From Amycolatopsis sp. FBCC-B4732 (GTDB lineage Bacteria > Actinomycetota > Actinomycetes > Mycobacteriales > Pseudonocardiaceae): a stretch of DNA of 64,000 bases. The position numbers and the translations under genes are program-made. The stretch lies in assembly GCF_023008405.1 (NCBI RefSeq), contig NZ_CP095376.1, positions 62,001 to 126,000 of the forward strand, in the 5' to 3' direction. Below the pieces are notes generated by a model. The model saw nothing but the letters and a program-made list of their open reading frames with translations. It was not told where the DNA came from and made no database searches. Of the stretch, positions 1 to 64,000 are shown piece by piece (the first letter of the stretch is position 1; each line of letters opens with the position of its first letter).

Positions 1-2
1 AC

Positions 3-1250
<1,248 letters not shown>

Positions 1251-1260
1251 CCCCACCCGG

Positions 1261-1306
1261 GTCGTGAGTGGTCCGGGCGGTCAGGACCGCCCGGACCACT
1301 CACGAC
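1261..1306. terminator. Bidirectional hairpin terminator between convergent genes
   Basis: Perfect inverted repeat with 21-bp arms (1261-1281 and 1286-1306) and a CAGG loop. The outer part of each arm is GTCGTGAGTG / CACTCACGAC, the same as in the hairpin at 40895-40940. The right arm contains the stop codon of the convergent AhpD-like gene, so it can end transcripts from both sides. Confidence 0.8.
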
Positions 1307-1785
1307 CGGTGGGACGGCAGGACGCAGACGACGTCGAGACCCAGGACGTGGTTGAGGCGCCCGAAAGCCAGCCACGCGCCGAGGCTCATGCTGAGCTCGA
1401 CGATCTCCTGCTGGCTGTAGCAGGCGGACATCCGCTTCCAGAACTCGTCGTCCAGGTTGTGGTGGTCGAGGGTGTACCGCTCGGCGTACTCGGCCGCGAG
1501 GCGCGTGCGCTCGTCGAAGCGGTCCGTCGTGCGCCAATCGAGAACGGCGTCCGCGAACTCCTCCTCGACCTTCTGCCCGTCGCGTTCGGTCCGCCAGTCC
1601 AGGCAGAAGACGCAGCCGTTGAGCTGCGCGATCCGCAGCCGCGCGGCCTCGAACTCCCGCAGCCCCAGCGTGGTGTGCTCGTACACCGCGAGCGAGAACT
1701 GCGAAGCGGCGATCCCGATGCCGGGCACCAGCTCGCCCCACACGTACCCGATCGGGTCCTTGCCCTCGGGGATGTCGATGTTCAC
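1300..1785 (-). CDS. Carboxymuconolactone decarboxylase / AhpD-like protein
   Basis: 161-aa protein of the AhpD/CMD-like alkylhydroperoxidase family. The redox motif NGCVFCLDWR (CxxC) lies about residue 50, followed by an all-helical body that includes YTLDHHNLDDEFW and ends GLDVVCVLPSHRS. Members reduce peroxides through the CxxC pair or act as small decarboxylases; the CxxC favours the first. The GTG start overlaps the TGA of the upstream reductase as GTGA, with GGAGG placed correctly, so the two are translationally coupled and probably work on the same substrate. A partner is unknown. Confidence 0.85.
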   Translation of the reverse strand: MNIDIPEGKDPIGYVWGELVPGIGIAASQFSLAVYEHTTLGLREFEAARLRIAQLNGCVFCLDWRTERDGQKVEEEFADAVLDWRTTDRFDERTRLAAEYAERYTLDHHNLDDEFWKRMSACYSQQEIVELSMSLGAWLAFGRLNHVLGLDVVCVLPSHRS

Positions 1786-2861
1786 GAGCGCCTCCTTCCG
1801 AGCTTGCCGGCTGCCGGGCGCAGCGGGACGTCGAGTGCGTCGTAGAGACCGGGTTCCGCGCCGGCCAGCCAGTCGATGGCGCCGACGAGCCGGCCGACGG
1901 CGGTCGCGTTGCCGCCCGCGGACCGGTTTTCGCCTTCGTCGGAAGCTTCGACGCTGACCTCGATGCGCGGCCGGCCTTCGATGATCACGCGGTGCGCGCC
2001 GTCCCCGCTCGGCGGCGTCGGCCAGTCCGGCGCGCACGACGGGTGGATGCGGGTGACGTGCTCGACGACGATCCGCGGCTCGCCGTCGACGATCCCCTGG
2101 ACCTCGAACCGCACCGCGCCCTGCGTGCCCTTTTCGAACTCGCCCATGGTCCGCGTGGACACGGTCTCCTCCAGGGGCCGCCGGTCGAGCGTCTCGCGCA
2201 GCTCGGCCACCTCGACGCCGAGGCCGCGCGCGATCAGCCGCACCTGCCCGCCCCACACCATCGACGGCACGCCGGTCATCAGCATCGGCGGGTCGTAGTC
2301 CATCGGCTGGCCCATGCCGACCAGGTACCGGACGGAGTCGGGCTGCTCGTAGGTCGAGTAGTCGAAGATCTCCTGGCAGCGGATGACGTCGACGTCGGTG
2401 CCGAGCCCGCTGATCAGCAGCGGCAGCACGTCGTTGCCCCAGCCGGGGTCGACGCCGGAGACGAACAGCGAGCCGCCGCCCTCGTCGATCGCCTTCAGCA
2501 CCGGGTCGCGCAGCTCCGGCGGCGCGTTGCGCTGGTCGTAGAGCGGGTAGAGGGCCGGCGTCACGACGACCGCGCCCGCCCGGACGGCCCGCACGATGTC
2601 GGCGAACGCGCCGTCGAACCGGACGTCACCGGAAGCGGCGTAGACCACGGCCCCCGGGCTCGCCGCGAGCACCGTCTCGACGTCGTCGGTCGCTTCGACC
2701 CCCAGCTCGACGTCGAGCCCGGCCAGCGCGCCCGCGTCCTTGCCGACCTTCGCCGGGTCGTGGACGAGCACCGCGGTGAGCTTCAGCGCCGGATGGGCGT
2801 CGACGGCCCGGATTGCCGCACGGCCGACGTTGCCCGTGCCCCACACCACTGTGGCGATCAT
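1782..2861 (-). CDS. NAD(P)-dependent reductase, dihydrodipicolinate reductase-like
   Basis: 359-aa cytoplasmic enzyme with an N-terminal Rossmann fold ([15 protein letters not shown], residues 4-18) and the DapB-type N-terminal domain followed by a long C-terminal substrate domain. This is the architecture of 2,4-diaminopentanoate dehydrogenase-like and related proteins, common in actinomycetes next to steroid or fatty-acid genes. The substrate cannot be read from sequence. The ATG at 2861 is chosen because the Rossmann strand begins at residue 2; a longer frame upstream is the antisense of ilvD. First gene of a two-gene unit with the AhpD-like protein, divergent from ilvD, with two CGTCCGGACG palindromes between. 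Confidence 0.8.
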
Positions 2862-2920
2862 GGCCCGAGTTTTCGCCCGTACGCGACGGTCCGGGAAGGG
2901 ATTCGTTCCGCCCAGCGGAC

Positions 2921-2956
2921 CGTCCGGACGTTGGTAGCATGCAGTTCGTCCGGACG
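2921..2956. promoter_or_regulatory. Two CGTCCGGACG palindromes flanking a candidate ilvD -10
   Basis: The perfect 10-bp palindrome CGTCCGGACG occurs at 2921-2930 and again at 2947-2956, 26 bp apart centre to centre. They flank TAGCAT (2935-2940), a plausible -10 for ilvD. A weaker relative (GACGGTCCGG) lies at 2885-2894. The layout suits a dimeric regulator acting on ilvD, the divergent reductase or both. The regulator is not identified. Confidence 0.5.
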
Positions 2957-2974
2957 TCGTATCGGAGGCCCACG

Positions 2975-4666
2975 ATGACGATCGACCCCAAGCCCCGCAG
3001 CCGCACGGTGACCGACGGGATCGAGGCGGCACCCGCCCGCGGCATGCTCCGCGCCGTCGGGATGGGGGACGGCGACTGGCGCAAGCCGATCATCGGCGTC
3101 GCCAGTTCCTGGAACGAGATCACGCCGTGCAACCTGTCGCTGGACCGGCTGGCGCAGGCGTCGAAGGAAGGCGTGCACGCGGCCGGCGGCTACCCGCTGC
3201 AGTTCGGCACGATCTCGGTGTCCGACGGCATCTCCATGGGCCACGACGGCATGCACTTCTCGCTGGTTTCGCGCGAGGTCATCGCGGACTCCGTCGAGAC
3301 GGTCATGCAGGCCGAGCGGCTCGACGGCTCGATCCTGCTGGCCGGCTGCGACAAGTCGCTGCCCGGCATGCTGATGGCCGCGGCGCGCCTCGACCTGGCG
3401 TCGGTGTTCCTCTATGCGGGCTCGATCGCCCCCGGCTGGGTGAAGCTCACCGACGGCACCGAGAAGGACGTCACGCTGATCGACGCCTTCGAGGCCGTCG
3501 GCGCGTGCCGGGCCGGGCGGCTGAAGACCGACGACCTGGACCGCATCGAACGCGCCATCTGCCCCGGTGAGGGCGCCTGCGGCGGCATGTACACGGCGAA
3601 CACGATGGCTTCGGCCGCCGAGGCGATGGGCATGAGCATGCCCGGCTCGGCCGCGCCGCCGTCCGCGGACCGCCGTCGCGACCACTACGCGCACCTTTCG
3701 GGTGAAGCCGTGGTCGGCCTGCTCGAGAAGGGCATCACCGCGCGGGACATCCTCACGCGCGAGGCGTTCGAGAACGCGATCACCGTCATCATGGCCCTCG
3801 GCGGCTCGACCAACGCCGTGCTGCACCTGCTGGCCATCGCGCACGAGGCGAAGGTCGAGCTCACCCTCGACGACTTCAACCGCGTCGGCGACCGCGTGCC
3901 GCACCTGGGCGACCTGAAGCCGTTCGGCAAGTACGTCATGAACGACATCGACCGCCACGGCGGCATCCCGGTGCTGATGAAGGCGCTGCTCGACGAGGGA
4001 TTGCTCCACGGCGACGCGCTGACCGTCACCGGCCGCACGGTCGCGGAGAACCTCGCCGAGCTGGACCCCGAGCCGATCGACGGCGAGGTCCTGCGCCGGC
4101 TGGACAACCCGCTGCACCCGACCGGCGGCATCACCATCCTGCGCGGCTCGCTCGCCCCCGAGGGCGCCGTGGTGAAGTCCGCGGGCTTCGACACCGCCAA
4201 CTTCGAGGGCCCGGCGCGCGTGTTCGAACGCGAGCAGGAGGCGATGGCGGCGCTGAACGAAGGCCGCATCGAGGCCGGCGACGTCGTCATCATCCGCTAC
4301 GAGGGCCCCAAGGGCGGCCCGGGCATGCGGGAGATGCTGGCGATCACGGCGGCGATCAAGGGCGCCGGCCTCGGCCGCGACGTCCTGCTGCTGACCGACG
4401 GCCGCTTCTCCGGCGGCACCACCGGCCTGTGCATCGGCCACGTAGCCCCGGAGGCGGTCGACGGCGGCCCGATCGCCTTCGTCCGCACCGGCGACCGGAT
4501 CGCCGTGGACATCAAGGCGCGCAGCATCGACCTGCTGGTCGACGCGGCCGAGCTGGCGCGGCGGCGCGAGGGCTGGGAGCCGCTGCCGAACAAGTTCCCG
4601 GAGGGCGTGCTCGGCAAGTACGCGAAGCTGGTCCGCTCGTCGTCCTACGGAGCGGTCACGAGCTGA
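2975..4666 (+). CDS. ilvD: Dihydroxy-acid dehydratase
   Basis: 563-aa enzyme of branched-chain amino acid synthesis that dehydrates 2,3-dihydroxy-isovalerate and 2,3-dihydroxy-3-methylvalerate to the 2-keto acids. Full IlvD/Edd length with conserved cysteine motifs for the Fe-S cluster: [17 protein letters not shown] and [15 protein letters not shown]. Also [33 protein letters not shown] and [23 protein letters not shown] chosen from GGAGG (2965-2969) and the family start, which reads into [20 protein letters not shown]. Its last codons (TCACGAGCTGA) are the same sequence that ends the neighbouring ligase on the other strand, the site of a local duplication. Confidence 0.95.
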
Positions 4667-4834
4667 ACGAGGGCGCGCTTGTCGACCTTGCCGACTTCCG
4701 TGAGGGGCAGCGCGTCGAGGAAGTCCACGCCGGCGGGTACGTAGTGTTCCCGGCCGAAGGCGGCCCTGGTGTGGGCCCGGACCTCTTCGGCGGTGACCTC
4801 CCCGGCGGCGGCGAGGGCGTGCAGCAGCTGGCCG
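4657..4834 (-). pseudogene. Truncated tandem copy of the 3' end of the AMP-ligase gene
   Basis: These about 178 bases repeat the last about 190 bases of the adjacent ligase gene (4853-5041) on the same strand. The minus-strand translation still reads GQLLHALAAAGEVTAEEVRA, later AAFGREHYVPAGVDFLDALP and ends GKVDKRAL before running into ilvD antisense. The copy lacks about 8 bases near its 3' end and one internal codon, and differs by scattered substitutions, so it is not a recent assembly echo. It has no start or ATP-binding region and is non-coding debris. The offset is 196 bp at one end and 207 bp at the other. Confidence 0.85.
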
Positions 4835-4851
4835 GACCGCCGCGGCCCCCC

Positions 4852-6216
4852 TCACGAGCTGAACGCGGCTCGCAGCGCGCGTTTGTCGACCTTCCCGACT
4901 TCCGTGAGCGGCAGCGCGTCGAGGAAGTCCACGCCGGCCGGAACGTAGTGCTCCCGGCCGAAGGCGGCCCTCACGTGGGCCCGGACCTCCTCGGCGGTGA
5001 CCTCCCCAGCGGCGACGACGACGGCGTGCAGCAGCTGGCCGTCCAGGCCCGGCACGCCGAAGACGGCCGCGGTCGTGATCGACGGGTGGGTCGCGATGGC
5101 GTGCTCCACCACGGTCGTGGGGACCTTCGTGCCGTGCTCGCCGACCACGACGACGTCGTCCGCGCGGTCGAGCAGGGAGAGGTAGCCATCGGCGTCGAAG
5201 CGGCCGAGGTCGCCGGTGCGGAGCCAGCCGGGGCCGATCTCCGGGCCGCCGAGGTAACCGTCCATCATGGACAGTCCGCGGACCTCGACCTCGCCGTCGG
5301 GGGTGAGGCGGGCTTCCATGCCGGGCACGATCCGCCCGACCGAGCCCAGCCGCTCCGGGCGGTCGATCAGCTCGGCCGCGGAGATGCTCGCGATCATCGG
5401 GGCCTCGGTGAGGCCGTAGCCCTGGCCGACGACCGGCCCGAACACCTCGAGCGCCTGCGCGAGCCGGTGCGGTGGCAGCGGGGCGGCCCCGAGCGACAGC
5501 GACCGGACGCTGCTCAGGTCGGTGGCCGGCCGCGCGGGGTGGTCGAGGATCGCCGCCAGCCGCGGTGGGGTCAGCGAGAGCGTGTCGATCCGGTGCTCCT
5601 GGATCGCGGCGAGGACCGCGCCCGCGTCGAAGCCGTCGTGCACCACGACGGTGTCGCGCCGCAGCAGCGCGCCGAGCACGGTGGCGTTGCCGGTCATGTG
5701 CGTCATCGGGGCGACGAGCAGCGTGCGGCCCGGGCCGTCCGGCGACGGCGCGAAGATGTGCGCCATGCCGTCGTAGATGCCGCTGTGGCGGATGAGCTTC
5801 GGGGTGCCGGTGGTGCCGCCGGTGGGGAAGAGGAGACGGACCGTTTCCGGCGGGTCGAGCGGCTCCGGCTCGCCGTCGAGCTCGGGGAGCGTCCGGACGT
5901 CGGTGCCCGGCCAGTGCTGCGGGCGGTCGGTGACGACGGTGGTCACGCCCGCCCGTTCGTAGCGCTCGCCGTCCGGTGCGGACGCCGGGACCAGCAGGAC
6001 GGTCGCCCCGCGCAGCAGGGCGGCGACCTGGACCAGGACCGTCTCCGGGCGGTTGCGGAGGTCGACCGCGACGACGCCGGTGCCGCCGAGGCCCGCGTGC
6101 AGCCGGCGGAGGCGGGCGCGGGCCTGGTGGTAGGTCGTGACGCCGCCGGAGATGAACAGGGGGCGGTCGCCGCCGTCGTCGAGCGCGGCGAGGACCTTCG
6201 TCAGGAAGAAGCTCAC
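4852..6216 (-). CDS. AMP-dependent acyl-CoA synthetase/ligase
   Basis: 454-aa adenylate-forming enzyme that would activate a carboxylic acid through an acyl-AMP. Motifs in order: P-loop-like FPTGGTTGTPKLI about residues 129-141, GQGYGLTEAP (A5), WLRTGDLGRFDADGYL (A7/A8 hinge) and the C-terminal LPLTEVGKVDKRAL with the A10 Lys. Somewhat short for FadD (about 500-550 aa). Substrate not deducible. Starts at GTG, 13 bp after the stop of the SsgA-like gene, so the two are likely cotranscribed. A degenerate duplicate of its 3' end lies just downstream. Confidence 0.85.
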   Translation of the reverse strand: MSFFLTKVLAALDDGGDRPLFISGGVTTYHQARARLRRLHAGLGGTGVVAVDLRNRPETVLVQVAALLRGATVLLVPASAPDGERYERAGVTTVVTDRPQHWPGTDVRTLPELDGEPEPLDPPETVRLLFPTGGTTGTPKLIRHSGIYDGMAHIFAPSPDGPGRTLLVAPMTHMTGNATVLGALLRRDTVVVHDGFDAGAVLAAIQEHRIDTLSLTPPRLAAILDHPARPATDLSSVRSLSLGAAPLPPHRLAQALEVFGPVVGQGYGLTEAPMIASISAAELIDRPERLGSVGRIVPGMEARLTPDGEVEVRGLSMMDGYLGGPEIGPGWLRTGDLGRFDADGYLSLLDRADDVVVVGEHGTKVPTTVVEHAIATHPSITTAAVFGVPGLDGQLLHAVVVAAGEVTAEEVRAHVRAAFGREHYVPAGVDFLDALPLTEVGKVDKRALRAAFSS

Positions 6217-6229
6217 CCGGCGACGGTAC

Positions 6230-6643
6230 TCAGTCCTGGTAGGAGAGCTTTTCGAGTTCGGTGTCGAAGTCGAACCAGTCGCTTTCGCTGCCGGCCGGGA
6301 CGACGTCGTAGGTCCGGTCGAGGAACGCCGCGATCTCCTTCGCGGGCGCTTCGAGCACGGCGGCGCCGTCGGGGGAGTTCAGCTCCACGACGACGAGGGC
6401 GGGGTCGCCGGCCGGCCCGATGCGGACGTCGCCGTCGCCACAGCGCGCGAGGAGGCCGTCGGCCAGCAGGTCGCGGCCGAAGAGCCAGCGGACCGCGCTC
6501 GGGCCGGCGTGCAGCACCACGGCGACCGCGTACGGGTCACGGGTGTCGTAGGCCAGCTCGGCGGGCACCGGCCGCGGACCGGCCCCGAAGGTGCGCAGGG
6601 CGAAGTCGATGCTGGCGCTGGTCTGGCTGTGCGGGTCGGTCAT
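6230..6643 (-). CDS. SsgA-like sporulation/cell division protein (SALP)
   Basis: 137-aa member of the actinomycete-specific SsgA-like family, small proteins that help position division septa and control sporulation (SsgB recruits FtsZ in Streptomyces). Diagnostic stretches are AYDTRDPYAVAVVLHAG, VRWLFGRDLLADGL, CGDGDVRIGP, ELNSPDGAAVLEAP and FDFDTELEKL at the end. Which SALP subclass it is cannot be decided by eye. It is upstream of, and probably cotranscribed with, the AMP-ligase. The start has only a weak ribosome site (GGCGGTCC). Confidence 0.9.
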   Translation of the reverse strand: MTDPHSQTSASIDFALRTFGAGPRPVPAELAYDTRDPYAVAVVLHAGPSAVRWLFGRDLLADGLLARCGDGDVRIGPAGDPALVVVELNSPDGAAVLEAPAKEIAAFLDRTYDVVPAGSESDWFDFDTELEKLSYQD

Positions 6644-6733
6644 CGGACCGCCTTTGCTACTCGTCGGTTAACTTCGGCTGGTTCCACAGATAACGCATAG
6701 TGAGTTCAACGCCCAGCGTTCCGAAAAACTTTC

Positions 6734-6758
6734 ACACTTCGGGGTGATCAAGAAGTGT
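6734..6758. other. Short inverted repeat in the 345-bp gap upstream of the SigK-like gene
   Basis: ACACTTC (6734-6740) and GAAGTGT (6752-6758) pair around an 11-base loop. It lies in the gap 6644-6988 between the divergent ssgA-like and sigma-factor genes. I see no supported gene, no clear SigK-type promoter and no tRNA in the rest of that gap. It could be an operator or a leader hairpin. Confidence 0.3.
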
Positions 6759-6988
6759 CGGAGGTTACCGCCGGCGTGGCCGAACGGGCACTTTCTCACG
6801 CACCGTGACGCGCCCCGGGAACTTCGCGTCCCGAGTTTTCGGAGCTGCCCGGGTGCCGGATGGGTCGGCGCCCCGGAGTTGGGCCTTCCGGGTGGGAAGG
6901 ACCACTGCGCACCAGTCCGCGCCGCTGTCCAGCCGCGAACCCCTGTCGAGGCCGGAGGGCGTGGTGGGTGACGTGGAGGTTGCCGGAC

Positions 6989-7585
6989 ATGGGTGAACGT
7001 GGACGGCTACGGCTGCATCCGGGTGAGGTGCCGGTGCCCGCGCCGGGTGCCGAAGAACTGCTCGGGCGGGTGGCGGTGGGGGACGAGATGGCGTTCTCGG
7101 CGCTCTACGACCTGATCGCCGGCCCGGTGCTCGGGCTGGTGACGCGCGTGCTGCGCAACCACGCGCAAGCCGAGGAAGTGGCTCAGGAGGTTCTGGTGGA
7201 GGTGTGGCGCAAGGCCGCGAGGTACGTCCCGGAGCGCGGGAGCGCGCTTTCGTGGGTGCTGACGATCGCGCACCGCCGGGCCGTGGACCGCGTGCGTTCG
7301 CACCAGGCCGTGCTCGACCGCGAGGACCGGGCGGGCCGGATGGACGTGCGGCGGCCGTTCGACGAGGTCACCGAGTCCACTTTGGCCGGTCTGGACCAGC
7401 AGCGGGTGCGGCAGTGCCTGTCCGCGCTCACCGACCTGCAGCGCGAGTCGATCGTGCTCGCCTACTACAACGGCTACACCTACCCCGAAGTCGCCGAGGT
7501 GCTGAAGGTGGCGCCGGGAACCGTGAAGACCCGGATCCGCGACGGCCTGATCCGGCTGCGTGACTGCCTGGGGGTGGACCGATGA
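6989..7585 (+). CDS. sigK: ECF RNA polymerase sigma factor, SigK-like
   Basis: 198-aa ECF sigma factor. Region 2 runs about residues 22-100 (VAVGDEMAFSALYDLIAG through AEEVAQEVLVEVWRKAARY to AHRRAVDRVR) and region 4 about 135-195 (LTDLQRESIVLAYYNGYTYP, VAPGTVKTRIRDGLIRLRDC). Called SigK-like because it is followed by an RskA-type anti-sigma factor, an oxidoreductase and a fasciclin protein, as in mycobacterial SigK regulons. The ATG at 6989 follows GGAGG (6974-6978); a longer frame from 6860 lacks a ribosome site and family similarity. Overlaps the anti-sigma gene by ATGA, so the pair is made together. Confidence 0.85.
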   Translation: MGERGRLRLHPGEVPVPAPGAEELLGRVAVGDEMAFSALYDLIAGPVLGLVTRVLRNHAQAEEVAQEVLVEVWRKAARYVPERGSALSWVLTIAHRRAVDRVRSHQAVLDREDRAGRMDVRRPFDEVTESTLAGLDQQRVRQCLSALTDLQRESIVLAYYNGYTYPEVAEVLKVAPGTVKTRIRDGLIRLRDCLGVDR

Positions 7586-8283
7586 CCGCCGAGCTGCACA
7601 CGCTGACCGGGGCCTACGCGCTCGACGCCGTGTCCGATGTGGACCGGGCCGAGTTCGAACGGCACCTCGGGGAGTGCCCGGCCTGCCGCCAGGAGGTCGA
7701 GGAACTGCGCGCGACCGGCGCCCGCCTCGGCGCGGCCGCCGCAGTGACGCCGCCGCCGGAGCTGAAGCTGGTCGTGCTCGCCGACGTGGCCCGCACCCGC
7801 CAGCTGCCGCCGCGGGTGCCGGTGGTCCGCAAGCTCAGCCGCGCCAAGACGTGGCAGCTGCGCATCGCGCTGTTCGGCGCCGCGGCGGCGGCCGTGGTGG
7901 CGGTGATCGTGGCCGGCGTGCAGACCACGACCACGGTCCCGCAGCAGAAGGCCGACCCGGTGCTGGCCGCCCCGGACGCCACGGCGATCCAGGGCTCCGG
8001 CCAGGGCAGCGCGACGCTCGTGGTGTCCCGCAGCCGGAAGCAGGCGGTCCTGCTCGCGTCCGGGCTGCCGGCCCTCGACGCGGCCCACGTCTACCAGGTC
8101 TGGCTCATCGGCAAGGGCGGCGCGCACTCGGCCGGCCTGATGCAGCCGGAGTCCCCGGACCGCATGCGCCCCATGCGGGCGGAGCTGCCCCCGGGCGTCG
8201 ACCGCATCGGGATCACGGTCGAGCCCGCGGGCGGTTCCCCGGGCCCGACGACCCCGGCGGTCACCCGGATCGACCTGACCTGA
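7582..8283 (+). CDS. rskA: Anti-sigma-K factor, RskA family
   Basis: 233-aa membrane anti-sigma factor. The N-terminal zinc-binding anti-sigma domain carries HLGECPACRQEVEELRA (HxxxCxxC, residues 28-35). A positively charged linker (RKLSRAKTWQLR) leads to one membrane segment about residues 93-113, then an extracytoplasmic RskA domain with VYQVWLIGKGGAHSAGLMQP. In this family the outer domain is cut by regulated proteolysis to free the sigma factor. ATGA overlap with the sigma gene. The signal it senses is unknown; the redox enzyme next door makes a redox cue plausible. Confidence 0.9.
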   Translation: MTAELHTLTGAYALDAVSDVDRAEFERHLGECPACRQEVEELRATGARLGAAAAVTPPPELKLVVLADVARTRQLPPRVPVVRKLSRAKTWQLRIALFGAAAAAVVAVIVAGVQTTTTVPQQKADPVLAAPDATAIQGSGQGSATLVVSRSRKQAVLLASGLPALDAAHVYQVWLIGKGGAHSAGLMQPESPDRMRPMRAELPPGVDRIGITVEPAGGSPGPTTPAVTRIDLT

Positions 8284-8382
8284 CGACCGCGCGAGCGCCC
8301 CGAGATGGCCTTGGTCGCGTCTGCCGCACCGAAGGCCGCCTTGGGGCGCACCCGCGACCCCAGAACCCTGACCAGGAACAGC

Positions 8383-9923
8383 ATGAGCACCTCGACGCTG
8401 GAGCCGCCGGTGGCCGCCGAACCGCGCCTGCGGCGGTGGCTCGCCGCGGCGCTGGGCGTCGTGGCGCTCCTCGCCGCACTCGCCGCCGGCCACCTCGTCG
8501 CCGGGTTCGTCGGCGTCAACGCGTCGCCGTACCTCGCGGTCGGCAACGGCGCCATCGACCTGACCCCGGTGCAGCTCAAGGACTTCGCGGTCCGCACCTT
8601 CGGCACCTACGACAAGCTCGTGCTGCTGTCCGGGATGGCCGTCGTCATGGTGGTCGTCTCGGCGGTGGCGGGCCTGCTTTCCCGCCGCTCGCCGTGGCCG
8701 GGCACCGTCGTGATCGCCGGGTTCGGCCTGGTCGGGCTCGTTGCGGTGTACGCCCGGCCCGACCTCGACACCGTCGCGTTGCTCGCCCCGCCGGCGAGCC
8801 TGGTCGCCGGGGTCGCCGCGTTCACCTGGCTGTACCGGCTGGCCCGGCGCGACGCCGCACCGGAACCGGCCGGAGGTTCCTCGCGCCGGACGGTCCTGCT
8901 GGCCGGCGCCGGGGTGGTCGCCGGGGCCGGGGTGGCCGGCGTCGGCGGGCAGCTGCTCGCCGTCGCGGGAGGCGGTCGGGCGCCTGGTCCCGGCGCGCAC
9001 CGCGCCGATGATCCCGGCCGACGCCGACTTCGCGAAGCTCGGGACGCCGGCGTTCGTCACCCGCAACGCCGACTTCTACCGCGTGGACACCGCGCTGTCC
9101 GTCCCGCAGGTGCGCACCGAGGACTGGAGCCTGCGCCTGCACGGCATGGTCGACCGCGAGGTCCGCTACCGCTACGGCGACATCCGCAACCGGCCGCTCG
9201 TCGAACGCACCATCACCATGACCTGCGTGTCCAACGAGGTCGGCGGCACGTACGTGTCCACCGCGAACTTCATCGGCGTCGACCTGGCGGACCTGCTCGA
9301 AGAGGCCGGCGTGCGCCCCGGCGCCGAGCAGCTCTATTCGTCCAGTGTGGACGGCTGGACGTCGGGCAGCCCGGTCGCCGCCGCGATGGACCGCGGGCGC
9401 GGCGCCATGCTCGCCATCGGGATGAACGGCGAGCCGCTGCCGATCGAACACGGTTTCCCGGCCCGCCTGGTCATTCCGGGATTGTACGGCTACGTGTCGG
9501 CCACGAAATGGGTGACCGACCTCGAAGTGACGACGTGGAAGGCGCGGCAAGCCTATTGGCTGAAACGCGGCTGGGGCCGGGAAGCGCCGATCAAGACGGA
9601 ATCGCGGATCGACACGCCGAAGGGTTTCGAAACCGCCCCTTCGGGGAAGGTCCGCGTGGCCGGGATCGCCTGGGCGCAGCACCGGGGTCGCCCGGGTCGA
9701 GCTGCGGATGGACGACGGCCCGTGGCGGGAAGCCATCCTGTCCCAGGAAGTCAACCAGAACACCTGGCGCATGTGGTGGCTCGAGTTCGACGTCGCGCCC
9801 GGCGGGCACCAGGTCGTCTGCCGGACGACCGACAAAAGCGGGTACGCGCAGACCGAAATGCGCGCGGGAACCGTGCCCGACGGCGCGACCGGGTGGCATA
9901 GCATCGCTTTCACCGCCTGGTGA
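8383..9923 (+). pseudogene. Membrane molybdopterin-dependent oxidoreductase (sulfite oxidase fold), two frameshifts
   Basis: Three consecutive reading frames together encode one protein. The first (8383 to about 8970) gives four to five membrane segments, including WLAAALGVVALLAALAAGHL and LVLLSGMAVVMVVVSAVAGL. The second (about 8970 to 9683) gives the Mo-cofactor domain with TMTCVSNEVGG, whose Cys is the expected Mo ligand, and LYGYVSATKWVTDLE. The third (about 9685 to 9923) gives the C-terminal Ig-like domain (EVNQNTWRMWWLEFDVAPGG). Both breaks fit loss of one CG dinucleotide, in GCG(CG)GGAG near 8967 and GGGG(CG)TCGCC near 9682. Start chosen from AGGAA at 8373. If the breaks are read errors, it would be an exported-side Mo oxidoreductase tied to SigK. 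Confidence 0.8.
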
Positions 9924-9944
9924 CCCAGGTCACCCGATCGGGTA

Positions 9945-9972
9945 CCAATCCGATTTCCCAGTAGTTCCGAAT
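9945..9972 (+). promoter_or_regulatory. SigK-type promoter for the fasciclin gene
   Basis: CCAATC (9945-9950), a 16-base spacer, then CCGAAT (9967-9972), 44 bases before the fasciclin start. This is close to the mycobacterial SigK consensus as I remember it (CCATCC, 16-17 bases, CCGAAT); the -10 half is exact and the -35 half differs by one insertion-like change. The sigma factor encoded 3 kb upstream is the obvious candidate. Confidence 0.6.
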
Positions 9973-10016
9973 ACCCGGCAAGAAGAAGTTCTCAGCTGAT
10001 TGTGGGAGTGATTTTC

Positions 10017-10685
10017 GTGACCAAGCTTCGTGTCGCCGGAATCGGCGTCGCCGCTGTCGCCGCCCTTTCGCTGGCCGCGTGCAGCAGCAGCGACACCGCT
10101 TCGTCGGGCAGCTCCAGCAGCTCGATGGCGCCGTCGTCGTCGATGGCGGCGCCGTCGTCCAGCGCGGCCTCCGCGGACGGCGTGACCACCAACGCCGACG
10201 TGTTCGGCCCCGCGTGCAGCCAGCTGCCGCAGGGTTCCGCCCCCGGTTCACTGGACTCGATGGGCCCGCAGCCGGTCGCCTCGGCCGCGTCGACGAACCC
10301 GCTGCTGACCAAGCTCGTGGCCGCCGTCAAGGCCACCAACCTGGTCGACACGCTCAACAGCCAGCAGGCCATCACCGTGTTCGCGCCGGCCGACCCGGCG
10401 TTCGCCGCGCTGGGCGACGCCAAGTTCGCCGAGCTGGCGGGCAAGCCGGCCGAGCTGGCGCCGATCCTGCAGTACCACGTCGTCGGCAAGCGCTACGACG
10501 CCAAGGGCCTCGCGTCCGCGGGCTCGCTCGACACGCTGAACACCGCCGGCGGCCCGCTGAAGATCGAGGGCTCGGGCGAGAACATGACCGTCAACGGCGC
10601 GAAGATCCTGTGCGGCAACATCCCGACGAAGAACGCCACCGTCTTCGTGATCGACAAGGTGCTGACCCCGGGCACCAACAAGTAA
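10017..10685 (+). CDS. Fasciclin (FAS1) domain lipoprotein, MPT70/MPT83-like
   Basis: 222-aa secreted lipoprotein. The signal peptide ends in the lipobox LSLAACSSS (Cys near residue 20), then a Ser/Ala-rich linker and a FAS1 domain from about residue 75 with the H1/H2 motifs ITVFAPADPAFAAL and LQYHVVGKRYDAKGL and a C-terminal NATVFVIDKVLTPG. Mycobacterial homologues MPT70 and MPT83 are SigK-regulated surface adhesins. GTG at 10017 is preferred over GTG 10002 because GGGAG lies 8 bases upstream. Preceded by a SigK-like promoter. Cell-surface adhesion role inferred from the family. Confidence 0.9.
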   Translation: MTKLRVAGIGVAAVAALSLAACSSSDTASSGSSSSSMAPSSSMAAPSSSAASADGVTTNADVFGPACSQLPQGSAPGSLDSMGPQPVASAASTNPLLTKLVAAVKATNLVDTLNSQQAITVFAPADPAFAALGDAKFAELAGKPAELAPILQYHVVGKRYDAKGLASAGSLDTLNTAGGPLKIEGSGENMTVNGAKILCGNIPTKNATVFVIDKVLTPGTNK

Positions 10686-10689
10686 GCGG

Positions 10690-11697
10690 TCAGGAACTCC
10701 GGCCCAGCGCCGGGCCGAGGCGTTCCGCGATGTCGGTGAGGATCTGCACGTAGTCTTCGTGGTCGAAGGTGAACGGCAGGGCGAAAGCCACCTCGTCGAC
10801 TTCGCGGAACGCCTCGTGCGCGTCGAGCCGGTCGGCGATTTCGGCCGACGTGCCCACGAAGTCGGGGGAGAAGAGCATCCGCGCCGGGCCTTGTGGTCCG
10901 GCCGTGCGCGGCAGCCGTTTCCGGGCGTAGTCCTCGTACTTCGCGCGCTGCTCGGCGGTGGCGCTGTCGGTCGGGATCACGACCAGGCCCTGCGAGACCC
11001 GGGCGGCCTCGCCGTCCGGGTGGTGCGCGCGGAACGCCTTGATGTGCGACAGCTGGATTTCCGCGAAGTCCGTGCTGTCGCTTTCGGCCTTGACCACGCT
11101 GCTGGTCAGGAAGTTCATCGCGTGCTTGCCCGCCCACGCGGCCGAGCGCAGGCTCGCACCGCCGTACCACATCCGGTCGCCGAGCCCGGGTGCTTGCGGC
11201 TGCACCCGGTCGGAGAACACCTCGAAGCCCTGGGTCCCGCTGAACCCGGTGGCCGGCTTGCCGCGCACGAAGCCGAGCAGCCGTTCCACGCGGTCGTAGG
11301 AGAAGTCCTCGACGTCGGCGGTGTCCGGGTAGAGGGCGCCTTTGACGTCGTCCCAGCGCATCGGCGGCCCCACGCTGAGCCCCGGGTTGAGCCGCCCGCC
11401 GGAGAGCAGGTCGACGGTGGCGAGGTCCTCGGCGAGCCGCAGCGGGTTTTCCCAGCCGAGCGGGATGACGGCGGTGCCGAGGTGGATCCGGCTGGTCCGC
11501 TGCGTCGCGGCGGCGAGCACGGCGACCGGCGACGAGATGCCGTACTGCAGGTGCCGGTGCCGCACCCACGCGCTGTCGAACCCGAGCCGCTCACCCAGTT
11601 CGATGATCTCGAGGGTCGACTCGTGCCCCCGGCGCGGGTCGGCCGCGTCGAAGAGGCCGATGGTCAGGAAGCCGAGCTTCCGCAGAGGTCGTGCCAC
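10690..11697 (-). CDS. LLM-class F420/flavin-dependent oxidoreductase
   Basis: 335-aa TIM-barrel oxidoreductase of the luciferase-like monooxygenase family, which uses reduced FMN or F420. Typical stretches: RLGFDSAWVRHRHLQYG, SRIHLGTAVIPLGWENPLRL, SGGRLNPGLSVGPP, DRMWYGGASLRSAAWAGKHA and the C-terminal FVGTSAEIADRLDAHEAFRE. Substrate unknown. Starts at GTG. It lies convergent with the fasciclin gene, four bases between stops, and is followed upstream on the same strand by a TetR regulator 45 bp away, but the TetR operators control the far gene rather than this one. Confidence 0.85.
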   Translation of the reverse strand: MARPLRKLGFLTIGLFDAADPRRGHESTLEIIELGERLGFDSAWVRHRHLQYGISSPVAVLAAATQRTSRIHLGTAVIPLGWENPLRLAEDLATVDLLSGGRLNPGLSVGPPMRWDDVKGALYPDTADVEDFSYDRVERLLGFVRGKPATGFSGTQGFEVFSDRVQPQAPGLGDRMWYGGASLRSAAWAGKHAMNFLTSSVVKAESDSTDFAEIQLSHIKAFRAHHPDGEAARVSQGLVVIPTDSATAEQRAKYEDYARKRLPRTAGPQGPARMLFSPDFVGTSAEIADRLDAHEAFREVDEVAFALPFTFDHEDYVQILTDIAERLGPALGRSS

Positions 11698-11742
11698 CCC
11701 GCCGATTCTGCTCCGGTGCTCCGGGGTGTCCCACGTGATGGA

Positions 11743-12396
11743 CTACCGCGCCCGGTCCAGCCCGTCGAGGATCAGGTCCAGGCCGAATTCGAACTCCGCC
11801 TGGTCGTCGCACCAGCCCAGCGTCGAATCCGGGTCGTCGTGGGCGATCTCGCTCAGCATGGCCACCAGGTTCGGCAGCTGCGCGGCCACTTCCGCCGGGA
11901 CCTCGGCCGACGCGTCCGGGCCGGGGTCGAACGGCTCCTGGCTGAACCCCAGCGCCCGGCTGCCGAGCGCGTGCAGCGCGTGGTGGATCCGGTCGTGCGA
12001 GAACCCGCCCTCGCGCATCAGGCCGACCAGGTTGTCGTAGTACTTCAGCACCGCCACGCTGGTCGAGGACCGCGTCCCGAACAGCGCCGGCGCCCAGCGG
12101 TGGCGGAGCAGCACCGCACGCGCGGCGAGGATGCGCCGACGGGCCGTGTCCTTCCAGTCCGGGCCGGCGTCCAGGCGTGCGACGGCCTCGTTGATCTCCT
12201 GGGCCACGACGTCGACGATCCCGGCGAGCACGTCTTCCTTCTTGGCCACGTGGTAGTAGAGCGACATCGCTTCGGCGCCGAGCTCCTCCGCGAGCCGGCG
12301 CATCGTCACCGCGGCCAGGCCTTGCTCGTCGGCGAGCGCGACGGCCGTGCGCAGGACGCGCTCGCGGCTCAGCGGGATCCGGGCTTCGGTGGTCAC
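11743..12396 (-). CDS. TetR-family repressor
   Basis: 217-aa regulator with an N-terminal helix-turn-helix (RERVLRTAVALADEQGLAAV, then RRLAEELGAEAMSLYYHVAK) and a C-terminal all-helical ligand domain of the TetR_C_1 type (PDWKDTARRRILAARAVLLR). GTG at 12396 is chosen because TACGAT (minus strand of 12404-12409) lies exactly seven bases upstream, the spacing of a leaderless actinobacterial promoter. Divergent from a quinone-type oxidoreductase across 91 bp that contain two near-identical operators, so it almost certainly represses that gene and itself. Ligand unknown, probably the substrate of that enzyme. Confidence 0.85.
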   Translation of the reverse strand: MTTEARIPLSRERVLRTAVALADEQGLAAVTMRRLAEELGAEAMSLYYHVAKKEDVLAGIVDVVAQEINEAVARLDAGPDWKDTARRRILAARAVLLRHRWAPALFGTRSSTSVAVLKYYDNLVGLMREGGFSHDRIHHALHALGSRALGFSQEPFDPGPDASAEVPAEVAAQLPNLVAMLSEIAHDDPDSTLGWCDDQAEFEFGLDLILDGLDRAR

Positions 12397-12424
12397 GCAC
12401 AAGATCGTACAGCGTAAGTCTTCC

Positions 12425-12454
12425 TTGACGCGGCGTCGCGCCCGGAGCTACCTT
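12425..12454 (+). promoter_or_regulatory. Promoter of the TetR-controlled oxidoreductase
   Basis: TTGACG (12425-12430), 18-base spacer, TACCTT (12449-12454). The -10 overlaps the first TetR operator, so repressor binding would block polymerase directly. Confidence 0.6.
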
Positions 12455-12478
12455 ACGACGTAAGACTTACAACGTAAG
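12452..12478. promoter_or_regulatory. Tandem TetR operators CTTACNNCGTAAG
   Basis: CTTACGACGTAAG (12452-12464) and CTTACAACGTAAG (12466-12478) are two 13-bp palindromes separated by one base. A half site GTAAG lies at 12414-12418 near the regulator's own start. They overlap the -10 and the transcription start region of the rightward gene. Confidence 0.75.
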
Positions 12479-12487
12479 GGAGACGTC

Positions 12488-13465
12488 ATGAAGGCCCTCG
12501 TCCAGCGTGTGTACGGCCCGCCCGACAGCCTGAACTGGGAAGACGTGCCCGATCCGGTGCCGGGCGAAGGCGAAGTGCTGGTCCGCGTGCACGCCACTTC
12601 GGTCAACCCGTACGACTGGCACTTCCTCAGAGGCGAGCCCTACGCGGCGCGCCTGATGACCGGCGGCTTCGGGCTGCGCCGCCCGCCGGTGGGCGTCCTC
12701 GGCTGCGACCTCGCGGGCCGGGTCGAGACCGCCGGGACGGAGTTCGGCCCCGGCGACGACGTCTACGCGCTGCTGCCCGGGGGTGCGCACGCCGAGTACG
12801 TCTGCGTGCCGGAGAGCCTGCTGGCGCGGATGCCGGCGAACCTCTCCCCCGAGCAGGCCGCGACGCTGCCGATGGCGGGCGTCACGGCGCTGCTCGCCCT
12901 GCGCGGGGTGCGGCCCGGGCACCGGGTCCTGGTCAACGGCGCTTCCGGCGGTGTCGGCACCTTCGCCGTCCAGCTGGCCAAGGCGCTCGGCGCGCACGTC
13001 GACGCCGTGTGCGGCGCGGCCAACGCCGATCTGGTGCGTTCGCTCGGCGCCGGGCACGTCGTCGACTACCGGACCGAGGACTTCACCCGCGTCGGCCGCC
13101 GCTACGACTTCGTGCTGGACATCGCCGGCGGCCGGTCGGTGTTCGCCTGCCGCCGGATCCTCGAGCACGGCGGGACGTTCGTCGCCGTCGGCGGCCCGGC
13201 CGGACGCTGGCTGCAGCCCGCCGGGCACGTCTTCGCCGCGCTGGCCGCCGGGCCGTTCGCGCGGCGGCGGGTCGTGCTCGCCGACGCGGTGGGCTGTCCG
13301 GACAAGAAGGCGGTCCTGGGTGAGCTGGCGGCGTTCGCCGAGCGCGGCGAGCTCACCCCGGTCCTCGACCGGACCTACCCGTTCGACGACCTGCGGGCCG
13401 CGTTTGCCCACCAGGAAGCCGGGCACGCCCGGGGAAAGGTCGCCGTCACCCGCGCAGCGCGGTGA
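12488..13465 (+). CDS. Quinone oxidoreductase-like NADP-dependent MDR enzyme
   Basis: 325-aa zinc-free medium-chain dehydrogenase/reductase. N-terminal GroES-like fold (ATSVNPYDWHFLRGEP), Rossmann dinucleotide site VLVNGASGGVGTFAVQLAKA about residues 154-173, and C-terminal AFAHQEAGHARGKVAVTR. No zinc-binding cysteine cluster, as in quinone oxidoreductase and crotonyl-reductase relatives. Probably reduces an electrophilic quinone or enone sensed by the divergent TetR repressor. The ribosome site GGGAG (12478-12482) is only five bases from ATG and touches operator 2. Its last 20 bp overlap the convergent aldo/keto reductase. Confidence 0.85.
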   Translation: MKALVQRVYGPPDSLNWEDVPDPVPGEGEVLVRVHATSVNPYDWHFLRGEPYAARLMTGGFGLRRPPVGVLGCDLAGRVETAGTEFGPGDDVYALLPGGAHAEYVCVPESLLARMPANLSPEQAATLPMAGVTALLALRGVRPGHRVLVNGASGGVGTFAVQLAKALGAHVDAVCGAANADLVRSLGAGHVVDYRTEDFTRVGRRYDFVLDIAGGRSVFACRRILEHGGTFVAVGGPAGRWLQPAGHVFAALAAGPFARRRVVLADAVGCPDKKAVLGELAAFAERGELTPVLDRTYPFDDLRAAFAHQEAGHARGKVAVTRAAR

Positions 13466-14327
13466 TCGCGGCGAGCTCTTCGGGGCTCAGGACGAGGTCC
13501 TGCGCGGCGAGGTTCTCCCGCACGTGCGCGAGCGACGTCGTCCCGGGGATCGGCAGGACGGCGGGCGAGCGGTCGAGCAGCCAGGCGAGCGCGACCTGGG
13601 AGACGGTGGCGCCGTGGCGTGCGGCGATCGGTTCGAGGACGCCGCGGACCGCCGCCGGGCCTTCGGTGTCGGTCGGCGCGCCCGGCGTGCTGAGCGAGAC
13701 CGGCTGCCAGGGGACGAAGACCGCGCCGGCCTCGGCGGCGGCGTCGAGCAACGGCTGTTCGTGGCGGTCCACCAGGTTGTAGTGCGCGGTGACGGCGGTG
13801 ATCTCGACGATCTCCCGCGCGGCCTTCAGCTGCTCCAGCGTCACGTTGGACAGGCCGATGTGCCGGATCACGCCCTCCTGGCGCAGCTCGGCGAGCGTGC
13901 CGACCTGGTCTTCGAAGGACGCGTCCTGCGCGTAGCCGCTGTGCAGGTAGTAGAGGTCGATCCGCTCGACGCCGAGGCGCCGCGCGCTCAGCATCGCGGA
14001 CTGCCGCAGGTACTGCCGCTGCCCGATCGCGGCGATCGTCGAGATCTCCGGGCCGCTGCGGACGAAGCCGCCCTTGGTCGCGAGCAGCAGGTGCTCGGGG
14101 TAGGGGTGGAGGGCTTCGCGGATCAGCTGTTCGTTGGTGTGCGGGCCGTAGACGTCGGCGGTGTCGATCAGCGTCACACCGGCGTCGACGACCCGGCGCA
14201 GCAGCTCGAGGCCCGCGGCCCGGTCGGGGTAGTCGCCCCAGTGGCCGGGGCCGGTGAGCCGCATCGCGCCGTAGCCGATCCGGCCGGTCGTCAGGTCGCC
14301 GAGGGAGAGGGTGGTTCGTTCGGTCAT
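13446..14327 (-). CDS. Aldo/keto reductase
   Basis: 293-aa NADPH-dependent (beta/alpha)8 aldo/keto reductase. The catalytic tetrad is visible: Asp and Tyr in LIDTADVYGPHTNEQL, Lys in LLLATKGGFVRSG and His in IDLYYLHSGYA. The C-terminal cofactor loop reads VLPIPGTTSLAHVRENLAA. It is closest to the YdbC/oxidoreductase-type AKRs by eye; substrate unknown. Starts at ATG 14327, divergent from an XRE regulator across 100 bp that contain a perfect 14-bp palindrome, which suggests control by that neighbour. Confidence 0.9.
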   Translation of the reverse strand: MTERTTLSLGDLTTGRIGYGAMRLTGPGHWGDYPDRAAGLELLRRVVDAGVTLIDTADVYGPHTNEQLIREALHPYPEHLLLATKGGFVRSGPEISTIAAIGQRQYLRQSAMLSARRLGVERIDLYYLHSGYAQDASFEDQVGTLAELRQEGVIRHIGLSNVTLEQLKAAREIVEITAVTAHYNLVDRHEQPLLDAAAEAGAVFVPWQPVSLSTPGAPTDTEGPAAVRGVLEPIAARHGATVSQVALAWLLDRSPAVLPIPGTTSLAHVRENLAAQDLVLSPEELAAITALRG

Positions 14328-14382
14328 GGCTCCACCGTCGCCCGGTCCGCCGGTGGGGGCCAGGGAGGGAACTGCCTATGCA

Positions 14383-14396
14383 GCCTGGTACCAGGC
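14383..14396. promoter_or_regulatory. 14-bp palindrome between aldo/keto reductase and XRE regulator
   Basis: GCCTGGTACCAGGC is a perfect palindrome, 56 bp upstream of the reductase start and 32 bp upstream of the regulator start. Likely operator of the XRE/MmyB regulator. Confidence 0.55.
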
Positions 14397-14427
14397 ACGC
14401 GGCGGGCGATCTTGCGACACTGGGGGC

Positions 14428-15267
14428 ATGGCTGCCACCGATCTGGGCGAGTTCCTGCGGGCTCGCCGCGCCGCGCTCGACCCGCGACGGGCCGGGCTGC
14501 CCGACGACGGCCGGCTCCGGCGCGTCCCCGGCCTGCGCCGGGAGGAGCTGGCCCAGCTCGCGCACATCAGCATCGACTACGTGGTCCGGCTGGAGCAGGG
14601 CCGCACGCGCCGGGTGTCCCGGCCGGTCCTCGACGCGCTCGCGGACGCGTTGCAGCTGGCCCCGGACGAACGCGCGTACCTGTTCACCCTGGCCGACGTC
14701 GCCCCGGAGACCCGGGTGCCGGCCGGGGACCACGTCGCCGGCCCGCTGCGGCAGCTGCTCGACGGCATGCCGGACGTGCCGGCGATGGTGCTGAACCGCC
14801 GTCAGGACGTGCTGGCCTGGAACCGCGCGGCGGTCGCGCTGCTGGGCGACTTCGGCGCGCGGCCGCCCGCCGAGCGCAACCTGATCCGGCTGACGTTCCT
14901 CGACGAGGACTACCGCGCCCGGTACGCGGACTGGCCGCGGGCGGCGGGCGCGTGCGTCGAGGTGCTGCGGATGGAGTCGGGCCGCGACCCGGCCGACCCG
15001 GTGCTCGCCGCCCTCGTGCGCGAGCTGCTGGAGAAGGACGCGGACTTCCGGACGTGGTGGGAGCGCCACCAGGTGCGCGGGGCCCGGGAGCTGACCAAGA
15101 CCTACCGCCACCCGGTGGCCGGCCCGGTCACCCTGGACGTCCAGCAGTTCGCCGTCGAGACGCACCCGGGTCAGCGGCTGGTGGCCTACACCGCCGAACC
15201 CGGGTCGCCGTCGGAAGAAGCGCTGCGGTTCCTGCTGCAGTGGTCCGCCGAGCCCGCGCAACGCTGA
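14428..15267 (+). CDS. XRE-family regulator with MmyB-like ligand-binding domain
   Basis: 279-aa regulator. N-terminal Cro/C1-type helix-turn-helix about residues 8-75 (GLRREELAQLAHISIDYVVR, LEQGRTRRVSRPVLDALADA), then a PAS-like MmyB domain from about residue 100 (VLNRRQDVLAWNRAAVALLG, WERHQVRGARELTKTYRHPV, ETHPGQRLVAYTAEPGSPSE). Such regulators in actinomycetes usually sit divergent from one short-chain or aldo/keto reductase gene and control it, with fatty-acid-like ligands proposed. ATG at 14428 starts six bases after GACACT, so it may be leaderless. Confidence 0.9.
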   Translation: MAATDLGEFLRARRAALDPRRAGLPDDGRLRRVPGLRREELAQLAHISIDYVVRLEQGRTRRVSRPVLDALADALQLAPDERAYLFTLADVAPETRVPAGDHVAGPLRQLLDGMPDVPAMVLNRRQDVLAWNRAAVALLGDFGARPPAERNLIRLTFLDEDYRARYADWPRAAGACVEVLRMESGRDPADPVLAALVRELLEKDADFRTWWERHQVRGARELTKTYRHPVAGPVTLDVQQFAVETHPGQRLVAYTAEPGSPSEEALRFLLQWSAEPAQR

Positions 15268-15290
15268 CCGCGGGCCCGGCGGGCCGGGTG

Positions 15291-16220
15291 TCAGCCGTTG
15301 TGCGGGCAGTTGCCCCGGTAGTCCGAAATGGACAGGCTGGTGCCCGGGATCGGGCAGAGGAACTGCTCGTAGCGGGTGTCGTTGTCGATGAACCGCTTGA
15401 GCCAGGACAGCGTGTACTTCGCGATCGTCGTGTTCGACGAGTTCGGCGCGAAGTGGCTGGCACCGCGCAGTTCCAGGTACGCCTTGTCCAAAGAGGACGG
15501 CAGGCTGGTGTAGAACGGGATCGAGTGCGTCGCCACCGGCGCGATGGTGTCCGCTTCGGCCCCGACGACCAGCGTCGGCACGCGCACCGTCGACCAGCTC
15601 TTCGTCAGGTTCCAGCCGGTCAGCGGCACCGCGGCCTGCAGCGACGGCCGTGAGCGCGCCGCTTCGAGCGTGCCGCCGCCGCCCATCGAGTGCCCGACGA
15701 CGCCGAGCCTGCTGCTGTCGATGCGGGACCGCACCGAGCTCTGCTGGGTGAGGTAGTCGAGCGAGGCCAGCAGCTGCCTGCCCCGGCTGTCGGGCTGGTC
15801 GCTGGTGGTCAGGGTGTCGATGGTGAACACCACGAAGCCTTGGGACGCCAGGCGCGGGCCGAGCCACGCCATGCTCGACTGCGTGGCGGTGAAGCCGGGG
15901 GCGATGGAGATCGCGCCGAAGGTGCCGGCGGTGGTGGTCGTCGGGTAGTAGATGGTGCCGCCGCCGAAGCCGGAGACGGACAGCCGCGAAACGGTGGCGG
16001 TGCTGGTCGCGAAGCTGCCCCGGCTGGCCTCGATGCTGGCCGTGGTCGGGGCGGGCCCGCGTTCGTAGGGGTTGTCGGCGGCGGGTGCCGGCGAGGCGAC
16101 CGCGGTGGTCACCGCCAGCGCGGCGGCGATGACCCCGGCGGCCTTGGCGCGCCACGGTCGGCGGCGGGAAATTTTCTCACCCGGGCCAGACGACGTCGGC
16201 GGGCTGGTGAGTAAGGACAT
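15291..16220 (-). CDS. Secreted cutinase / PET-hydrolase-like polyester hydrolase
   Basis: 309-aa secreted alpha/beta hydrolase very like Thermobifida cutinases that also hydrolyse PET. Signal segment about residues 24-48, mature start near [11 protein letters not shown]. Catalytic Ser178 ([10 protein letters not shown]), Asp224 ([10 protein letters not shown]), His256 (RGASHFAPN). The substrate-cleft Trp203 ([10 protein letters not shown]) is kept; the oxyanion-hole aromatic is Phe110 (APGFTATQ) where Thermobifida enzymes have Tyr. A single C-terminal Cys pair (Cys289, Cys305) matches the type I disulfide. ATG at 16220 fits the signal peptide; an upstream frame extension does not. Natural substrate probably cutin or suberin-type polyester. 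Confidence 0.9.
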
Positions 16221-16404
16221 GGATCGCTCTCTTTCCCCGGGCAGGCGAAAGCGGGCCCGGACACGGACGGGCGGACCGATGGAACCGTTGCACGGCAACG
16301 AAGAGCGTGCCGTCACCCCGGGTGCGGGGAACCGCTTCCCGGTCGCCCTATGAAACACTTCGTCGAAATGTTCCACAACGGCCGAACGGGTGAGTGGTTG
16401 ACAG

Positions 16405-16422
16405 ACTGGGCGGTCGCTCAGT
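16405..16422. promoter_or_regulatory. TetR-type palindrome upstream of the polyester hydrolase
   Basis: ACTGGGCGGTCGCTCAGT is an 18-bp palindrome with one mismatched pair, of the kind bound by TetR repressors. It lies 185 bp upstream of the hydrolase start, just after TTGACA (16398-16403) on the plus strand. The nearest TetR gene (QsdR-like) is 225 bp further right. The rest of the 426-bp gap 16221-16646 holds the two hairpin elements below and no supported gene. Confidence 0.45.
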
Positions 16423-16486
16423 GGGTCGGGGAGGCGCGGCACTCACGCGCGTGACAAAGGTGGGCGCTCAGCGCGGCCGGTCCGGC

Positions 16487-16559
16487 GGCCCGCAATGTCA
16501 TGAACGAGTCGTTCACCGCGTCTGGCGAGGTGAAAGGGTCGTTCATGACGTTGCGGGCC
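16487..16559. repeat. Long nested inverted repeat, family A copy 1
   Basis: 21-base arms (16487-16507 and 16539-16559) pair with one mismatch; an inner stem TTCACC (16512-16517) / GGTGAA (16529-16534) pairs inside the loop. The central 50 bp recur in inverted orientation at 50801-50850 with about six differences. The TCATGAACGA/TCGTTCATGA arms look like open frames with ATG on both strands but encode nothing. Probably a terminator-like dispersed repeat. Confidence 0.8.
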
Positions 16560-16622
16560 TGGGATCACGGCGAAACGCCCAGCCGGCCCGGCGGCATTGC
16601 CGCGCCCCCTGACCCGGAGGCG

Positions 16623-16642
16623 GCACTTTCACGTGAAAGTGC
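16623..16642. terminator. Perfect 20-bp palindrome downstream of the QsdR-like gene
   Basis: GCACTTTCACGTGAAAGTGC is fully self-complementary and ends four bases before the stop codon side of the minus-strand regulator gene. Likely its terminator. Confidence 0.6.
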
Positions 16643-16646
16643 GGGC

Positions 16647-17246
16647 TCAGGGGGTGGCGCTCGGCTCCAGCGCGCCGCGGACGAGCGTGTCCAGCAGGGT
16701 CGTGGCCACCGTCAGGTCGACCGTGCGCGCGGCCAGCACGTCCGAGTACAGGAACGACTCCCCGAGCCGCACCACCGCGAACGCGAGATCCGGCAGCCCC
16801 ACCAGCGGCGTCAGCCCGGCCGCTTCGGCGTCGGCGCGGAAGAGCTCCACGTGCTCGTCGACCAACGCCGGCTGGACCGCGCCGCGCGGATCGGTCAGCA
16901 CCCGCAGGGCGACCGTCGACTCCGCCTCGATCAGCTTGCGCATGCCGTCGCTGGCGGCGACCTCGCGGCGGTACTCCTCCATGACCCACAGGCAGCGCAA
17001 CCGGCCCTCCGGCGTGCGGACCGCGTCGCCGTGCGTGGTGCGCCAGCCGTCGAGCGCGCGCTGCCAGGTGCGGTCGGACAGCAGCCGCAGCCCGGCGCCC
17101 ATGAGGTCGTCGCGGTTGCCGACGCGGCGGAAGAACGTCGTGCGCGAGATCCCCAGTTCGGCGGCCATCCGGCCGAGGTCGAGGCGGGTGCCGGTGACCA
17201 GCAGGCGGGCGGCGTGCCGGACGATGTCGTCGGTCGAGACGGTCAC
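16647..17246 (-). CDS. TetR-family regulator, QsdR-like
   Basis: 199-aa regulator. N-terminal helix-turn-helix from residue 5 (TDDIVRHAARLLVTGTRLDL, then MAAELGISRTTFFRRVGNRD) and a C-terminal domain typical of QsdR-type regulators (VMEEYRREVAASDGMRKLIE, VVRLGESFLYSDVLAARTVD). The GTG start at 17246 begins directly at the helix-turn-helix; an upstream extension in frame is antisense to the FrnE gene. Divergent from the FrnE gene with 75 bp between starts. Target and ligand are not evident. Confidence 0.8.
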   Translation of the reverse strand: MTVSTDDIVRHAARLLVTGTRLDLGRMAAELGISRTTFFRRVGNRDDLMGAGLRLLSDRTWQRALDGWRTTHGDAVRTPEGRLRCLWVMEEYRREVAASDGMRKLIEAESTVALRVLTDPRGAVQPALVDEHVELFRADAEAAGLTPLVGLPDLAFAVVRLGESFLYSDVLAARTVDLTVATTLLDTLVRGALEPSATP

Positions 17247-17308
17247 CGGGCCAACCCTATCCCGCAGGTCGCGGACAGTTACCTTGAAGTGCGCGGGGCC
17301 CGGTCGGT

Positions 17309-17314
17309 TAGCGT
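17309..17314 (+). promoter_or_regulatory. -10 element of a leaderless promoter (FrnE gene)
   Basis: TAGCGT lies exactly seven bases upstream of the GTG at 17322, the usual gap for leaderless actinobacterial transcripts. TTGAAG at 17284-17289 is a possible -35 with a 19-base spacer. Confidence 0.5.
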
Positions 17315-17321
17315 GGACGTC

Positions 17322-17966
17322 GTGCGCGTAGACATCTGGTCCGATCTGGTCTGTCCCTGGTGCTATCTCGGCAAACGCCGCTTCGAGCAGGCGGTCGCCG
17401 AACTCGGGGTCGACGTCGAGGTGGTGCACCACTCGTTCCAGCTCGACCCGTCGTTCCCGCGCGGGACTTCCCGGCCGACGCGCGAGGTGCTGTCCGAGAA
17501 GTACGGCCGGACACTGGAAGAAGCCGACGCGATGGAAGCGCAGATGGAAGAGCGCGCGGCCACCGACGGGCTCGAGTACCACCTGGACGGTGTCCACATG
17601 GGCAACACCGTCGACGGCCACCGCCTGGTCCACCTCGCCACCGACCGCGGCGTGGCCGACGCCGTCGTCGATCGCTTCTACCGCGCGCACTTCACCGAGC
17701 GCCGGTCGCTGTTCGACCGCGATTCACTGGTGGAGCTGGCCGCCGAAGCGGGCCTGGACGCGGCGGAAGCGCGGGCCGTGCTCGAATCCGACGCCTACGA
17801 AGCCGAAGTCGCGGCGGACGGCGAGCAGGCCCGCGCCCTCGGCGCGTCCGGCGTCCCGTTCTTCGTGGTCGACCAGCGCTTCGGGGTCGCCGGAGCCCAG
17901 TCGCCCGAGGTGTTCGCGCAGGTGCTGACGCGCGCGGCGGAGGTCAGCGGCGCCGCCGCCGGCTGA
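17322..17966 (+). CDS. frnE: DsbA/FrnE-family thioredoxin-fold oxidoreductase
   Basis: 214-aa cytoplasmic DsbA-family protein. The N-terminal strand VDIWSDLVCPWCYLGKRRFE carries the CPWC active site at about residues 10-13, the large helical insertion follows, and the C-terminal SGVPFFVVDQRFGVAGAQSP has the cis-Pro of the thioredoxin fold. FrnE-type proteins are disulfide isomerases or polyketide-linked redox proteins; physiological substrate unknown. GTG 17322 is chosen over GTG 17313 because of the -10 spacing. Divergent from the QsdR-like regulator. Confidence 0.85.
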   Translation: MRVDIWSDLVCPWCYLGKRRFEQAVAELGVDVEVVHHSFQLDPSFPRGTSRPTREVLSEKYGRTLEEADAMEAQMEERAATDGLEYHLDGVHMGNTVDGHRLVHLATDRGVADAVVDRFYRAHFTERRSLFDRDSLVELAAEAGLDAAEARAVLESDAYEAEVAADGEQARALGASGVPFFVVDQRFGVAGAQSPEVFAQVLTRAAEVSGAAAG

Positions 17967-18126
17967 ACCGCGACCGGTCGGTGGCGACGCCGGCCAGGTG
18001 CAAGGCGACGCACAGCAACCCGGCGGTGGTCAGCGTGCCGGTCGTGACGACCGGACCGAGCCCGAACCCGGCCAGCTCCATCAACAGGGCGAGCCCGAAG
18101 AGCACGGCGGCGAGAATGGCGAGCAT
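17944..18126 (-). CDS. Small two-helix membrane protein
   Basis: 60-aa protein: two hydrophobic segments (LAILAAVLFGLALLMELAGF and TTAGLLCVALHLAGVA) and a basic tail RSRFSRRRRR. GAGGG precedes the ATG at the right distance. Similar short proteins are common and uncharacterised in Pseudonocardiaceae. Its 3' end overlaps the convergent FrnE gene by 23 bp. No function can be assigned. Confidence 0.65.
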   Translation of the reverse strand: MLAILAAVLFGLALLMELAGFGLGPVVTTGTLTTAGLLCVALHLAGVATDRSRFSRRRRR

Positions 18127-18334
18127 GAGACCCTCGTTTCGGTGGGGATGACGCCGAATGGTCCACACCATTACGACGTTCGCGGTACCGGTGGTCCCGG
18201 CTTGGCTGGCCGGTAATGCCCCGGCTTCCGCGCGGTGAAACGAGAACTTCCGCGTGGCTGCCGCCCCCGGTTTCCACGCTACCGGCCGGCACCGACAATT
18301 CCGCTGGGGGAGCCGAGCCGGACTCCGCGTCGCG

Positions 18335-19354
18335 TCAGGACGGGGGAGGCGCGGTGCTGGAGCGCAGGACCAGTTCCGTCGGGACGCTCACCGGTTCCCC
18401 CACCTCCGCGCCTGTCTCGATCTCCGTCAGCAGCGCCGCCACCGCGTAGCTGCCCACCGCCTCGAACGACTGGCGGATCGTCGTCAGCGGTGGCCAGAAG
18501 TGCGCCGACTCCTCCATGTCGTCGAACCCCACCACGCTCACCTCGCCCGGCACCGCCCGGCCCGCCTCGTGCAGCGCCCGCAGCAACCCCAGCGCCATCT
18601 GGTCGTTGGCCGCGAACACCGCCGTCACCGTGGGATCCGCCGCCAGCGTCAACCCCGCCTCGTACCCCGACGACGGCGACCAGTCACCGGTCAGCACCGG
18701 GGGCACGAACGCGCCCGCGAGCTCCAAAGTGGACCGCCACGACTTCCGCCGCCGTTCGGCCGAATAGGACTGCGGGGGTCCCGCGATGTGCCACACCGTC
18801 TCGTGCCCCAGTGAAAGCAGGTGCCGGGTCGCTGTCGCGGCGCCGTCGGCCTGGTCCGTGTCGACGACCGGGTAGTCGTAGCGCGCGCTGGAGTCGATCA
18901 CCACCACCGGGAGCCCGTGCGGGAGCTCGATCGAGCTCTGGTCGAGCTGGTGCTGCTCGATCAGGATGATCACGCCGTCGACCGCCTGCTCGTTGAGCTT
19001 GCTGAACGCGCCGGTCACCTCGCCCTGCGTCGGGCGCGTCACCGGCATCAGGATGATCGAAAACCCTTGGGCGACGACCGCCGCCGCGATGGCGTCCAGG
19101 GTGCGGCTGTTGCCGAACGTCGGGAGCGCCGAAATGATCACGCCGATGCTGCGGAACTTGCCGTTGCGCAGTGCGCGGGCCGCGCTGTTGGGGCGGTAGC
19201 CGATCCGGCGCATCGCGGCGAGGACCCGGTCGCGCGTGGCGTCGTCGACGTTCGTCTTGCCGTTCGCGACCCGGGACACGGTCTGGCCGGAGACCCCAGC
19301 CTCGCGCGCGACGTCCGCCATCGACGGTCCACGGCGCGGGGAAGCAGTCGGCAC
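18335..19354 (-). CDS. LacI-family repressor of the arabinogalactan operon
   Basis: 339-aa regulator. N-terminal helix-turn-helix (MADVAREAGVSGQTVSRVAN) with hinge helix RIGYRPNSAARAL, then a periplasmic-binding-like sugar domain (VDGVIILIEQHQLDQSS, DPTVTAVFAANDQMALGLL, VSVVGFDDMEESAHFWPPLT). Divergent from the ABC-transporter/glycosidase operon, with two operators between that are reverse complements of each other. Inference: it represses the operon until an arabinose- or galactose-containing oligosaccharide binds. Confidence 0.92.
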   Translation of the reverse strand: MPTASPRRGPSMADVAREAGVSGQTVSRVANGKTNVDDATRDRVLAAMRRIGYRPNSAARALRNGKFRSIGVIISALPTFGNSRTLDAIAAAVVAQGFSIILMPVTRPTQGEVTGAFSKLNEQAVDGVIILIEQHQLDQSSIELPHGLPVVVIDSSARYDYPVVDTDQADGAATATRHLLSLGHETVWHIAGPPQSYSAERRRKSWRSTLELAGAFVPPVLTGDWSPSSGYEAGLTLAADPTVTAVFAANDQMALGLLRALHEAGRAVPGEVSVVGFDDMEESAHFWPPLTTIRQSFEAVGSYAVAALLTEIETGAEVGEPVSVPTELVLRSSTAPPPS

Positions 19355-19381
19355 GGGTGGCTCCTCGAAGTGTCCTGGACA

Positions 19382-19429
19382 TGTTTACGTCAACACGTTA
19401 CCCTCCGACCGTCCATGTTGACGTAAACA
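19382..19429. promoter_or_regulatory. Two mirror-image LacI operators
   Basis: TGTTTACGTCAACA (19382-19395) and its exact reverse complement TGTTGACGTAAACA (19416-19429), 34 bp centre to centre, fill most of the 98-bp divergent region. Each is itself a near-palindrome around ACGT, as expected for LacI-family sites. Confidence 0.8.
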
Positions 19430-19452
19430 TCTGCACGAACACCGGAGGGACG

Positions 19453-20382
19453 ATGACGTCCACAGCGGCACCGCCGGTCGCGGCACCGGCCCGCCCGGCG
19501 CCGCCGGCCCGTCGCCGGCGGCGCAACTGGCGCGGCTGGCTCTTCGTCGCCCCCTTCATGCTGGTGTTCGCGCTGACGTTCATCGCGCCCGTCGTCTACG
19601 CCTTCGTCCTCAGCCTCTTCCGGGACCAGGCCTTCTTCGGTGGCACGGTGTTCGTCGGCGCCGACAACTACGCGCAGGTGCTCGCCGACCCGAAGTTCTG
19701 GGAGTCCTTCCAGCGGGTGCTGGTGTTCCTCGCCGTGCAGGTGCCGATCATGCTGCTGCTCGCGCTGGTCGCGGCGCTCGCGATCGACAGCGCCCGGCTG
19801 CACGCCGCCGGGTTCTTCCGGATCGTGATCTTCCTGCCCTACGCGGTGCCCGCCGTGGTCGCCGCGCTGATGTGGGGCTTCATCTACGGTGACCACTTCG
19901 GACTCGCCGCGGACCTCAACCACCTGCTCGGCACCGATGCCGTGAAACCGCTGTCCCAGAACTGGCTGCTCACGTCGATCGGCAACGTCGTCACGTGGGA
20001 GTTCGTCGGCTACAACATGCTCATCTTCTACTCGGCCCTGAAGGTGATCCCGAAGGAGCTGTTCGAAGCCGCCGCGATCGACGGCGCCGGCGCGTTCCGC
20101 ACGATCGTCTCCGTCAAGCTCCCCGCGATCCGCGGCGCGATCGTGATCGCGACGATCTTCTCGATCATCGGCAGCTTCCAGCTGTTCAACGAACCCAACA
20201 TCATGCGCAACCTGGTGCCGAACGTGATCGGCACCTTCTACACACCGAACATGTACGCCTACAACCTCTCCTTCGCCGGCCAGCAGTACAACTACTCCGC
20301 CACGGTCGCGATCGTGATGGGCGTGATCACCGCGGTCATCGCCTACGTCGTGCAGCTGCGCGGCACCCGGAAGGGGATGTGA
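19453..20382 (+). CDS. Carbohydrate ABC transporter permease 1
   Basis: 309-aa inner-membrane permease of the MalF/UgpA type. Six predicted membrane segments starting with WLFVAPFMLVFALTFIAPVV; the cytoplasmic coupling EAA motif is EAAAIDGAGAFRTIVSVKLP. ATG at 19453 follows GGAGGGA. First gene of the operon; stop TGA is one base before the next start. No ATPase gene is present here, so a shared MsiK-type ATPase encoded elsewhere is expected, as usual in actinomycete sugar transporters. Confidence 0.92.
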   Translation: MTSTAAPPVAAPARPAPPARRRRRNWRGWLFVAPFMLVFALTFIAPVVYAFVLSLFRDQAFFGGTVFVGADNYAQVLADPKFWESFQRVLVFLAVQVPIMLLLALVAALAIDSARLHAAGFFRIVIFLPYAVPAVVAALMWGFIYGDHFGLAADLNHLLGTDAVKPLSQNWLLTSIGNVVTWEFVGYNMLIFYSALKVIPKELFEAAAIDGAGAFRTIVSVKLPAIRGAIVIATIFSIIGSFQLFNEPNIMRNLVPNVIGTFYTPNMYAYNLSFAGQQYNYSATVAIVMGVITAVIAYVVQLRGTRKGM

Positions 20383-20383
20383 C

Positions 20384-21247
20384 GTGGCCACGCTCTCGGT
20401 GACGCGCCCCAAGAAGTCGCGCACGCTCACCGCCGTCATGGCGCTGTACCTGCTCTACACCCTGGTTCCCCTGATGTGGCTGGTGATCAACGCGACCAAG
20501 ACGCAGGCGTCCCTGTTCTCGACGTCGGGCCTGTCCTTCGGCGGCCCGTTCGCGCTGTTCGACAACATCGCCCAGACGTTCACCTACAACAACGGGATCT
20601 TCTTCCGCTGGCTCGGCAACACCCTGCTCTACGTCGTGGTCGGCGCCGGCGGGGCGACCATCCTCGCCACGGCGGCGGGGTACGGACTGGCCAAGTACCG
20701 CTTCCCGGGCCGCCGCGCGGTGTTCGCCGTCGTGCTCGGTGCGGTGGCCGTGCCCGCCACCGCGCTCGCCGTGCCGACGTTCCTGATGTTCAGCAAGCTC
20801 GGGCTGACCAACACCCCGCTGGCCATCATCATCCCGTCGCTGATCAGCCCGTTCGGCCTCTACCTGATCTGGGTCTACGCCGCCGATGCCATCCCCGACG
20901 AGCTGCTGGAAGCGGCGCGGATCGACGGCGCGGGCGAGTTCCGGATCTTCCTCACCGTCACGCTGCGCCAGCTCGTGCCCGGGATCGTCACCGTCGCGCT
21001 GTTCACCGTGGTGCAGACGTGGAACAACTACTTCCTGCCGCTGATCATGCTCAGCGAGCCCAAGTGGTACCCGCTGACCGTCGGGCTGAACCAGTGGAGC
21101 GCGCAGGCCAACGGCGCCGGCGCGCAGCCGATCTTCAACCTGGTGCTCACCGGTTCGCTGCTCACCATCATCCCCCTCGTCCTCGCTTTCCTGCTCATGC
21201 AACGGTTCTGGCAGTCCGGGCTGAGCGCGGGCAGCGTCAAGCAATAG
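20384..21247 (+). CDS. Carbohydrate ABC transporter permease 2
   Basis: 287-aa MalG/UgpE-type permease. Membrane segments start at VMALYLLYTLVPLMWLVINA; EAA loop ELLEAARIDGAGEFRIFLTV. The GTG start is one base after the stop of permease 1 and has GGGG just upstream, so translation is coupled. Forms the heterodimeric channel with permease 1. Confidence 0.92.
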   Translation: MATLSVTRPKKSRTLTAVMALYLLYTLVPLMWLVINATKTQASLFSTSGLSFGGPFALFDNIAQTFTYNNGIFFRWLGNTLLYVVVGAGGATILATAAGYGLAKYRFPGRRAVFAVVLGAVAVPATALAVPTFLMFSKLGLTNTPLAIIIPSLISPFGLYLIWVYAADAIPDELLEAARIDGAGEFRIFLTVTLRQLVPGIVTVALFTVVQTWNNYFLPLIMLSEPKWYPLTVGLNQWSAQANGAGAQPIFNLVLTGSLLTIIPLVLAFLLMQRFWQSGLSAGSVKQ

Positions 21248-21275
21248 CCGTCACACCGTCGTGAAGGGACATTCG

Positions 21276-22613
21276 ATGTCACGCATCCGCAGTCGCGCCA
21301 AGGCGTTCGCCGCCGTGGCGCTGGCCGCCGCACTGGCGGCCGGTTGCTCGTCCGGGAGCTCGTCCGGGCCCGCCGCCGCCACCGGCACCCAGGACTCGGT
21401 CGACGCCGCGCTCAAGGCGGGCGGGGAGATCACCTACTGGAGCTGGACGCCGTCGGCCAAAGACCAGGTCGCCGCGTTCGAGAAGGAATACCCGAACGTC
21501 AAGGTCAACTACGTCAACGCCGGGACGAACAAGGACGAGTACACCAAGCTGCAGAACGCGATCAAGGCCGGCTCCGGCGCCCCGGACGTCGCGCAGATCG
21601 AGTACTACGCCCTCCCGCAGTTCGCGCTGACCGATTCACTCGCCGACCTGAACCAGTTCGGCTTCGGCTCGTTCGAAAAGGACTACAGCGCCTCGACGTG
21701 GGCGCAGGTCAAGAACGGCAACGGGATCTACGGCCTGCCGCAGGACTCCGGGCCGATGGCGTTGTTCTACAACAAGGAAGTCTTCGACAAGAACGCCATC
21801 GCGGTGCCGAAGACGTGGGACGAGTACATCGCCGCGGCGAAGAAGCTGCACGCCGCCGACCCCACCAAGTACATCACCTCGGACACCGGTGACCCGGGCT
21901 TCGTGCTGAGCATGATCTGGCAGGCGGGCGGGCGCCCCTTCGCCGTCGACGGCCGGAACGTGAAGGTCAACCTCGCCGACGCGGGCACCAAGAAGTGGAC
22001 CGCGATGTGGGACCAGCTGATCCAGGGCAAGCAGCTCGCCCCGGTCAAGGAGTGGTCCGACGACTGGTTCCGCGCCCTCGGCGACGGCACCATCTCCTCG
22101 CTGGTCACCGGCGCCTGGATGCCGGGCAACTTCATCTCCTCGGTGCCCGGCGGGGCCGGCAAGTGGGCGGTCGCGCCGATGCCGACCTACGACGGTAAGC
22201 CGGTGACCTCGGAAAACGGTGGTAGCACGCAGTCGGTGCTCAAGCAGAGCAAGAACCCGGCGCTGGCCGCGGCGTTCGTGCGCTGGCTCAACCACGGCGG
22301 CGGTGTCCAGCCGTTCATCAAGAGCGGCGGCTTCCCGTCCACGACGGCGGACCTGGGCGCGCCCGCGTTCGTCGACCAGGCCGTGCCGTACTTCGGCGGC
22401 CAGAAGGTCAACGAGGTGCTGACCCAGGCGTCGAAGGACGTCGCACCGGGCTGGACCTACCTGCCGTACCAGACCTACGCCAACAGCGTCTTCAGCGACA
22501 CCGCGGGCAAGGCCTACCTCAACGGCACCGGGCTCGACGCCGGGTTGGCGGCCTGGCAGCAGGCCATTGTGGACTACGGCAACCAGCAGGGCTTCACGGT
22601 CAGCGCGGGATGA
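21276..22613 (+). CDS. Sugar-binding lipoprotein of the ABC transporter
   Basis: 445-aa extracytoplasmic solute-binding protein (family 1). Signal peptide with lipobox ALAAGCSSG (Cys near residue 23). Body motifs include EITYWSWTPSAKDQVAAFEK, DVAQIEYYALPQFAL, GLPQDSGPMALFYNKEVFDK and the late GAWMPGNFISSVPGGAG. ATG at 21276 has GAAGGGA upstream. Overlaps the GH51 gene by ATGA. With the glycosidases it probably binds arabinogalactan fragments. Confidence 0.92.
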   Translation: MSRIRSRAKAFAAVALAAALAAGCSSGSSSGPAAATGTQDSVDAALKAGGEITYWSWTPSAKDQVAAFEKEYPNVKVNYVNAGTNKDEYTKLQNAIKAGSGAPDVAQIEYYALPQFALTDSLADLNQFGFGSFEKDYSASTWAQVKNGNGIYGLPQDSGPMALFYNKEVFDKNAIAVPKTWDEYIAAAKKLHAADPTKYITSDTGDPGFVLSMIWQAGGRPFAVDGRNVKVNLADAGTKKWTAMWDQLIQGKQLAPVKEWSDDWFRALGDGTISSLVTGAWMPGNFISSVPGGAGKWAVAPMPTYDGKPVTSENGGSTQSVLKQSKNPALAAAFVRWLNHGGGVQPFIKSGGFPSTTADLGAPAFVDQAVPYFGGQKVNEVLTQASKDVAPGWTYLPYQTYANSVFSDTAGKAYLNGTGLDAGLAAWQQAIVDYGNQQGFTVSAG

Positions 22614-24136
22614 CCGTCCACATCGAAGGTGACGCGGGCCAGGTCGTCGGCCCGGTCCCGCGTCGCCTCTTCGGCTCGTTCGTCGAGCACATGGGCCGTT
22701 CCGTGTACACCGGGTTGTACGAGCCCGGACACTCCACTTCGGACGAACGCGGGTTCCGCGGCGACGTCCTGGAGCTGGTGCGCGAGCTCGGCCCGACCGT
22801 GCTCCGGTACCCCGGCGGCAACTTCGTCTCCGGGTACCGCTGGGAGGACGGCGTCGGCCCGGACCGGCCCGTCCGGCTCGACCCGGCCTGGCACAGCGTG
22901 GAATCCAACCGCTTCGGCCTGCACGAGTTCGTCGCGTGGGCCGAAGCCGCGGGTGCCGAGGTGATGTACGCGGTCAACCTCGGCACCCGCGGCATCCAGG
23001 AAGCCGTCGACGTCCTGGAGTACTGCAACCACACCGGCGGCACGGCGCTGAGCGAGCGGCGGCGCGCTAACGGCGCCGACCACCCGTTCGGCTTCAAGCT
23101 GTGGTGCCTGGGCAACGAGATGGACGGCCCGTGGCAGATCGGCCACAAGACGGCCGACGAATACGGGCGCCTGGCCGCCGAAACCGCGCGGGTCATGCGG
23201 ATGATCGACCCGGCCGTCGAACTGGTCGTCGCGGGCAGCTCGCACGCGGACATGCCGACGTTCGGCGAGTGGGAACGCACGGTGCTGCGCCACACGGCCG
23301 GGCTGGTCGACCACATCTCGCTGCACGCCTACTACCAGGAACTGCACGGCGACACCGACAGCTACCTGGCCAGCGGGGCCGCGCTCGACGCCTACATCGG
23401 CAAGGTCGCCGGGATCATCGACGAGCTCGGGCTCGGCGGCCGCGTCGGGATCAGCGTCGACGAGTGGAACGTCTGGGACCTGCGCCGCTGGAACGAAGTC
23501 GACCAGGCGCGCTTGGCCGAAGGCGGCTGGCGGGAGCACCCGCGAATCATCGAGGACGACTACACCGTCACCGATGCCGTCGTCGTCGGCTCGCTGCTGA
23601 GTTCGCTGCTGCGCAACGTCGACCACGTCACCATGGCGAACCAGGCGCAGCTGGTCAACGTCATCGCGCCGATCCGCACCGAGCCCGGCGGCCCGGCCTG
23701 GCGGCAGTCGACCTTCCACCCGTTCCGGCAGGTCGCCGCGCTGGCCGGCGGGTCGAGCCTGCGCCTGACCGTCGACGGCCCGCGGCTGCGCACCGCGCAG
23801 CACGGCGAAGTCGACCTCGTCGACGTCGCCGCGACGGCCGAGGAGTCCGGGCGCGGCGCGGTGTTCCTGACCAACCGCGCCACGGCGTCGCCGACCGAGG
23901 TCCGCATCCGGCTCCGCGGCGCCGGGTTCGGCGTGTACGCCGCCGAAACGCTGACTGCGCCGGAGGGCGAAACCCGGCACGCCGTCAACACCGCTGTCTC
24001 GCAACCGGTCCGGCCGGTGCCGCTCCCCGGCACCGCCGTGACGTCCGACCCAGGGGGGACCACCATCACCGCGACACTGCCACCGCTGTCCTGGACCGTG
24101 CTCCAGCTGAGCCCGGAGGCGGGCCGGCATGCCTGA
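22610..24136 (+). CDS. Alpha-L-arabinofuranosidase, GH51
   Basis: 508-aa intracellular retaining arabinofuranosidase. GH51 landmarks: LFGSFVEHMGRSVYTGLYEP, VLRYPGGNFVSGYRWEDGVG, acid/base Glu170 in LWCLGNEMDGPW and nucleophile Glu285 in ISVDEWNVWDLRRW. No signal peptide, so it would trim arabinose side chains from imported oligosaccharides. Coupled to the binding protein by a 4-bp overlap and to the next gene by an 8-bp overlap. Confidence 0.93.
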   Translation: MTVHIEGDAGQVVGPVPRRLFGSFVEHMGRSVYTGLYEPGHSTSDERGFRGDVLELVRELGPTVLRYPGGNFVSGYRWEDGVGPDRPVRLDPAWHSVESNRFGLHEFVAWAEAAGAEVMYAVNLGTRGIQEAVDVLEYCNHTGGTALSERRRANGADHPFGFKLWCLGNEMDGPWQIGHKTADEYGRLAAETARVMRMIDPAVELVVAGSSHADMPTFGEWERTVLRHTAGLVDHISLHAYYQELHGDTDSYLASGAALDAYIGKVAGIIDELGLGGRVGISVDEWNVWDLRRWNEVDQARLAEGGWREHPRIIEDDYTVTDAVVVGSLLSSLLRNVDHVTMANQAQLVNVIAPIRTEPGGPAWRQSTFHPFRQVAALAGGSSLRLTVDGPRLRTAQHGEVDLVDVAATAEESGRGAVFLTNRATASPTEVRIRLRGAGFGVYAAETLTAPEGETRHAVNTAVSQPVRPVPLPGTAVTSDPGGTTITATLPPLSWTVLQLSPEAGRHA

Positions 24137-25883
24137 GTTCGCCGTCGGGGACACCGACTTCCTGCTGGACGGCCGCCCGTTCCGGATCCTTTCCGGTGCC
24201 CTGCACTACTTCCGGGTGCACCCGGACCTGTGGGCCGACCGGATCGACAAGGCCCGGCGGATGGGCCTCAACACCATCGAGACGTACGTGCCGTGGAACG
24301 CGCACGCGCCCGAGCCCGGCGTCTTCGACCTCACCGGCGGGCTCGACCTGGACCGCTTCCTGCGGCTCGTCGCCGACGCCGGGATGTACGCGATCGTGCG
24401 GCCCGGCCCGTACATCTGCGCCGAATGGGACAACGGCGGCCTGCCGGCGTGGCTGTTCCGCGACCCGGACGTGGGGGTGCGGCGCTTCGAACCGCGCTAC
24501 CTCGCCGCCGTGCGCGAATACCTCACGCGCGTCTACGAAGTCGTGGTGCCGCACCAGGTCGACCGCGGCGGGCCGGTGCTGCTGGTCCAGGTCGAGAACG
24601 AGTACGGCGCGTTCGGCGACGACAAGCGCTACCTGAAAGCGCTTGCCGAGCACACGCGCGCGTCGGGGATCACCGTGCCGCTGACCACAGTGGACCAGCC
24701 GACGCCGGAGATGCTCGAGGCCGGCAGCCTGGACGGGGTGCACCGCACCGCTTCCTTCGGCTCCGGCGCGGTGGAGCGGCTGGCGATCCTGCGGGCGCAC
24801 CAGCCGACCGGGCCGTTGATGTGCAGCGAGTTCTGGAACGGCTGGTTCGACAACTGGGGCGCGCACCACCACACGACGTCCGCCGCGGATTCGGCGGCCG
24901 AGCTCGACGCACTCCTCGCGGCCGGCGCGTCGGTCAACCTGTACATGTTCCACGGCGGCACCAACTTCGGGTGCACCAACGGCGCCAACGACAAGGGCGT
25001 CTACCAGCCGATCGTGACGTCGTACGACTACGACGCGCCGCTCGACGAAGCCGGTGACCCGACGCCGAAGTACCACGCCTTCCGCGACGTGATCGCCCGC
25101 TACCACAAGGTTCCCGACACCGTCCCGCCGCCGGCGCGCCCGGCACCGACCCCGCACGGCGTCCTGCGCGACCCGATCCGCCTCCTCGACGCCCCGGACC
25201 GCTGGGGCACCTGGGAGTTCCACGAAGAGCTGCCCGCGTTCGACGACCTGACGCCGATGCCGCGGGTGGCGTTGCTGCGCTGCGCCGTCGAGGGGGACCG
25301 GCCCGGCGTGCTGACCTTCGGCGAGGTGCGCGACCGCGCGACGGTGTTCTTCGACGGCGACCCGGTGGGCACGCTCTCGCGGGAGCACCACGACCGCGCG
25401 ATCGCGCTGCCGCGGGCGGCGGGCGAGCTGCTGGTGCTGGTCGAGGACCAGGGCCGCGTCGACTACGGCCCGCGGATCGGCGAGGCCAAGGGGATCGTCG
25501 GCGGCGCGGAACTGCACGGCGAGCCGCTGACCGGCTGGGACGTCCTGCCGCTCGACCTGACCGAGGTGCCTTCGCTGCGGTCCGCGACCAAGGCCGTGGT
25601 TTCGGGCCCGGTGGCGGGGCCGGTCCTGCTGCGCGCCGACATCGATGTCGACGCGCCCGCCGACCTCTTCCTCGACACCGGGGAGTGGGGCAAGGGCCTG
25701 GCGTGGTTCAACGGCTTCCCGCTCGGCCGGTACTGGCGGCGCGGGCCGCAGCGGACGTTGTACGTGCCGCGCCCGGTGGCCCGGGCCGGCGGCAACGAAC
25801 TCGTCGTGCTCGAACTGGGCACGATGCTCGACCCCGCGGCCCGGTTCACGCCGCGGCCGCTGCTGGGCCACACGGAGGCCTGA
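24129..25883 (+). CDS. Beta-galactosidase, GH35
   Basis: 584-aa GH35 enzyme that releases terminal beta-galactose. Motifs: LSGALHYFRVHPDLWADRID, GLNTIETYVPWNAHAPEPG, VRPGPYICAEWDNGGLP, acid/base Glu158 (VENEYGAFG), nucleophile Glu234 (LMCSEFWNGWFDNWG) and the MFHGGTNFG loop. C-terminal jelly-roll domains from about residue 350. No signal peptide, so cytoplasmic. Together with GH51 and GH30 it fits stepwise breakdown of beta-1,6/1,3-galactan. Confidence 0.93.
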   Translation: MPEFAVGDTDFLLDGRPFRILSGALHYFRVHPDLWADRIDKARRMGLNTIETYVPWNAHAPEPGVFDLTGGLDLDRFLRLVADAGMYAIVRPGPYICAEWDNGGLPAWLFRDPDVGVRRFEPRYLAAVREYLTRVYEVVVPHQVDRGGPVLLVQVENEYGAFGDDKRYLKALAEHTRASGITVPLTTVDQPTPEMLEAGSLDGVHRTASFGSGAVERLAILRAHQPTGPLMCSEFWNGWFDNWGAHHHTTSAADSAAELDALLAAGASVNLYMFHGGTNFGCTNGANDKGVYQPIVTSYDYDAPLDEAGDPTPKYHAFRDVIARYHKVPDTVPPPARPAPTPHGVLRDPIRLLDAPDRWGTWEFHEELPAFDDLTPMPRVALLRCAVEGDRPGVLTFGEVRDRATVFFDGDPVGTLSREHHDRAIALPRAAGELLVLVEDQGRVDYGPRIGEAKGIVGGAELHGEPLTGWDVLPLDLTEVPSLRSATKAVVSGPVAGPVLLRADIDVDAPADLFLDTGEWGKGLAWFNGFPLGRYWRRGPQRTLYVPRPVARAGGNELVVLELGTMLDPAARFTPRPLLGHTEA

Positions 25884-25918
25884 GAGAAGTCCCCACCGCT
25901 CCGAAGGGCAGTTCGACG

Positions 25919-27898
25919 ATGAACCGCAGGCGTTTGCTCACCGTCCTTTGTGTACCTCTGATCGGCGCCGCGGTGGTCGCGGCACCGGCGGCGGCGGCCA
26001 CCGCCGTCACGGTGAAACCCGACCCGACCTACCGGCAGCAGTCGTTCGACGGCTGGGGCGCCAGCCTGGCCTGGATGGCCGAGGCGACCGGCGGCTACCC
26101 CGACGCGATCCGCAACCGGCTGGCCGACCTGGTCTTCGGCGCCGACGGGCTGAACCTGAACATCGCCCGGTTCAACGTCGGCGGCGGCAACGCCCCCGAC
26201 GTCCCGCCGTACCTGCGCGCGGGCGGCGCCGTCCCGGGCTGGTGGAAGGCGCCGGCGGGCACCACGCGCGCGGACAAGGACTGGTGGACCCCCGGCGACC
26301 CGGCCGAGTTCGACACCGCCGCGGACCCGAACCAGCGCTGGTGGGTCGACAGGATCAAGCAGCGCGTCACGAAGTGGGAGGCGTTCAGCAACTCGCCGCC
26401 GTACTTCCAGACCGTCTCGGGATACGTCTCGGGCGGCTTCACCGCCACCGACGAGCAGCTGCGCCCGGACAAGATCGGCGACTTCACCGCGTACCTGGCG
26501 CAGGCGGTGCGCACGCTCGAACGCGCGCACGGCATCAAGTTCACCTCGGTGAACCCGCTGAACGAGCCCAACACGAACTACTGGAAGACCACCCTCGGCG
26601 CCGACGGCAACCCGACCGGCGGGCGGCAGGAAGGCGCGCACATCGGCCCGTCGGTCCAGGCACAGCTGATCCCCGCGATGGCGGCCGCGCTGGCCGGGTC
26701 GAAGACGATCGTCTCCGCGCCCGACGAGACCAATCCGGACATCTTCGCCGCGGACTGGTCCGGCTGGTCGGACGCGGCCCGCGCGGCGGCGGGCCGGCTC
26801 AACGTGCACACCTACGGCACCGGCAACCGGCCGATCCCGCGGGACCTGGCCAAGGGCGCGTCGAAGCCGCTGTGGATGAGCGAGGTCGGCGGGAGCTGGC
26901 TGGACCGGCAGGACTTCACGTCGATGGACCCCGGCCTCGGGATGGCCGAGCAGATCACCGACGACCTGCGCCTGCTGGAGCCGAGCGCGTGGGTGAGCTG
27001 GCAGCCGATCGAGGACTACAACAACATGAAGCCCGGTGGGGAGTCCGCGGCCGGGATGAACTGGGGCGAGATCCAGGTCCCCTTCGACTGCCCGGCCTCG
27101 GCCACGCCGCAGACGTGCCGGATCCGGACCAACACGAAGTTCGACACGATGCGGAACTTCACCCACTACATCCGGCCGGGTGACCGGCTGACCGGGGTGG
27201 ACGACCCGGCGTCGACGGCCGCCATGCGCGGCGAGGACCTGGCGACGGTCGTGCACACGAACGCGGGCACGGACGCCCAGGACGTCACCCTCGACCTGTC
27301 CGGCTTCCGCGGCATCCGCCCGGGTGCCTCCGTGACGCCGGTCGTCACCGACGTCACGGGTGCGTTGAAGCGGGGCAAGCCGGTGAAGGTGACGTCGGCG
27401 CACGCCACGCTGCGGGTGCCCGCGCGCTCGGTGACGAGCTTCCTGGTCGACGGCGTGTCCGCGACGGCGGCCGGCACGGGCCTGGGCTCGGGCAAGCCGT
27501 TCGCCTTCACCGGCGTGCAGAGCGGCAAGACGCTGTCGGCGGAGAACGGCACCCTGGTCCAGCGCACGACCGACGTCTCGGCGCCGGCCCAGCGCTGGAC
27601 GCTGGCCGACCGCACCGGCCGCTACGGCAACCGCGACCGGTTCACGATCACCAACACGGGCACCGGCCAGGTGCTGGCCACGGCCGGCGGCGCGGTGACC
27701 CTGGCCCCGGCGGGCACGTGCGACCCGGCCGCCCAGTGGACGCTCTCCACGACCGGCGACGGCACGTGGACGTTCGTCAACGCGGCGACCGGGCAACTGC
27801 TGGACGTGCCGGGCGAGTCCCGCGACGACGGCGCCCGGATCGGCCTGTACCGGCCGACCAACGGCCCGAACCAGCGCTGGCAGGCCGTGGCCCGCTGA
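25919..27898 (+). CDS. Secreted endo-beta-1,6-galactanase-like GH30 enzyme with lectin-like tail
   Basis: 659-aa exoenzyme. Signal peptide MNRRRLLTVLCVPLIGAAVV to about residue 28. GH30 catalytic domain about 30-500, with RQQSFDGWGASLAWMAEATG, acid/base Glu216 (VNPLNEPNTNYW) and nucleophile Glu322 (LWMSEVGGSW). The C-terminal about 130 residues form a ricin-B-type trefoil (repeated QRWTLAD, AAQWTLST, NQRWQAVAR ends). Closest family group by eye is GH30_5, the endo-beta-1,6-galactanases that cut arabinogalactan-protein side chains. Last gene of the operon, 35 bp after GH35. Confidence 0.88.
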   Translation: MNRRRLLTVLCVPLIGAAVVAAPAAAATAVTVKPDPTYRQQSFDGWGASLAWMAEATGGYPDAIRNRLADLVFGADGLNLNIARFNVGGGNAPDVPPYLRAGGAVPGWWKAPAGTTRADKDWWTPGDPAEFDTAADPNQRWWVDRIKQRVTKWEAFSNSPPYFQTVSGYVSGGFTATDEQLRPDKIGDFTAYLAQAVRTLERAHGIKFTSVNPLNEPNTNYWKTTLGADGNPTGGRQEGAHIGPSVQAQLIPAMAAALAGSKTIVSAPDETNPDIFAADWSGWSDAARAAAGRLNVHTYGTGNRPIPRDLAKGASKPLWMSEVGGSWLDRQDFTSMDPGLGMAEQITDDLRLLEPSAWVSWQPIEDYNNMKPGGESAAGMNWGEIQVPFDCPASATPQTCRIRTNTKFDTMRNFTHYIRPGDRLTGVDDPASTAAMRGEDLATVVHTNAGTDAQDVTLDLSGFRGIRPGASVTPVVTDVTGALKRGKPVKVTSAHATLRVPARSVTSFLVDGVSATAAGTGLGSGKPFAFTGVQSGKTLSAENGTLVQRTTDVSAPAQRWTLADRTGRYGNRDRFTITNTGTGQVLATAGGAVTLAPAGTCDPAAQWTLSTTGDGTWTFVNAATGQLLDVPGESRDDGARIGLYRPTNGPNQRWQAVAR

Positions 27899-27985
27899 CC
27901 GCGGTCCGTCGTCGGCGGCCCACCGGCGCGGCCCTCGCCGGACCGGGGGCCCTGGGCCGGTAGAGTTCACCCGGACCCGTTGAAA

Positions 27986-28038
27986 CGCCAGCGGTGGTCT
28001 TGGTTGACGCTGCTGGCGAGCTCATCCCCGTGCTCGCC
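27986..28038 (+). other. Overlapping alternative hairpins in the leader of the GAF-ANTAR gene
   Basis: CGCCAGC (27986-27992) can pair with GCTGGCG (28012-28018); GGCGAGC (28015-28021) can pair with GCTCGCC (28032-28038). The two stems share bases 28015-28018, so they exclude each other. They lie between a possible -10 (TAGAGT, 27961-27966) and the gene start. ANTAR proteins act on RNA, but these are not the usual hexaloop pair. Confidence 0.3.
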
Positions 28039-28063
28039 GCTTGACGCATGGGAGGGGTGGGCC

Positions 28064-28810
28064 TTGCCGACCACTGGCGACGGCATGGCGGAGCGGGTCG
28101 ACGAGCTGAACGCCGTACTGGCCGATCTCGTCGGGGTCCTCGAATCGGTGTCCGACACACCCGGGCTGCTCGACGCGGTCTGCGGCGAGGCGGTCCGCGT
28201 GGTGCCGGACGCGGACCTGGCCAGCATCATGGTGGTCCGCGACGGCGTGACGCAGACGGCGGCCTTCACCGACGAGCGCGCCCGGCGCATCGACGACGTG
28301 CAGTACGCGGCGGGCGACGGCCCCGGCCTGCTCGCGGCATTGACGGGCGAGGTCGTGCGGGTGACGGTCGGCGAGACGGACGAGCAGTGGCCCGAGTTCG
28401 TGGCCGCGGCGAAGGAGATCGGCGTCGGCAGCTACCTGGCGGTCCCGCTGCGCGTGGACGACACCCTGGTCGGTGCGGTCACGCTGTTCGGCTTCGGCGC
28501 CCACGGCTACCACGAGTTCGACACGAAGGTGCTGCGCCTGTTCACGTTGTGCGTGGAGACTGTCCTGCGCCTGACCCGCCGCTACCGCGAAGCCCGGCGC
28601 CTGGCCGACGAGCTGCGCAACGCGATGGAGACGCGCGCGGTGATCGAGCAGGCCAAGGGCATGCTGATGCTGATCCACCGGGTCAACGAGGACGCCGCGA
28701 TGCAACGCCTGATCGTGGAGTCCCAGCACACGAACATCAAGCTCCGCGACGTCGCGGCCCGCTTCACGAGGAGGATGAGCTCGGCCGACGGCGGCCCGCC
28801 GCGCCACTGA
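28064..28810 (+). CDS. GAF-ANTAR antitermination regulator
   Basis: 248-aa sensor-regulator. GAF domain about residues 25-165 (ASIMVVRDGVTQTAAFTDER, GDGPGLLAALTGEVVRVTVG, VPLRVDDTLVGAVTLFGFG) and a C-terminal ANTAR RNA-binding domain (NAMETRAVIEQAKGMLMLIH, NIKLRDVAARFTRRM). ANTAR proteins bind dual-hexaloop RNAs and prevent termination. TTG at 28064 is preferred because GGAGGGG (28051-28057) precedes it; ATG at 28085 lacks a ribosome site but remains possible. Its end overlaps the convergent isomerase-like gene by 47 bp. Confidence 0.8.
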   Translation: MPTTGDGMAERVDELNAVLADLVGVLESVSDTPGLLDAVCGEAVRVVPDADLASIMVVRDGVTQTAAFTDERARRIDDVQYAAGDGPGLLAALTGEVVRVTVGETDEQWPEFVAAAKEIGVGSYLAVPLRVDDTLVGAVTLFGFGAHGYHEFDTKVLRLFTLCVETVLRLTRRYREARRLADELRNAMETRAVIEQAKGMLMLIHRVNEDAAMQRLIVESQHTNIKLRDVAARFTRRMSSADGGPPRH

Positions 28811-29528
28811 ACAACGTCCCGAGACCGTCCTGGACCGGCTCCGCACCGAGCCGGTCCAGCGCGTCCCAGACGGTGACGGCGGTGGCGGTCAGCACCGGTT
28901 TGCCGAGCCGCGCTTCCAGCTCACCGAGCAGCGGCGTGGTGTGCAGGGCGGTCTCGGGCAGGAGCACGGCTTCGGCGTCGTCGTGCGCGCCGGCTTCGGC
29001 CAGTCCGGTGATCCGCGCCGGGCTCCAAGTGGCCAGGTCCCGGTCTCGGCCGGCGCCGGCCGAGACCGCGTGCACCGTCTCGACGCCCGCCTCGGCGAGG
29101 AACGCGGAGAGCCGGGCGGTCAGCTCCGGGTGGTAGACGGAAGCGAGTGCGACGCGCCCGGCGCCCAGCCGCTCGAGCGCGGCGAGGTAGGCGAGTGAAG
29201 TGCTGCTCGCGGGCACCCCGAGGTGCGCGGCGAGCGCGCCGGCCTGGGCGCGGGCGCCGTCGAGCCCGCGGGTGAAACTGCAGCTCGAGCAGGCCCAGCT
29301 GACGACGTCCGGGGTGGTGGCGAACGCGTCGGCGGCCCGGGTGAGGCGCTCGGGCGCGCCGATCTCGCGCACGGCCGCGGTCTGGCCTGCCGCGTCCGAC
29401 CGGCCGGCGGCCGGGCCCTACTCCGGATGGGCGAAGCCGACGCCGATGGCCGGGTCGAGCCGCCGGCACAGCTCGGCGAAGTCGTCCTCGCCGCGGTCGC
29501 GGGCCGGGTACAGCAGTCCGAGTTCCAT
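28764..29528 (-). pseudogene. Maleate isomerase / Asp-Glu racemase-like gene with in-frame TAG
   Basis: The frame from ATG 29528 reads MELGLLYPARDRGEDDFAEL, then reaches TAG at codon 37 (29420..29418) and continues in the same frame to 28764. The upstream context is GFAHPE-stop-GPAAG. Homologues keep an aromatic here, and TGG to TAG is one base change. The rest shows the family Cys in VVSWACSSCSFTRG and the later LLPETALHTTPLLGELEARL, where the second catalytic Cys of maleate isomerases is absent. Without the stop it would be 254 aa. A restart at GTG 29372 is possible but would lose the first nucleotide-binding-like half. It follows rpiR by 9 bp and would be cotranscribed. Confidence 0.75.
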
Positions 29529-29537
29529 GCCCCCGGG

Positions 29538-30416
29538 CTACCCGGATTTGGCGGACGGGCGCCGGTGCAGGAGGTCGAACCGCGACCACATGGCCTCCGC
29601 CGCCTCGATCGACTCGCTCGTGCGGGCCGGGTCGACCGCCGCCAGCTGGGCGACGATCGCCTGGACCAGGGCCATGCCCGCGGTCAGGGACGGGAAGAAC
29701 GTCACGCCCTCGGCGGGCACCATCAGCACGTGCTCGGCCGCGCCCGCGAGCGCCGGGCTGGCGGCGTCGGTGATGGCGAAGACGCGCGCGCCGCGGCTCT
29801 TCGCCTCGTTCGCCGCCAGGACCGTGCTCTCGTAGAGGCGCCAGAAGCTGATGGCGACCAGGACGTCGTCGCCGGTCAGCTTCGCCGTCTGGTTGGCGAG
29901 CTCCGCGTCGCCCGCCGTCACGGCGTGGACGTCGTAACCGGCCAGGCGCGCGTTGTGCGCCATCGCGATCCCGACCGCCGCGTAGCTGCCGTCGGCGATG
30001 ACCAGCGTGCGGCGGGCCGCGCCGATCGCGCGGGCGACTTCGCGCAGCACCTCCTCGTCGAACCGGCGGTTGAGCAGGGCCAGGCCGTCGAGGTCGCGGC
30101 GCAGGGACGCCGAGCCCGGCGAGTCGACACCGCGGTGCTCCTCGGCGACCTGCGGCGCGCTCAGCGACGACATGTACCGCGCCCGCAGCTCCTGCTGCAG
30201 CGCCGGCCACCCGGCGAAGCCCAGCGCCTGCGCCGTGCGCGTCACGGTCGCGACGTTGACGCCGGCGAGCTGCGCCAGCTCGGCCGTCGACCCGAACGAC
30301 GCCCGCCGCGGCTGGGAGACCAGCACCTCCAGCACGGCGGCCGACTTCGGCCGCAGGCCCCGCGCGGGCAGCCGGTCGCGCAGCCACGTCTCGAAACCGT
30401 CGTCGGTCTCCGCCAC
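29538..30416 (-). CDS. RpiR/MurR-family transcriptional regulator
   Basis: 292-aa regulator. N-terminal helix-turn-helix (STAELAQLAGVNVATVTRTA, QALGFAGWPALQQELRARYM) and a C-terminal SIS phosphosugar-binding domain about residues 120-270 (RTLVIADGSYAAVGIAMAHN, VLVAISFWRLYESTVLAANE). GTG at 30416 has AGGGGAGG seven bases upstream; the ATG at 30434 overlaps that site. Divergent from the MFS-GAF-amidohydrolase operon. RpiR proteins normally sense phosphorylated sugars or similar metabolites; the ligand here is not clear. Confidence 0.88.
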   Translation of the reverse strand: MAETDDGFETWLRDRLPARGLRPKSAAVLEVLVSQPRRASFGSTAELAQLAGVNVATVTRTAQALGFAGWPALQQELRARYMSSLSAPQVAEEHRGVDSPGSASLRRDLDGLALLNRRFDEEVLREVARAIGAARRTLVIADGSYAAVGIAMAHNARLAGYDVHAVTAGDAELANQTAKLTGDDVLVAISFWRLYESTVLAANEAKSRGARVFAITDAASPALAGAAEHVLMVPAEGVTFFPSLTAGMALVQAIVAQLAAVDPARTSESIEAAEAMWSRFDLLHRRPSAKSG

Positions 30417-30464
30417 TTCGGTGCCTCCCCTCATCCGCGTAGACCGTAACGCAGCGAGTTCGTC

Positions 30465-30482
30465 TTGCAATGAACGTTGCAA
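30465..30482. promoter_or_regulatory. Paired TTGCAA palindromes, probable RpiR operator
   Basis: TTGCAATGAACGTTGCAA: the palindrome TTGCAA at 30465-30470 and 30477-30482, six bases apart, so the whole 18 bp is also nearly symmetric. Lies in the 130-bp divergent region. A second loose inverted repeat AACGCAGTATACGTT follows at 30492-30506, with TATACG as a possible -10 of the MFS gene. Confidence 0.5.
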
Positions 30483-30546
30483 ATTCCGAGAAACGCAGTA
30501 TACGTTGTCCGCACTCCCCGACGCCCGGACACGGAAGGCGTTCCCC

Positions 30547-31938
30547 ATGACCCTGCTGGCGCGACTGGACCGGCTCCCGCTGAGCCGGCCCCACTACAAA
30601 CTGCTGCTCATCGGCGGGCTCGGCTACACCTTCGACGGCATGGACTCGGCGGTCGTGGCCTTCCTGCTGCCCAGCGCCAAGGCCGCGTGGGGGCTCGACA
30701 ACGGCCAGCTCGGGCTGATCGGCTCCGCGACGCCGTTCGGCTTCCTCTTCGGCGCGATCGCGGCCGGCCTGCTCGGCGACCGCATCGGCCGCAAGAAGGT
30801 CATGATGTACGCGCTGGCCTTCTACGCGCTGTTCTCGGTCATCGCGTCCTTCTCGCCCAACTACGAAGTCTTCCTCGGTGCCCGCGTGCTGGCCGGCGCC
30901 GGTGCGGGCGCGGAAAGCGCGATCATCGCGCCGTTCCTGTCCGAGTTCGTCCCGGCCAAGCGGCGCGGCTGGTTCGTCGGCGCGCTCGCCGGGTTCTTCT
31001 CCTTCGGCTTCGTCGCGGCCGCGCTGATCGGGCGGTTCGTGGTGCCGTCGTTCGACGAAGGCTGGCGCGTCGCGCAGCTCGTCACCGCGCTGCCGATCGT
31101 GATGCTGCTGTGGTGGCGCCGGTCCCTGCCCGAGTCGCCGCGGTTCCTGCTGGCGCAAGGGCGGTCGGCCGAAGCCGAGAACGTCGTCGCGAAGCTGGAG
31201 CGTGACGTCGAACGGGCGACCGGCGCGGTCCTGCCGCCGGTGCCGCCGTCCGGCGCGCAGCCCGCGACCGAGACGCCGAAGGTCAACCTGTTCAGCGCCC
31301 TGAAGTTCCTGTGGAGCCCCGCGATGCGGCGCCGGACGGCGGTGATCTGGACCGTCTGGTTCGTGATCACGTTCTCCTACTACGGTTTCTTCTCCTGGAT
31401 CCCGACGCTGCTCGTGGAGCGCGGCATCACGGTGACGAAGAGCTTCGAGTTCTCGATCATCATCTACCTGGCCCAGGTGCCCGGGTACTTCTCGGCCGCG
31501 TGGCTGTCCGAGCGGCTCGACCGCAAGCACACGATCGCGCTGTACCTCGCGGGTTCGGCGGTGAGCGCGTTCTGGCTGAGCCAGACGAGCGCGCCGTGGT
31601 CGATCACCCTCGCCGGCGCGGTGCTGTCGTTCTTCCTCAACGGCACGTACGCCGGGGTGTACTCCTACACGCCCGAGGTGTTCCCGACCTGGATCCGCGC
31701 CAGCGGCACCGGCCTGTCCAGCGCGTTCGGCCGCGTCGGCAGCATCCTGGCCCCGACGATCATCGGCCTGTCCGCGGCGAGCCTCGGCTTCGCCGGCGTC
31801 TTCGGCCTGACGACGGCGGTGCTGGCCGCCGGCGTGCTCTGCGTGCTCGTCTTCGGCCTGTCCACCGCGGGCCGTTCCCTGGAAGAACTGACCGAACACG
31901 GCGCCCCGAAGGCGGTCGCGAAGGAGATGACGAAGTGA
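30547..31938 (+). CDS. MFS transporter
   Basis: 463-aa major facilitator of the metabolite:H+ symporter (sugar/aromatic acid) type, 12 predicted helices. Marks: GGLGYTFDGMDSAVVAFLLP in helix 1 with the Asp typical of aromatic-acid symporters, LLGDRIGRKKVMMYALAFYA (loop 2-3 motif), SPRFLLAQGRSAEAENVV after helix 6 and GVYSYTPEVFPTWIRASGTG in helix 10-11. First gene of an operon; overlaps the next by GTGA. The substrate is probably the compound cut by the downstream amidohydrolase. Confidence 0.9.
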   Translation: MTLLARLDRLPLSRPHYKLLLIGGLGYTFDGMDSAVVAFLLPSAKAAWGLDNGQLGLIGSATPFGFLFGAIAAGLLGDRIGRKKVMMYALAFYALFSVIASFSPNYEVFLGARVLAGAGAGAESAIIAPFLSEFVPAKRRGWFVGALAGFFSFGFVAAALIGRFVVPSFDEGWRVAQLVTALPIVMLLWWRRSLPESPRFLLAQGRSAEAENVVAKLERDVERATGAVLPPVPPSGAQPATETPKVNLFSALKFLWSPAMRRRTAVIWTVWFVITFSYYGFFSWIPTLLVERGITVTKSFEFSIIIYLAQVPGYFSAAWLSERLDRKHTIALYLAGSAVSAFWLSQTSAPWSITLAGAVLSFFLNGTYAGVYSYTPEVFPTWIRASGTGLSSAFGRVGSILAPTIIGLSAASLGFAGVFGLTTAVLAAGVLCVLVFGLSTAGRSLEELTEHGAPKAVAKEMTK

Positions 31939-32360
31939 CACTGTCCACAGTGGAAGAACGGGTGCGGACCGAGCTGGGCGTGCGGTTGTTCACGGTCCTC
32001 GCGTGGATCCCGGAGCGCGGGGCGTTGCGGCGCGTGCACAGCAGCCACCCGGCGGAGTACCCGGTGGGCGGGGAGAAGACGGTGGAGGTCGCGGCCGGCT
32101 GGCTGGACCGCTGCATCACCGCGCGGGAGCCGTACTTCGGCCCGGACCGCGCGGCGGTGCGCGAGATCTTCGCCGACCACGAGCTGATCGAATCCCTCGG
32201 CTGCGGCTCGATCATCAACGTGCCGGTGGTGTCCGGCGGCCGCACGCTCGGGGTGCTGAACATCCTCGACGCGGAAGGCGCGTACGACGAGAAGTCGGTC
32301 GCACTGGCCGAATCCCTGGCCCCGCTCGCGGTGCCGGCCCTGCTGGAGGTGACCTGGTGA
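31935..32360 (+). CDS. Stand-alone GAF domain protein
   Basis: 141-aa protein that is essentially one GAF domain: RLFTVLAWIPERGALRRVHS, GWLDRCITAREPYFGPD, ELIESLGCGSIINVPVVSGG, TLGVLNILDAEGAYDEKSVA. No output domain. It sits between transporter and hydrolase, joined to both by GTGA overlaps, which is unusual and implies stoichiometric production. It might be a small-molecule sensor or a catalytic GAF; I cannot tell which. Confidence 0.85.
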   Translation: MTLSTVEERVRTELGVRLFTVLAWIPERGALRRVHSSHPAEYPVGGEKTVEVAAGWLDRCITAREPYFGPDRAAVREIFADHELIESLGCGSIINVPVVSGGRTLGVLNILDAEGAYDEKSVALAESLAPLAVPALLEVTW

Positions 32361-33574
32361 ACCTGGTGCTGCGCAACGCCCGTCTGCTCGACCCGCGCTC
32401 CGGCGAATACACCGAGGGCGACCTGCGGTGCGCCGACGGCCGCATCGTGGAAACGGGCCCCGGGCTCACCGCGCCCGACGTGCCTTCCCTCGACCTCCGC
32501 GGCGCGGTCGTGCTGCCGGGACTGGTGGACGCGCACGTCCACGTCACGGCGTCGACGGCGGACCTGGGGTCGCTCCCGTCGACGTCACCGTCCTACGTGA
32601 CCGCCCACAGCGCCCGCACGATGAGCCGCATGCTGGACCGCGGCTTCACGACGGTCCGCGACGCGTCGGGCGCTGACTACGGCCTGGCGGACGCCCAGTC
32701 GGAGGGCCTGTTCCGCGGCCCCCGCCTGCTGTTCTGCGGCCGCGCGCTGAGCCAGACGGGCGGCCACGGCGACAGCCGGACCAGGGGAGCCCACGCGAAG
32801 GACGACCACCCGTGCTGCGCGGGTCTCGGCCGCGTGGCGGACGGCGTCGACGCGGTCCGCGCGGCCGCCCGCGACGAGCTGAGGAAAGGCGCCCACCACA
32901 TCAAGGTGATGGCCTCGGGCGGCGTCGCCTCCCCGACGGACCGCATCGATTCGACCCAGTATTCGGCCGACGAACTGCGCGCGATCGTCGAGGAGGCATC
33001 GGCGGCCAACCGTTACGTGGCGGCCCACGCGTACACGGCTCGGGCGATCAACCGCGCCCTGGAACTGGGCATCCGGTCGATCGAGCACGGCAACCTGCTG
33101 GACGAGCGGAGCGTTTCGCTGTTCCTGGAGCACGACGCGTACCTGGTGCCGACGCTGGTGACGTACTGGGCGCTGAAGGAGGAAGGCCGCGAGCACGGCC
33201 TCCCGGAGTCGAGCTGGCGCAAGGTGGACGACGTCCTGGGCGCGGGGTTGTCAGCCCTGGAGCGCGCGGCCCGCGGCGGGGTGAAGATCGTCTACGGGAC
33301 GGATCTGCTGGGCGGGATGCACCGGCACCAGAACCACGAGTTCCGCCTGCGCGGGGAGGTCCAGACGCCGTTGGAGGTCATCCGTTCGGCCACGTCGACG
33401 GCGGCGGACCTGGTGAACCTGACGGGGGAGATCGGCACGCTGGCGGTGGGTGCGCACGCGGACCTGCTGGTGGTGGCGGGGGATCCGCTGGCGGACATCG
33501 GGGTTTTGGCGGAGCCGAAGAACTTCACCCACATCGTGCAGGGCGGGGAAGTGGTCGGGGGAACGGCCGCCTGA
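32357..33574 (+). CDS. Amidohydrolase (imidazolonepropionase/prolidase-like)
   Basis: 405-aa metal-dependent hydrolase of the amidohydrolase superfamily. Metal ligands visible: VLPGLVDAHVHVTAS (HxH), Lys in GAHHIKVMASGGVASP (carboxylated Lys of binuclear members), His in VAAHAYTARAINRALELG and RSIEHGNLLDE, and Asp in KIVYGTDLLGGMHRH. The C-terminal beta sandwich ends GEIGTLAVGAHADLLVVAGD. Relatives hydrolyse Xaa-Pro or Xaa-Arg dipeptides or cyclic amides; substrate not known. The GTG start overlaps the GAF gene stop. Followed by a hairpin terminator. Confidence 0.88.
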   Translation: MNLVLRNARLLDPRSGEYTEGDLRCADGRIVETGPGLTAPDVPSLDLRGAVVLPGLVDAHVHVTASTADLGSLPSTSPSYVTAHSARTMSRMLDRGFTTVRDASGADYGLADAQSEGLFRGPRLLFCGRALSQTGGHGDSRTRGAHAKDDHPCCAGLGRVADGVDAVRAAARDELRKGAHHIKVMASGGVASPTDRIDSTQYSADELRAIVEEASAANRYVAAHAYTARAINRALELGIRSIEHGNLLDERSVSLFLEHDAYLVPTLVTYWALKEEGREHGLPESSWRKVDDVLGAGLSALERAARGGVKIVYGTDLLGGMHRHQNHEFRLRGEVQTPLEVIRSATSTAADLVNLTGEIGTLAVGAHADLLVVAGDPLADIGVLAEPKNFTHIVQGGEVVGGTAA

Positions 33575-33579
33575 GCCGC

Positions 33580-33609
33580 TGGTGCCCTGGACGTGCGTCC
33601 GGGGCACCA
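33580..33609. terminator. Hairpin terminator between convergent amidohydrolase and aldo/keto reductase
   Basis: TGGTGCCCtGGAC / GTCCgGGGCACCA, 13-base arms with one internal mismatch and a GTGC loop, six bases after the amidohydrolase stop. Confidence 0.7.
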
Positions 33610-33623
33610 GACGTGCTCCGCCG

Positions 33624-34691
33624 TCACCAGTTCCGGACCGCCGGTGCGTAGCCCGCCGGCTTGGTGCCCACCTTCAAGCCCGGGCTCACGATCCAGTTCT
33701 GGTACTCCGCCGTGAACATCCGGTACACCGACGCCGGCGCGACCGCGCTCGCCTCGTCCAGCAGCTTCCGCTGCTCGGCCGGGAGCTCGAAGTCCAACGC
33801 GGCCATGCTCTTGCCCAGCTGCTCGGCACTGCTGGCGCCCACGATCGCCGACGCGATGCCCGGCTGGGTGGCCACCCAGTTGATCGCCACCTGGGCCATC
33901 GTCACGCCCAGCTGGGCCGCCACCTGCTCCAGCGGCTTCAGCAGCTGCCAATCGCGGTCGGTCCACTGGTTGTCCGCGTCACTGAAGCGGCCCGCGCCGC
34001 CGTTGCGGTACTTGCCCGTCAGGAAGCCGCCGGCCAGGGGGCTCCAGGCCGTGACGCCCAGGCCCAGTTCCTGGCCCATCGGGACGTGCTCGGTCTCGAT
34101 CTCGCGCTGCACCAGGGAATACGGCAGCTGGAGGTTGATCATCGGGGCCAGCGAATGGGCCTCGGCGTACGTCTGGGCGCGGGCCGCGTACCAGCTCGGG
34201 ACGTCGGACAGACCCGGGTAGCGGATCTTGCCCGCGCGGACGAGGTCGTCGAACGTGCGGACGACCTCCTCCACCGGGGTGATGCGGTCCCACGTGTGCA
34301 GCAGGAACAGGTCGACGTAGTCGGTGCCCAGCCGGCGCAGCGACGCCTCCAGGGCGCGGATCATGTGCTTGCGCCCGTTGCCGCCCGCGTTGGGGTCGGC
34401 CGGGTCGACGCTGTTGGTGAACTTGGTGGTCAGGACCACCCGGTCGCGCGTGCCCGTCTCGGCGATCAGCTTGCCGAGGATCGTTTCGCTTTCGCCCGCC
34501 GTGTAGAAGTCCGCCGTGTCGAGGAAGTTGCCGCCTTCGTCGAGGTACTTGCGGAAGATCGGGCGGACCTCGTCCTCGGTCTTCCCGTAGGCCGCGTGGA
34601 AGCCGCCGGTGCCGAAGTTCATCGTGCCGAGGGCGAGCCTGCTCACGCGCAGACCGGAGCGGCCGAGGAGGTAGTACTGGTCGAGAGGCAT
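33624..34691 (-). CDS. Aldo/keto reductase (YajO/TAS type)
   Basis: 355-aa (beta/alpha)8 oxidoreductase. Tetrad: Asp/Tyr in NFLDTADFYTAGESETIL, Lys in RVVLTTKFTNSVDPADPN, His in VDLFLLHTWDRITPVEE. Cofactor loop AIVGASSAEQLGKSMAALDF. The long C-terminus with ASVYRMFTAEYQNWIV is typical of this subgroup. ATG 34691 has AGGAG eight bases upstream. Single gene; substrate unknown. It probably uses NADPH like other members. Confidence 0.9.
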   Translation of the reverse strand: MPLDQYYLLGRSGLRVSRLALGTMNFGTGGFHAAYGKTEDEVRPIFRKYLDEGGNFLDTADFYTAGESETILGKLIAETGTRDRVVLTTKFTNSVDPADPNAGGNGRKHMIRALEASLRRLGTDYVDLFLLHTWDRITPVEEVVRTFDDLVRAGKIRYPGLSDVPSWYAARAQTYAEAHSLAPMINLQLPYSLVQREIETEHVPMGQELGLGVTAWSPLAGGFLTGKYRNGGAGRFSDADNQWTDRDWQLLKPLEQVAAQLGVTMAQVAINWVATQPGIASAIVGASSAEQLGKSMAALDFELPAEQRKLLDEASAVAPASVYRMFTAEYQNWIVSPGLKVGTKPAGYAPAVRNW

Positions 34692-34765
34692 GGGAAGTGC
34701 TCCTGGGAAAGGGAAATCCGTTGACTTCTCCACCGTGCCCGCACATTTTTGGACCCGCAAGTCCA

Positions 34766-35234
34766 CTAGTGGTGGCCGCCACCCGGGGGCACCACGAAGC
34801 TCACCGTCTTGCTGTCCAGCACCTTGTGGGCGGGGTCGGCGAGCCCGATCCACAGCCGGTGCGGACCCGGCGGCAGCGCCTGGATGATGAGCGGCTCGCC
34901 ACTGGCGTCGGCCCAGTGCCACGGCGCGTCGTCGACCGTCACGTGGATGTGGCCGACGCGCGGGGAGACGTCGAGGGCCGCGGGGCCGTAGACCGGGACG
35001 ATCCGCAGGTTCTCCGCGCGGTAGCCGGAGCACGACGAGCCCCATGGCGAGCTGCTCGGGCAGCGGCGCGTCGACGACGAGCGCGGGCGGCGGCTGTGAG
35101 GGGAGCGGGACGACCTGCGCCGGGGCCCAGCCGGCCGGGGTGGCGGGTGGTGCGGGCGGCGCCGCGCTCGCCTAACAGGCGGCGGCGAGCGCGACGACGG
35201 CGGTCAGAACGGCTCCGCGGATCAGGTGCGGCAT
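34766..35234 (-). pseudogene. Broken small lipoprotein gene (probably DUF6130 family)
   Basis: From ATG 35234 the frame gives a signal peptide, GAVLTAVVALAAAC, and then TAG (35174..35172) immediately after the lipobox Cys. It continues as ASAAPPAPPATPAGWAPAQV up to a second break near 35035, where one extra base shifts the frame. The last part reads YRAENLRIVPVYGPAALDVS, GHIHVTVDDAPWHWADAS and ends VSFVVPPGGGHH before TAG at 34766. The conserved core matches small actinomycete lipoproteins I take to be DUF6130. Two independent lesions make a genuine pseudogene likely, though read errors are not excluded. Confidence 0.7.
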
Positions 35235-35351
35235 GCCTTCGACGCCAGGTTCTCGATGATCGGCTTCGCGCCCGCCGGACGACGCTGCCGGCGTACGTCG
35301 CCGGGCAGGCGCCCCGATGCGGTGGGGCCGGCCGCATCGGGGCGCGTGGAC

Positions 35352-36878
35352 TCAGCGGCAGCGGTAGCTCGCCGCCGTGGCCGGGTCGCCGTGGCCGGTG
35401 TAGCGCGAGACCTTCGGGTACGCGCACAGGTCACGGGTCGCGCCGCTCGCGGTCGCCGCCGCGAGGGTGGCCGGGGCCTTGCCGTGCTCGACCCAGTCGA
35501 CCAGCGCGCCCAGCGGGTTCGACGGCTGCGGGCCGATGCCGCCGCCGCAGTGCTCGACGCCCGGGGCCAGGAACAGCCGGTAGAAGTCGTTCACCCGCTG
35601 CGGGCCGCCCAGTGCGCGCTCGACCTGCTGGCGGTAGTACAGCGCGCCGCCGGGCGGGATGAGCTGGTCGCTCGTGCCGACGTAGGTCAGCAGCTTGCCG
35701 CCGGAGCGGCGGAACGCCGACAGGTCGGGGTCCGACGTGCCGATCACGCCGTCGTACTCGCGCACCGACTGCCGGAAGACGTCCCGGTACTGCGCGTACG
35801 TCAGCTTCGAGGTGTCGAAGCCCGGCTGCTTCTCGAGGAACGACTGCACCCACAGGACGGCCACCGGGAAGCCCGGCGCGGTCAGCGTGCCGTCGGGTCC
35901 GGCCTGCGTGCCCGCGACCCACGTGTAGTCCGCGCCCTTCGGCAGCCCGGCCCACAGCTTGCGGCCGCGCTCGTCGGTCGGCCCGGCCCAGATCTTGCGC
36001 ATGACCTCGGCGTCGGCCGCGGTCACGGTGAACTCGTGGCCGTCGCAGACGACCTTCGTGCCGACCAGGCTGCGGGGGTCGTAGCTGCACTCGTCCGGGT
36101 GATCGATGATGCCGTCGGTGACGCCGTCACGCGCGTCGCACGTCTGCACCGCGGCCTTCTGGAACGCCGAAAGCACGCAGTTGCTGGGGAAATCGTGCTC
36201 GTTGTTCATCACGACCTGCGGCCAGAGCGTCGCGACCGCGAACTGCGACCACTCGACGGCCGGGGCGTTCGCGAGGATGCCGTCGAAGTCGCCGGCGTGG
36301 TTCTGGGCCTCCGAGTAGCCTTGGCGGCCGCCGGTGGAGCAGCCGGTCCAGTAGGAGAACGTGATCGGCCGCTGGTAGTGGCGTTCCGTGACGGCCTTGC
36401 CGAGCACGGCCTCTTCGTGGGCCGACCGGGTGGCGAAGTTCGTCAGCAGGGTGCGGTCGACCTTGCCGCCGGCGGTCAGCGCCCACGACGTGTCGAGCGG
36501 GTTCGCGGACACCCCGGCGTCGGTCGTCACGGCGCTGTAGCCGTCCTTGACCGCCTGGGTGAACGGCGCCCCGGACTCGCCGGCGGCGTAGGCGCTGCCG
36601 CCGAGGGCCTGCAGGCGCCCGGTCCAGCCGGATTCGGGCAGCCCGACGACGACCTTGACGTGGTCGTGGCCGTCGTGGGTGAGGGTCACGGTGATCTGGC
36701 AGAACGCGGGCGCGTCGGTCTTGCGCTCCGCCGACACGGATTCGACCTTCGCGCCGGGCGGGGCCGGCACCGCGACGGCGGCGCACGCCGGCGCGGCCGA
36801 AGCCGAGGCGGCGGGTGCGAGCTGCGTGACGGTGGTCAGCAGGAGCGGCACGGCGGCCGCGAGGAGTATGCGTCTCAT
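35352..36878 (-). CDS. Secreted tannase/feruloyl esterase-family hydrolase
   Basis: 508-aa secreted esterase. Signal peptide about residues 1-28 (RILLAAAVPLLLTTVTQLAP). Tannase-family CS-D-HC signature: Ser/Cys in YWTGCSTGGRQGYSEAQ, Asp in TYVGTSDQLIPPGG and His-Cys in APGVEHCGGGIG. A calcium-type loop with DARDGVTDGIIDHPDECSYD is also family typical. Likely hydrolyses aromatic esters such as feruloylated cell-wall polymers. ATG 36878 begins directly at the signal peptide. Single gene, divergent from the LAL regulator. Confidence 0.9.
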   Translation of the reverse strand: MRRILLAAAVPLLLTTVTQLAPAASASAAPACAAVAVPAPPGAKVESVSAERKTDAPAFCQITVTLTHDGHDHVKVVVGLPESGWTGRLQALGGSAYAAGESGAPFTQAVKDGYSAVTTDAGVSANPLDTSWALTAGGKVDRTLLTNFATRSAHEEAVLGKAVTERHYQRPITFSYWTGCSTGGRQGYSEAQNHAGDFDGILANAPAVEWSQFAVATLWPQVVMNNEHDFPSNCVLSAFQKAAVQTCDARDGVTDGIIDHPDECSYDPRSLVGTKVVCDGHEFTVTAADAEVMRKIWAGPTDERGRKLWAGLPKGADYTWVAGTQAGPDGTLTAPGFPVAVLWVQSFLEKQPGFDTSKLTYAQYRDVFRQSVREYDGVIGTSDPDLSAFRRSGGKLLTYVGTSDQLIPPGGALYYRQQVERALGGPQRVNDFYRLFLAPGVEHCGGGIGPQPSNPLGALVDWVEHGKAPATLAAATASGATRDLCAYPKVSRYTGHGDPATAASYRCR

Positions 36879-37007
36879 CGGTCTCTCTGATCGCTTGCGT
36901 CTTTCATCCGCTGCGAAAGCTAGGTGCCGGCCCGGGGGCGCCGCGCCCGTCGGGTGACGCTGTCGATGTACGTCACTCGGCGCTGAACTGCGAAAACGTG
37001 CGTTGGG

Positions 37008-37013
37008 TAAGGT
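37008..37013 (+). promoter_or_regulatory. -10 of a leaderless promoter (LAL regulator)
   Basis: TAAGGT seven bases upstream of ATG 37021 and no ribosome site in between. No convincing -35. Confidence 0.45.
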
Positions 37014-37020
37014 CGTTTCC

Positions 37021-39768
37021 ATGGTGCTGCGTGGCCGGGAAACCGAGCTGAAGGAGCTGGGCGAGCTCGTCGACGGCCCGGAAGACCGGGCCGGGGTGCT
37101 CATCCGCGGCGAAGCGGGCATCGGCAAGTCCGCGCTGGTGACGGAGACGGCGGCCGCGGCGTCGGTCGCCGGGCTGCGGGTGCTGCGCACGACCGGCGCC
37201 GAGGGCGAGCAGAACCTCGCGTACGCCGGGCTGCACCAGCTGCTGTACCCGGTCCGTGGCGGGGCGGCCGCGCTGCCGGCGCCGCAGCGTGACGCCCTGC
37301 GGACGGCGCTGGGGCTGGCGGACGGCGCTGAGCCGAGCGCCTACCTGGTGGGGCTCGCGGCGCTGACGTTGCTGGCCGAGGAGGCCGTGGCGAAGCCGTT
37401 GCTGCTGGTTGCGGAGGACGTGCACTGGCTGGACCGCGCGAGCGCGGACGTTCTGGCGTTCGTCGCGCGGCGGATCGAGACCGAGCCGGTAGTACTGGTC
37501 GCCACGCTGCGCGAGGGGGCGGAGTCACCGCTGCTCGACGCGGGTCTGGCGCCGATGCCGCTGGATCGGCTGGCGGCCGACGACGCGGCGGAGCTGCTGG
37601 ACTCGGTGGCGCCGCGGCTGGCCCCGGCGGTCCGGACGCGGTTGCTGGCCGAGGCGGCGGGCCACCCGCTGGCGTTGACGGAGCTGCCGGCGGCGGTGGC
37701 CGAGCTGGACGGGCTGGACCCGGTGCTGCCGTTGACGGAGCGGCTGGAGCGCACGTTCACGGCCCGGGTGGCGGCGTTGCCGGCGGCGACGCGGACGGCG
37801 TTGCTGGTGGCGGCGCTGAACGAGACGACTTCACTGGCGGAGACGCTGACGGCGACCAGCACACTGCTCGCGGACGACGCGCCCGCGACCGGCGCCGGGC
37901 AAGGTGCGGCGGCCGACTCTCCCACCACCAGCGCCGATCCCGGAATCCTCGCCCCCGCCGTCGAGGCTCGGCTGATCGAACTCACCGCCGGCGTTCTCAC
38001 CTTCCGCCACCCCCTCATGCGCTCCGCCATCCCGGCCGCCGCCAACGCTCTCGACCGGCGCCGGGCCCACCTCGCCCTCGTCGAAGCCCTTCAAGACCAA
38101 CCCGACCGCCGCGCCTGGCACCAGGCCGCCGCCACCGCCGGGCCCGACGAAGCCGTCGCCGAAGAACTCGAGCGCACGGCCGAACGCGCCCGGTACCGGG
38201 GCGGAGCCGCCGCCGCGATCGCCGCGCTCGAACAGGCCGCTCGGCTCAGCTGTGCGCCCGGGCCGCGGGCCGATCGGCTGCTCAAGGCCGCCGAACTGGC
38301 CGTCGAATCGGGACGGCGGGAGACCGCCGAACGGCTGGTCCGCGAAGCCCGGCCCGCCGACCCTCGACGCCGGGCCACCGCGAGCCGGCTGCTCAGCGAG
38401 TTCGAAGACGGCGTCCGCGAAGATCCCGCGCGCGTCGCCGAGCTGGCCGAGGTCGCGCGGGCCGTCGCGGCCGACGGGGAGCGCGACGCCGCCATGCGGA
38501 TCCTCTGGAGCGCCGCCATGCGCTGCTTCTGGACCGAGCCCGGGGCCGCCGCGAGGCAAGCGCTGCTCGACGTCGCCGACCTGCTGCCCGTCCCGGCCGA
38601 CGACCCGCGGATCGTGGCCGTCACCGCGTACGTCGCGCCGTTCGAGCGGGGCGAGGCCGTCCTCGGGCACCTTCGGGCGCTGGTCGCGCGGACCGGGGCC
38701 GATCCCGAGGTCGACCGGTACCTCGGCAGCGCCGCGCTGCAGGTCGGCGCCTTCGACCTCGCCGCCCGGTTCTCCGCGGCCGCCGCGCCCGGCCTGCGCG
38801 CGCAGGGGCGGCTCGGGCTGCTGCCGCGCGCGCTCGCCGTGCTCGCCTGGAGCCGCGTGCGGCTCGGGGACCTGGCCGGCGCCGTGCCCGCCGCGGCGGA
38901 GGCGGCTCGGTTCGCGCAGGAGACCGGGCAGCCGTTCATGGCCGGGCTGGCCACCGCCGTCCAGGCCGAGATCGCGGCGCTGCGGGGTGACCACCGGCAG
39001 GCCGGGGCGCTGGCCGCGGAGGCCGAACGCGCCGGGCTCGCCGCCGGGGCGCGGCCGGTGCTCGCCACCGTCCAGCTCACGCGTGGTCTCGTCAACCTCG
39101 GCGAAGGGCGCTTCGAGGACGCCTTCGCCGACCTTCGCCGGCTGCTCGATCCCGCCGACCCCGCGTACCAGCTGGCGTTGCGCGCCTACTGCGTCGCCGA
39201 GCTGACCGAAGCCGCCGTCCGGGCCGGGCAGACCGACGCGGTGCGGGACATCCTGGCCGAGCTGGAGCGCCTCGGCTCGCCGTCACCCGCGCTGCACATC
39301 GGGCTGCGGTACGCGCGCGCCGTGCTCGACCCGTGCGACGAGCGGTTCGCCGAAGCGCTGCAGGCCGACCTGGCCGGCTGGCCCGCCGAACGCGGCCGCG
39401 TCCACCTGGCGTTCGGCGAGTGGCTGCGGCGGCAGCGGCGGGTCGTCGAATCGCGGACGCACCTGCGCACCGCCCGCGAGACGTTCGACGCGCTCGGCAT
39501 GACGACGTGGGCCGAGCGGGCCCGGCGCGAGCTGCGCGGCGCGGGCGAGTCGAGCCCGAACCGCGGTCCGGACGCCCGGGACAAGCTCACCCCGCACGAG
39601 CTGAGCATCGCGCAGCTGGCCGCGGAGGGGCTGACGAACCGGGAGATCGGGCAGCGGCTGTACCTTTCGCACCGGACCGTCGGCACGCACCTGCACCGGA
39701 TCTTCCCCAAGCTCGGCGTGAGTTCGCGCGCCGACCTCGCCGGGACGCTGAAGGCCCTGGAAGGGTGA
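37021..39768 (+). CDS. LAL-type LuxR-family ATP-binding regulator
   Basis: 915-aa regulator of the large ATP-binding LuxR class. N-terminal AAA ATPase with Walker A IRGEAGIGKSALVTE (Lys36) and Walker B PLLLVAEDVHWLDRASADVL, a TPR-rich middle, and a C-terminal LuxR helix-turn-helix about residues 850-915 (LTPHELSIAQLAAEGLTNRE, LYLSHRTVGTHLHRIFPKLG). Such proteins switch on secondary metabolism or sugar operons. ATG 37021 is preferred over 37003 because of the leaderless -10. Target unknown; neighbours are a tannase-type esterase and alpha/beta hydrolases. Confidence 0.9.
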   Translation: MVLRGRETELKELGELVDGPEDRAGVLIRGEAGIGKSALVTETAAAASVAGLRVLRTTGAEGEQNLAYAGLHQLLYPVRGGAAALPAPQRDALRTALGLADGAEPSAYLVGLAALTLLAEEAVAKPLLLVAEDVHWLDRASADVLAFVARRIETEPVVLVATLREGAESPLLDAGLAPMPLDRLAADDAAELLDSVAPRLAPAVRTRLLAEAAGHPLALTELPAAVAELDGLDPVLPLTERLERTFTARVAALPAATRTALLVAALNETTSLAETLTATSTLLADDAPATGAGQGAAADSPTTSADPGILAPAVEARLIELTAGVLTFRHPLMRSAIPAAANALDRRRAHLALVEALQDQPDRRAWHQAAATAGPDEAVAEELERTAERARYRGGAAAAIAALEQAARLSCAPGPRADRLLKAAELAVESGRRETAERLVREARPADPRRRATASRLLSEFEDGVREDPARVAELAEVARAVAADGERDAAMRILWSAAMRCFWTEPGAAARQALLDVADLLPVPADDPRIVAVTAYVAPFERGEAVLGHLRALVARTGADPEVDRYLGSAALQVGAFDLAARFSAAAAPGLRAQGRLGLLPRALAVLAWSRVRLGDLAGAVPAAAEAARFAQETGQPFMAGLATAVQAEIAALRGDHRQAGALAAEAERAGLAAGARPVLATVQLTRGLVNLGEGRFEDAFADLRRLLDPADPAYQLALRAYCVAELTEAAVRAGQTDAVRDILAELERLGSPSPALHIGLRYARAVLDPCDERFAEALQADLAGWPAERGRVHLAFGEWLRRQRRVVESRTHLRTARETFDALGMTTWAERARRELRGAGESSPNRGPDARDKLTPHELSIAQLAAEGLTNREIGQRLYLSHRTVGTHLHRIFPKLGVSSRADLAGTLKALEG

Positions 39769-39860
39769 CTTACACCCGCTGCGTCACCTGACGGGCGCGC
39801 AGCTCACCGGACACTCCCTAACGTCGTGAAAGTCCCACAGTCTTTCGCGCAGGAGTCACG

Positions 39861-40886
39861 ATGATCAGCAGGAGAAGGTTCGGGCAGGCGTTCGCGGCGG
39901 GACTGGCGGCGACCTCCTTGGCGGCCTGCTCGTCCCCGGCCGCCCCCGCCGCGTCCACGGCACCCGACCTGCGGGCCGGGTCCGGCGAGCACACCTCGCT
40001 CGGCGAGGTCAAGCACGTCGGCGCCGGGGTGCTGGACATGGCGTACTTCGAGGCCGGCCCGGCGACCGGGCAGCCGGTGGTGCTGCTGCACGGCTGGCCG
40101 TACGACCCGTACAGCTACGTCGACGTCGCGCCGATCCTGGCCGCGGCCGGCTACCGGGTGATCATCCCGTTCCTGCGCGGCTACGGGCCGACGGTCTTCA
40201 AGTCGGCGGCGACCGTCCGCAACGGGCAGCAGGCCGCGGTGGCGCTCGACGTCGTCGCGCTGATGGACGCGCTCAAGATCGACAAGGCCGTCCTGGGCGG
40301 CTACGACTGGGGCGCGCGGACGGTCGACATCATCGCGGCGCTGTTCCCGGAGCGATGCAAGGCGGTCGTCGCGGTGAGCGGGTACATCGTCACGAACCTG
40401 GTGGCCAACCAGAAACCCCTGGCGCCGCAGGCGGAACTCGGCTGGTGGTACCAGTACTACTTCGCGACCGAGCGCGGCCGCGCGGGCTACGCGGCGAACC
40501 GTCACGACTTCAACAAGCTGATCTGGAAGACGGCGTCCCCGGCGTGGCACTTCGACGACGCGACGTACGACCGCAGCGCGGCGGCGTTCGACAACCCGGA
40601 CCACGTGGCCATCGTCGTCCACAACTACCGCTGGCGCCTGAGCCTCGCCCCGGGCGAGCCGCAGTACGACGCCTACGAGCAGAAGCTGGCCACCGGCCCG
40701 GCGATCACGGTCCCGTCGATCACGATCGGCAGCGACTTCGACGCGGCGGCCAAGGACGGTAAGGCGTACCGCGCGAAGTTCACGGGCAAGTACGAACACC
40801 GGGTCCTCGACGGGATCGGCCACAACGTGCCGCAGGAGGCCCCCAAGCCGTTCGCCCAGGCCATTGTGGACGCCGACCGGATGTGA
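39861..40886 (+). CDS. Tat-exported alpha/beta hydrolase, epoxide-hydrolase-like
   Basis: 341-aa exported protein. Starts MISRRRFGQAFAAGLAATSL with a twin-arginine motif and lipobox LAACSS, so a Tat lipoprotein. HGWP oxyanion motif (VVLLHGWPYDPYSY), nucleophile Asp in VLGGYDWGARTVDIIAA, and late His in VLDGIGHNVPQEAP. Asp nucleophile plus HGWP points to epoxide hydrolase or haloalkane dehalogenase relatives rather than an esterase. Substrate unknown. GCAGGAG precedes ATG. A long hairpin follows. Confidence 0.85.
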   Translation: MISRRRFGQAFAAGLAATSLAACSSPAAPAASTAPDLRAGSGEHTSLGEVKHVGAGVLDMAYFEAGPATGQPVVLLHGWPYDPYSYVDVAPILAAAGYRVIIPFLRGYGPTVFKSAATVRNGQQAAVALDVVALMDALKIDKAVLGGYDWGARTVDIIAALFPERCKAVVAVSGYIVTNLVANQKPLAPQAELGWWYQYYFATERGRAGYAANRHDFNKLIWKTASPAWHFDDATYDRSAAAFDNPDHVAIVVHNYRWRLSLAPGEPQYDAYEQKLATGPAITVPSITIGSDFDAAAKDGKAYRAKFTGKYEHRVLDGIGHNVPQEAPKPFAQAIVDADRM

Positions 40887-40890
40887 CGTG

Positions 40891-40944
40891 GCCGGTCGTG
40901 AGTGTGCAGGCGGGTTCTAACCCTCCTGAACACTCACGACCGGC
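40891..40944. terminator. Bidirectional hairpin terminator, same family as 1261-1306
   Basis: Arms GCCGGTCGTGAGTGT (40891-40905) and ACACTCACGACCGGC (40930-40944) with an inner stem of AGGCGGGTT/AACCCTCCT. The segment 40895-40940 is 46 bp, the same length as the hairpin at 1261-1306 and with the same outer ten bases on each side. Lies between convergent hydrolase genes. Confidence 0.8.
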
Positions 40945-40946
40945 AC

Positions 40947-41717
40947 TCAGCGGGACGCGCGGTGGATCACGTCGACGACGGCGTCGGGAGCCGCCGACGC
41001 GATCGCGTGCGGGGAGGGCACCTCGGTGATCGACGCGTGGGCGCGCCGGGCCTCGAAGCGTTCCGCCGCCGGGGGAATCGCCTGGTCGCGCGTCGCAACC
41101 AGTGCGTACTTCGCAATCCCCGAAGGGGCCGTGGAGAGCACCTTCTCGTCGAACGCCGCCGCCAGGATCGGGCGCTGGCCCGCTGCGGCGACCGCGGTGT
41201 CCAGGGCCGGCAGGCCCGCGGCGAACAGCGAGGGGTAGCTCGCCGCGTTCACGAACAGGTCCGGGCCGACCGCGTGCGTCGTCGACGGGCCGATCAGCGA
41301 GCCCGGGAACCGGGCGTTCAGCTGACCCGCCGTCTCGCCCGCCTCCGGGATGAACGCCGCCGCGTAGACCAGCGCCTTCACCTCGGACGTCGAGCCCGCC
41401 AGCTCGCTGATCAGCAGCCCGCCGTACGAGTGCCCGACGAGGATCTTCGGGCCCGGCACGGAATCCAGGACCCCTTGCAGCGAAGCCACATCCGCCGCGA
41501 CGCCGCGCAGCGGGACCGCCGGCGCGAGCACCGGGTAGTGCTCGGCCAGCAGCCGGCGGGTGACCGGGGTCCACGCCGACGCGTCCTCGAACGCGCCGTG
41601 GACCAGCACGACCGTCGGCTTCGGGTGCGACGTCACGGCGGCGCCGGGGGTGGCGGCGGTGAGCACGCCCGCCCCGACGACCGCCGCGACGCCCAGGACG
41701 CCGAGCGCGCGTTTCAT
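40947..41717 (-). CDS. Secreted alpha/beta hydrolase (EstC-like)
   Basis: 256-aa alpha/beta hydrolase with a signal peptide (MKRALGVLGVAAVVGAGVLT). HG motif VVLVHGAFEDASAW, nucleophile Ser in ILVGHSYGGLLIS, acid in YALVATRDQAIPPAAE and His in EVPSPHAIASAAPDAVV. This is the hydroxynitrile-lyase/EstC-like group of small esterases. ATG shares its A with the stop of the upstream OsmC-type gene (TGATG), so translation is coupled. An ester or lactone substrate is plausible but unproven. Confidence 0.85.
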   Translation of the reverse strand: MKRALGVLGVAAVVGAGVLTAATPGAAVTSHPKPTVVLVHGAFEDASAWTPVTRRLLAEHYPVLAPAVPLRGVAADVASLQGVLDSVPGPKILVGHSYGGLLISELAGSTSEVKALVYAAAFIPEAGETAGQLNARFPGSLIGPSTTHAVGPDLFVNAASYPSLFAAGLPALDTAVAAAGQRPILAAAFDEKVLSTAPSGIAKYALVATRDQAIPPAAERFEARRAHASITEVPSPHAIASAAPDAVVDVIHRASR

Positions 41718-42148
41718 CACGCGACCGTCGCGTCGAGGGTGACCTCGATGTTGCCGCGCGTCGCCTTCGAGTACGGGCACACCTGGTGCGCGCCGTTGAC
41801 GAGCTCGTCGGCGGTGGCCTGGTCGATACCGGTCGCCTCCAGGTGCAGCACGGCGCTGAGCTGGAACTCGCCCGCTTCGGTGTCGTGGTGGAGGGTGACC
41901 TCCGCGACGACGGCGAGGTCGTTCAGCGGCACCTTCTTCACGCTCGCGACGCGGCGCACCGCACCGACGAAGCAGGACGCCCAGCCCGCCGCGAACAGCT
42001 GCTCCGGGTTGGTGCCGTCGCCCGCGCCGCCGAAGGCTTTCGGGACGGCGAGGGTGACGTCGAGGGCGCCGTCGTCGGAGGTCGCGCGGCCGCCGTTGCG
42101 GCCCTCCGCGGTGGAGGTGGCGACGGCGGTGTAGGTGACTTCGGACAT
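41717..42148 (-). CDS. ohr: Organic hydroperoxide resistance protein (Ohr/OsmC family)
   Basis: 143-aa OsmC-fold peroxidase that reduces organic hydroperoxides with a lipoyl or thiol donor. Both reactive cysteines are present: AGWASCFVGAVRRVA and GAHQVCPYSKATRGN. N-terminal MSEVTYTAVATSTAEGRNGG is typical of Ohr rather than OsmC. Overlaps the secreted hydrolase by one base. No OhrR-type MarR gene is adjacent. Confidence 0.92.
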   Translation of the reverse strand: MSEVTYTAVATSTAEGRNGGRATSDDGALDVTLAVPKAFGGAGDGTNPEQLFAAGWASCFVGAVRRVASVKKVPLNDLAVVAEVTLHHDTEAGEFQLSAVLHLEATGIDQATADELVNGAHQVCPYSKATRGNIEVTLDATVA

Positions 42149-42219
42149 CGTGTTCCTTTCAGCGGGTGATGGCACCACGCTAGGAATCCGGGCACCCCCG
42201 CGGCGACCGTCGTGCGACG

Positions 42220-43815
42220 TCACCCGTGTAAGTCACCGTTTTCCAGGCGCAGCCACCGGTCGACGCCGATCGCGTCGAGGAACCGTTCGTCGTGGCTGAC
42301 GACGACGAACGCGCCCCGGAACGCCGCCAGTGCGCTCTCCAGCTGTCCGGTGCTCACCAGGTCGAGGTTGTTCGTCGGCTCGTCGAGCAGCAGCAGCTGC
42401 GGCGCCGGTTCGGCGAACAGGACGCAGGCCAGCGTGGCGCGCAGCCGTTCCCCGCCGGAGAGCACGCCGACCGGCAGGTGCACACGCGAGCCGCGGAACA
42501 GGAAGCGGGCCAGCAGGTTCATCCGCTGCGCCGTCGGCAACGCGGGGGCGGCCGCGGCCAGGTTCTCGGCCACCGAGCGGTCCTCGTCCAGCAGGTCCAG
42601 CCGCTGGGAGAGGAACGCGATCCGGCCGTCGGCGCGGGACACCGCACCGCCGCCGGGCTCGAGGTCGCCCCGCAGGATCCGCAGCAGGGTCGACTTCCCG
42701 GCGCCGTTGGGGCCGGTGAGCGCGATCCGCTCGGGGCCGCGGATGGCGAGGTCGACGCCGGTGCCGAAGAGGTCGCGCACGCGCAGGCCCTCGCCGAGGA
42801 ACAGCGTCCGGCCCGCCGGGACCACCGTCTGCGGCAGCTCCAGGCTGATCTTCTGCTCGGTGCGCAGCTCGCGCTCGGCCTGGTCGAGCTTGGCCTTCGC
42901 GGCGCCGACCCGCGCGGTGTGCGTGCCATCCGCCTTGCCCGCCGACTCCTGGGCGTTGCGCTTCATGGTGCCGGCGAAGATCTTCGGCAGCCCGGCGTTG
43001 CCGAGGTTGCGCGACGCGGTGCTCGCCCGGCGCGCGGCGCGTTCCCGCGCCTGCTGCAGTTCCCGCTTCTCGCGCTTGACTTCCTGTTCGGCACTGCGGA
43101 TGTTCTTCTCCGCGACCTCACGCGCGGCTCGGACGGCCGTTTCGTACGACGTGAAGTTCCCGCCGTGGAACCGGATTTCCCCGCGGTCGAGCTCGGCGAT
43201 CCGGTCCATCCGGTCGAGCAGCGCGCGGTCGTGGCTGACGACGAGCAGGCAGCCGGACCAGTCGTCGAGCACGGCGTGGAGCTTGCGCCGCGCGTCGAGG
43301 TCGAGGTTGTTCGTGGGTTCGTCGAGCAGCAGCACGTCGGGGCGCTTCAGCAGCTGCGCGGCCAGTCCCAGCGAGACGATCTGGCCGCCGCTGAGGGAGC
43401 CGAGCGTGCGCTCGAGCGCGACGTCGCCGAGCCCGAGCCGGTCGAGCTGGGCGCGGCTGCGTTCCTCGACGTCCCAATCGGTGCCGATGGTGGTGAAGTG
43501 CTCCTCGGCGGCGTCCCCGGATTCGACGGCGGCGAGCGCACGCAGAACCGGCGCCACGCCGAGGATTTCGGCGACGGACGGCTCCCCGCTCAACGGCAGG
43601 TCCTGCGGGAGGTAGCCGAGCACGCCGTCGGTGACGACGCTGCCGGCCGACGGGGTCAGGGTGCCGGCGACGAGCTTCAGGAGCGTCGTCTTGCCGGCGC
43701 CGTTGGGCGCGACGAGCCCGGTGCGCCCGCCGGGGAAGGTGGCGGAGAGGCGGTCGAAGACGGGGGTGTCGTCCGGCCAGGAGAAGGACAGGCCGGACAG
43801 AATGATTTCGGACAC
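42220..43815 (-). CDS. ABC-F ribosome-associated ATPase, possible antibiotic resistance
   Basis: 531-aa protein with two ATPase domains and no membrane segments. Domain 1: LVAPNGAGKTTLLKLVAG, TLGSLSGGQIVSLGLAAQLL, DVLLLDEPTNNLDLDARR. Interdomain linker about residues 225-310, highly charged (EVKREKRELQQARERAARRA). Domain 2: ALTGPNGAGKSTLLRILRG, GVLSGGERLRATLACVLFAE, QLLLLDEPTNNLDL. ABC-F proteins bind the ribosomal E site; resistance members of this length dislodge macrolides, lincosamides or pleuromutilins. Resistance is an inference from architecture. The GTG start is 87 bases downstream of a leader ORF. Confidence 0.9.
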   Translation of the reverse strand: MSEIILSGLSFSWPDDTPVFDRLSATFPGGRTGLVAPNGAGKTTLLKLVAGTLTPSAGSVVTDGVLGYLPQDLPLSGEPSVAEILGVAPVLRALAAVESGDAAEEHFTTIGTDWDVEERSRAQLDRLGLGDVALERTLGSLSGGQIVSLGLAAQLLKRPDVLLLDEPTNNLDLDARRKLHAVLDDWSGCLLVVSHDRALLDRMDRIAELDRGEIRFHGGNFTSYETAVRAAREVAEKNIRSAEQEVKREKRELQQARERAARRASTASRNLGNAGLPKIFAGTMKRNAQESAGKADGTHTARVGAAKAKLDQAERELRTEQKISLELPQTVVPAGRTLFLGEGLRVRDLFGTGVDLAIRGPERIALTGPNGAGKSTLLRILRGDLEPGGGAVSRADGRIAFLSQRLDLLDEDRSVAENLAAAAPALPTAQRMNLLARFLFRGSRVHLPVGVLSGGERLRATLACVLFAEPAPQLLLLDEPTNNLDLVSTGQLESALAAFRGAFVVVSHDERFLDAIGVDRWLRLENGDLHG

Positions 43816-43902
43816 GGTGAAGACCTTTGTGGAGGGTGGCGGAAAAGGTGGTCGACAAGGGCGGCCCGCACCGGCGCTGCCGGGGGCCTGCCTGCTCCGG
43901 AG

Positions 43903-43932
43903 CTATCCGGAGATGTCGACGTCACCTGCCAC
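43903..43932 (-). CDS. Leader ORF upstream of the ABC-F gene (possible attenuator)
   Basis: GTG 43932 to TAG 43903 encodes a nine-residue peptide (MAGDVDISG). TATCTT (minus strand of 43940-43945) lies seven bases upstream of the GTG, so the ABC-F mRNA would start with this peptide without a leader. The 87 bases between its stop and the ABC-F start can fold (for example CCGGCgctGCCGG at 43871-43883). Drug-stalled ribosomes on such leaders induce several resistance genes. Short length makes this tentative. Confidence 0.45.
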   Translation of the reverse strand: MAGDVDISG

Positions 43933-43983
43933 GCTTCCGAAGATAGCAGGGTTGACCGCCGGGGTGCGGGGTAGCCGCCGTGC

Positions 43984-45005
43984 ATGCGCGTAGCCGTCAC
44001 CGGAGCAACCGGCAACATCGGGACGGGCGTGGTCGCCGCCTTGCGCGCCGACCCGCAGGTCGGCACGGTCGCCGGGCTGGCCAGGCGGCCGGCGGAGGGG
44101 GTCGTCACGGCCGACGTCGAGCGCGACGACCTCGTGCCGCACTTTCGCGGCGCCGACGTGGTCGTGCACCTGGCGTGGCTGTTCCAGCCGGCCCGCAGTC
44201 CCGAACGGACGTGGCGTGCGAACGTCCTCGGCTCGATGCGGGTGTTCGACGCGATGGCGGCCGCCGGCGTGCCCAAACTCGTGTACACGTCTTCGATCGG
44301 GGCGTACTCCCCGCGGACGGACGACGAGCCGGTCACCGAGGACTGGCCGACGCACGGCTGGCCAGGAGCGGCCTGCACGCGGGAAAAGCTTATCCGGAGC
44401 GGTACCTGGACGCGTTCGAGGCCCGGCACCCGGAACCGGCCGTCGTCCGCCTGCGGCCGGGGTTCGTGTTCCAGCGCGCCGCGGCGACCGAACAGCGGCG
44501 GCTCTTCGCCGGGCCCTTCGTCCCGGGCTCGCTGGTGCGTCCGAGCTTGCTCCCGGTGGTGCCGGACGTCCGCGGGCTGCGTGCGCAGATCGTGCACACA
44601 GCGGATCTCGCGGACGCCGTTCGCCGGGCGGTGACCCGGCCGGTGCGAGGGGCGTTCAACATCGCGACCGGTCCGGTGGTGGACGCGCGGTTCGCCGCGG
44701 ACCTGCTGGGCGCCCGCACGATCCCGGTGCCGGCGGCCGTGGTCCGGGCCGCGGTGGCCGCGGCCTGGCGCCTGCACGCCGTCCCGGCGACACCGGGGCT
44801 GTTCGACGCCGTGCCGCGGCTGCCGTTGCTCGACACGAGCCGCGCACAGTCCGAATTGGACTGGCAGCCGCGCCACGATGCCGCGGGCACGCTGAAGGAG
44901 TTCCTCGCCGGGCTGCGTGCGGGTGCCGGGGCGGACACCGCGCCGCTGGCCCCGGACCGCCACCGCCTGCACGAGATCGCCACCGGGGTGGGCCGGAAGC
45001 CGTGA
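43984..45005 (+). pseudogene. NAD-dependent epimerase/dehydratase, one frameshift
   Basis: Extended SDR protein in two frames. The first carries VTGATGNIGTGVVAAL at the N-terminus and KLVYTSSIGAYSP; it runs to about 44388. The second resumes KAYPERYLDAFEARHPEPAV and continues through VVRLRPGFVFQRAAATEQ, IVHTADLADAVRRAV and the end TGVGRKP. The join CTREK/AYPER fits loss of a single G in GAAAA(G)GCTT near 44389. Repaired length would be about 340 aa. Catalytic YxxxK would read TREKA with Thr or Cys where Tyr is expected, so activity is doubtful even if the frameshift is a read error. Confidence 0.75.
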
Positions 45006-45390
45006 GGCAGCCGCTCGACGGAGCCCTGCTGAGGTCGACCACGCAGAAGCGGTTGCCGTCCGGGCCGGCGAGCACGACGAAGTCCGGGACGGCCGGGTAG
45101 CGGTCCCACGCCACCTCGGACGCCCCGAGCCGCAGGAGCCGGGCCACTTCGGCCTCGTGCTCCTCGGTCGTGTCGACGAGCAGGTCGAGGTGGATCCGCG
45201 GGTACGGTTCGGGCACCGATTCGCTGGACATCAGCCCGAGGGCGCGCCCGGAGCCGTCGGCGTGCTCGAGGGTGCGCCAGCCCTCGCTCGCCCACTCGTC
45301 GGTGGCGACGAGGTTCAGCGCCGCCGTCCAGAAGGCGGTGGCGCGCGGGACGTCGGAGACGCCGATCACCGGGAAGCCGAGCCGGAGCAC
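44656..45390 (-). CDS. VOC/glyoxalase-like protein with abnormal C-terminal extension
   Basis: The first about 123 residues form a complete VOC-family protein: LGFPVIGVSDVPRATAFWTA, RIHLDLLVDTTEEHEAEVAR and VVLAGPDGNRFCVVDLSRAP. Relatives stop here. This frame has no stop and runs a further 120 residues of low-complexity Pro/Arg/Ala antisense to the epimerase, ending at 44656. The stop seems to have been lost by substitution or a small indel near 45010. Function of the core is unknown (dioxygenase or resistance folds share it). The GTG start lies three bases after the neighbouring DUF4383 gene stop. Confidence 0.6.
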   Translation of the reverse strand: MLRLGFPVIGVSDVPRATAFWTAALNLVATDEWASEGWRTLEHADGSGRALGLMSSESVPEPYPRIHLDLLVDTTEEHEAEVARLLRLGASEVAWDRYPAVPDFVVLAGPDGNRFCVVDLSRAPSSGCLTASGPPRWRSRAGGGGPGPAARCPPRHPHAARRGTPSACPRHRGAAASPIRTVRGSCRATAAAARRRTAPVSPGRRAGARPRPPRPGPRPPAPGSCGRPAGPRRTARPPPDRSRC

Positions 45391-45391
45391 C

Positions 45392-45794
45392 TCAGCGGCC
45401 CTGCTTCTCCGGCTCCGGGTACTGCCCCCGCGCACGATCCGCCGCGGCCGTCGCGATGCCGGTGGCGATCATCGCCACTCCGAGACCCAGGTGCAGCCAG
45501 TCGTCGGCGTTGTCCATCGGGAGGAAGTTCGCCGCGCTGTCGTGGTCCATCGCCAGGCCGAACACCCACAGCAGCACGTAAACCCCGCCACCGATCATCA
45601 GGAACGCCCGCGAACTCCCGTTGGCGCGCGAGGCCGGCACGCCGAGCACACCGAACAGCAGGTGGACCAGGTTGTGCACCTTAGTCCGCGGTGATCCCGG
45701 GGACGAACCCCAGCACCCCCACCGCCAGGAACGCGATCCCGAACAGTGCCGCGGCGGTCCGGGCGGTACTGCGTCGAACTCGCACATCCGTCAT
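45392..45794 (-). pseudogene. DUF4383 membrane protein with internal deletion
   Basis: From ATG 45794 the frame reads TARTAAALFGIAFLAVGVLG, GFVPGITAD and stops (TAA). One base later in another frame comes KVHNLVHLLFGVLGVPASRA, GGVYVLLWVFGLAMDHD, NFLPMDNADDWLHLGLGVAM and the end PEPEKQGR. Family members have about 25 more residues between those halves, including the loop before the LHN(V)VHLLFG helix. So a deletion of some 70-80 bases, not a multiple of three, removed part of helix 2. Four-helix membrane protein of unknown function in intact relatives. Confidence 0.75.
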
Positions 45795-45838
45795 GGGCCC
45801 GGGCTACCCGGCGGCCGCGCCGGCAAACGGACCCGGCG

Positions 45839-46105
45839 TCAGGCGAGCTCGGCCGAAACCACCGCGGGCAACGCGCGGAGCTGCTCGAGCAGACCGTCGA
45901 TCTCGTCGCCGCCCAGCAGGACGGCGCAGACCATGCTGCTCTCCCGGACCCCGTCCCTGATGTCGACGGACAGCTCGTGCACCGAAGTGCCACCGAGCGC
46001 GCGGACCAGCGCCGGGATTTCCCCGGCGCCACCGGTGAAGTACGTGGCGATGCGGCGGCGCAGCAGCATGGCCGGGCGGGTGGCGAACGACGTGGGACTG
46101 GACAT
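45839..46105 (-). CDS. Small hypothetical protein, 88 aa
   Basis: Unrecognised. MSSPTSFATRPAMLLRRRIA, then GGAGEIPALVRALGGTSVHE, DGVRESSMVCAVLLGGDEI and a final LEQLRALPAVVSAELA. The alternation and the last third resemble an ACT-like fold (small regulatory domain), which is only an impression. ATG 46105 has GGAG upstream. Lies between the broken DUF4383 gene and an ArsR-like regulator; overlaps neither. Confidence 0.55.
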   Translation of the reverse strand: MSSPTSFATRPAMLLRRRIATYFTGGAGEIPALVRALGGTSVHELSVDIRDGVRESSMVCAVLLGGDEIDGLLEQLRALPAVVSAELA

Positions 46106-46291
46106 GGCGTGATCTCCACGGGGAAGTGCGGATGGGATCGGGGCCAGGTCCCGAAAGAGGTGCCGCGGGGAATCCGCGATCGCCGGAGCTGCGCGCCGGC
46201 GACCTGGGTTCAGCCGGCGCGCCGGACTACGAGTCGCGAGAACATCGTGGGGCGCTGCACGGCGACAGGCTAACACGCCGGGGCAAGTCCC

Positions 46292-47251
46292 TCAGCTCGC
46301 CCGGATGACCCCCAGGCCCAGCGGCGTGATCTCGTGGATCTGCGACTTGCCCGACCGCGCGCTCGTGATCAGCCCGCTCGCCCGCAGGATCGACGCGTGC
46401 TGGCTCGCCGTGGCCAGCGAAATCCCCGTCAGCTCCGCCAGCTCGCTGGTGTTGCAGCGCGTGATCGCGACCGTCATCAGCACCCGCGCCCGCGTGTGGC
46501 CCAGCAGCGCCGCCAGTGACGGGCCCGGCTCCGCGTCGCTGTCGAAGCGCGTGTGGCTGATCGAATAGACCAGCACCGGGGGCAGGCCCGGGTCCTTGTA
46601 CGTCGTCGGCATGCCGTGCGCGAAGAACGTCGGGATCAGCCGGAGGCCGCGGCCGTCCAGGTGCAGTTCCTGCTCGATCGGGAAGCGGACGCGCAGCACC
46701 GGCGGGGTCCACGTGATGTCCGGGTGCAACGTCGACAGCAGCAGCTGCGGGCCGCCGCGGTCCAGGCCGGACTGCAGGCGGCGGCGGTCGCGGGCGACCG
46801 CGCGGCGCACCGCCGGCCAGTCCGGGGCCACGCACTGGCGGTAGTAGTCGTGCAGGGCCGTGCCCAGGCGCCGCAGTTCGGCGGGTTCGCCCTCGCCGAG
46901 GCGCCGCAGCCACGGCGGCACGCGGGTGCCCTGCGCCGCCAGCTCGGCGACGTCGGCGGCCAGCACCGGGGACGTCGTTTCGAGCACCGTCGAGACGCCT
47001 TCGCCGATGGTGCGGGCGCCGGCCGGGGTGAGGAAGTCGGGGCAGTAGCCGTACGGCGGGACCGCCGACATGAGCAGCCGGCCGGACTCGGGGACTGCGG
47101 AGCGTGATCCCCGGCGCCACCGGCCGAACAGCGGTTCGCCTTCGGGACGCCGGATCCGGTAGCTGCTCATCAGCAGCTCCCACATCGGGTCGGCGTCCTC
47201 GGCGATGGTCACCCGCGCCAGGTCCGCTTCCGTGAAGTGAATTTTCAACAA
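46292..47251 (-). CDS. ArsR-type winged-helix regulator with N-terminal DUF5937-like domain
   Basis: 319-aa regulator. Long N-terminal effector-like domain (MLKIHFTEADLARVTIAEDA, SYRIRRPEGEPLFGRWRRG, TLHPDITWTPPVLRVRFPIE) and a C-terminal ArsR winged helix about residues 245-310 (LLGHTRARVLMTVAITRCNT, ELTGISLATASQHASILRAS, GLITSARSGKSQIHEITPLG). This layout is typical of a Streptomyces/Amycolatopsis group of ArsR regulators. TTG at 47251 is chosen because relatives start MLxIHF. No metal-binding cysteines of classical ArsR. Target unknown. Confidence 0.85.
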   Translation of the reverse strand: MLKIHFTEADLARVTIAEDADPMWELLMSSYRIRRPEGEPLFGRWRRGSRSAVPESGRLLMSAVPPYGYCPDFLTPAGARTIGEGVSTVLETTSPVLAADVAELAAQGTRVPPWLRRLGEGEPAELRRLGTALHDYYRQCVAPDWPAVRRAVARDRRRLQSGLDRGGPQLLLSTLHPDITWTPPVLRVRFPIEQELHLDGRGLRLIPTFFAHGMPTTYKDPGLPPVLVYSISHTRFDSDAEPGPSLAALLGHTRARVLMTVAITRCNTSELAELTGISLATASQHASILRASGLITSARSGKSQIHEITPLGLGVIRAS

Positions 47252-47353
47252 CGCCGCCCGCTCCCTTCCCGGCTGAGGATAGCCCTGGTGGAGCGGGTTT
47301 TCGCTGGCACGGGCCCGACGTCACAGAGGTTCCGGAATTCGGGTCCCGAGTGG

Positions 47354-47377
47354 ACGTTTCGGGCTGGCGCGAAACGT
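47354..47377. promoter_or_regulatory. Inverted repeat in the divergent region upstream of the AfsR-like gene
   Basis: ACGTTTCG (47354-47361) and CGAAACGT (47370-47377) are perfect 8-bp arms around an 8-base centre. TTGACG follows at 47389-47394. The rest of the 324-bp region 47252-47575 holds the leader ORF below and nothing else I can support. Confidence 0.4.
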
Positions 47378-47522
47378 TTTCGAGCCGGTTGACGCTGCTC
47401 GCGCGCCGCTGGCACGTTCGGCTCGACGAGAGTGTCTTCACCCGGCCGGGGGACGACGTGGTGACGATCTGAACACTTTCCGTCACTGGGGCTGAACTTT
47501 ACTGGGGAAGGCGGACGCCCGC

Positions 47523-47579
47523 ATGACGAACGACGCACGCAGAGCGCGGTTCCTCCGGCGCGCCGGAGGACGCCGATGA
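47523..47579 (+). CDS. 18-codon leader ORF translationally coupled to the AfsR-like regulator
   Basis: ATG 47523 to TGA 47577-47579, a very basic short peptide (MTNDARRARFLRRAGG...). Its stop overlaps the ATG of the large regulator as ATGA, and GGAAGG lies upstream at 47507-47512. The ORF contains the perfect 20-bp palindrome at 47551-47570. The small size means coding is inferred from the overlap, not from conservation. Confidence 0.45.
   Translation: MTNDARRARFLRRAGGRR
47551..47570 (+). promoter_or_regulatory. Palindrome hiding the ribosome site of the AfsR-like gene
   Basis: TCCTCCGGCGCGCCGGAGGA is a perfect 20-bp palindrome. Its right end GGAGGA (47565-47570) is the ribosome binding site of the regulator, five bases before its ATG at 47576; its left end TCCTCC is an exact anti-ribosome-site. 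In mRNA the site would be sequestered unless ribosomes translating the leader ORF melt the stem. Confidence 0.65.
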
Positions 47580-50500
47580 CGGCCGACGAAGTCTCGTACC
47601 GGTCCGTGCCGGTGCGAACCCGGCCGGCGCCCGTGCTGACGCTCCCGGCCTTCACGGACCTCAAGTACCGCCTGCTCGGGCCGGTGTCGGCGGTCGGCGT
47701 CGACGGGCCCGCCCGGCTCGGCGGCCCGAAGCAGCGGACCGTCCTGGCCGCGTTGCTGCTCAACGCCAACCAGGTCGTCTCGGAAGACCAGCTGATCGAA
47801 CTGCTGTGGGAAGACCGCCCGCCGGCCAGCGCGCGCGGGCAGCTGCAGGTGCGCGTCTGGGAGCTGCGCAAACTGCTCGGCCGCGAGGTGATCGTGCGCC
47901 GCGAACCGGGGTACCTGATCGAGGTCGGGCCCGGCGAACTGGACACCGAGCTCTTCGACGACGTCGCCAAGGACGCGCGGCGGCTGATCGAGAGCGGGGA
48001 GCCGCGCCGGGGCGTCGAACGCCTGCGCGCGGTCCTGGAGCTGTGGCAGGGGCCGCCGCTGGGCGGGGTCACCGACGTGCTCGTCCGGCGCAGCGGCCAG
48101 CTCCTGGCCGAGCAGCGGATGAGCGCGCTCGAGACGCTCTTCGACGCCGAACTCACCACCGGACGGCACACGCACGTCGTGCGGGAGCTGCGCCACTTCG
48201 TCGACGAATACCCCTTCGGCGAGCGGCTGCAGGAGCAGCTGATGCTCGCGCTGCAGCGGTCCGGCCGGACGCCGGAAGCGCTGGAGGTCTACACCGCGAC
48301 CCGCGAGCGCCTCGACGCCGAGCTGGGCGTCGAACCCGGCGAGCGGCTGCGGGCGATGCACCTGCAGGTGCTCAAGGGCGAGGGCGACGAGCCGCCCGAG
48401 CCGCCGGCGCCGGTGGGCGAGGTCGTCGTCCCGGCCCGGCCCGCCGAACTGCCCCGAGACGTCCGGGGCTTCGCCGGGCGGACCGAACAGCTGGCGCAGC
48501 TGGACCGCCAGCTCGCCGCGCGCGCCGGCTCCTACGCGTCGGACGTCTGGCTCGTGCACGGCATCCCCGGCGTCGGGAAGACCGCGCTCGCGCTGCACTG
48601 GGCCCACCGCGTGCGCGAGCGGTTCCCGGACGGGCAGCTGTACGTCAACCTGCGCGGGTTCGACGCCGACCGCGAGCCGATGGAGCCGGCGGTCGCGCTG
48701 GCCCAGCTGCTGCGCGCGCTCGGCGCCGACCCGCGGCGGATCCCGGAGGAGGTCGACGCGCAGGCCGGGCTCTACCGGTCGCTGCTCGCCGACCGCCAGG
48801 TGCTGCTCGTGCTCGACAACGTCCGCGACGCCGAGCAGGTCCTGCCGCTGCTGCCGCCGACCGGGACGGTGCTGGTCACCAGCCGTCACCGGCTCGGCAG
48901 GCTGGTCGCCGAGTACGGCGCGTTCTCCCTCGGCCTCGGCGCGCTGACCGAGGCCGACTCGCGGGCGTTGCTCGGCGGCGTGCTCGGCGAAGGCCGGGTG
49001 GCGGCCGAGCCGGCGGCGGCCGGGGAGCTGGCCGAGCTGTGCGGGCACCTGCCGCTGGCGCTGCGGATCGCCGCCGCGAACATCGCGACCGGCCCGGACA
49101 CCACGGTCGCCGCGATGGCCGCGGACCTAGCCAAGGGCGACCGGCTCAAGCAGCTCGTCGTGGACGGGGCGGAGGAGAGCGCCGTGACGCGGGCGTTCGC
49201 CGTCTCCTACGAGGCGCTCGCCCCGGAGCTGCGGCGGCTGTTCCGGCTGCTCGGCCTGGCTTCGTGCGCCGACTTCACCGCCCGCGGCGCCGCGGCGCTC
49301 ACCGGCGACCCGGTCGACACGGTGGCGCGGCAGCTGCGGCTGCTGGCCGCGGCACACCTGGTCGAACAGCACGTGGCCGGGCGCTACCGGCTGCACGACC
49401 TGCTGCGGGCGTACGCGCTGCGGCAGGCCGGGGCGCACGAAGCCCCGGCGGCGCGGGCCCGGGCGTGGCGCCGGTTCGTCGAGCTGTACCTCTCCGGCGC
49501 GGACGCGGCCGAACGGATCTTCGGCAGACGGCACGACCCGCGGCTGCCGCGCGAGCCCGCCGTGGTGCCGGCGAACCCCCTCTCCTTCGCCGACTCCGCC
49601 GAGGCCGCGGCCTGGCTCGACGCCGAGCACGAGAACCTCTGCGCCGTCGTCACGCAGGCGGTCACCGACGGGCCGTACCCGATCGCCTGGTACCTCGCCG
49701 ACGCCGTGCGCTCGGCGTTCTACCACCGGGGACGGCGGGTCGAGTGGGTCGACATCGCGACCACGGTCCTGGCCGCCGCGCGCCGCCTCGACGTGCCCGC
49801 GGTGGAAGCGGTCACCGCGCAGAGCATCGGCCTGGCGTTCGTCCACCGGGAACGGCACGAGCAGGCCGTCGAGTGGATGACCGAGGCGCTGCGCGTGTTC
49901 GAGCGCGTGGACTGGCCCGAGGGCAAGGCCGCCGCGCTCAACGCGTCCGCCATCGCGCTGCGGGTCGCCGGCCGGTTCGAGGAGGCGGCTTCGCAGTTCG
50001 AGCTGGCGCTGGAGCTGCAGCGGCAGTCCGGCTACCGGCTGGGCCAGGTGAGCGTGCTGAACAACCTGGCTTCGGTGCACCGGCAGCGCTGCCTGCTCGA
50101 CGCGGCCCGCGCGTGCCTCGACGAGGCGCTGGAGCTCGCGGTCGCCGAGGGCTACCAGCTGGGGGAGGCGGTGGTGCTCGTCGGGATCGGCGTCGTCCAG
50201 CGGCTGCAAGGTGACCTGCCGGGCGCGCGGCGGTCGCTGACCCGGGCGTTCGACCTGCACAAGGCGCACTCCCACCCGTACGGCCAGGGTTCGGCGCTGT
50301 GCGGGCTGAGCCTGGTGTCGATCGACCTCGGCGAGTTCGAGCAGGGCCGCGCGCAAGCCGTGCAGGGGCTGGAGATCGCGCGTCAGGAACAGAACCGCGA
50401 GACCGAAGTGGGCGCGCTCAACGCGCTGGCCAGGGCGGAGGCGGCGCTGGGGGAGACGTGCTCGGCGGTCCGCCACCAGCAGGAGGCGGTCGCGGTGGCC

Positions 50501-50794
50501 CGGCACTGGGGTTCGCCGTGGCACGTGGCGGAAGCGCTGAGCGGCATGGCGGCGGTCCACGGCGCCCGCGGCGACCACGCGGAGGTCCTGCTGATCGGCA
50601 CGGAAGCCCTCGACCTGGCCCGCGGCGGCGGGTTGCGCCTGATCGAGGTCCGCTGCCTGCTCGCGCTGGCCCGCGCCCACGCGGGTCAGGGGCGGCGAGA
50701 GGAAGCGCGCCGCCTGTGCGGCGAAGGCCTGCGGCTGGCGGCCGGGCTCCCCGCGTTGCAGACCCGCGCCCGCGAGGTGCTCGCCCGCCTCTGA
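47576..50794 (+). CDS. AfsR/SARP-type regulator with BTAD, NB-ARC and TPR domains
   Basis: 1072-aa regulator of the AfsR class. Residues 30-120 form the OmpR-like winged helix (YRLLGPVSAVGVDGPARLGG, RVWELRKLLGREVIVRREPG), 125-270 the BTAD domain (LLAEQRMSALETLFDAELTT). NB-ARC ATPase about 300-560 with P-loop WLVHGIPGVGKTALALHW (Lys335) and RQVLLVLDNVRDAEQVLPLL. TPR repeats from about 640 to the end (EEAASQFELALELQRQSGYR, LDAARACLDEALELAVAEGY). Such proteins activate secondary metabolism; a type I PKS begins 2 kb downstream, so it may be the cluster regulator. Translation appears gated by the leader ORF. Confidence 0.92.
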   Translation: MTADEVSYRSVPVRTRPAPVLTLPAFTDLKYRLLGPVSAVGVDGPARLGGPKQRTVLAALLLNANQVVSEDQLIELLWEDRPPASARGQLQVRVWELRKLLGREVIVRREPGYLIEVGPGELDTELFDDVAKDARRLIESGEPRRGVERLRAVLELWQGPPLGGVTDVLVRRSGQLLAEQRMSALETLFDAELTTGRHTHVVRELRHFVDEYPFGERLQEQLMLALQRSGRTPEALEVYTATRERLDAELGVEPGERLRAMHLQVLKGEGDEPPEPPAPVGEVVVPARPAELPRDVRGFAGRTEQLAQLDRQLAARAGSYASDVWLVHGIPGVGKTALALHWAHRVRERFPDGQLYVNLRGFDADREPMEPAVALAQLLRALGADPRRIPEEVDAQAGLYRSLLADRQVLLVLDNVRDAEQVLPLLPPTGTVLVTSRHRLGRLVAEYGAFSLGLGALTEADSRALLGGVLGEGRVAAEPAAAGELAELCGHLPLALRIAAANIATGPDTTVAAMAADLAKGDRLKQLVVDGAEESAVTRAFAVSYEALAPELRRLFRLLGLASCADFTARGAAALTGDPVDTVARQLRLLAAAHLVEQHVAGRYRLHDLLRAYALRQAGAHEAPAARARAWRRFVELYLSGADAAERIFGRRHDPRLPREPAVVPANPLSFADSAEAAAWLDAEHENLCAVVTQAVTDGPYPIAWYLADAVRSAFYHRGRRVEWVDIATTVLAAARRLDVPAVEAVTAQSIGLAFVHRERHEQAVEWMTEALRVFERVDWPEGKAAALNASAIALRVAGRFEEAASQFELALELQRQSGYRLGQVSVLNNLASVHRQRCLLDAARACLDEALELAVAEGYQLGEAVVLVGIGVVQRLQGDLPGARRSLTRAFDLHKAHSHPYGQGSALCGLSLVSIDLGEFEQGRAQAVQGLEIARQEQNRETEVGALNALARAEAALGETCSAVRHQQEAVAVARHWGSPWHVAEALSGMAAVHGARGDHAEVLLIGTEALDLARGGGLRLIEVRCLLALARAHAGQGRREEARRLCGEGLRLAAGLPALQTRAREVLARL

Positions 50795-50800
50795 GAAGCC

Positions 50801-50847
50801 ATGAACGACTCGTTCACCTCGCCTGACGCGATGAACGAGTCGTTCAT
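50801..50847. repeat. Inverted repeat, family A copy 2
   Basis: 15-bp perfect arms (50801-50815 and 50833-50847, ATGAACGACTCGTTC and its complement) around a 17-base loop, six bases after the AfsR-like stop. Its reverse complement aligns with 16498-16547 over about 50 bp with about six differences, including the loop core GCGTCAGGCGAGGTGAA versus GCGTCTGGCGAGGTGAA. Likely acts as terminator for the regulator gene. Confidence 0.75.
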
Positions 50848-50947
50848 GACGTCCGCGCCGCGCGTGCTTGCCGGGGGAAGCGGATTGGAAGCGGGCGCGC
50901 CTAGCGTCCCGACCGTCCCTTCCGGCGAGAGAACCTTCGGAGCTTTG

Positions 50948-52549
50948 ATGAGATGGGGTAGAGCCGTCGCCGCGGTCGGTGCCGTGGTCGCGCTCGCGGT
51001 GTCGGGGGTCGCCGGTCCGGCGGCCGCCGGTGAGGCGAAGTACGTCGGGGAGCTGGCGCTCACCGAGACCGGCGTGGTCCGCGGGACCGCGGCCGCCGAC
51101 CTGGTGACGTTCAAGGGCGTGCCGTACGCCGCCCCGCCGGTCGGGGCGCTGCGCTGGCGGGCACCGCAGGCCGCGAAGGCGTGGGACGGCGTCCTCGACG
51201 CCACGAACTTCCGCAGCCAGTGCGCGCAGCTCGGCGGCCTCGGCGGGATCATCGAGTCCTACGAGGAGAACTGCCTCTACCTGAACGTCTTCGCGCCGAA
51301 GACCGCCGGGGTCAAGCCGGTGGTCGTCTGGTTCTACGGCGGCGGTTTCCAGAACGGCACCAGCTCCACCTACGACGCCGCGCGCCTGGCCGCGCAGGGT
51401 GACGTCGTGGTCGTCACCGTCAACTACCGCGTCGGCGTGCTGGGCTTCCTCGCGCTGCCGTCGCTCGACGGCGAGACGCCCGGCGTGCAGTCCGGCAACT
51501 TCGGCATCCAGGACCAGCGCGCGTCGCTGAAGTGGGTGCAGCGCAACATCGCCGGCTTCGGCGGGAACCCGGGCAACATCACCATCGGCGGCCAGTCCGC
51601 CGGCGCCGGGGCCGCGTGCATCCACCTCGCCTCACCCGCCTCGGCCGGGTTGTTCCAGCGCGCCATCGGCGAGACCTACAGCTGCGGCTCGCCGCTGCTC
51701 ACCAAGGACGCCGCCGAGACCATGGGCACGACCGTGGCCACGCAGTCCGGCTGCGCCGACGCCGCCACCGCCGCGAACTGCCTGCGCGGCAAGACCGACG
51801 TCAAGGCACTGATGCAGGCGTGGCCGCCGCTGCCGCAGGGGCCGGTGGCCGGGGGCAGCGAACAGCCGCTGCAGCCGATCGACGCGTTCCGGCAGGGCAG
51901 GTTCAACCGCGTGCCGATGCTGTGGGGCAACAACCGCGACGAGATGCGGCTGATCGTCAGCATCCAGTACGACGCCGCGGGCAACCCGGTCACCGCCGAG
52001 TCGTACCCGCGGATCATCCGGAACACCTTCGGCGTGGACGCCGACCGCGTGCTGGCGAAGTACCCCGCGGCCGCGTACCCGACGCCGGGTCTCGCGCTGT
52101 CGCAGGTGCTCAGCGACGCCGGGGACGACCAGCTCGCCACCTGCCAGCACGTCACGGCGTACCGCGCCGCGATCGCCGGGCAGGCCAAGCTGTTCGTCTA
52201 CCAGTTCTCCGACCGCACGGCCCCGCCGGTCGTCGACATCCCCGGCTTCGACGAGGGTGCCGAGCACGGCGCGGAGCTGAACTACCTGTTCCCGAAGTTC
52301 ACCGGTGCGACGCTGAACGCGCCGCAGCAAGCGCTCTCCGACCAGATGGTGAAGTACTGGTCGACGTTCGCCCGCACCGGCGACCCGAACGCTTCGGGCC
52401 TGCCCGCGTGGCCGCGCTTCAGCACGGGAACGGCGCGTGACGCGCTGTCGCTGGACCTCGCGTCCGCCGGCGGCAACCAGAAGATCGACCTGGCGACGCG
52501 CAGCCAGTGCGACTTCTGGGCGACCGTGCCGCCTCCGCCGGGAGCCTGA
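50948..52549 (+). CDS. Secreted type B carboxylesterase
   Basis: 533-aa secreted esterase/lipase. Signal peptide about residues 1-26 (AVAAVGAVVALAVSGVAGPA). Carboxylesterase-B marks: TFKGVPYAAPPVGALRWRAP, ENCLYLNVFAP, VVVWFYGGGFQNGTSSTYDA, nucleophile Ser in ITIGGQSAGAGAACIHLASP, Glu in MLWGNNRDEMRLI and His in FDEGAEHGAELNYLF. Broad ester specificity in the family. ATG 50948 begins at the signal peptide; an in-frame ATG at 50801 belongs to the repeat. Followed by a strong terminator that separates it from the PKS. Confidence 0.9.
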   Translation: MRWGRAVAAVGAVVALAVSGVAGPAAAGEAKYVGELALTETGVVRGTAAADLVTFKGVPYAAPPVGALRWRAPQAAKAWDGVLDATNFRSQCAQLGGLGGIIESYEENCLYLNVFAPKTAGVKPVVVWFYGGGFQNGTSSTYDAARLAAQGDVVVVTVNYRVGVLGFLALPSLDGETPGVQSGNFGIQDQRASLKWVQRNIAGFGGNPGNITIGGQSAGAGAACIHLASPASAGLFQRAIGETYSCGSPLLTKDAAETMGTTVATQSGCADAATAANCLRGKTDVKALMQAWPPLPQGPVAGGSEQPLQPIDAFRQGRFNRVPMLWGNNRDEMRLIVSIQYDAAGNPVTAESYPRIIRNTFGVDADRVLAKYPAAAYPTPGLALSQVLSDAGDDQLATCQHVTAYRAAIAGQAKLFVYQFSDRTAPPVVDIPGFDEGAEHGAELNYLFPKFTGATLNAPQQALSDQMVKYWSTFARTGDPNASGLPAWPRFSTGTARDALSLDLASAGGNQKIDLATRSQCDFWATVPPPPGA

Positions 52550-52563
52550 AACCCGTTGGTACC

Positions 52564-52595
52564 GAAGGGGACTGCCCGCGAGGGCAGTCCCCTTC
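52564..52595 (+). terminator. Strong hairpin terminator after the carboxylesterase
   Basis: GAAGGGGACTGCCC gcga GGGCAGTCCCCTTC: 14-bp perfect stem, tetraloop, then TTCGTG. It isolates the PKS from upstream transcription. Confidence 0.85.
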
Positions 52596-52737
52596 TTCGT
52601 GTCCGGGGGGCACCACGGATCGCGTCGCTCCCGTCGCGGCCGGTGACTTTCAGGCCCGGGGAAGCCGGTGGAAGCGAAGCAGAAGCCACGCCTTCTAGGT
52701 TTTTCCAGGTACCGCAAGAAAACTGTGAGGAGGGCCC

Positions 52738-64000
<11,263 letters not shown>

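Follow-up and report, generated by a model that had tools for sequence, protein, structure and literature searches.

An occluded ribosome site and an arginine-rich leader frame suggest translational coupling of an AfsR-like regulator in Amycolatopsis

AfsR-type proteins steer antibiotic production in actinomycetes, and the locus described here raises the question of what governs the translation of one of their relatives. In a 64,000-nucleotide stretch of DNA from Amycolatopsis sp. FBCC-B4732 (contig NZ_CP095376.1, positions 62,001 to 126,000; referred to as the window), the gene for a large regulator is preceded by an 18-codon frame and by a palindrome that covers its ribosome site (Table 1). 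A first-pass annotation had read this layout as translational attenuation, with the supply of charged tRNA as a possible signal. If a leader cistron does gate a regulator of the AfsR type, this would add a post-transcriptional layer of control, and an engineering handle, in an antibiotic-producing genus.

Table 1. Features at the regulator locus (positions are those of the window).
Feature	Position	Strand	Remarks
Inverted repeat CGTTTCG-N8-CGAAACG	47355..47376	+	upstream of the -35 hexamer; candidate activator or operator site
Predicted SigA-type promoter TTGACG - 18 nt - CACGTT	47389..47418	+	-10 hexamer preceded by TGG; from the alignment of copies
5'-UTR hairpin	47428..47480	+	P1 47428-47436/47472-47480; P2 47438-47442/47460-47464; loop CGGCCGGGG 47443-47451
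Candidate leader ribosome site AAGGCGG	47508..47514	+	8 nt before the ATG; identical in 5 orthologues; recurs before other genes
Arg-rich leader frame	47523..47579	+	18 codons; stop overlaps the regulator start; open in 5/5 Amycolatopsis species
Perfect 20-bp palindrome	47551..47570		as RNA, 8-bp stem and 4-nt loop hiding the ribosome site
Regulator ribosome site GGAGG	47565..47569	+	kept in 4/5 species; GGCGG in the fifth
AfsR-like regulator, 1072 aa	47576..50794	+	Trans_reg_C, BTAD, NB-ARC/AAA and TPR domains

Translation of the regulator gene gives the annotated length of 1072 amino acids. The closest solved structures are those of AfsR (E 1.4e-102; PDB 8k60, 8jke), and the domain order is of the same type as in AfsR of Streptomyces; however, with 497.9 bits the protein stays far below the equivalog cut-off of NCBIfam NF053617 (1430), and AfsR proper was rejected as its identity. 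By sequence comparison it is a relative of AfsR, AfsR-like in its domains, and not AfsR itself. A link to bldA had been considered; the regulator gene contains no TTA codon.

The anatomy that the first-pass annotation had described is borne out by direct reading of the DNA. The leader frame, MTNDARRARFLRRAGGRR, runs from its ATG to a TGA that shares bases with the ATG of the regulator (ATGA), and seven of its 18 codons specify Arg. The palindrome, TCCTCCGGCGCGCCGGAGGA, is perfect and holds the GGAGG in its right arm, 6 nt before the start codon. How often such elements occur by chance was gauged in 464 kb of the same genome, consisting of the window and 20 further stretches. Perfect palindromes of at least 20 bp number 15 in this sample, this one included, and three of them lie within the window; the sequence itself is single in the genome, even when up to two mismatches are allowed. 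An ATG-led overlap frame of at least 10 codons precedes 10 of 50 NTGA starts; the leader is the shortest of these ten, and setting it aside leaves 9 of 49. The ATGA overlap and the palindrome are thus each unremarkable alone, and it is their combination that is rare. Both frequencies speak for a reading in which an unused frame and an accidental palindrome arose in GC-rich DNA and the regulator starts independently of them. The Arg content argues against such a coincidence, since only one of 221 ATG frames of 16 to 20 codons, the leader, contains at least seven Arg codons; none of the other 220 equals it, and two reach six. Within the leader, the Arg codons are scattered before, through and behind the stem; codons 12, 13, 17 and 18 fall within or next to the palindrome, which partly dictates them. 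Codon 7 is AGA, a triplet used 0.58 times per 1000 codons in the genome sample.

A comparison set of 122 gene-like starts with a Shine-Dalgarno site, drawn from our own crude gene calls and including the regulator, gives a further argument against chance. The regulator start ranks first both in the predicted stability of the 30 nt upstream of it (-19.9 kcal/mol; next, -17.2) and in the closure of its ribosome site, where the mean unpaired probability is 0.0001 against a median of 0.40. The fold of positions 47500-47600, proposed in the first-pass annotation, showed that these 101 nt fold no better than their shuffles (z +0.70); nor does the predicted transcript in full (z -0.14). In the 101-nt and 216-nt folds a single strong stem covers the ribosome site, and we noticed no conserved competing stem. 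None of the eight base pairs shows a compensatory change between species; six pairs are invariant, and the two variable ones are broken in some species. Stem cells are paired in 90% of cases, and in 37.5-62.5% when the partner strand is slid, but shuffles reach the observed value 304 out of 500 times. The ordinary folding energy and the lack of covariation fit a chance origin. The second most stable upstream stretch among the 122 (-17.2 kcal/mol) belongs to a crudely called gene at locus L177 (start at 7548), which also has an ATG-led frame, of 26 codons, ending in an overlap; occlusion and overlap frame may therefore go together elsewhere too.

A DNA search of 80 Amycolatopsis genomes located the locus in five species (the window, G005, G003, G073 and G068); Amycolatopsis eburnea, whose regulator shares 96% protein identity with that of the window, is identical to G068 over 1600 nt around the start, and the two were counted once. 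The orthologues satisfy the expectations of the first-pass annotation in part. Leader length, (A/G)TGA overlap, all seven Arg and the AGA at codon 7 are kept in five of five species, and the overlap persists in G003, where it reads GTGA because the regulator starts with GTG, a point against chance. Because the five species are about 95% alike, this conservation says little. Eight leader sites carry substitutions (three at first, two at second and three at third codon positions; five nonsynonymous, three synonymous), and they give no sign of selection on the leader peptide. In four species the regulator's ribosome site is predicted to be closed (mean unpaired probability at most 0.01). G068 departs from this pattern: GGCGG replaces GGAGG, one mismatch breaks the stem, the local fold differs (-14.6 kcal/mol versus -17.4 to -19.9 in the others), and the ribosome site is 0.14-0.20 open. 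At the head of the leader, the AUG is predicted to be 0.53-0.77 open across the species, and the AAGGCGG only 0.09-0.31.

In Lentzea the arrangement is missing. The regulator orthologues of Lentzea nigeriaca and Lentzea waywayandensis (82% identity), whose 330 nt are also present in two further genomes, have neither leader nor palindrome and are preceded by other frames. With the leader in five of five Amycolatopsis species and in neither Lentzea species, leader and stem are an Amycolatopsis arrangement and not a general property of this regulator. A scan of 67 loci that allowed up to four mismatches found the palindrome at a regulator start in the window clade only; its further matches were a copy elsewhere in the window clade (TCAGCCGGCGCGCCGGACTA) and one in L052. 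The loss of GGAGG and stem in one of five species and the bare Lentzea loci again favor an accidental origin of the frame and the palindrome, which, weighed against the extreme occlusion, the conserved overlap and the unusual Arg content, we consider unlikely overall, albeit a reading that carries some weight.

We infer instead that translation of the regulator is coupled, unconditionally and by a known principle, to that of the leader cistron, and we put the probability of this at about 0.6, despite the stem without compensatory changes, the open site of G068, the partly closed AAGGCGG, the 9 of 49 chance frames and the Lentzea loci without a leader. Transcription from the predicted promoter would give a message whose 5' UTR, about 100 nt long, opens with a small hairpin. 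Ribosomes would initiate at the leader ATG, translate the 18 codons and melt the stem that buries the GGAGG; every base of this stem belongs to the leader frame, so that ordinary translation would open it. They would then terminate at the TGA within the ATGA and either reinitiate at the regulator ATG or leave the site to a new 30S subunit, so that regulator output would be tied to leader translation. The occlusion of the regulator's site that this mechanism presupposes whenever the leader is not being read is found in the predicted folds, the mutated site of G068 being somewhat more open.

Bicistronic designs likewise place a second ribosome site inside the leader frame and join the two frames by a stop-start overlap. 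The leader cassettes of this type (PMC5995908) share with our locus a short leader frame before the target gene; they are engineered, whereas the Amycolatopsis leader is natural and Arg-rich. Among gene pairs with stop-start overlaps, 13 of 14 that were tested showed strict coupling, and the same study describes how translation of the upstream frame opens an occluding structure (Huber 2019; PMC6728339). The overlap, the Shine-Dalgarno sequence within the upstream frame and the structure opened by translation are common to those pairs and the present locus; the upstream frame here is an 18-codon leader rather than a full gene, and the coupling is predicted. Short frames coupled by overlapping codons have also been proposed in Mycobacterium tuberculosis, hence in an actinobacterium as here, again with the stop overlapping the next start; the excerpt of that paper at hand mentions no occluding stem, which the Amycolatopsis leader has (PMC11133741).

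Under translational attenuation, ribosomes stalling at the leader Arg codons, through low levels of charged tRNA-Arg or a nascent-chain effect, would switch the stem and thereby set regulator output. The Arg density, the retention of all seven Arg in five species and the rare AGA at codon 7 suit this idea; the geometry does not. Given customary ribosome footprint sizes, a stall at codon 7 would get no further than the foot of a stem that lies within the frame, and a ribosome halted at codons 17-18 would cover the ribosome site itself, while four of the Arg codons owe their identity in part to the palindrome. Attenuation in the strict sense requires that a stall alter the outcome and that a second stem compete with the first; neither is seen here, the 101-nt and 216-nt folds containing the one strong stem. 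The toiL uORF of Escherichia coli topAI provides an instructive contrast: there too, translation of a short upstream frame governs a structure that covers a ribosome site, as proposed here, and toiL is reported to work by stalling under antibiotics, whereas no such stall signal or second structure is evident for the leader (PMC12121999). Leader frame, buried site and overlap of the original proposal thus stand and make dependence on the leader likely, and attenuation as such finds no support. A charged-tRNA signal is not upheld either, with the stem inside the frame, an unsuitable stall geometry, no compensatory change and the GGAGG lost in one of five species; arginine-sensing attenuation is unproven and poorly fitted by the geometry. 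We rate attenuation in either form as highly improbable.

The palindrome might alternatively be a DNA site, for instance for a dimeric regulator, with its position over the ribosome site being incidental. Its perfect, even symmetry, its singularity in the genome and an inner 18 bp that is still symmetric in two of the four other species would suit a protein target. On the other hand, none of these four species retains the symmetry over all 20 bp, two of them having lost it inside the arms, and some 130 bp separate the palindrome from the predicted -10 hexamer upstream of it. We regard a DNA site of this kind as very unlikely.

Coupling through the leader cistron presupposes that the leader is transcribed. 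Scans for sigma-70 promoters and terminators returned nothing, and a candidate promoter became visible only by comparing copies, its -10 hexamer being a poor match to TATAAT. The other copies in the genus came from a DNA search with the intergenic region, and 28 copies were aligned. TTGAC of the -35 hexamer is present in 28 of 28 (L058 lacks one base at the sixth -35 column), as are the second A and the last T of the -10 hexamer, the three bases between these varying; GG precedes the -10 hexamer in all 28 copies and TGG in 27, and TTCG and AAAC of the upstream inverted repeat are invariant. As the copies were gathered by similarity, this conservation stems partly from their selection, and the variable interior of the -10 hexamer is the informative part. 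As judged from the alignment, the pattern is the signature of a SigA-type promoter with a TGN extension. A sequence-only model built from the 28 copies gave 36 matches in 23 of the 80 genus genomes (E up to 4.7e-8; next match at 2.1e-4), namely the 28 and eight more, two of these partial; a single match falls in the window's genome. Across 297 family genomes from 46 genera the model matched two genera, the second of which (g30, in 8 genomes) is taken to be Lentzea because its genomes G327 and G305 match the Lentzea loci. The predicted transcription start, at about 47422-47425, would place the leader within the transcript; it does not lie downstream of 47555, where the first-pass annotation had seen its layout contradicted. 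Counted from the assumed start, the distance between promoter and leader is 101-102 nt in each of the five species.

The predicted transcript opens with a hairpin formed by P1 (GAGAGUGUC and its partner at 47472-47480) and P2 (UCACC/GGUGA), with the loop motif CGGCYGGGG. Its conservation was assessed in a MAFFT alignment (A4) made without reference to structure. Of 31 loci tried, 30 could be placed (L131 could not) and 20 entered the alignment; L069 was omitted as a near-duplicate of the window, and L081, L089, L090, L087, L093, L084, L092, L129 and L130 because the hairpin is truncated, absent, different or off-target, while L077 and L091, which look shifted against the other rows, were included in the count without correction. 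Hairpin cells are paired in 84.4% of cases, compared with 80.2% in shuffles (none of 500 as high) and 37-50% when the partner is slid, and double-sided changes occur in 11 cells versus 3.6 (0/500); relatedness among the copies can inflate these comparisons with shuffles. Pairs with a double change number five, a count also attained by 21 of 500 shuffles and surpassed when the partner is slid by +1 (six). On most measures, then, the helix appears to covary across the 20 copies. RNAalifold alone finds six P1 pairs, three of them with double changes, at only -2.4 kcal/mol. L129, outside the alignment, lacks P2 but retains P1, in which one more pair has changed on both sides (U-A to C-G).

The minimum free energy fold of the window's predicted transcript includes P1 and P2; P1 forms in only two of five orthologues' 70-nt folds (L071, L072). 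Folded singly, the 5' UTRs have a mean z of about -1.0, and 4 of 30 fall below -2, a set that includes copies without the hairpin and the off-target row L130; folding energy alone does not prove the hairpin. Rfam yielded only a minus-strand match below cut-off in the window between 47200 and 47700 (RF01333, E 0.82) and nothing at gathering threshold for the hairpin at five other loci. A structure model of the hairpin (R2) found 26 matches in 20 of the 80 genus genomes (E up to 0.001), of which L206 in G030 was rejected, as it has no promoter pattern upstream and its hairpin is terminator-like. At four loci of the second genus, R2 gave only weak matches in L181 (best E 0.09) and none at E up to 10 in L179, L180 and L182; in L180 and L182 the search pattern was off-target, and their downstream genes were not used.

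The leader start itself sits in a second recurring block (GGGGAAGGCGGA...ATG). By our own reading, an ATG or GTG occupies the same place in 10 of 13 non-orthologous copies, is one base off in one and absent in two; L201 has a similar block without a start. The frames that begin there vary in length (10 to 39 codons) and sequence. In L076 a 22-codon frame closes with a GTGA that overlaps the start of the peptidase gene, and in L042 no stop interrupts the 200 codons read, the frame continuing in phase into a BTAD regulator; the remaining frames, as read, stop short of the gene. In part of the family, the ATG of the block may thus be the start of the downstream protein, or be descended from one.

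The genes behind the copies encode, among others, BTAD regulators, secreted M15 peptidases, a HAMP-domain membrane protein, a small secreted protein and a membrane protein without a Pfam match ("secreted" and "membrane" being our own reading of the sequences). Pfam likewise has no match for the small secreted protein (representative L202; L129 is the same place). A tentative and less probable reading is that these loci form an undescribed Amycolatopsis transcript family, in which a shared promoter, inverted repeat and covarying hairpin, often with a frame at a fixed place, stand before diverse genes and one signal acts on all of them, the frame having been turned into a coupling device in the window clade. 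The L042 frame, running into its regulator, weakens the short-leader reading for the family as a whole and makes a shared transcript family somewhat less likely. Were the promoter-hairpin cassette a shared regulon, an unknown Amycolatopsis signal would become testable via one sequence. In open-access papers we found nothing on the leader or on this promoter-hairpin family; coupling through a leader is a known kind of mechanism, and the family upstream is the more unusual, novel part.

Several copies show further variation. L179 and L181 (g30) have the promoter element in front of genes for secreted M15-type peptidases as well, and retain GGCYGGGG without a good match to the hairpin model. In L129, L195 and L202 promoter and hairpin lead straight into the small secreted protein, without a short frame. 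At L092 (G083), the same promoter element has upstream of it a relative of the divergent ArsR-like gene that the window carries at 46292-47251; downstream of the element, the place of the regulator is taken by a membrane protein resembling the HAMP protein of L115. In L093, L084 and L092, which precede a HAMP-type membrane protein, GGCTGGGG sits within a loop closed by another stem (GGACC/GGTCC or GGGCC/GGCCT).
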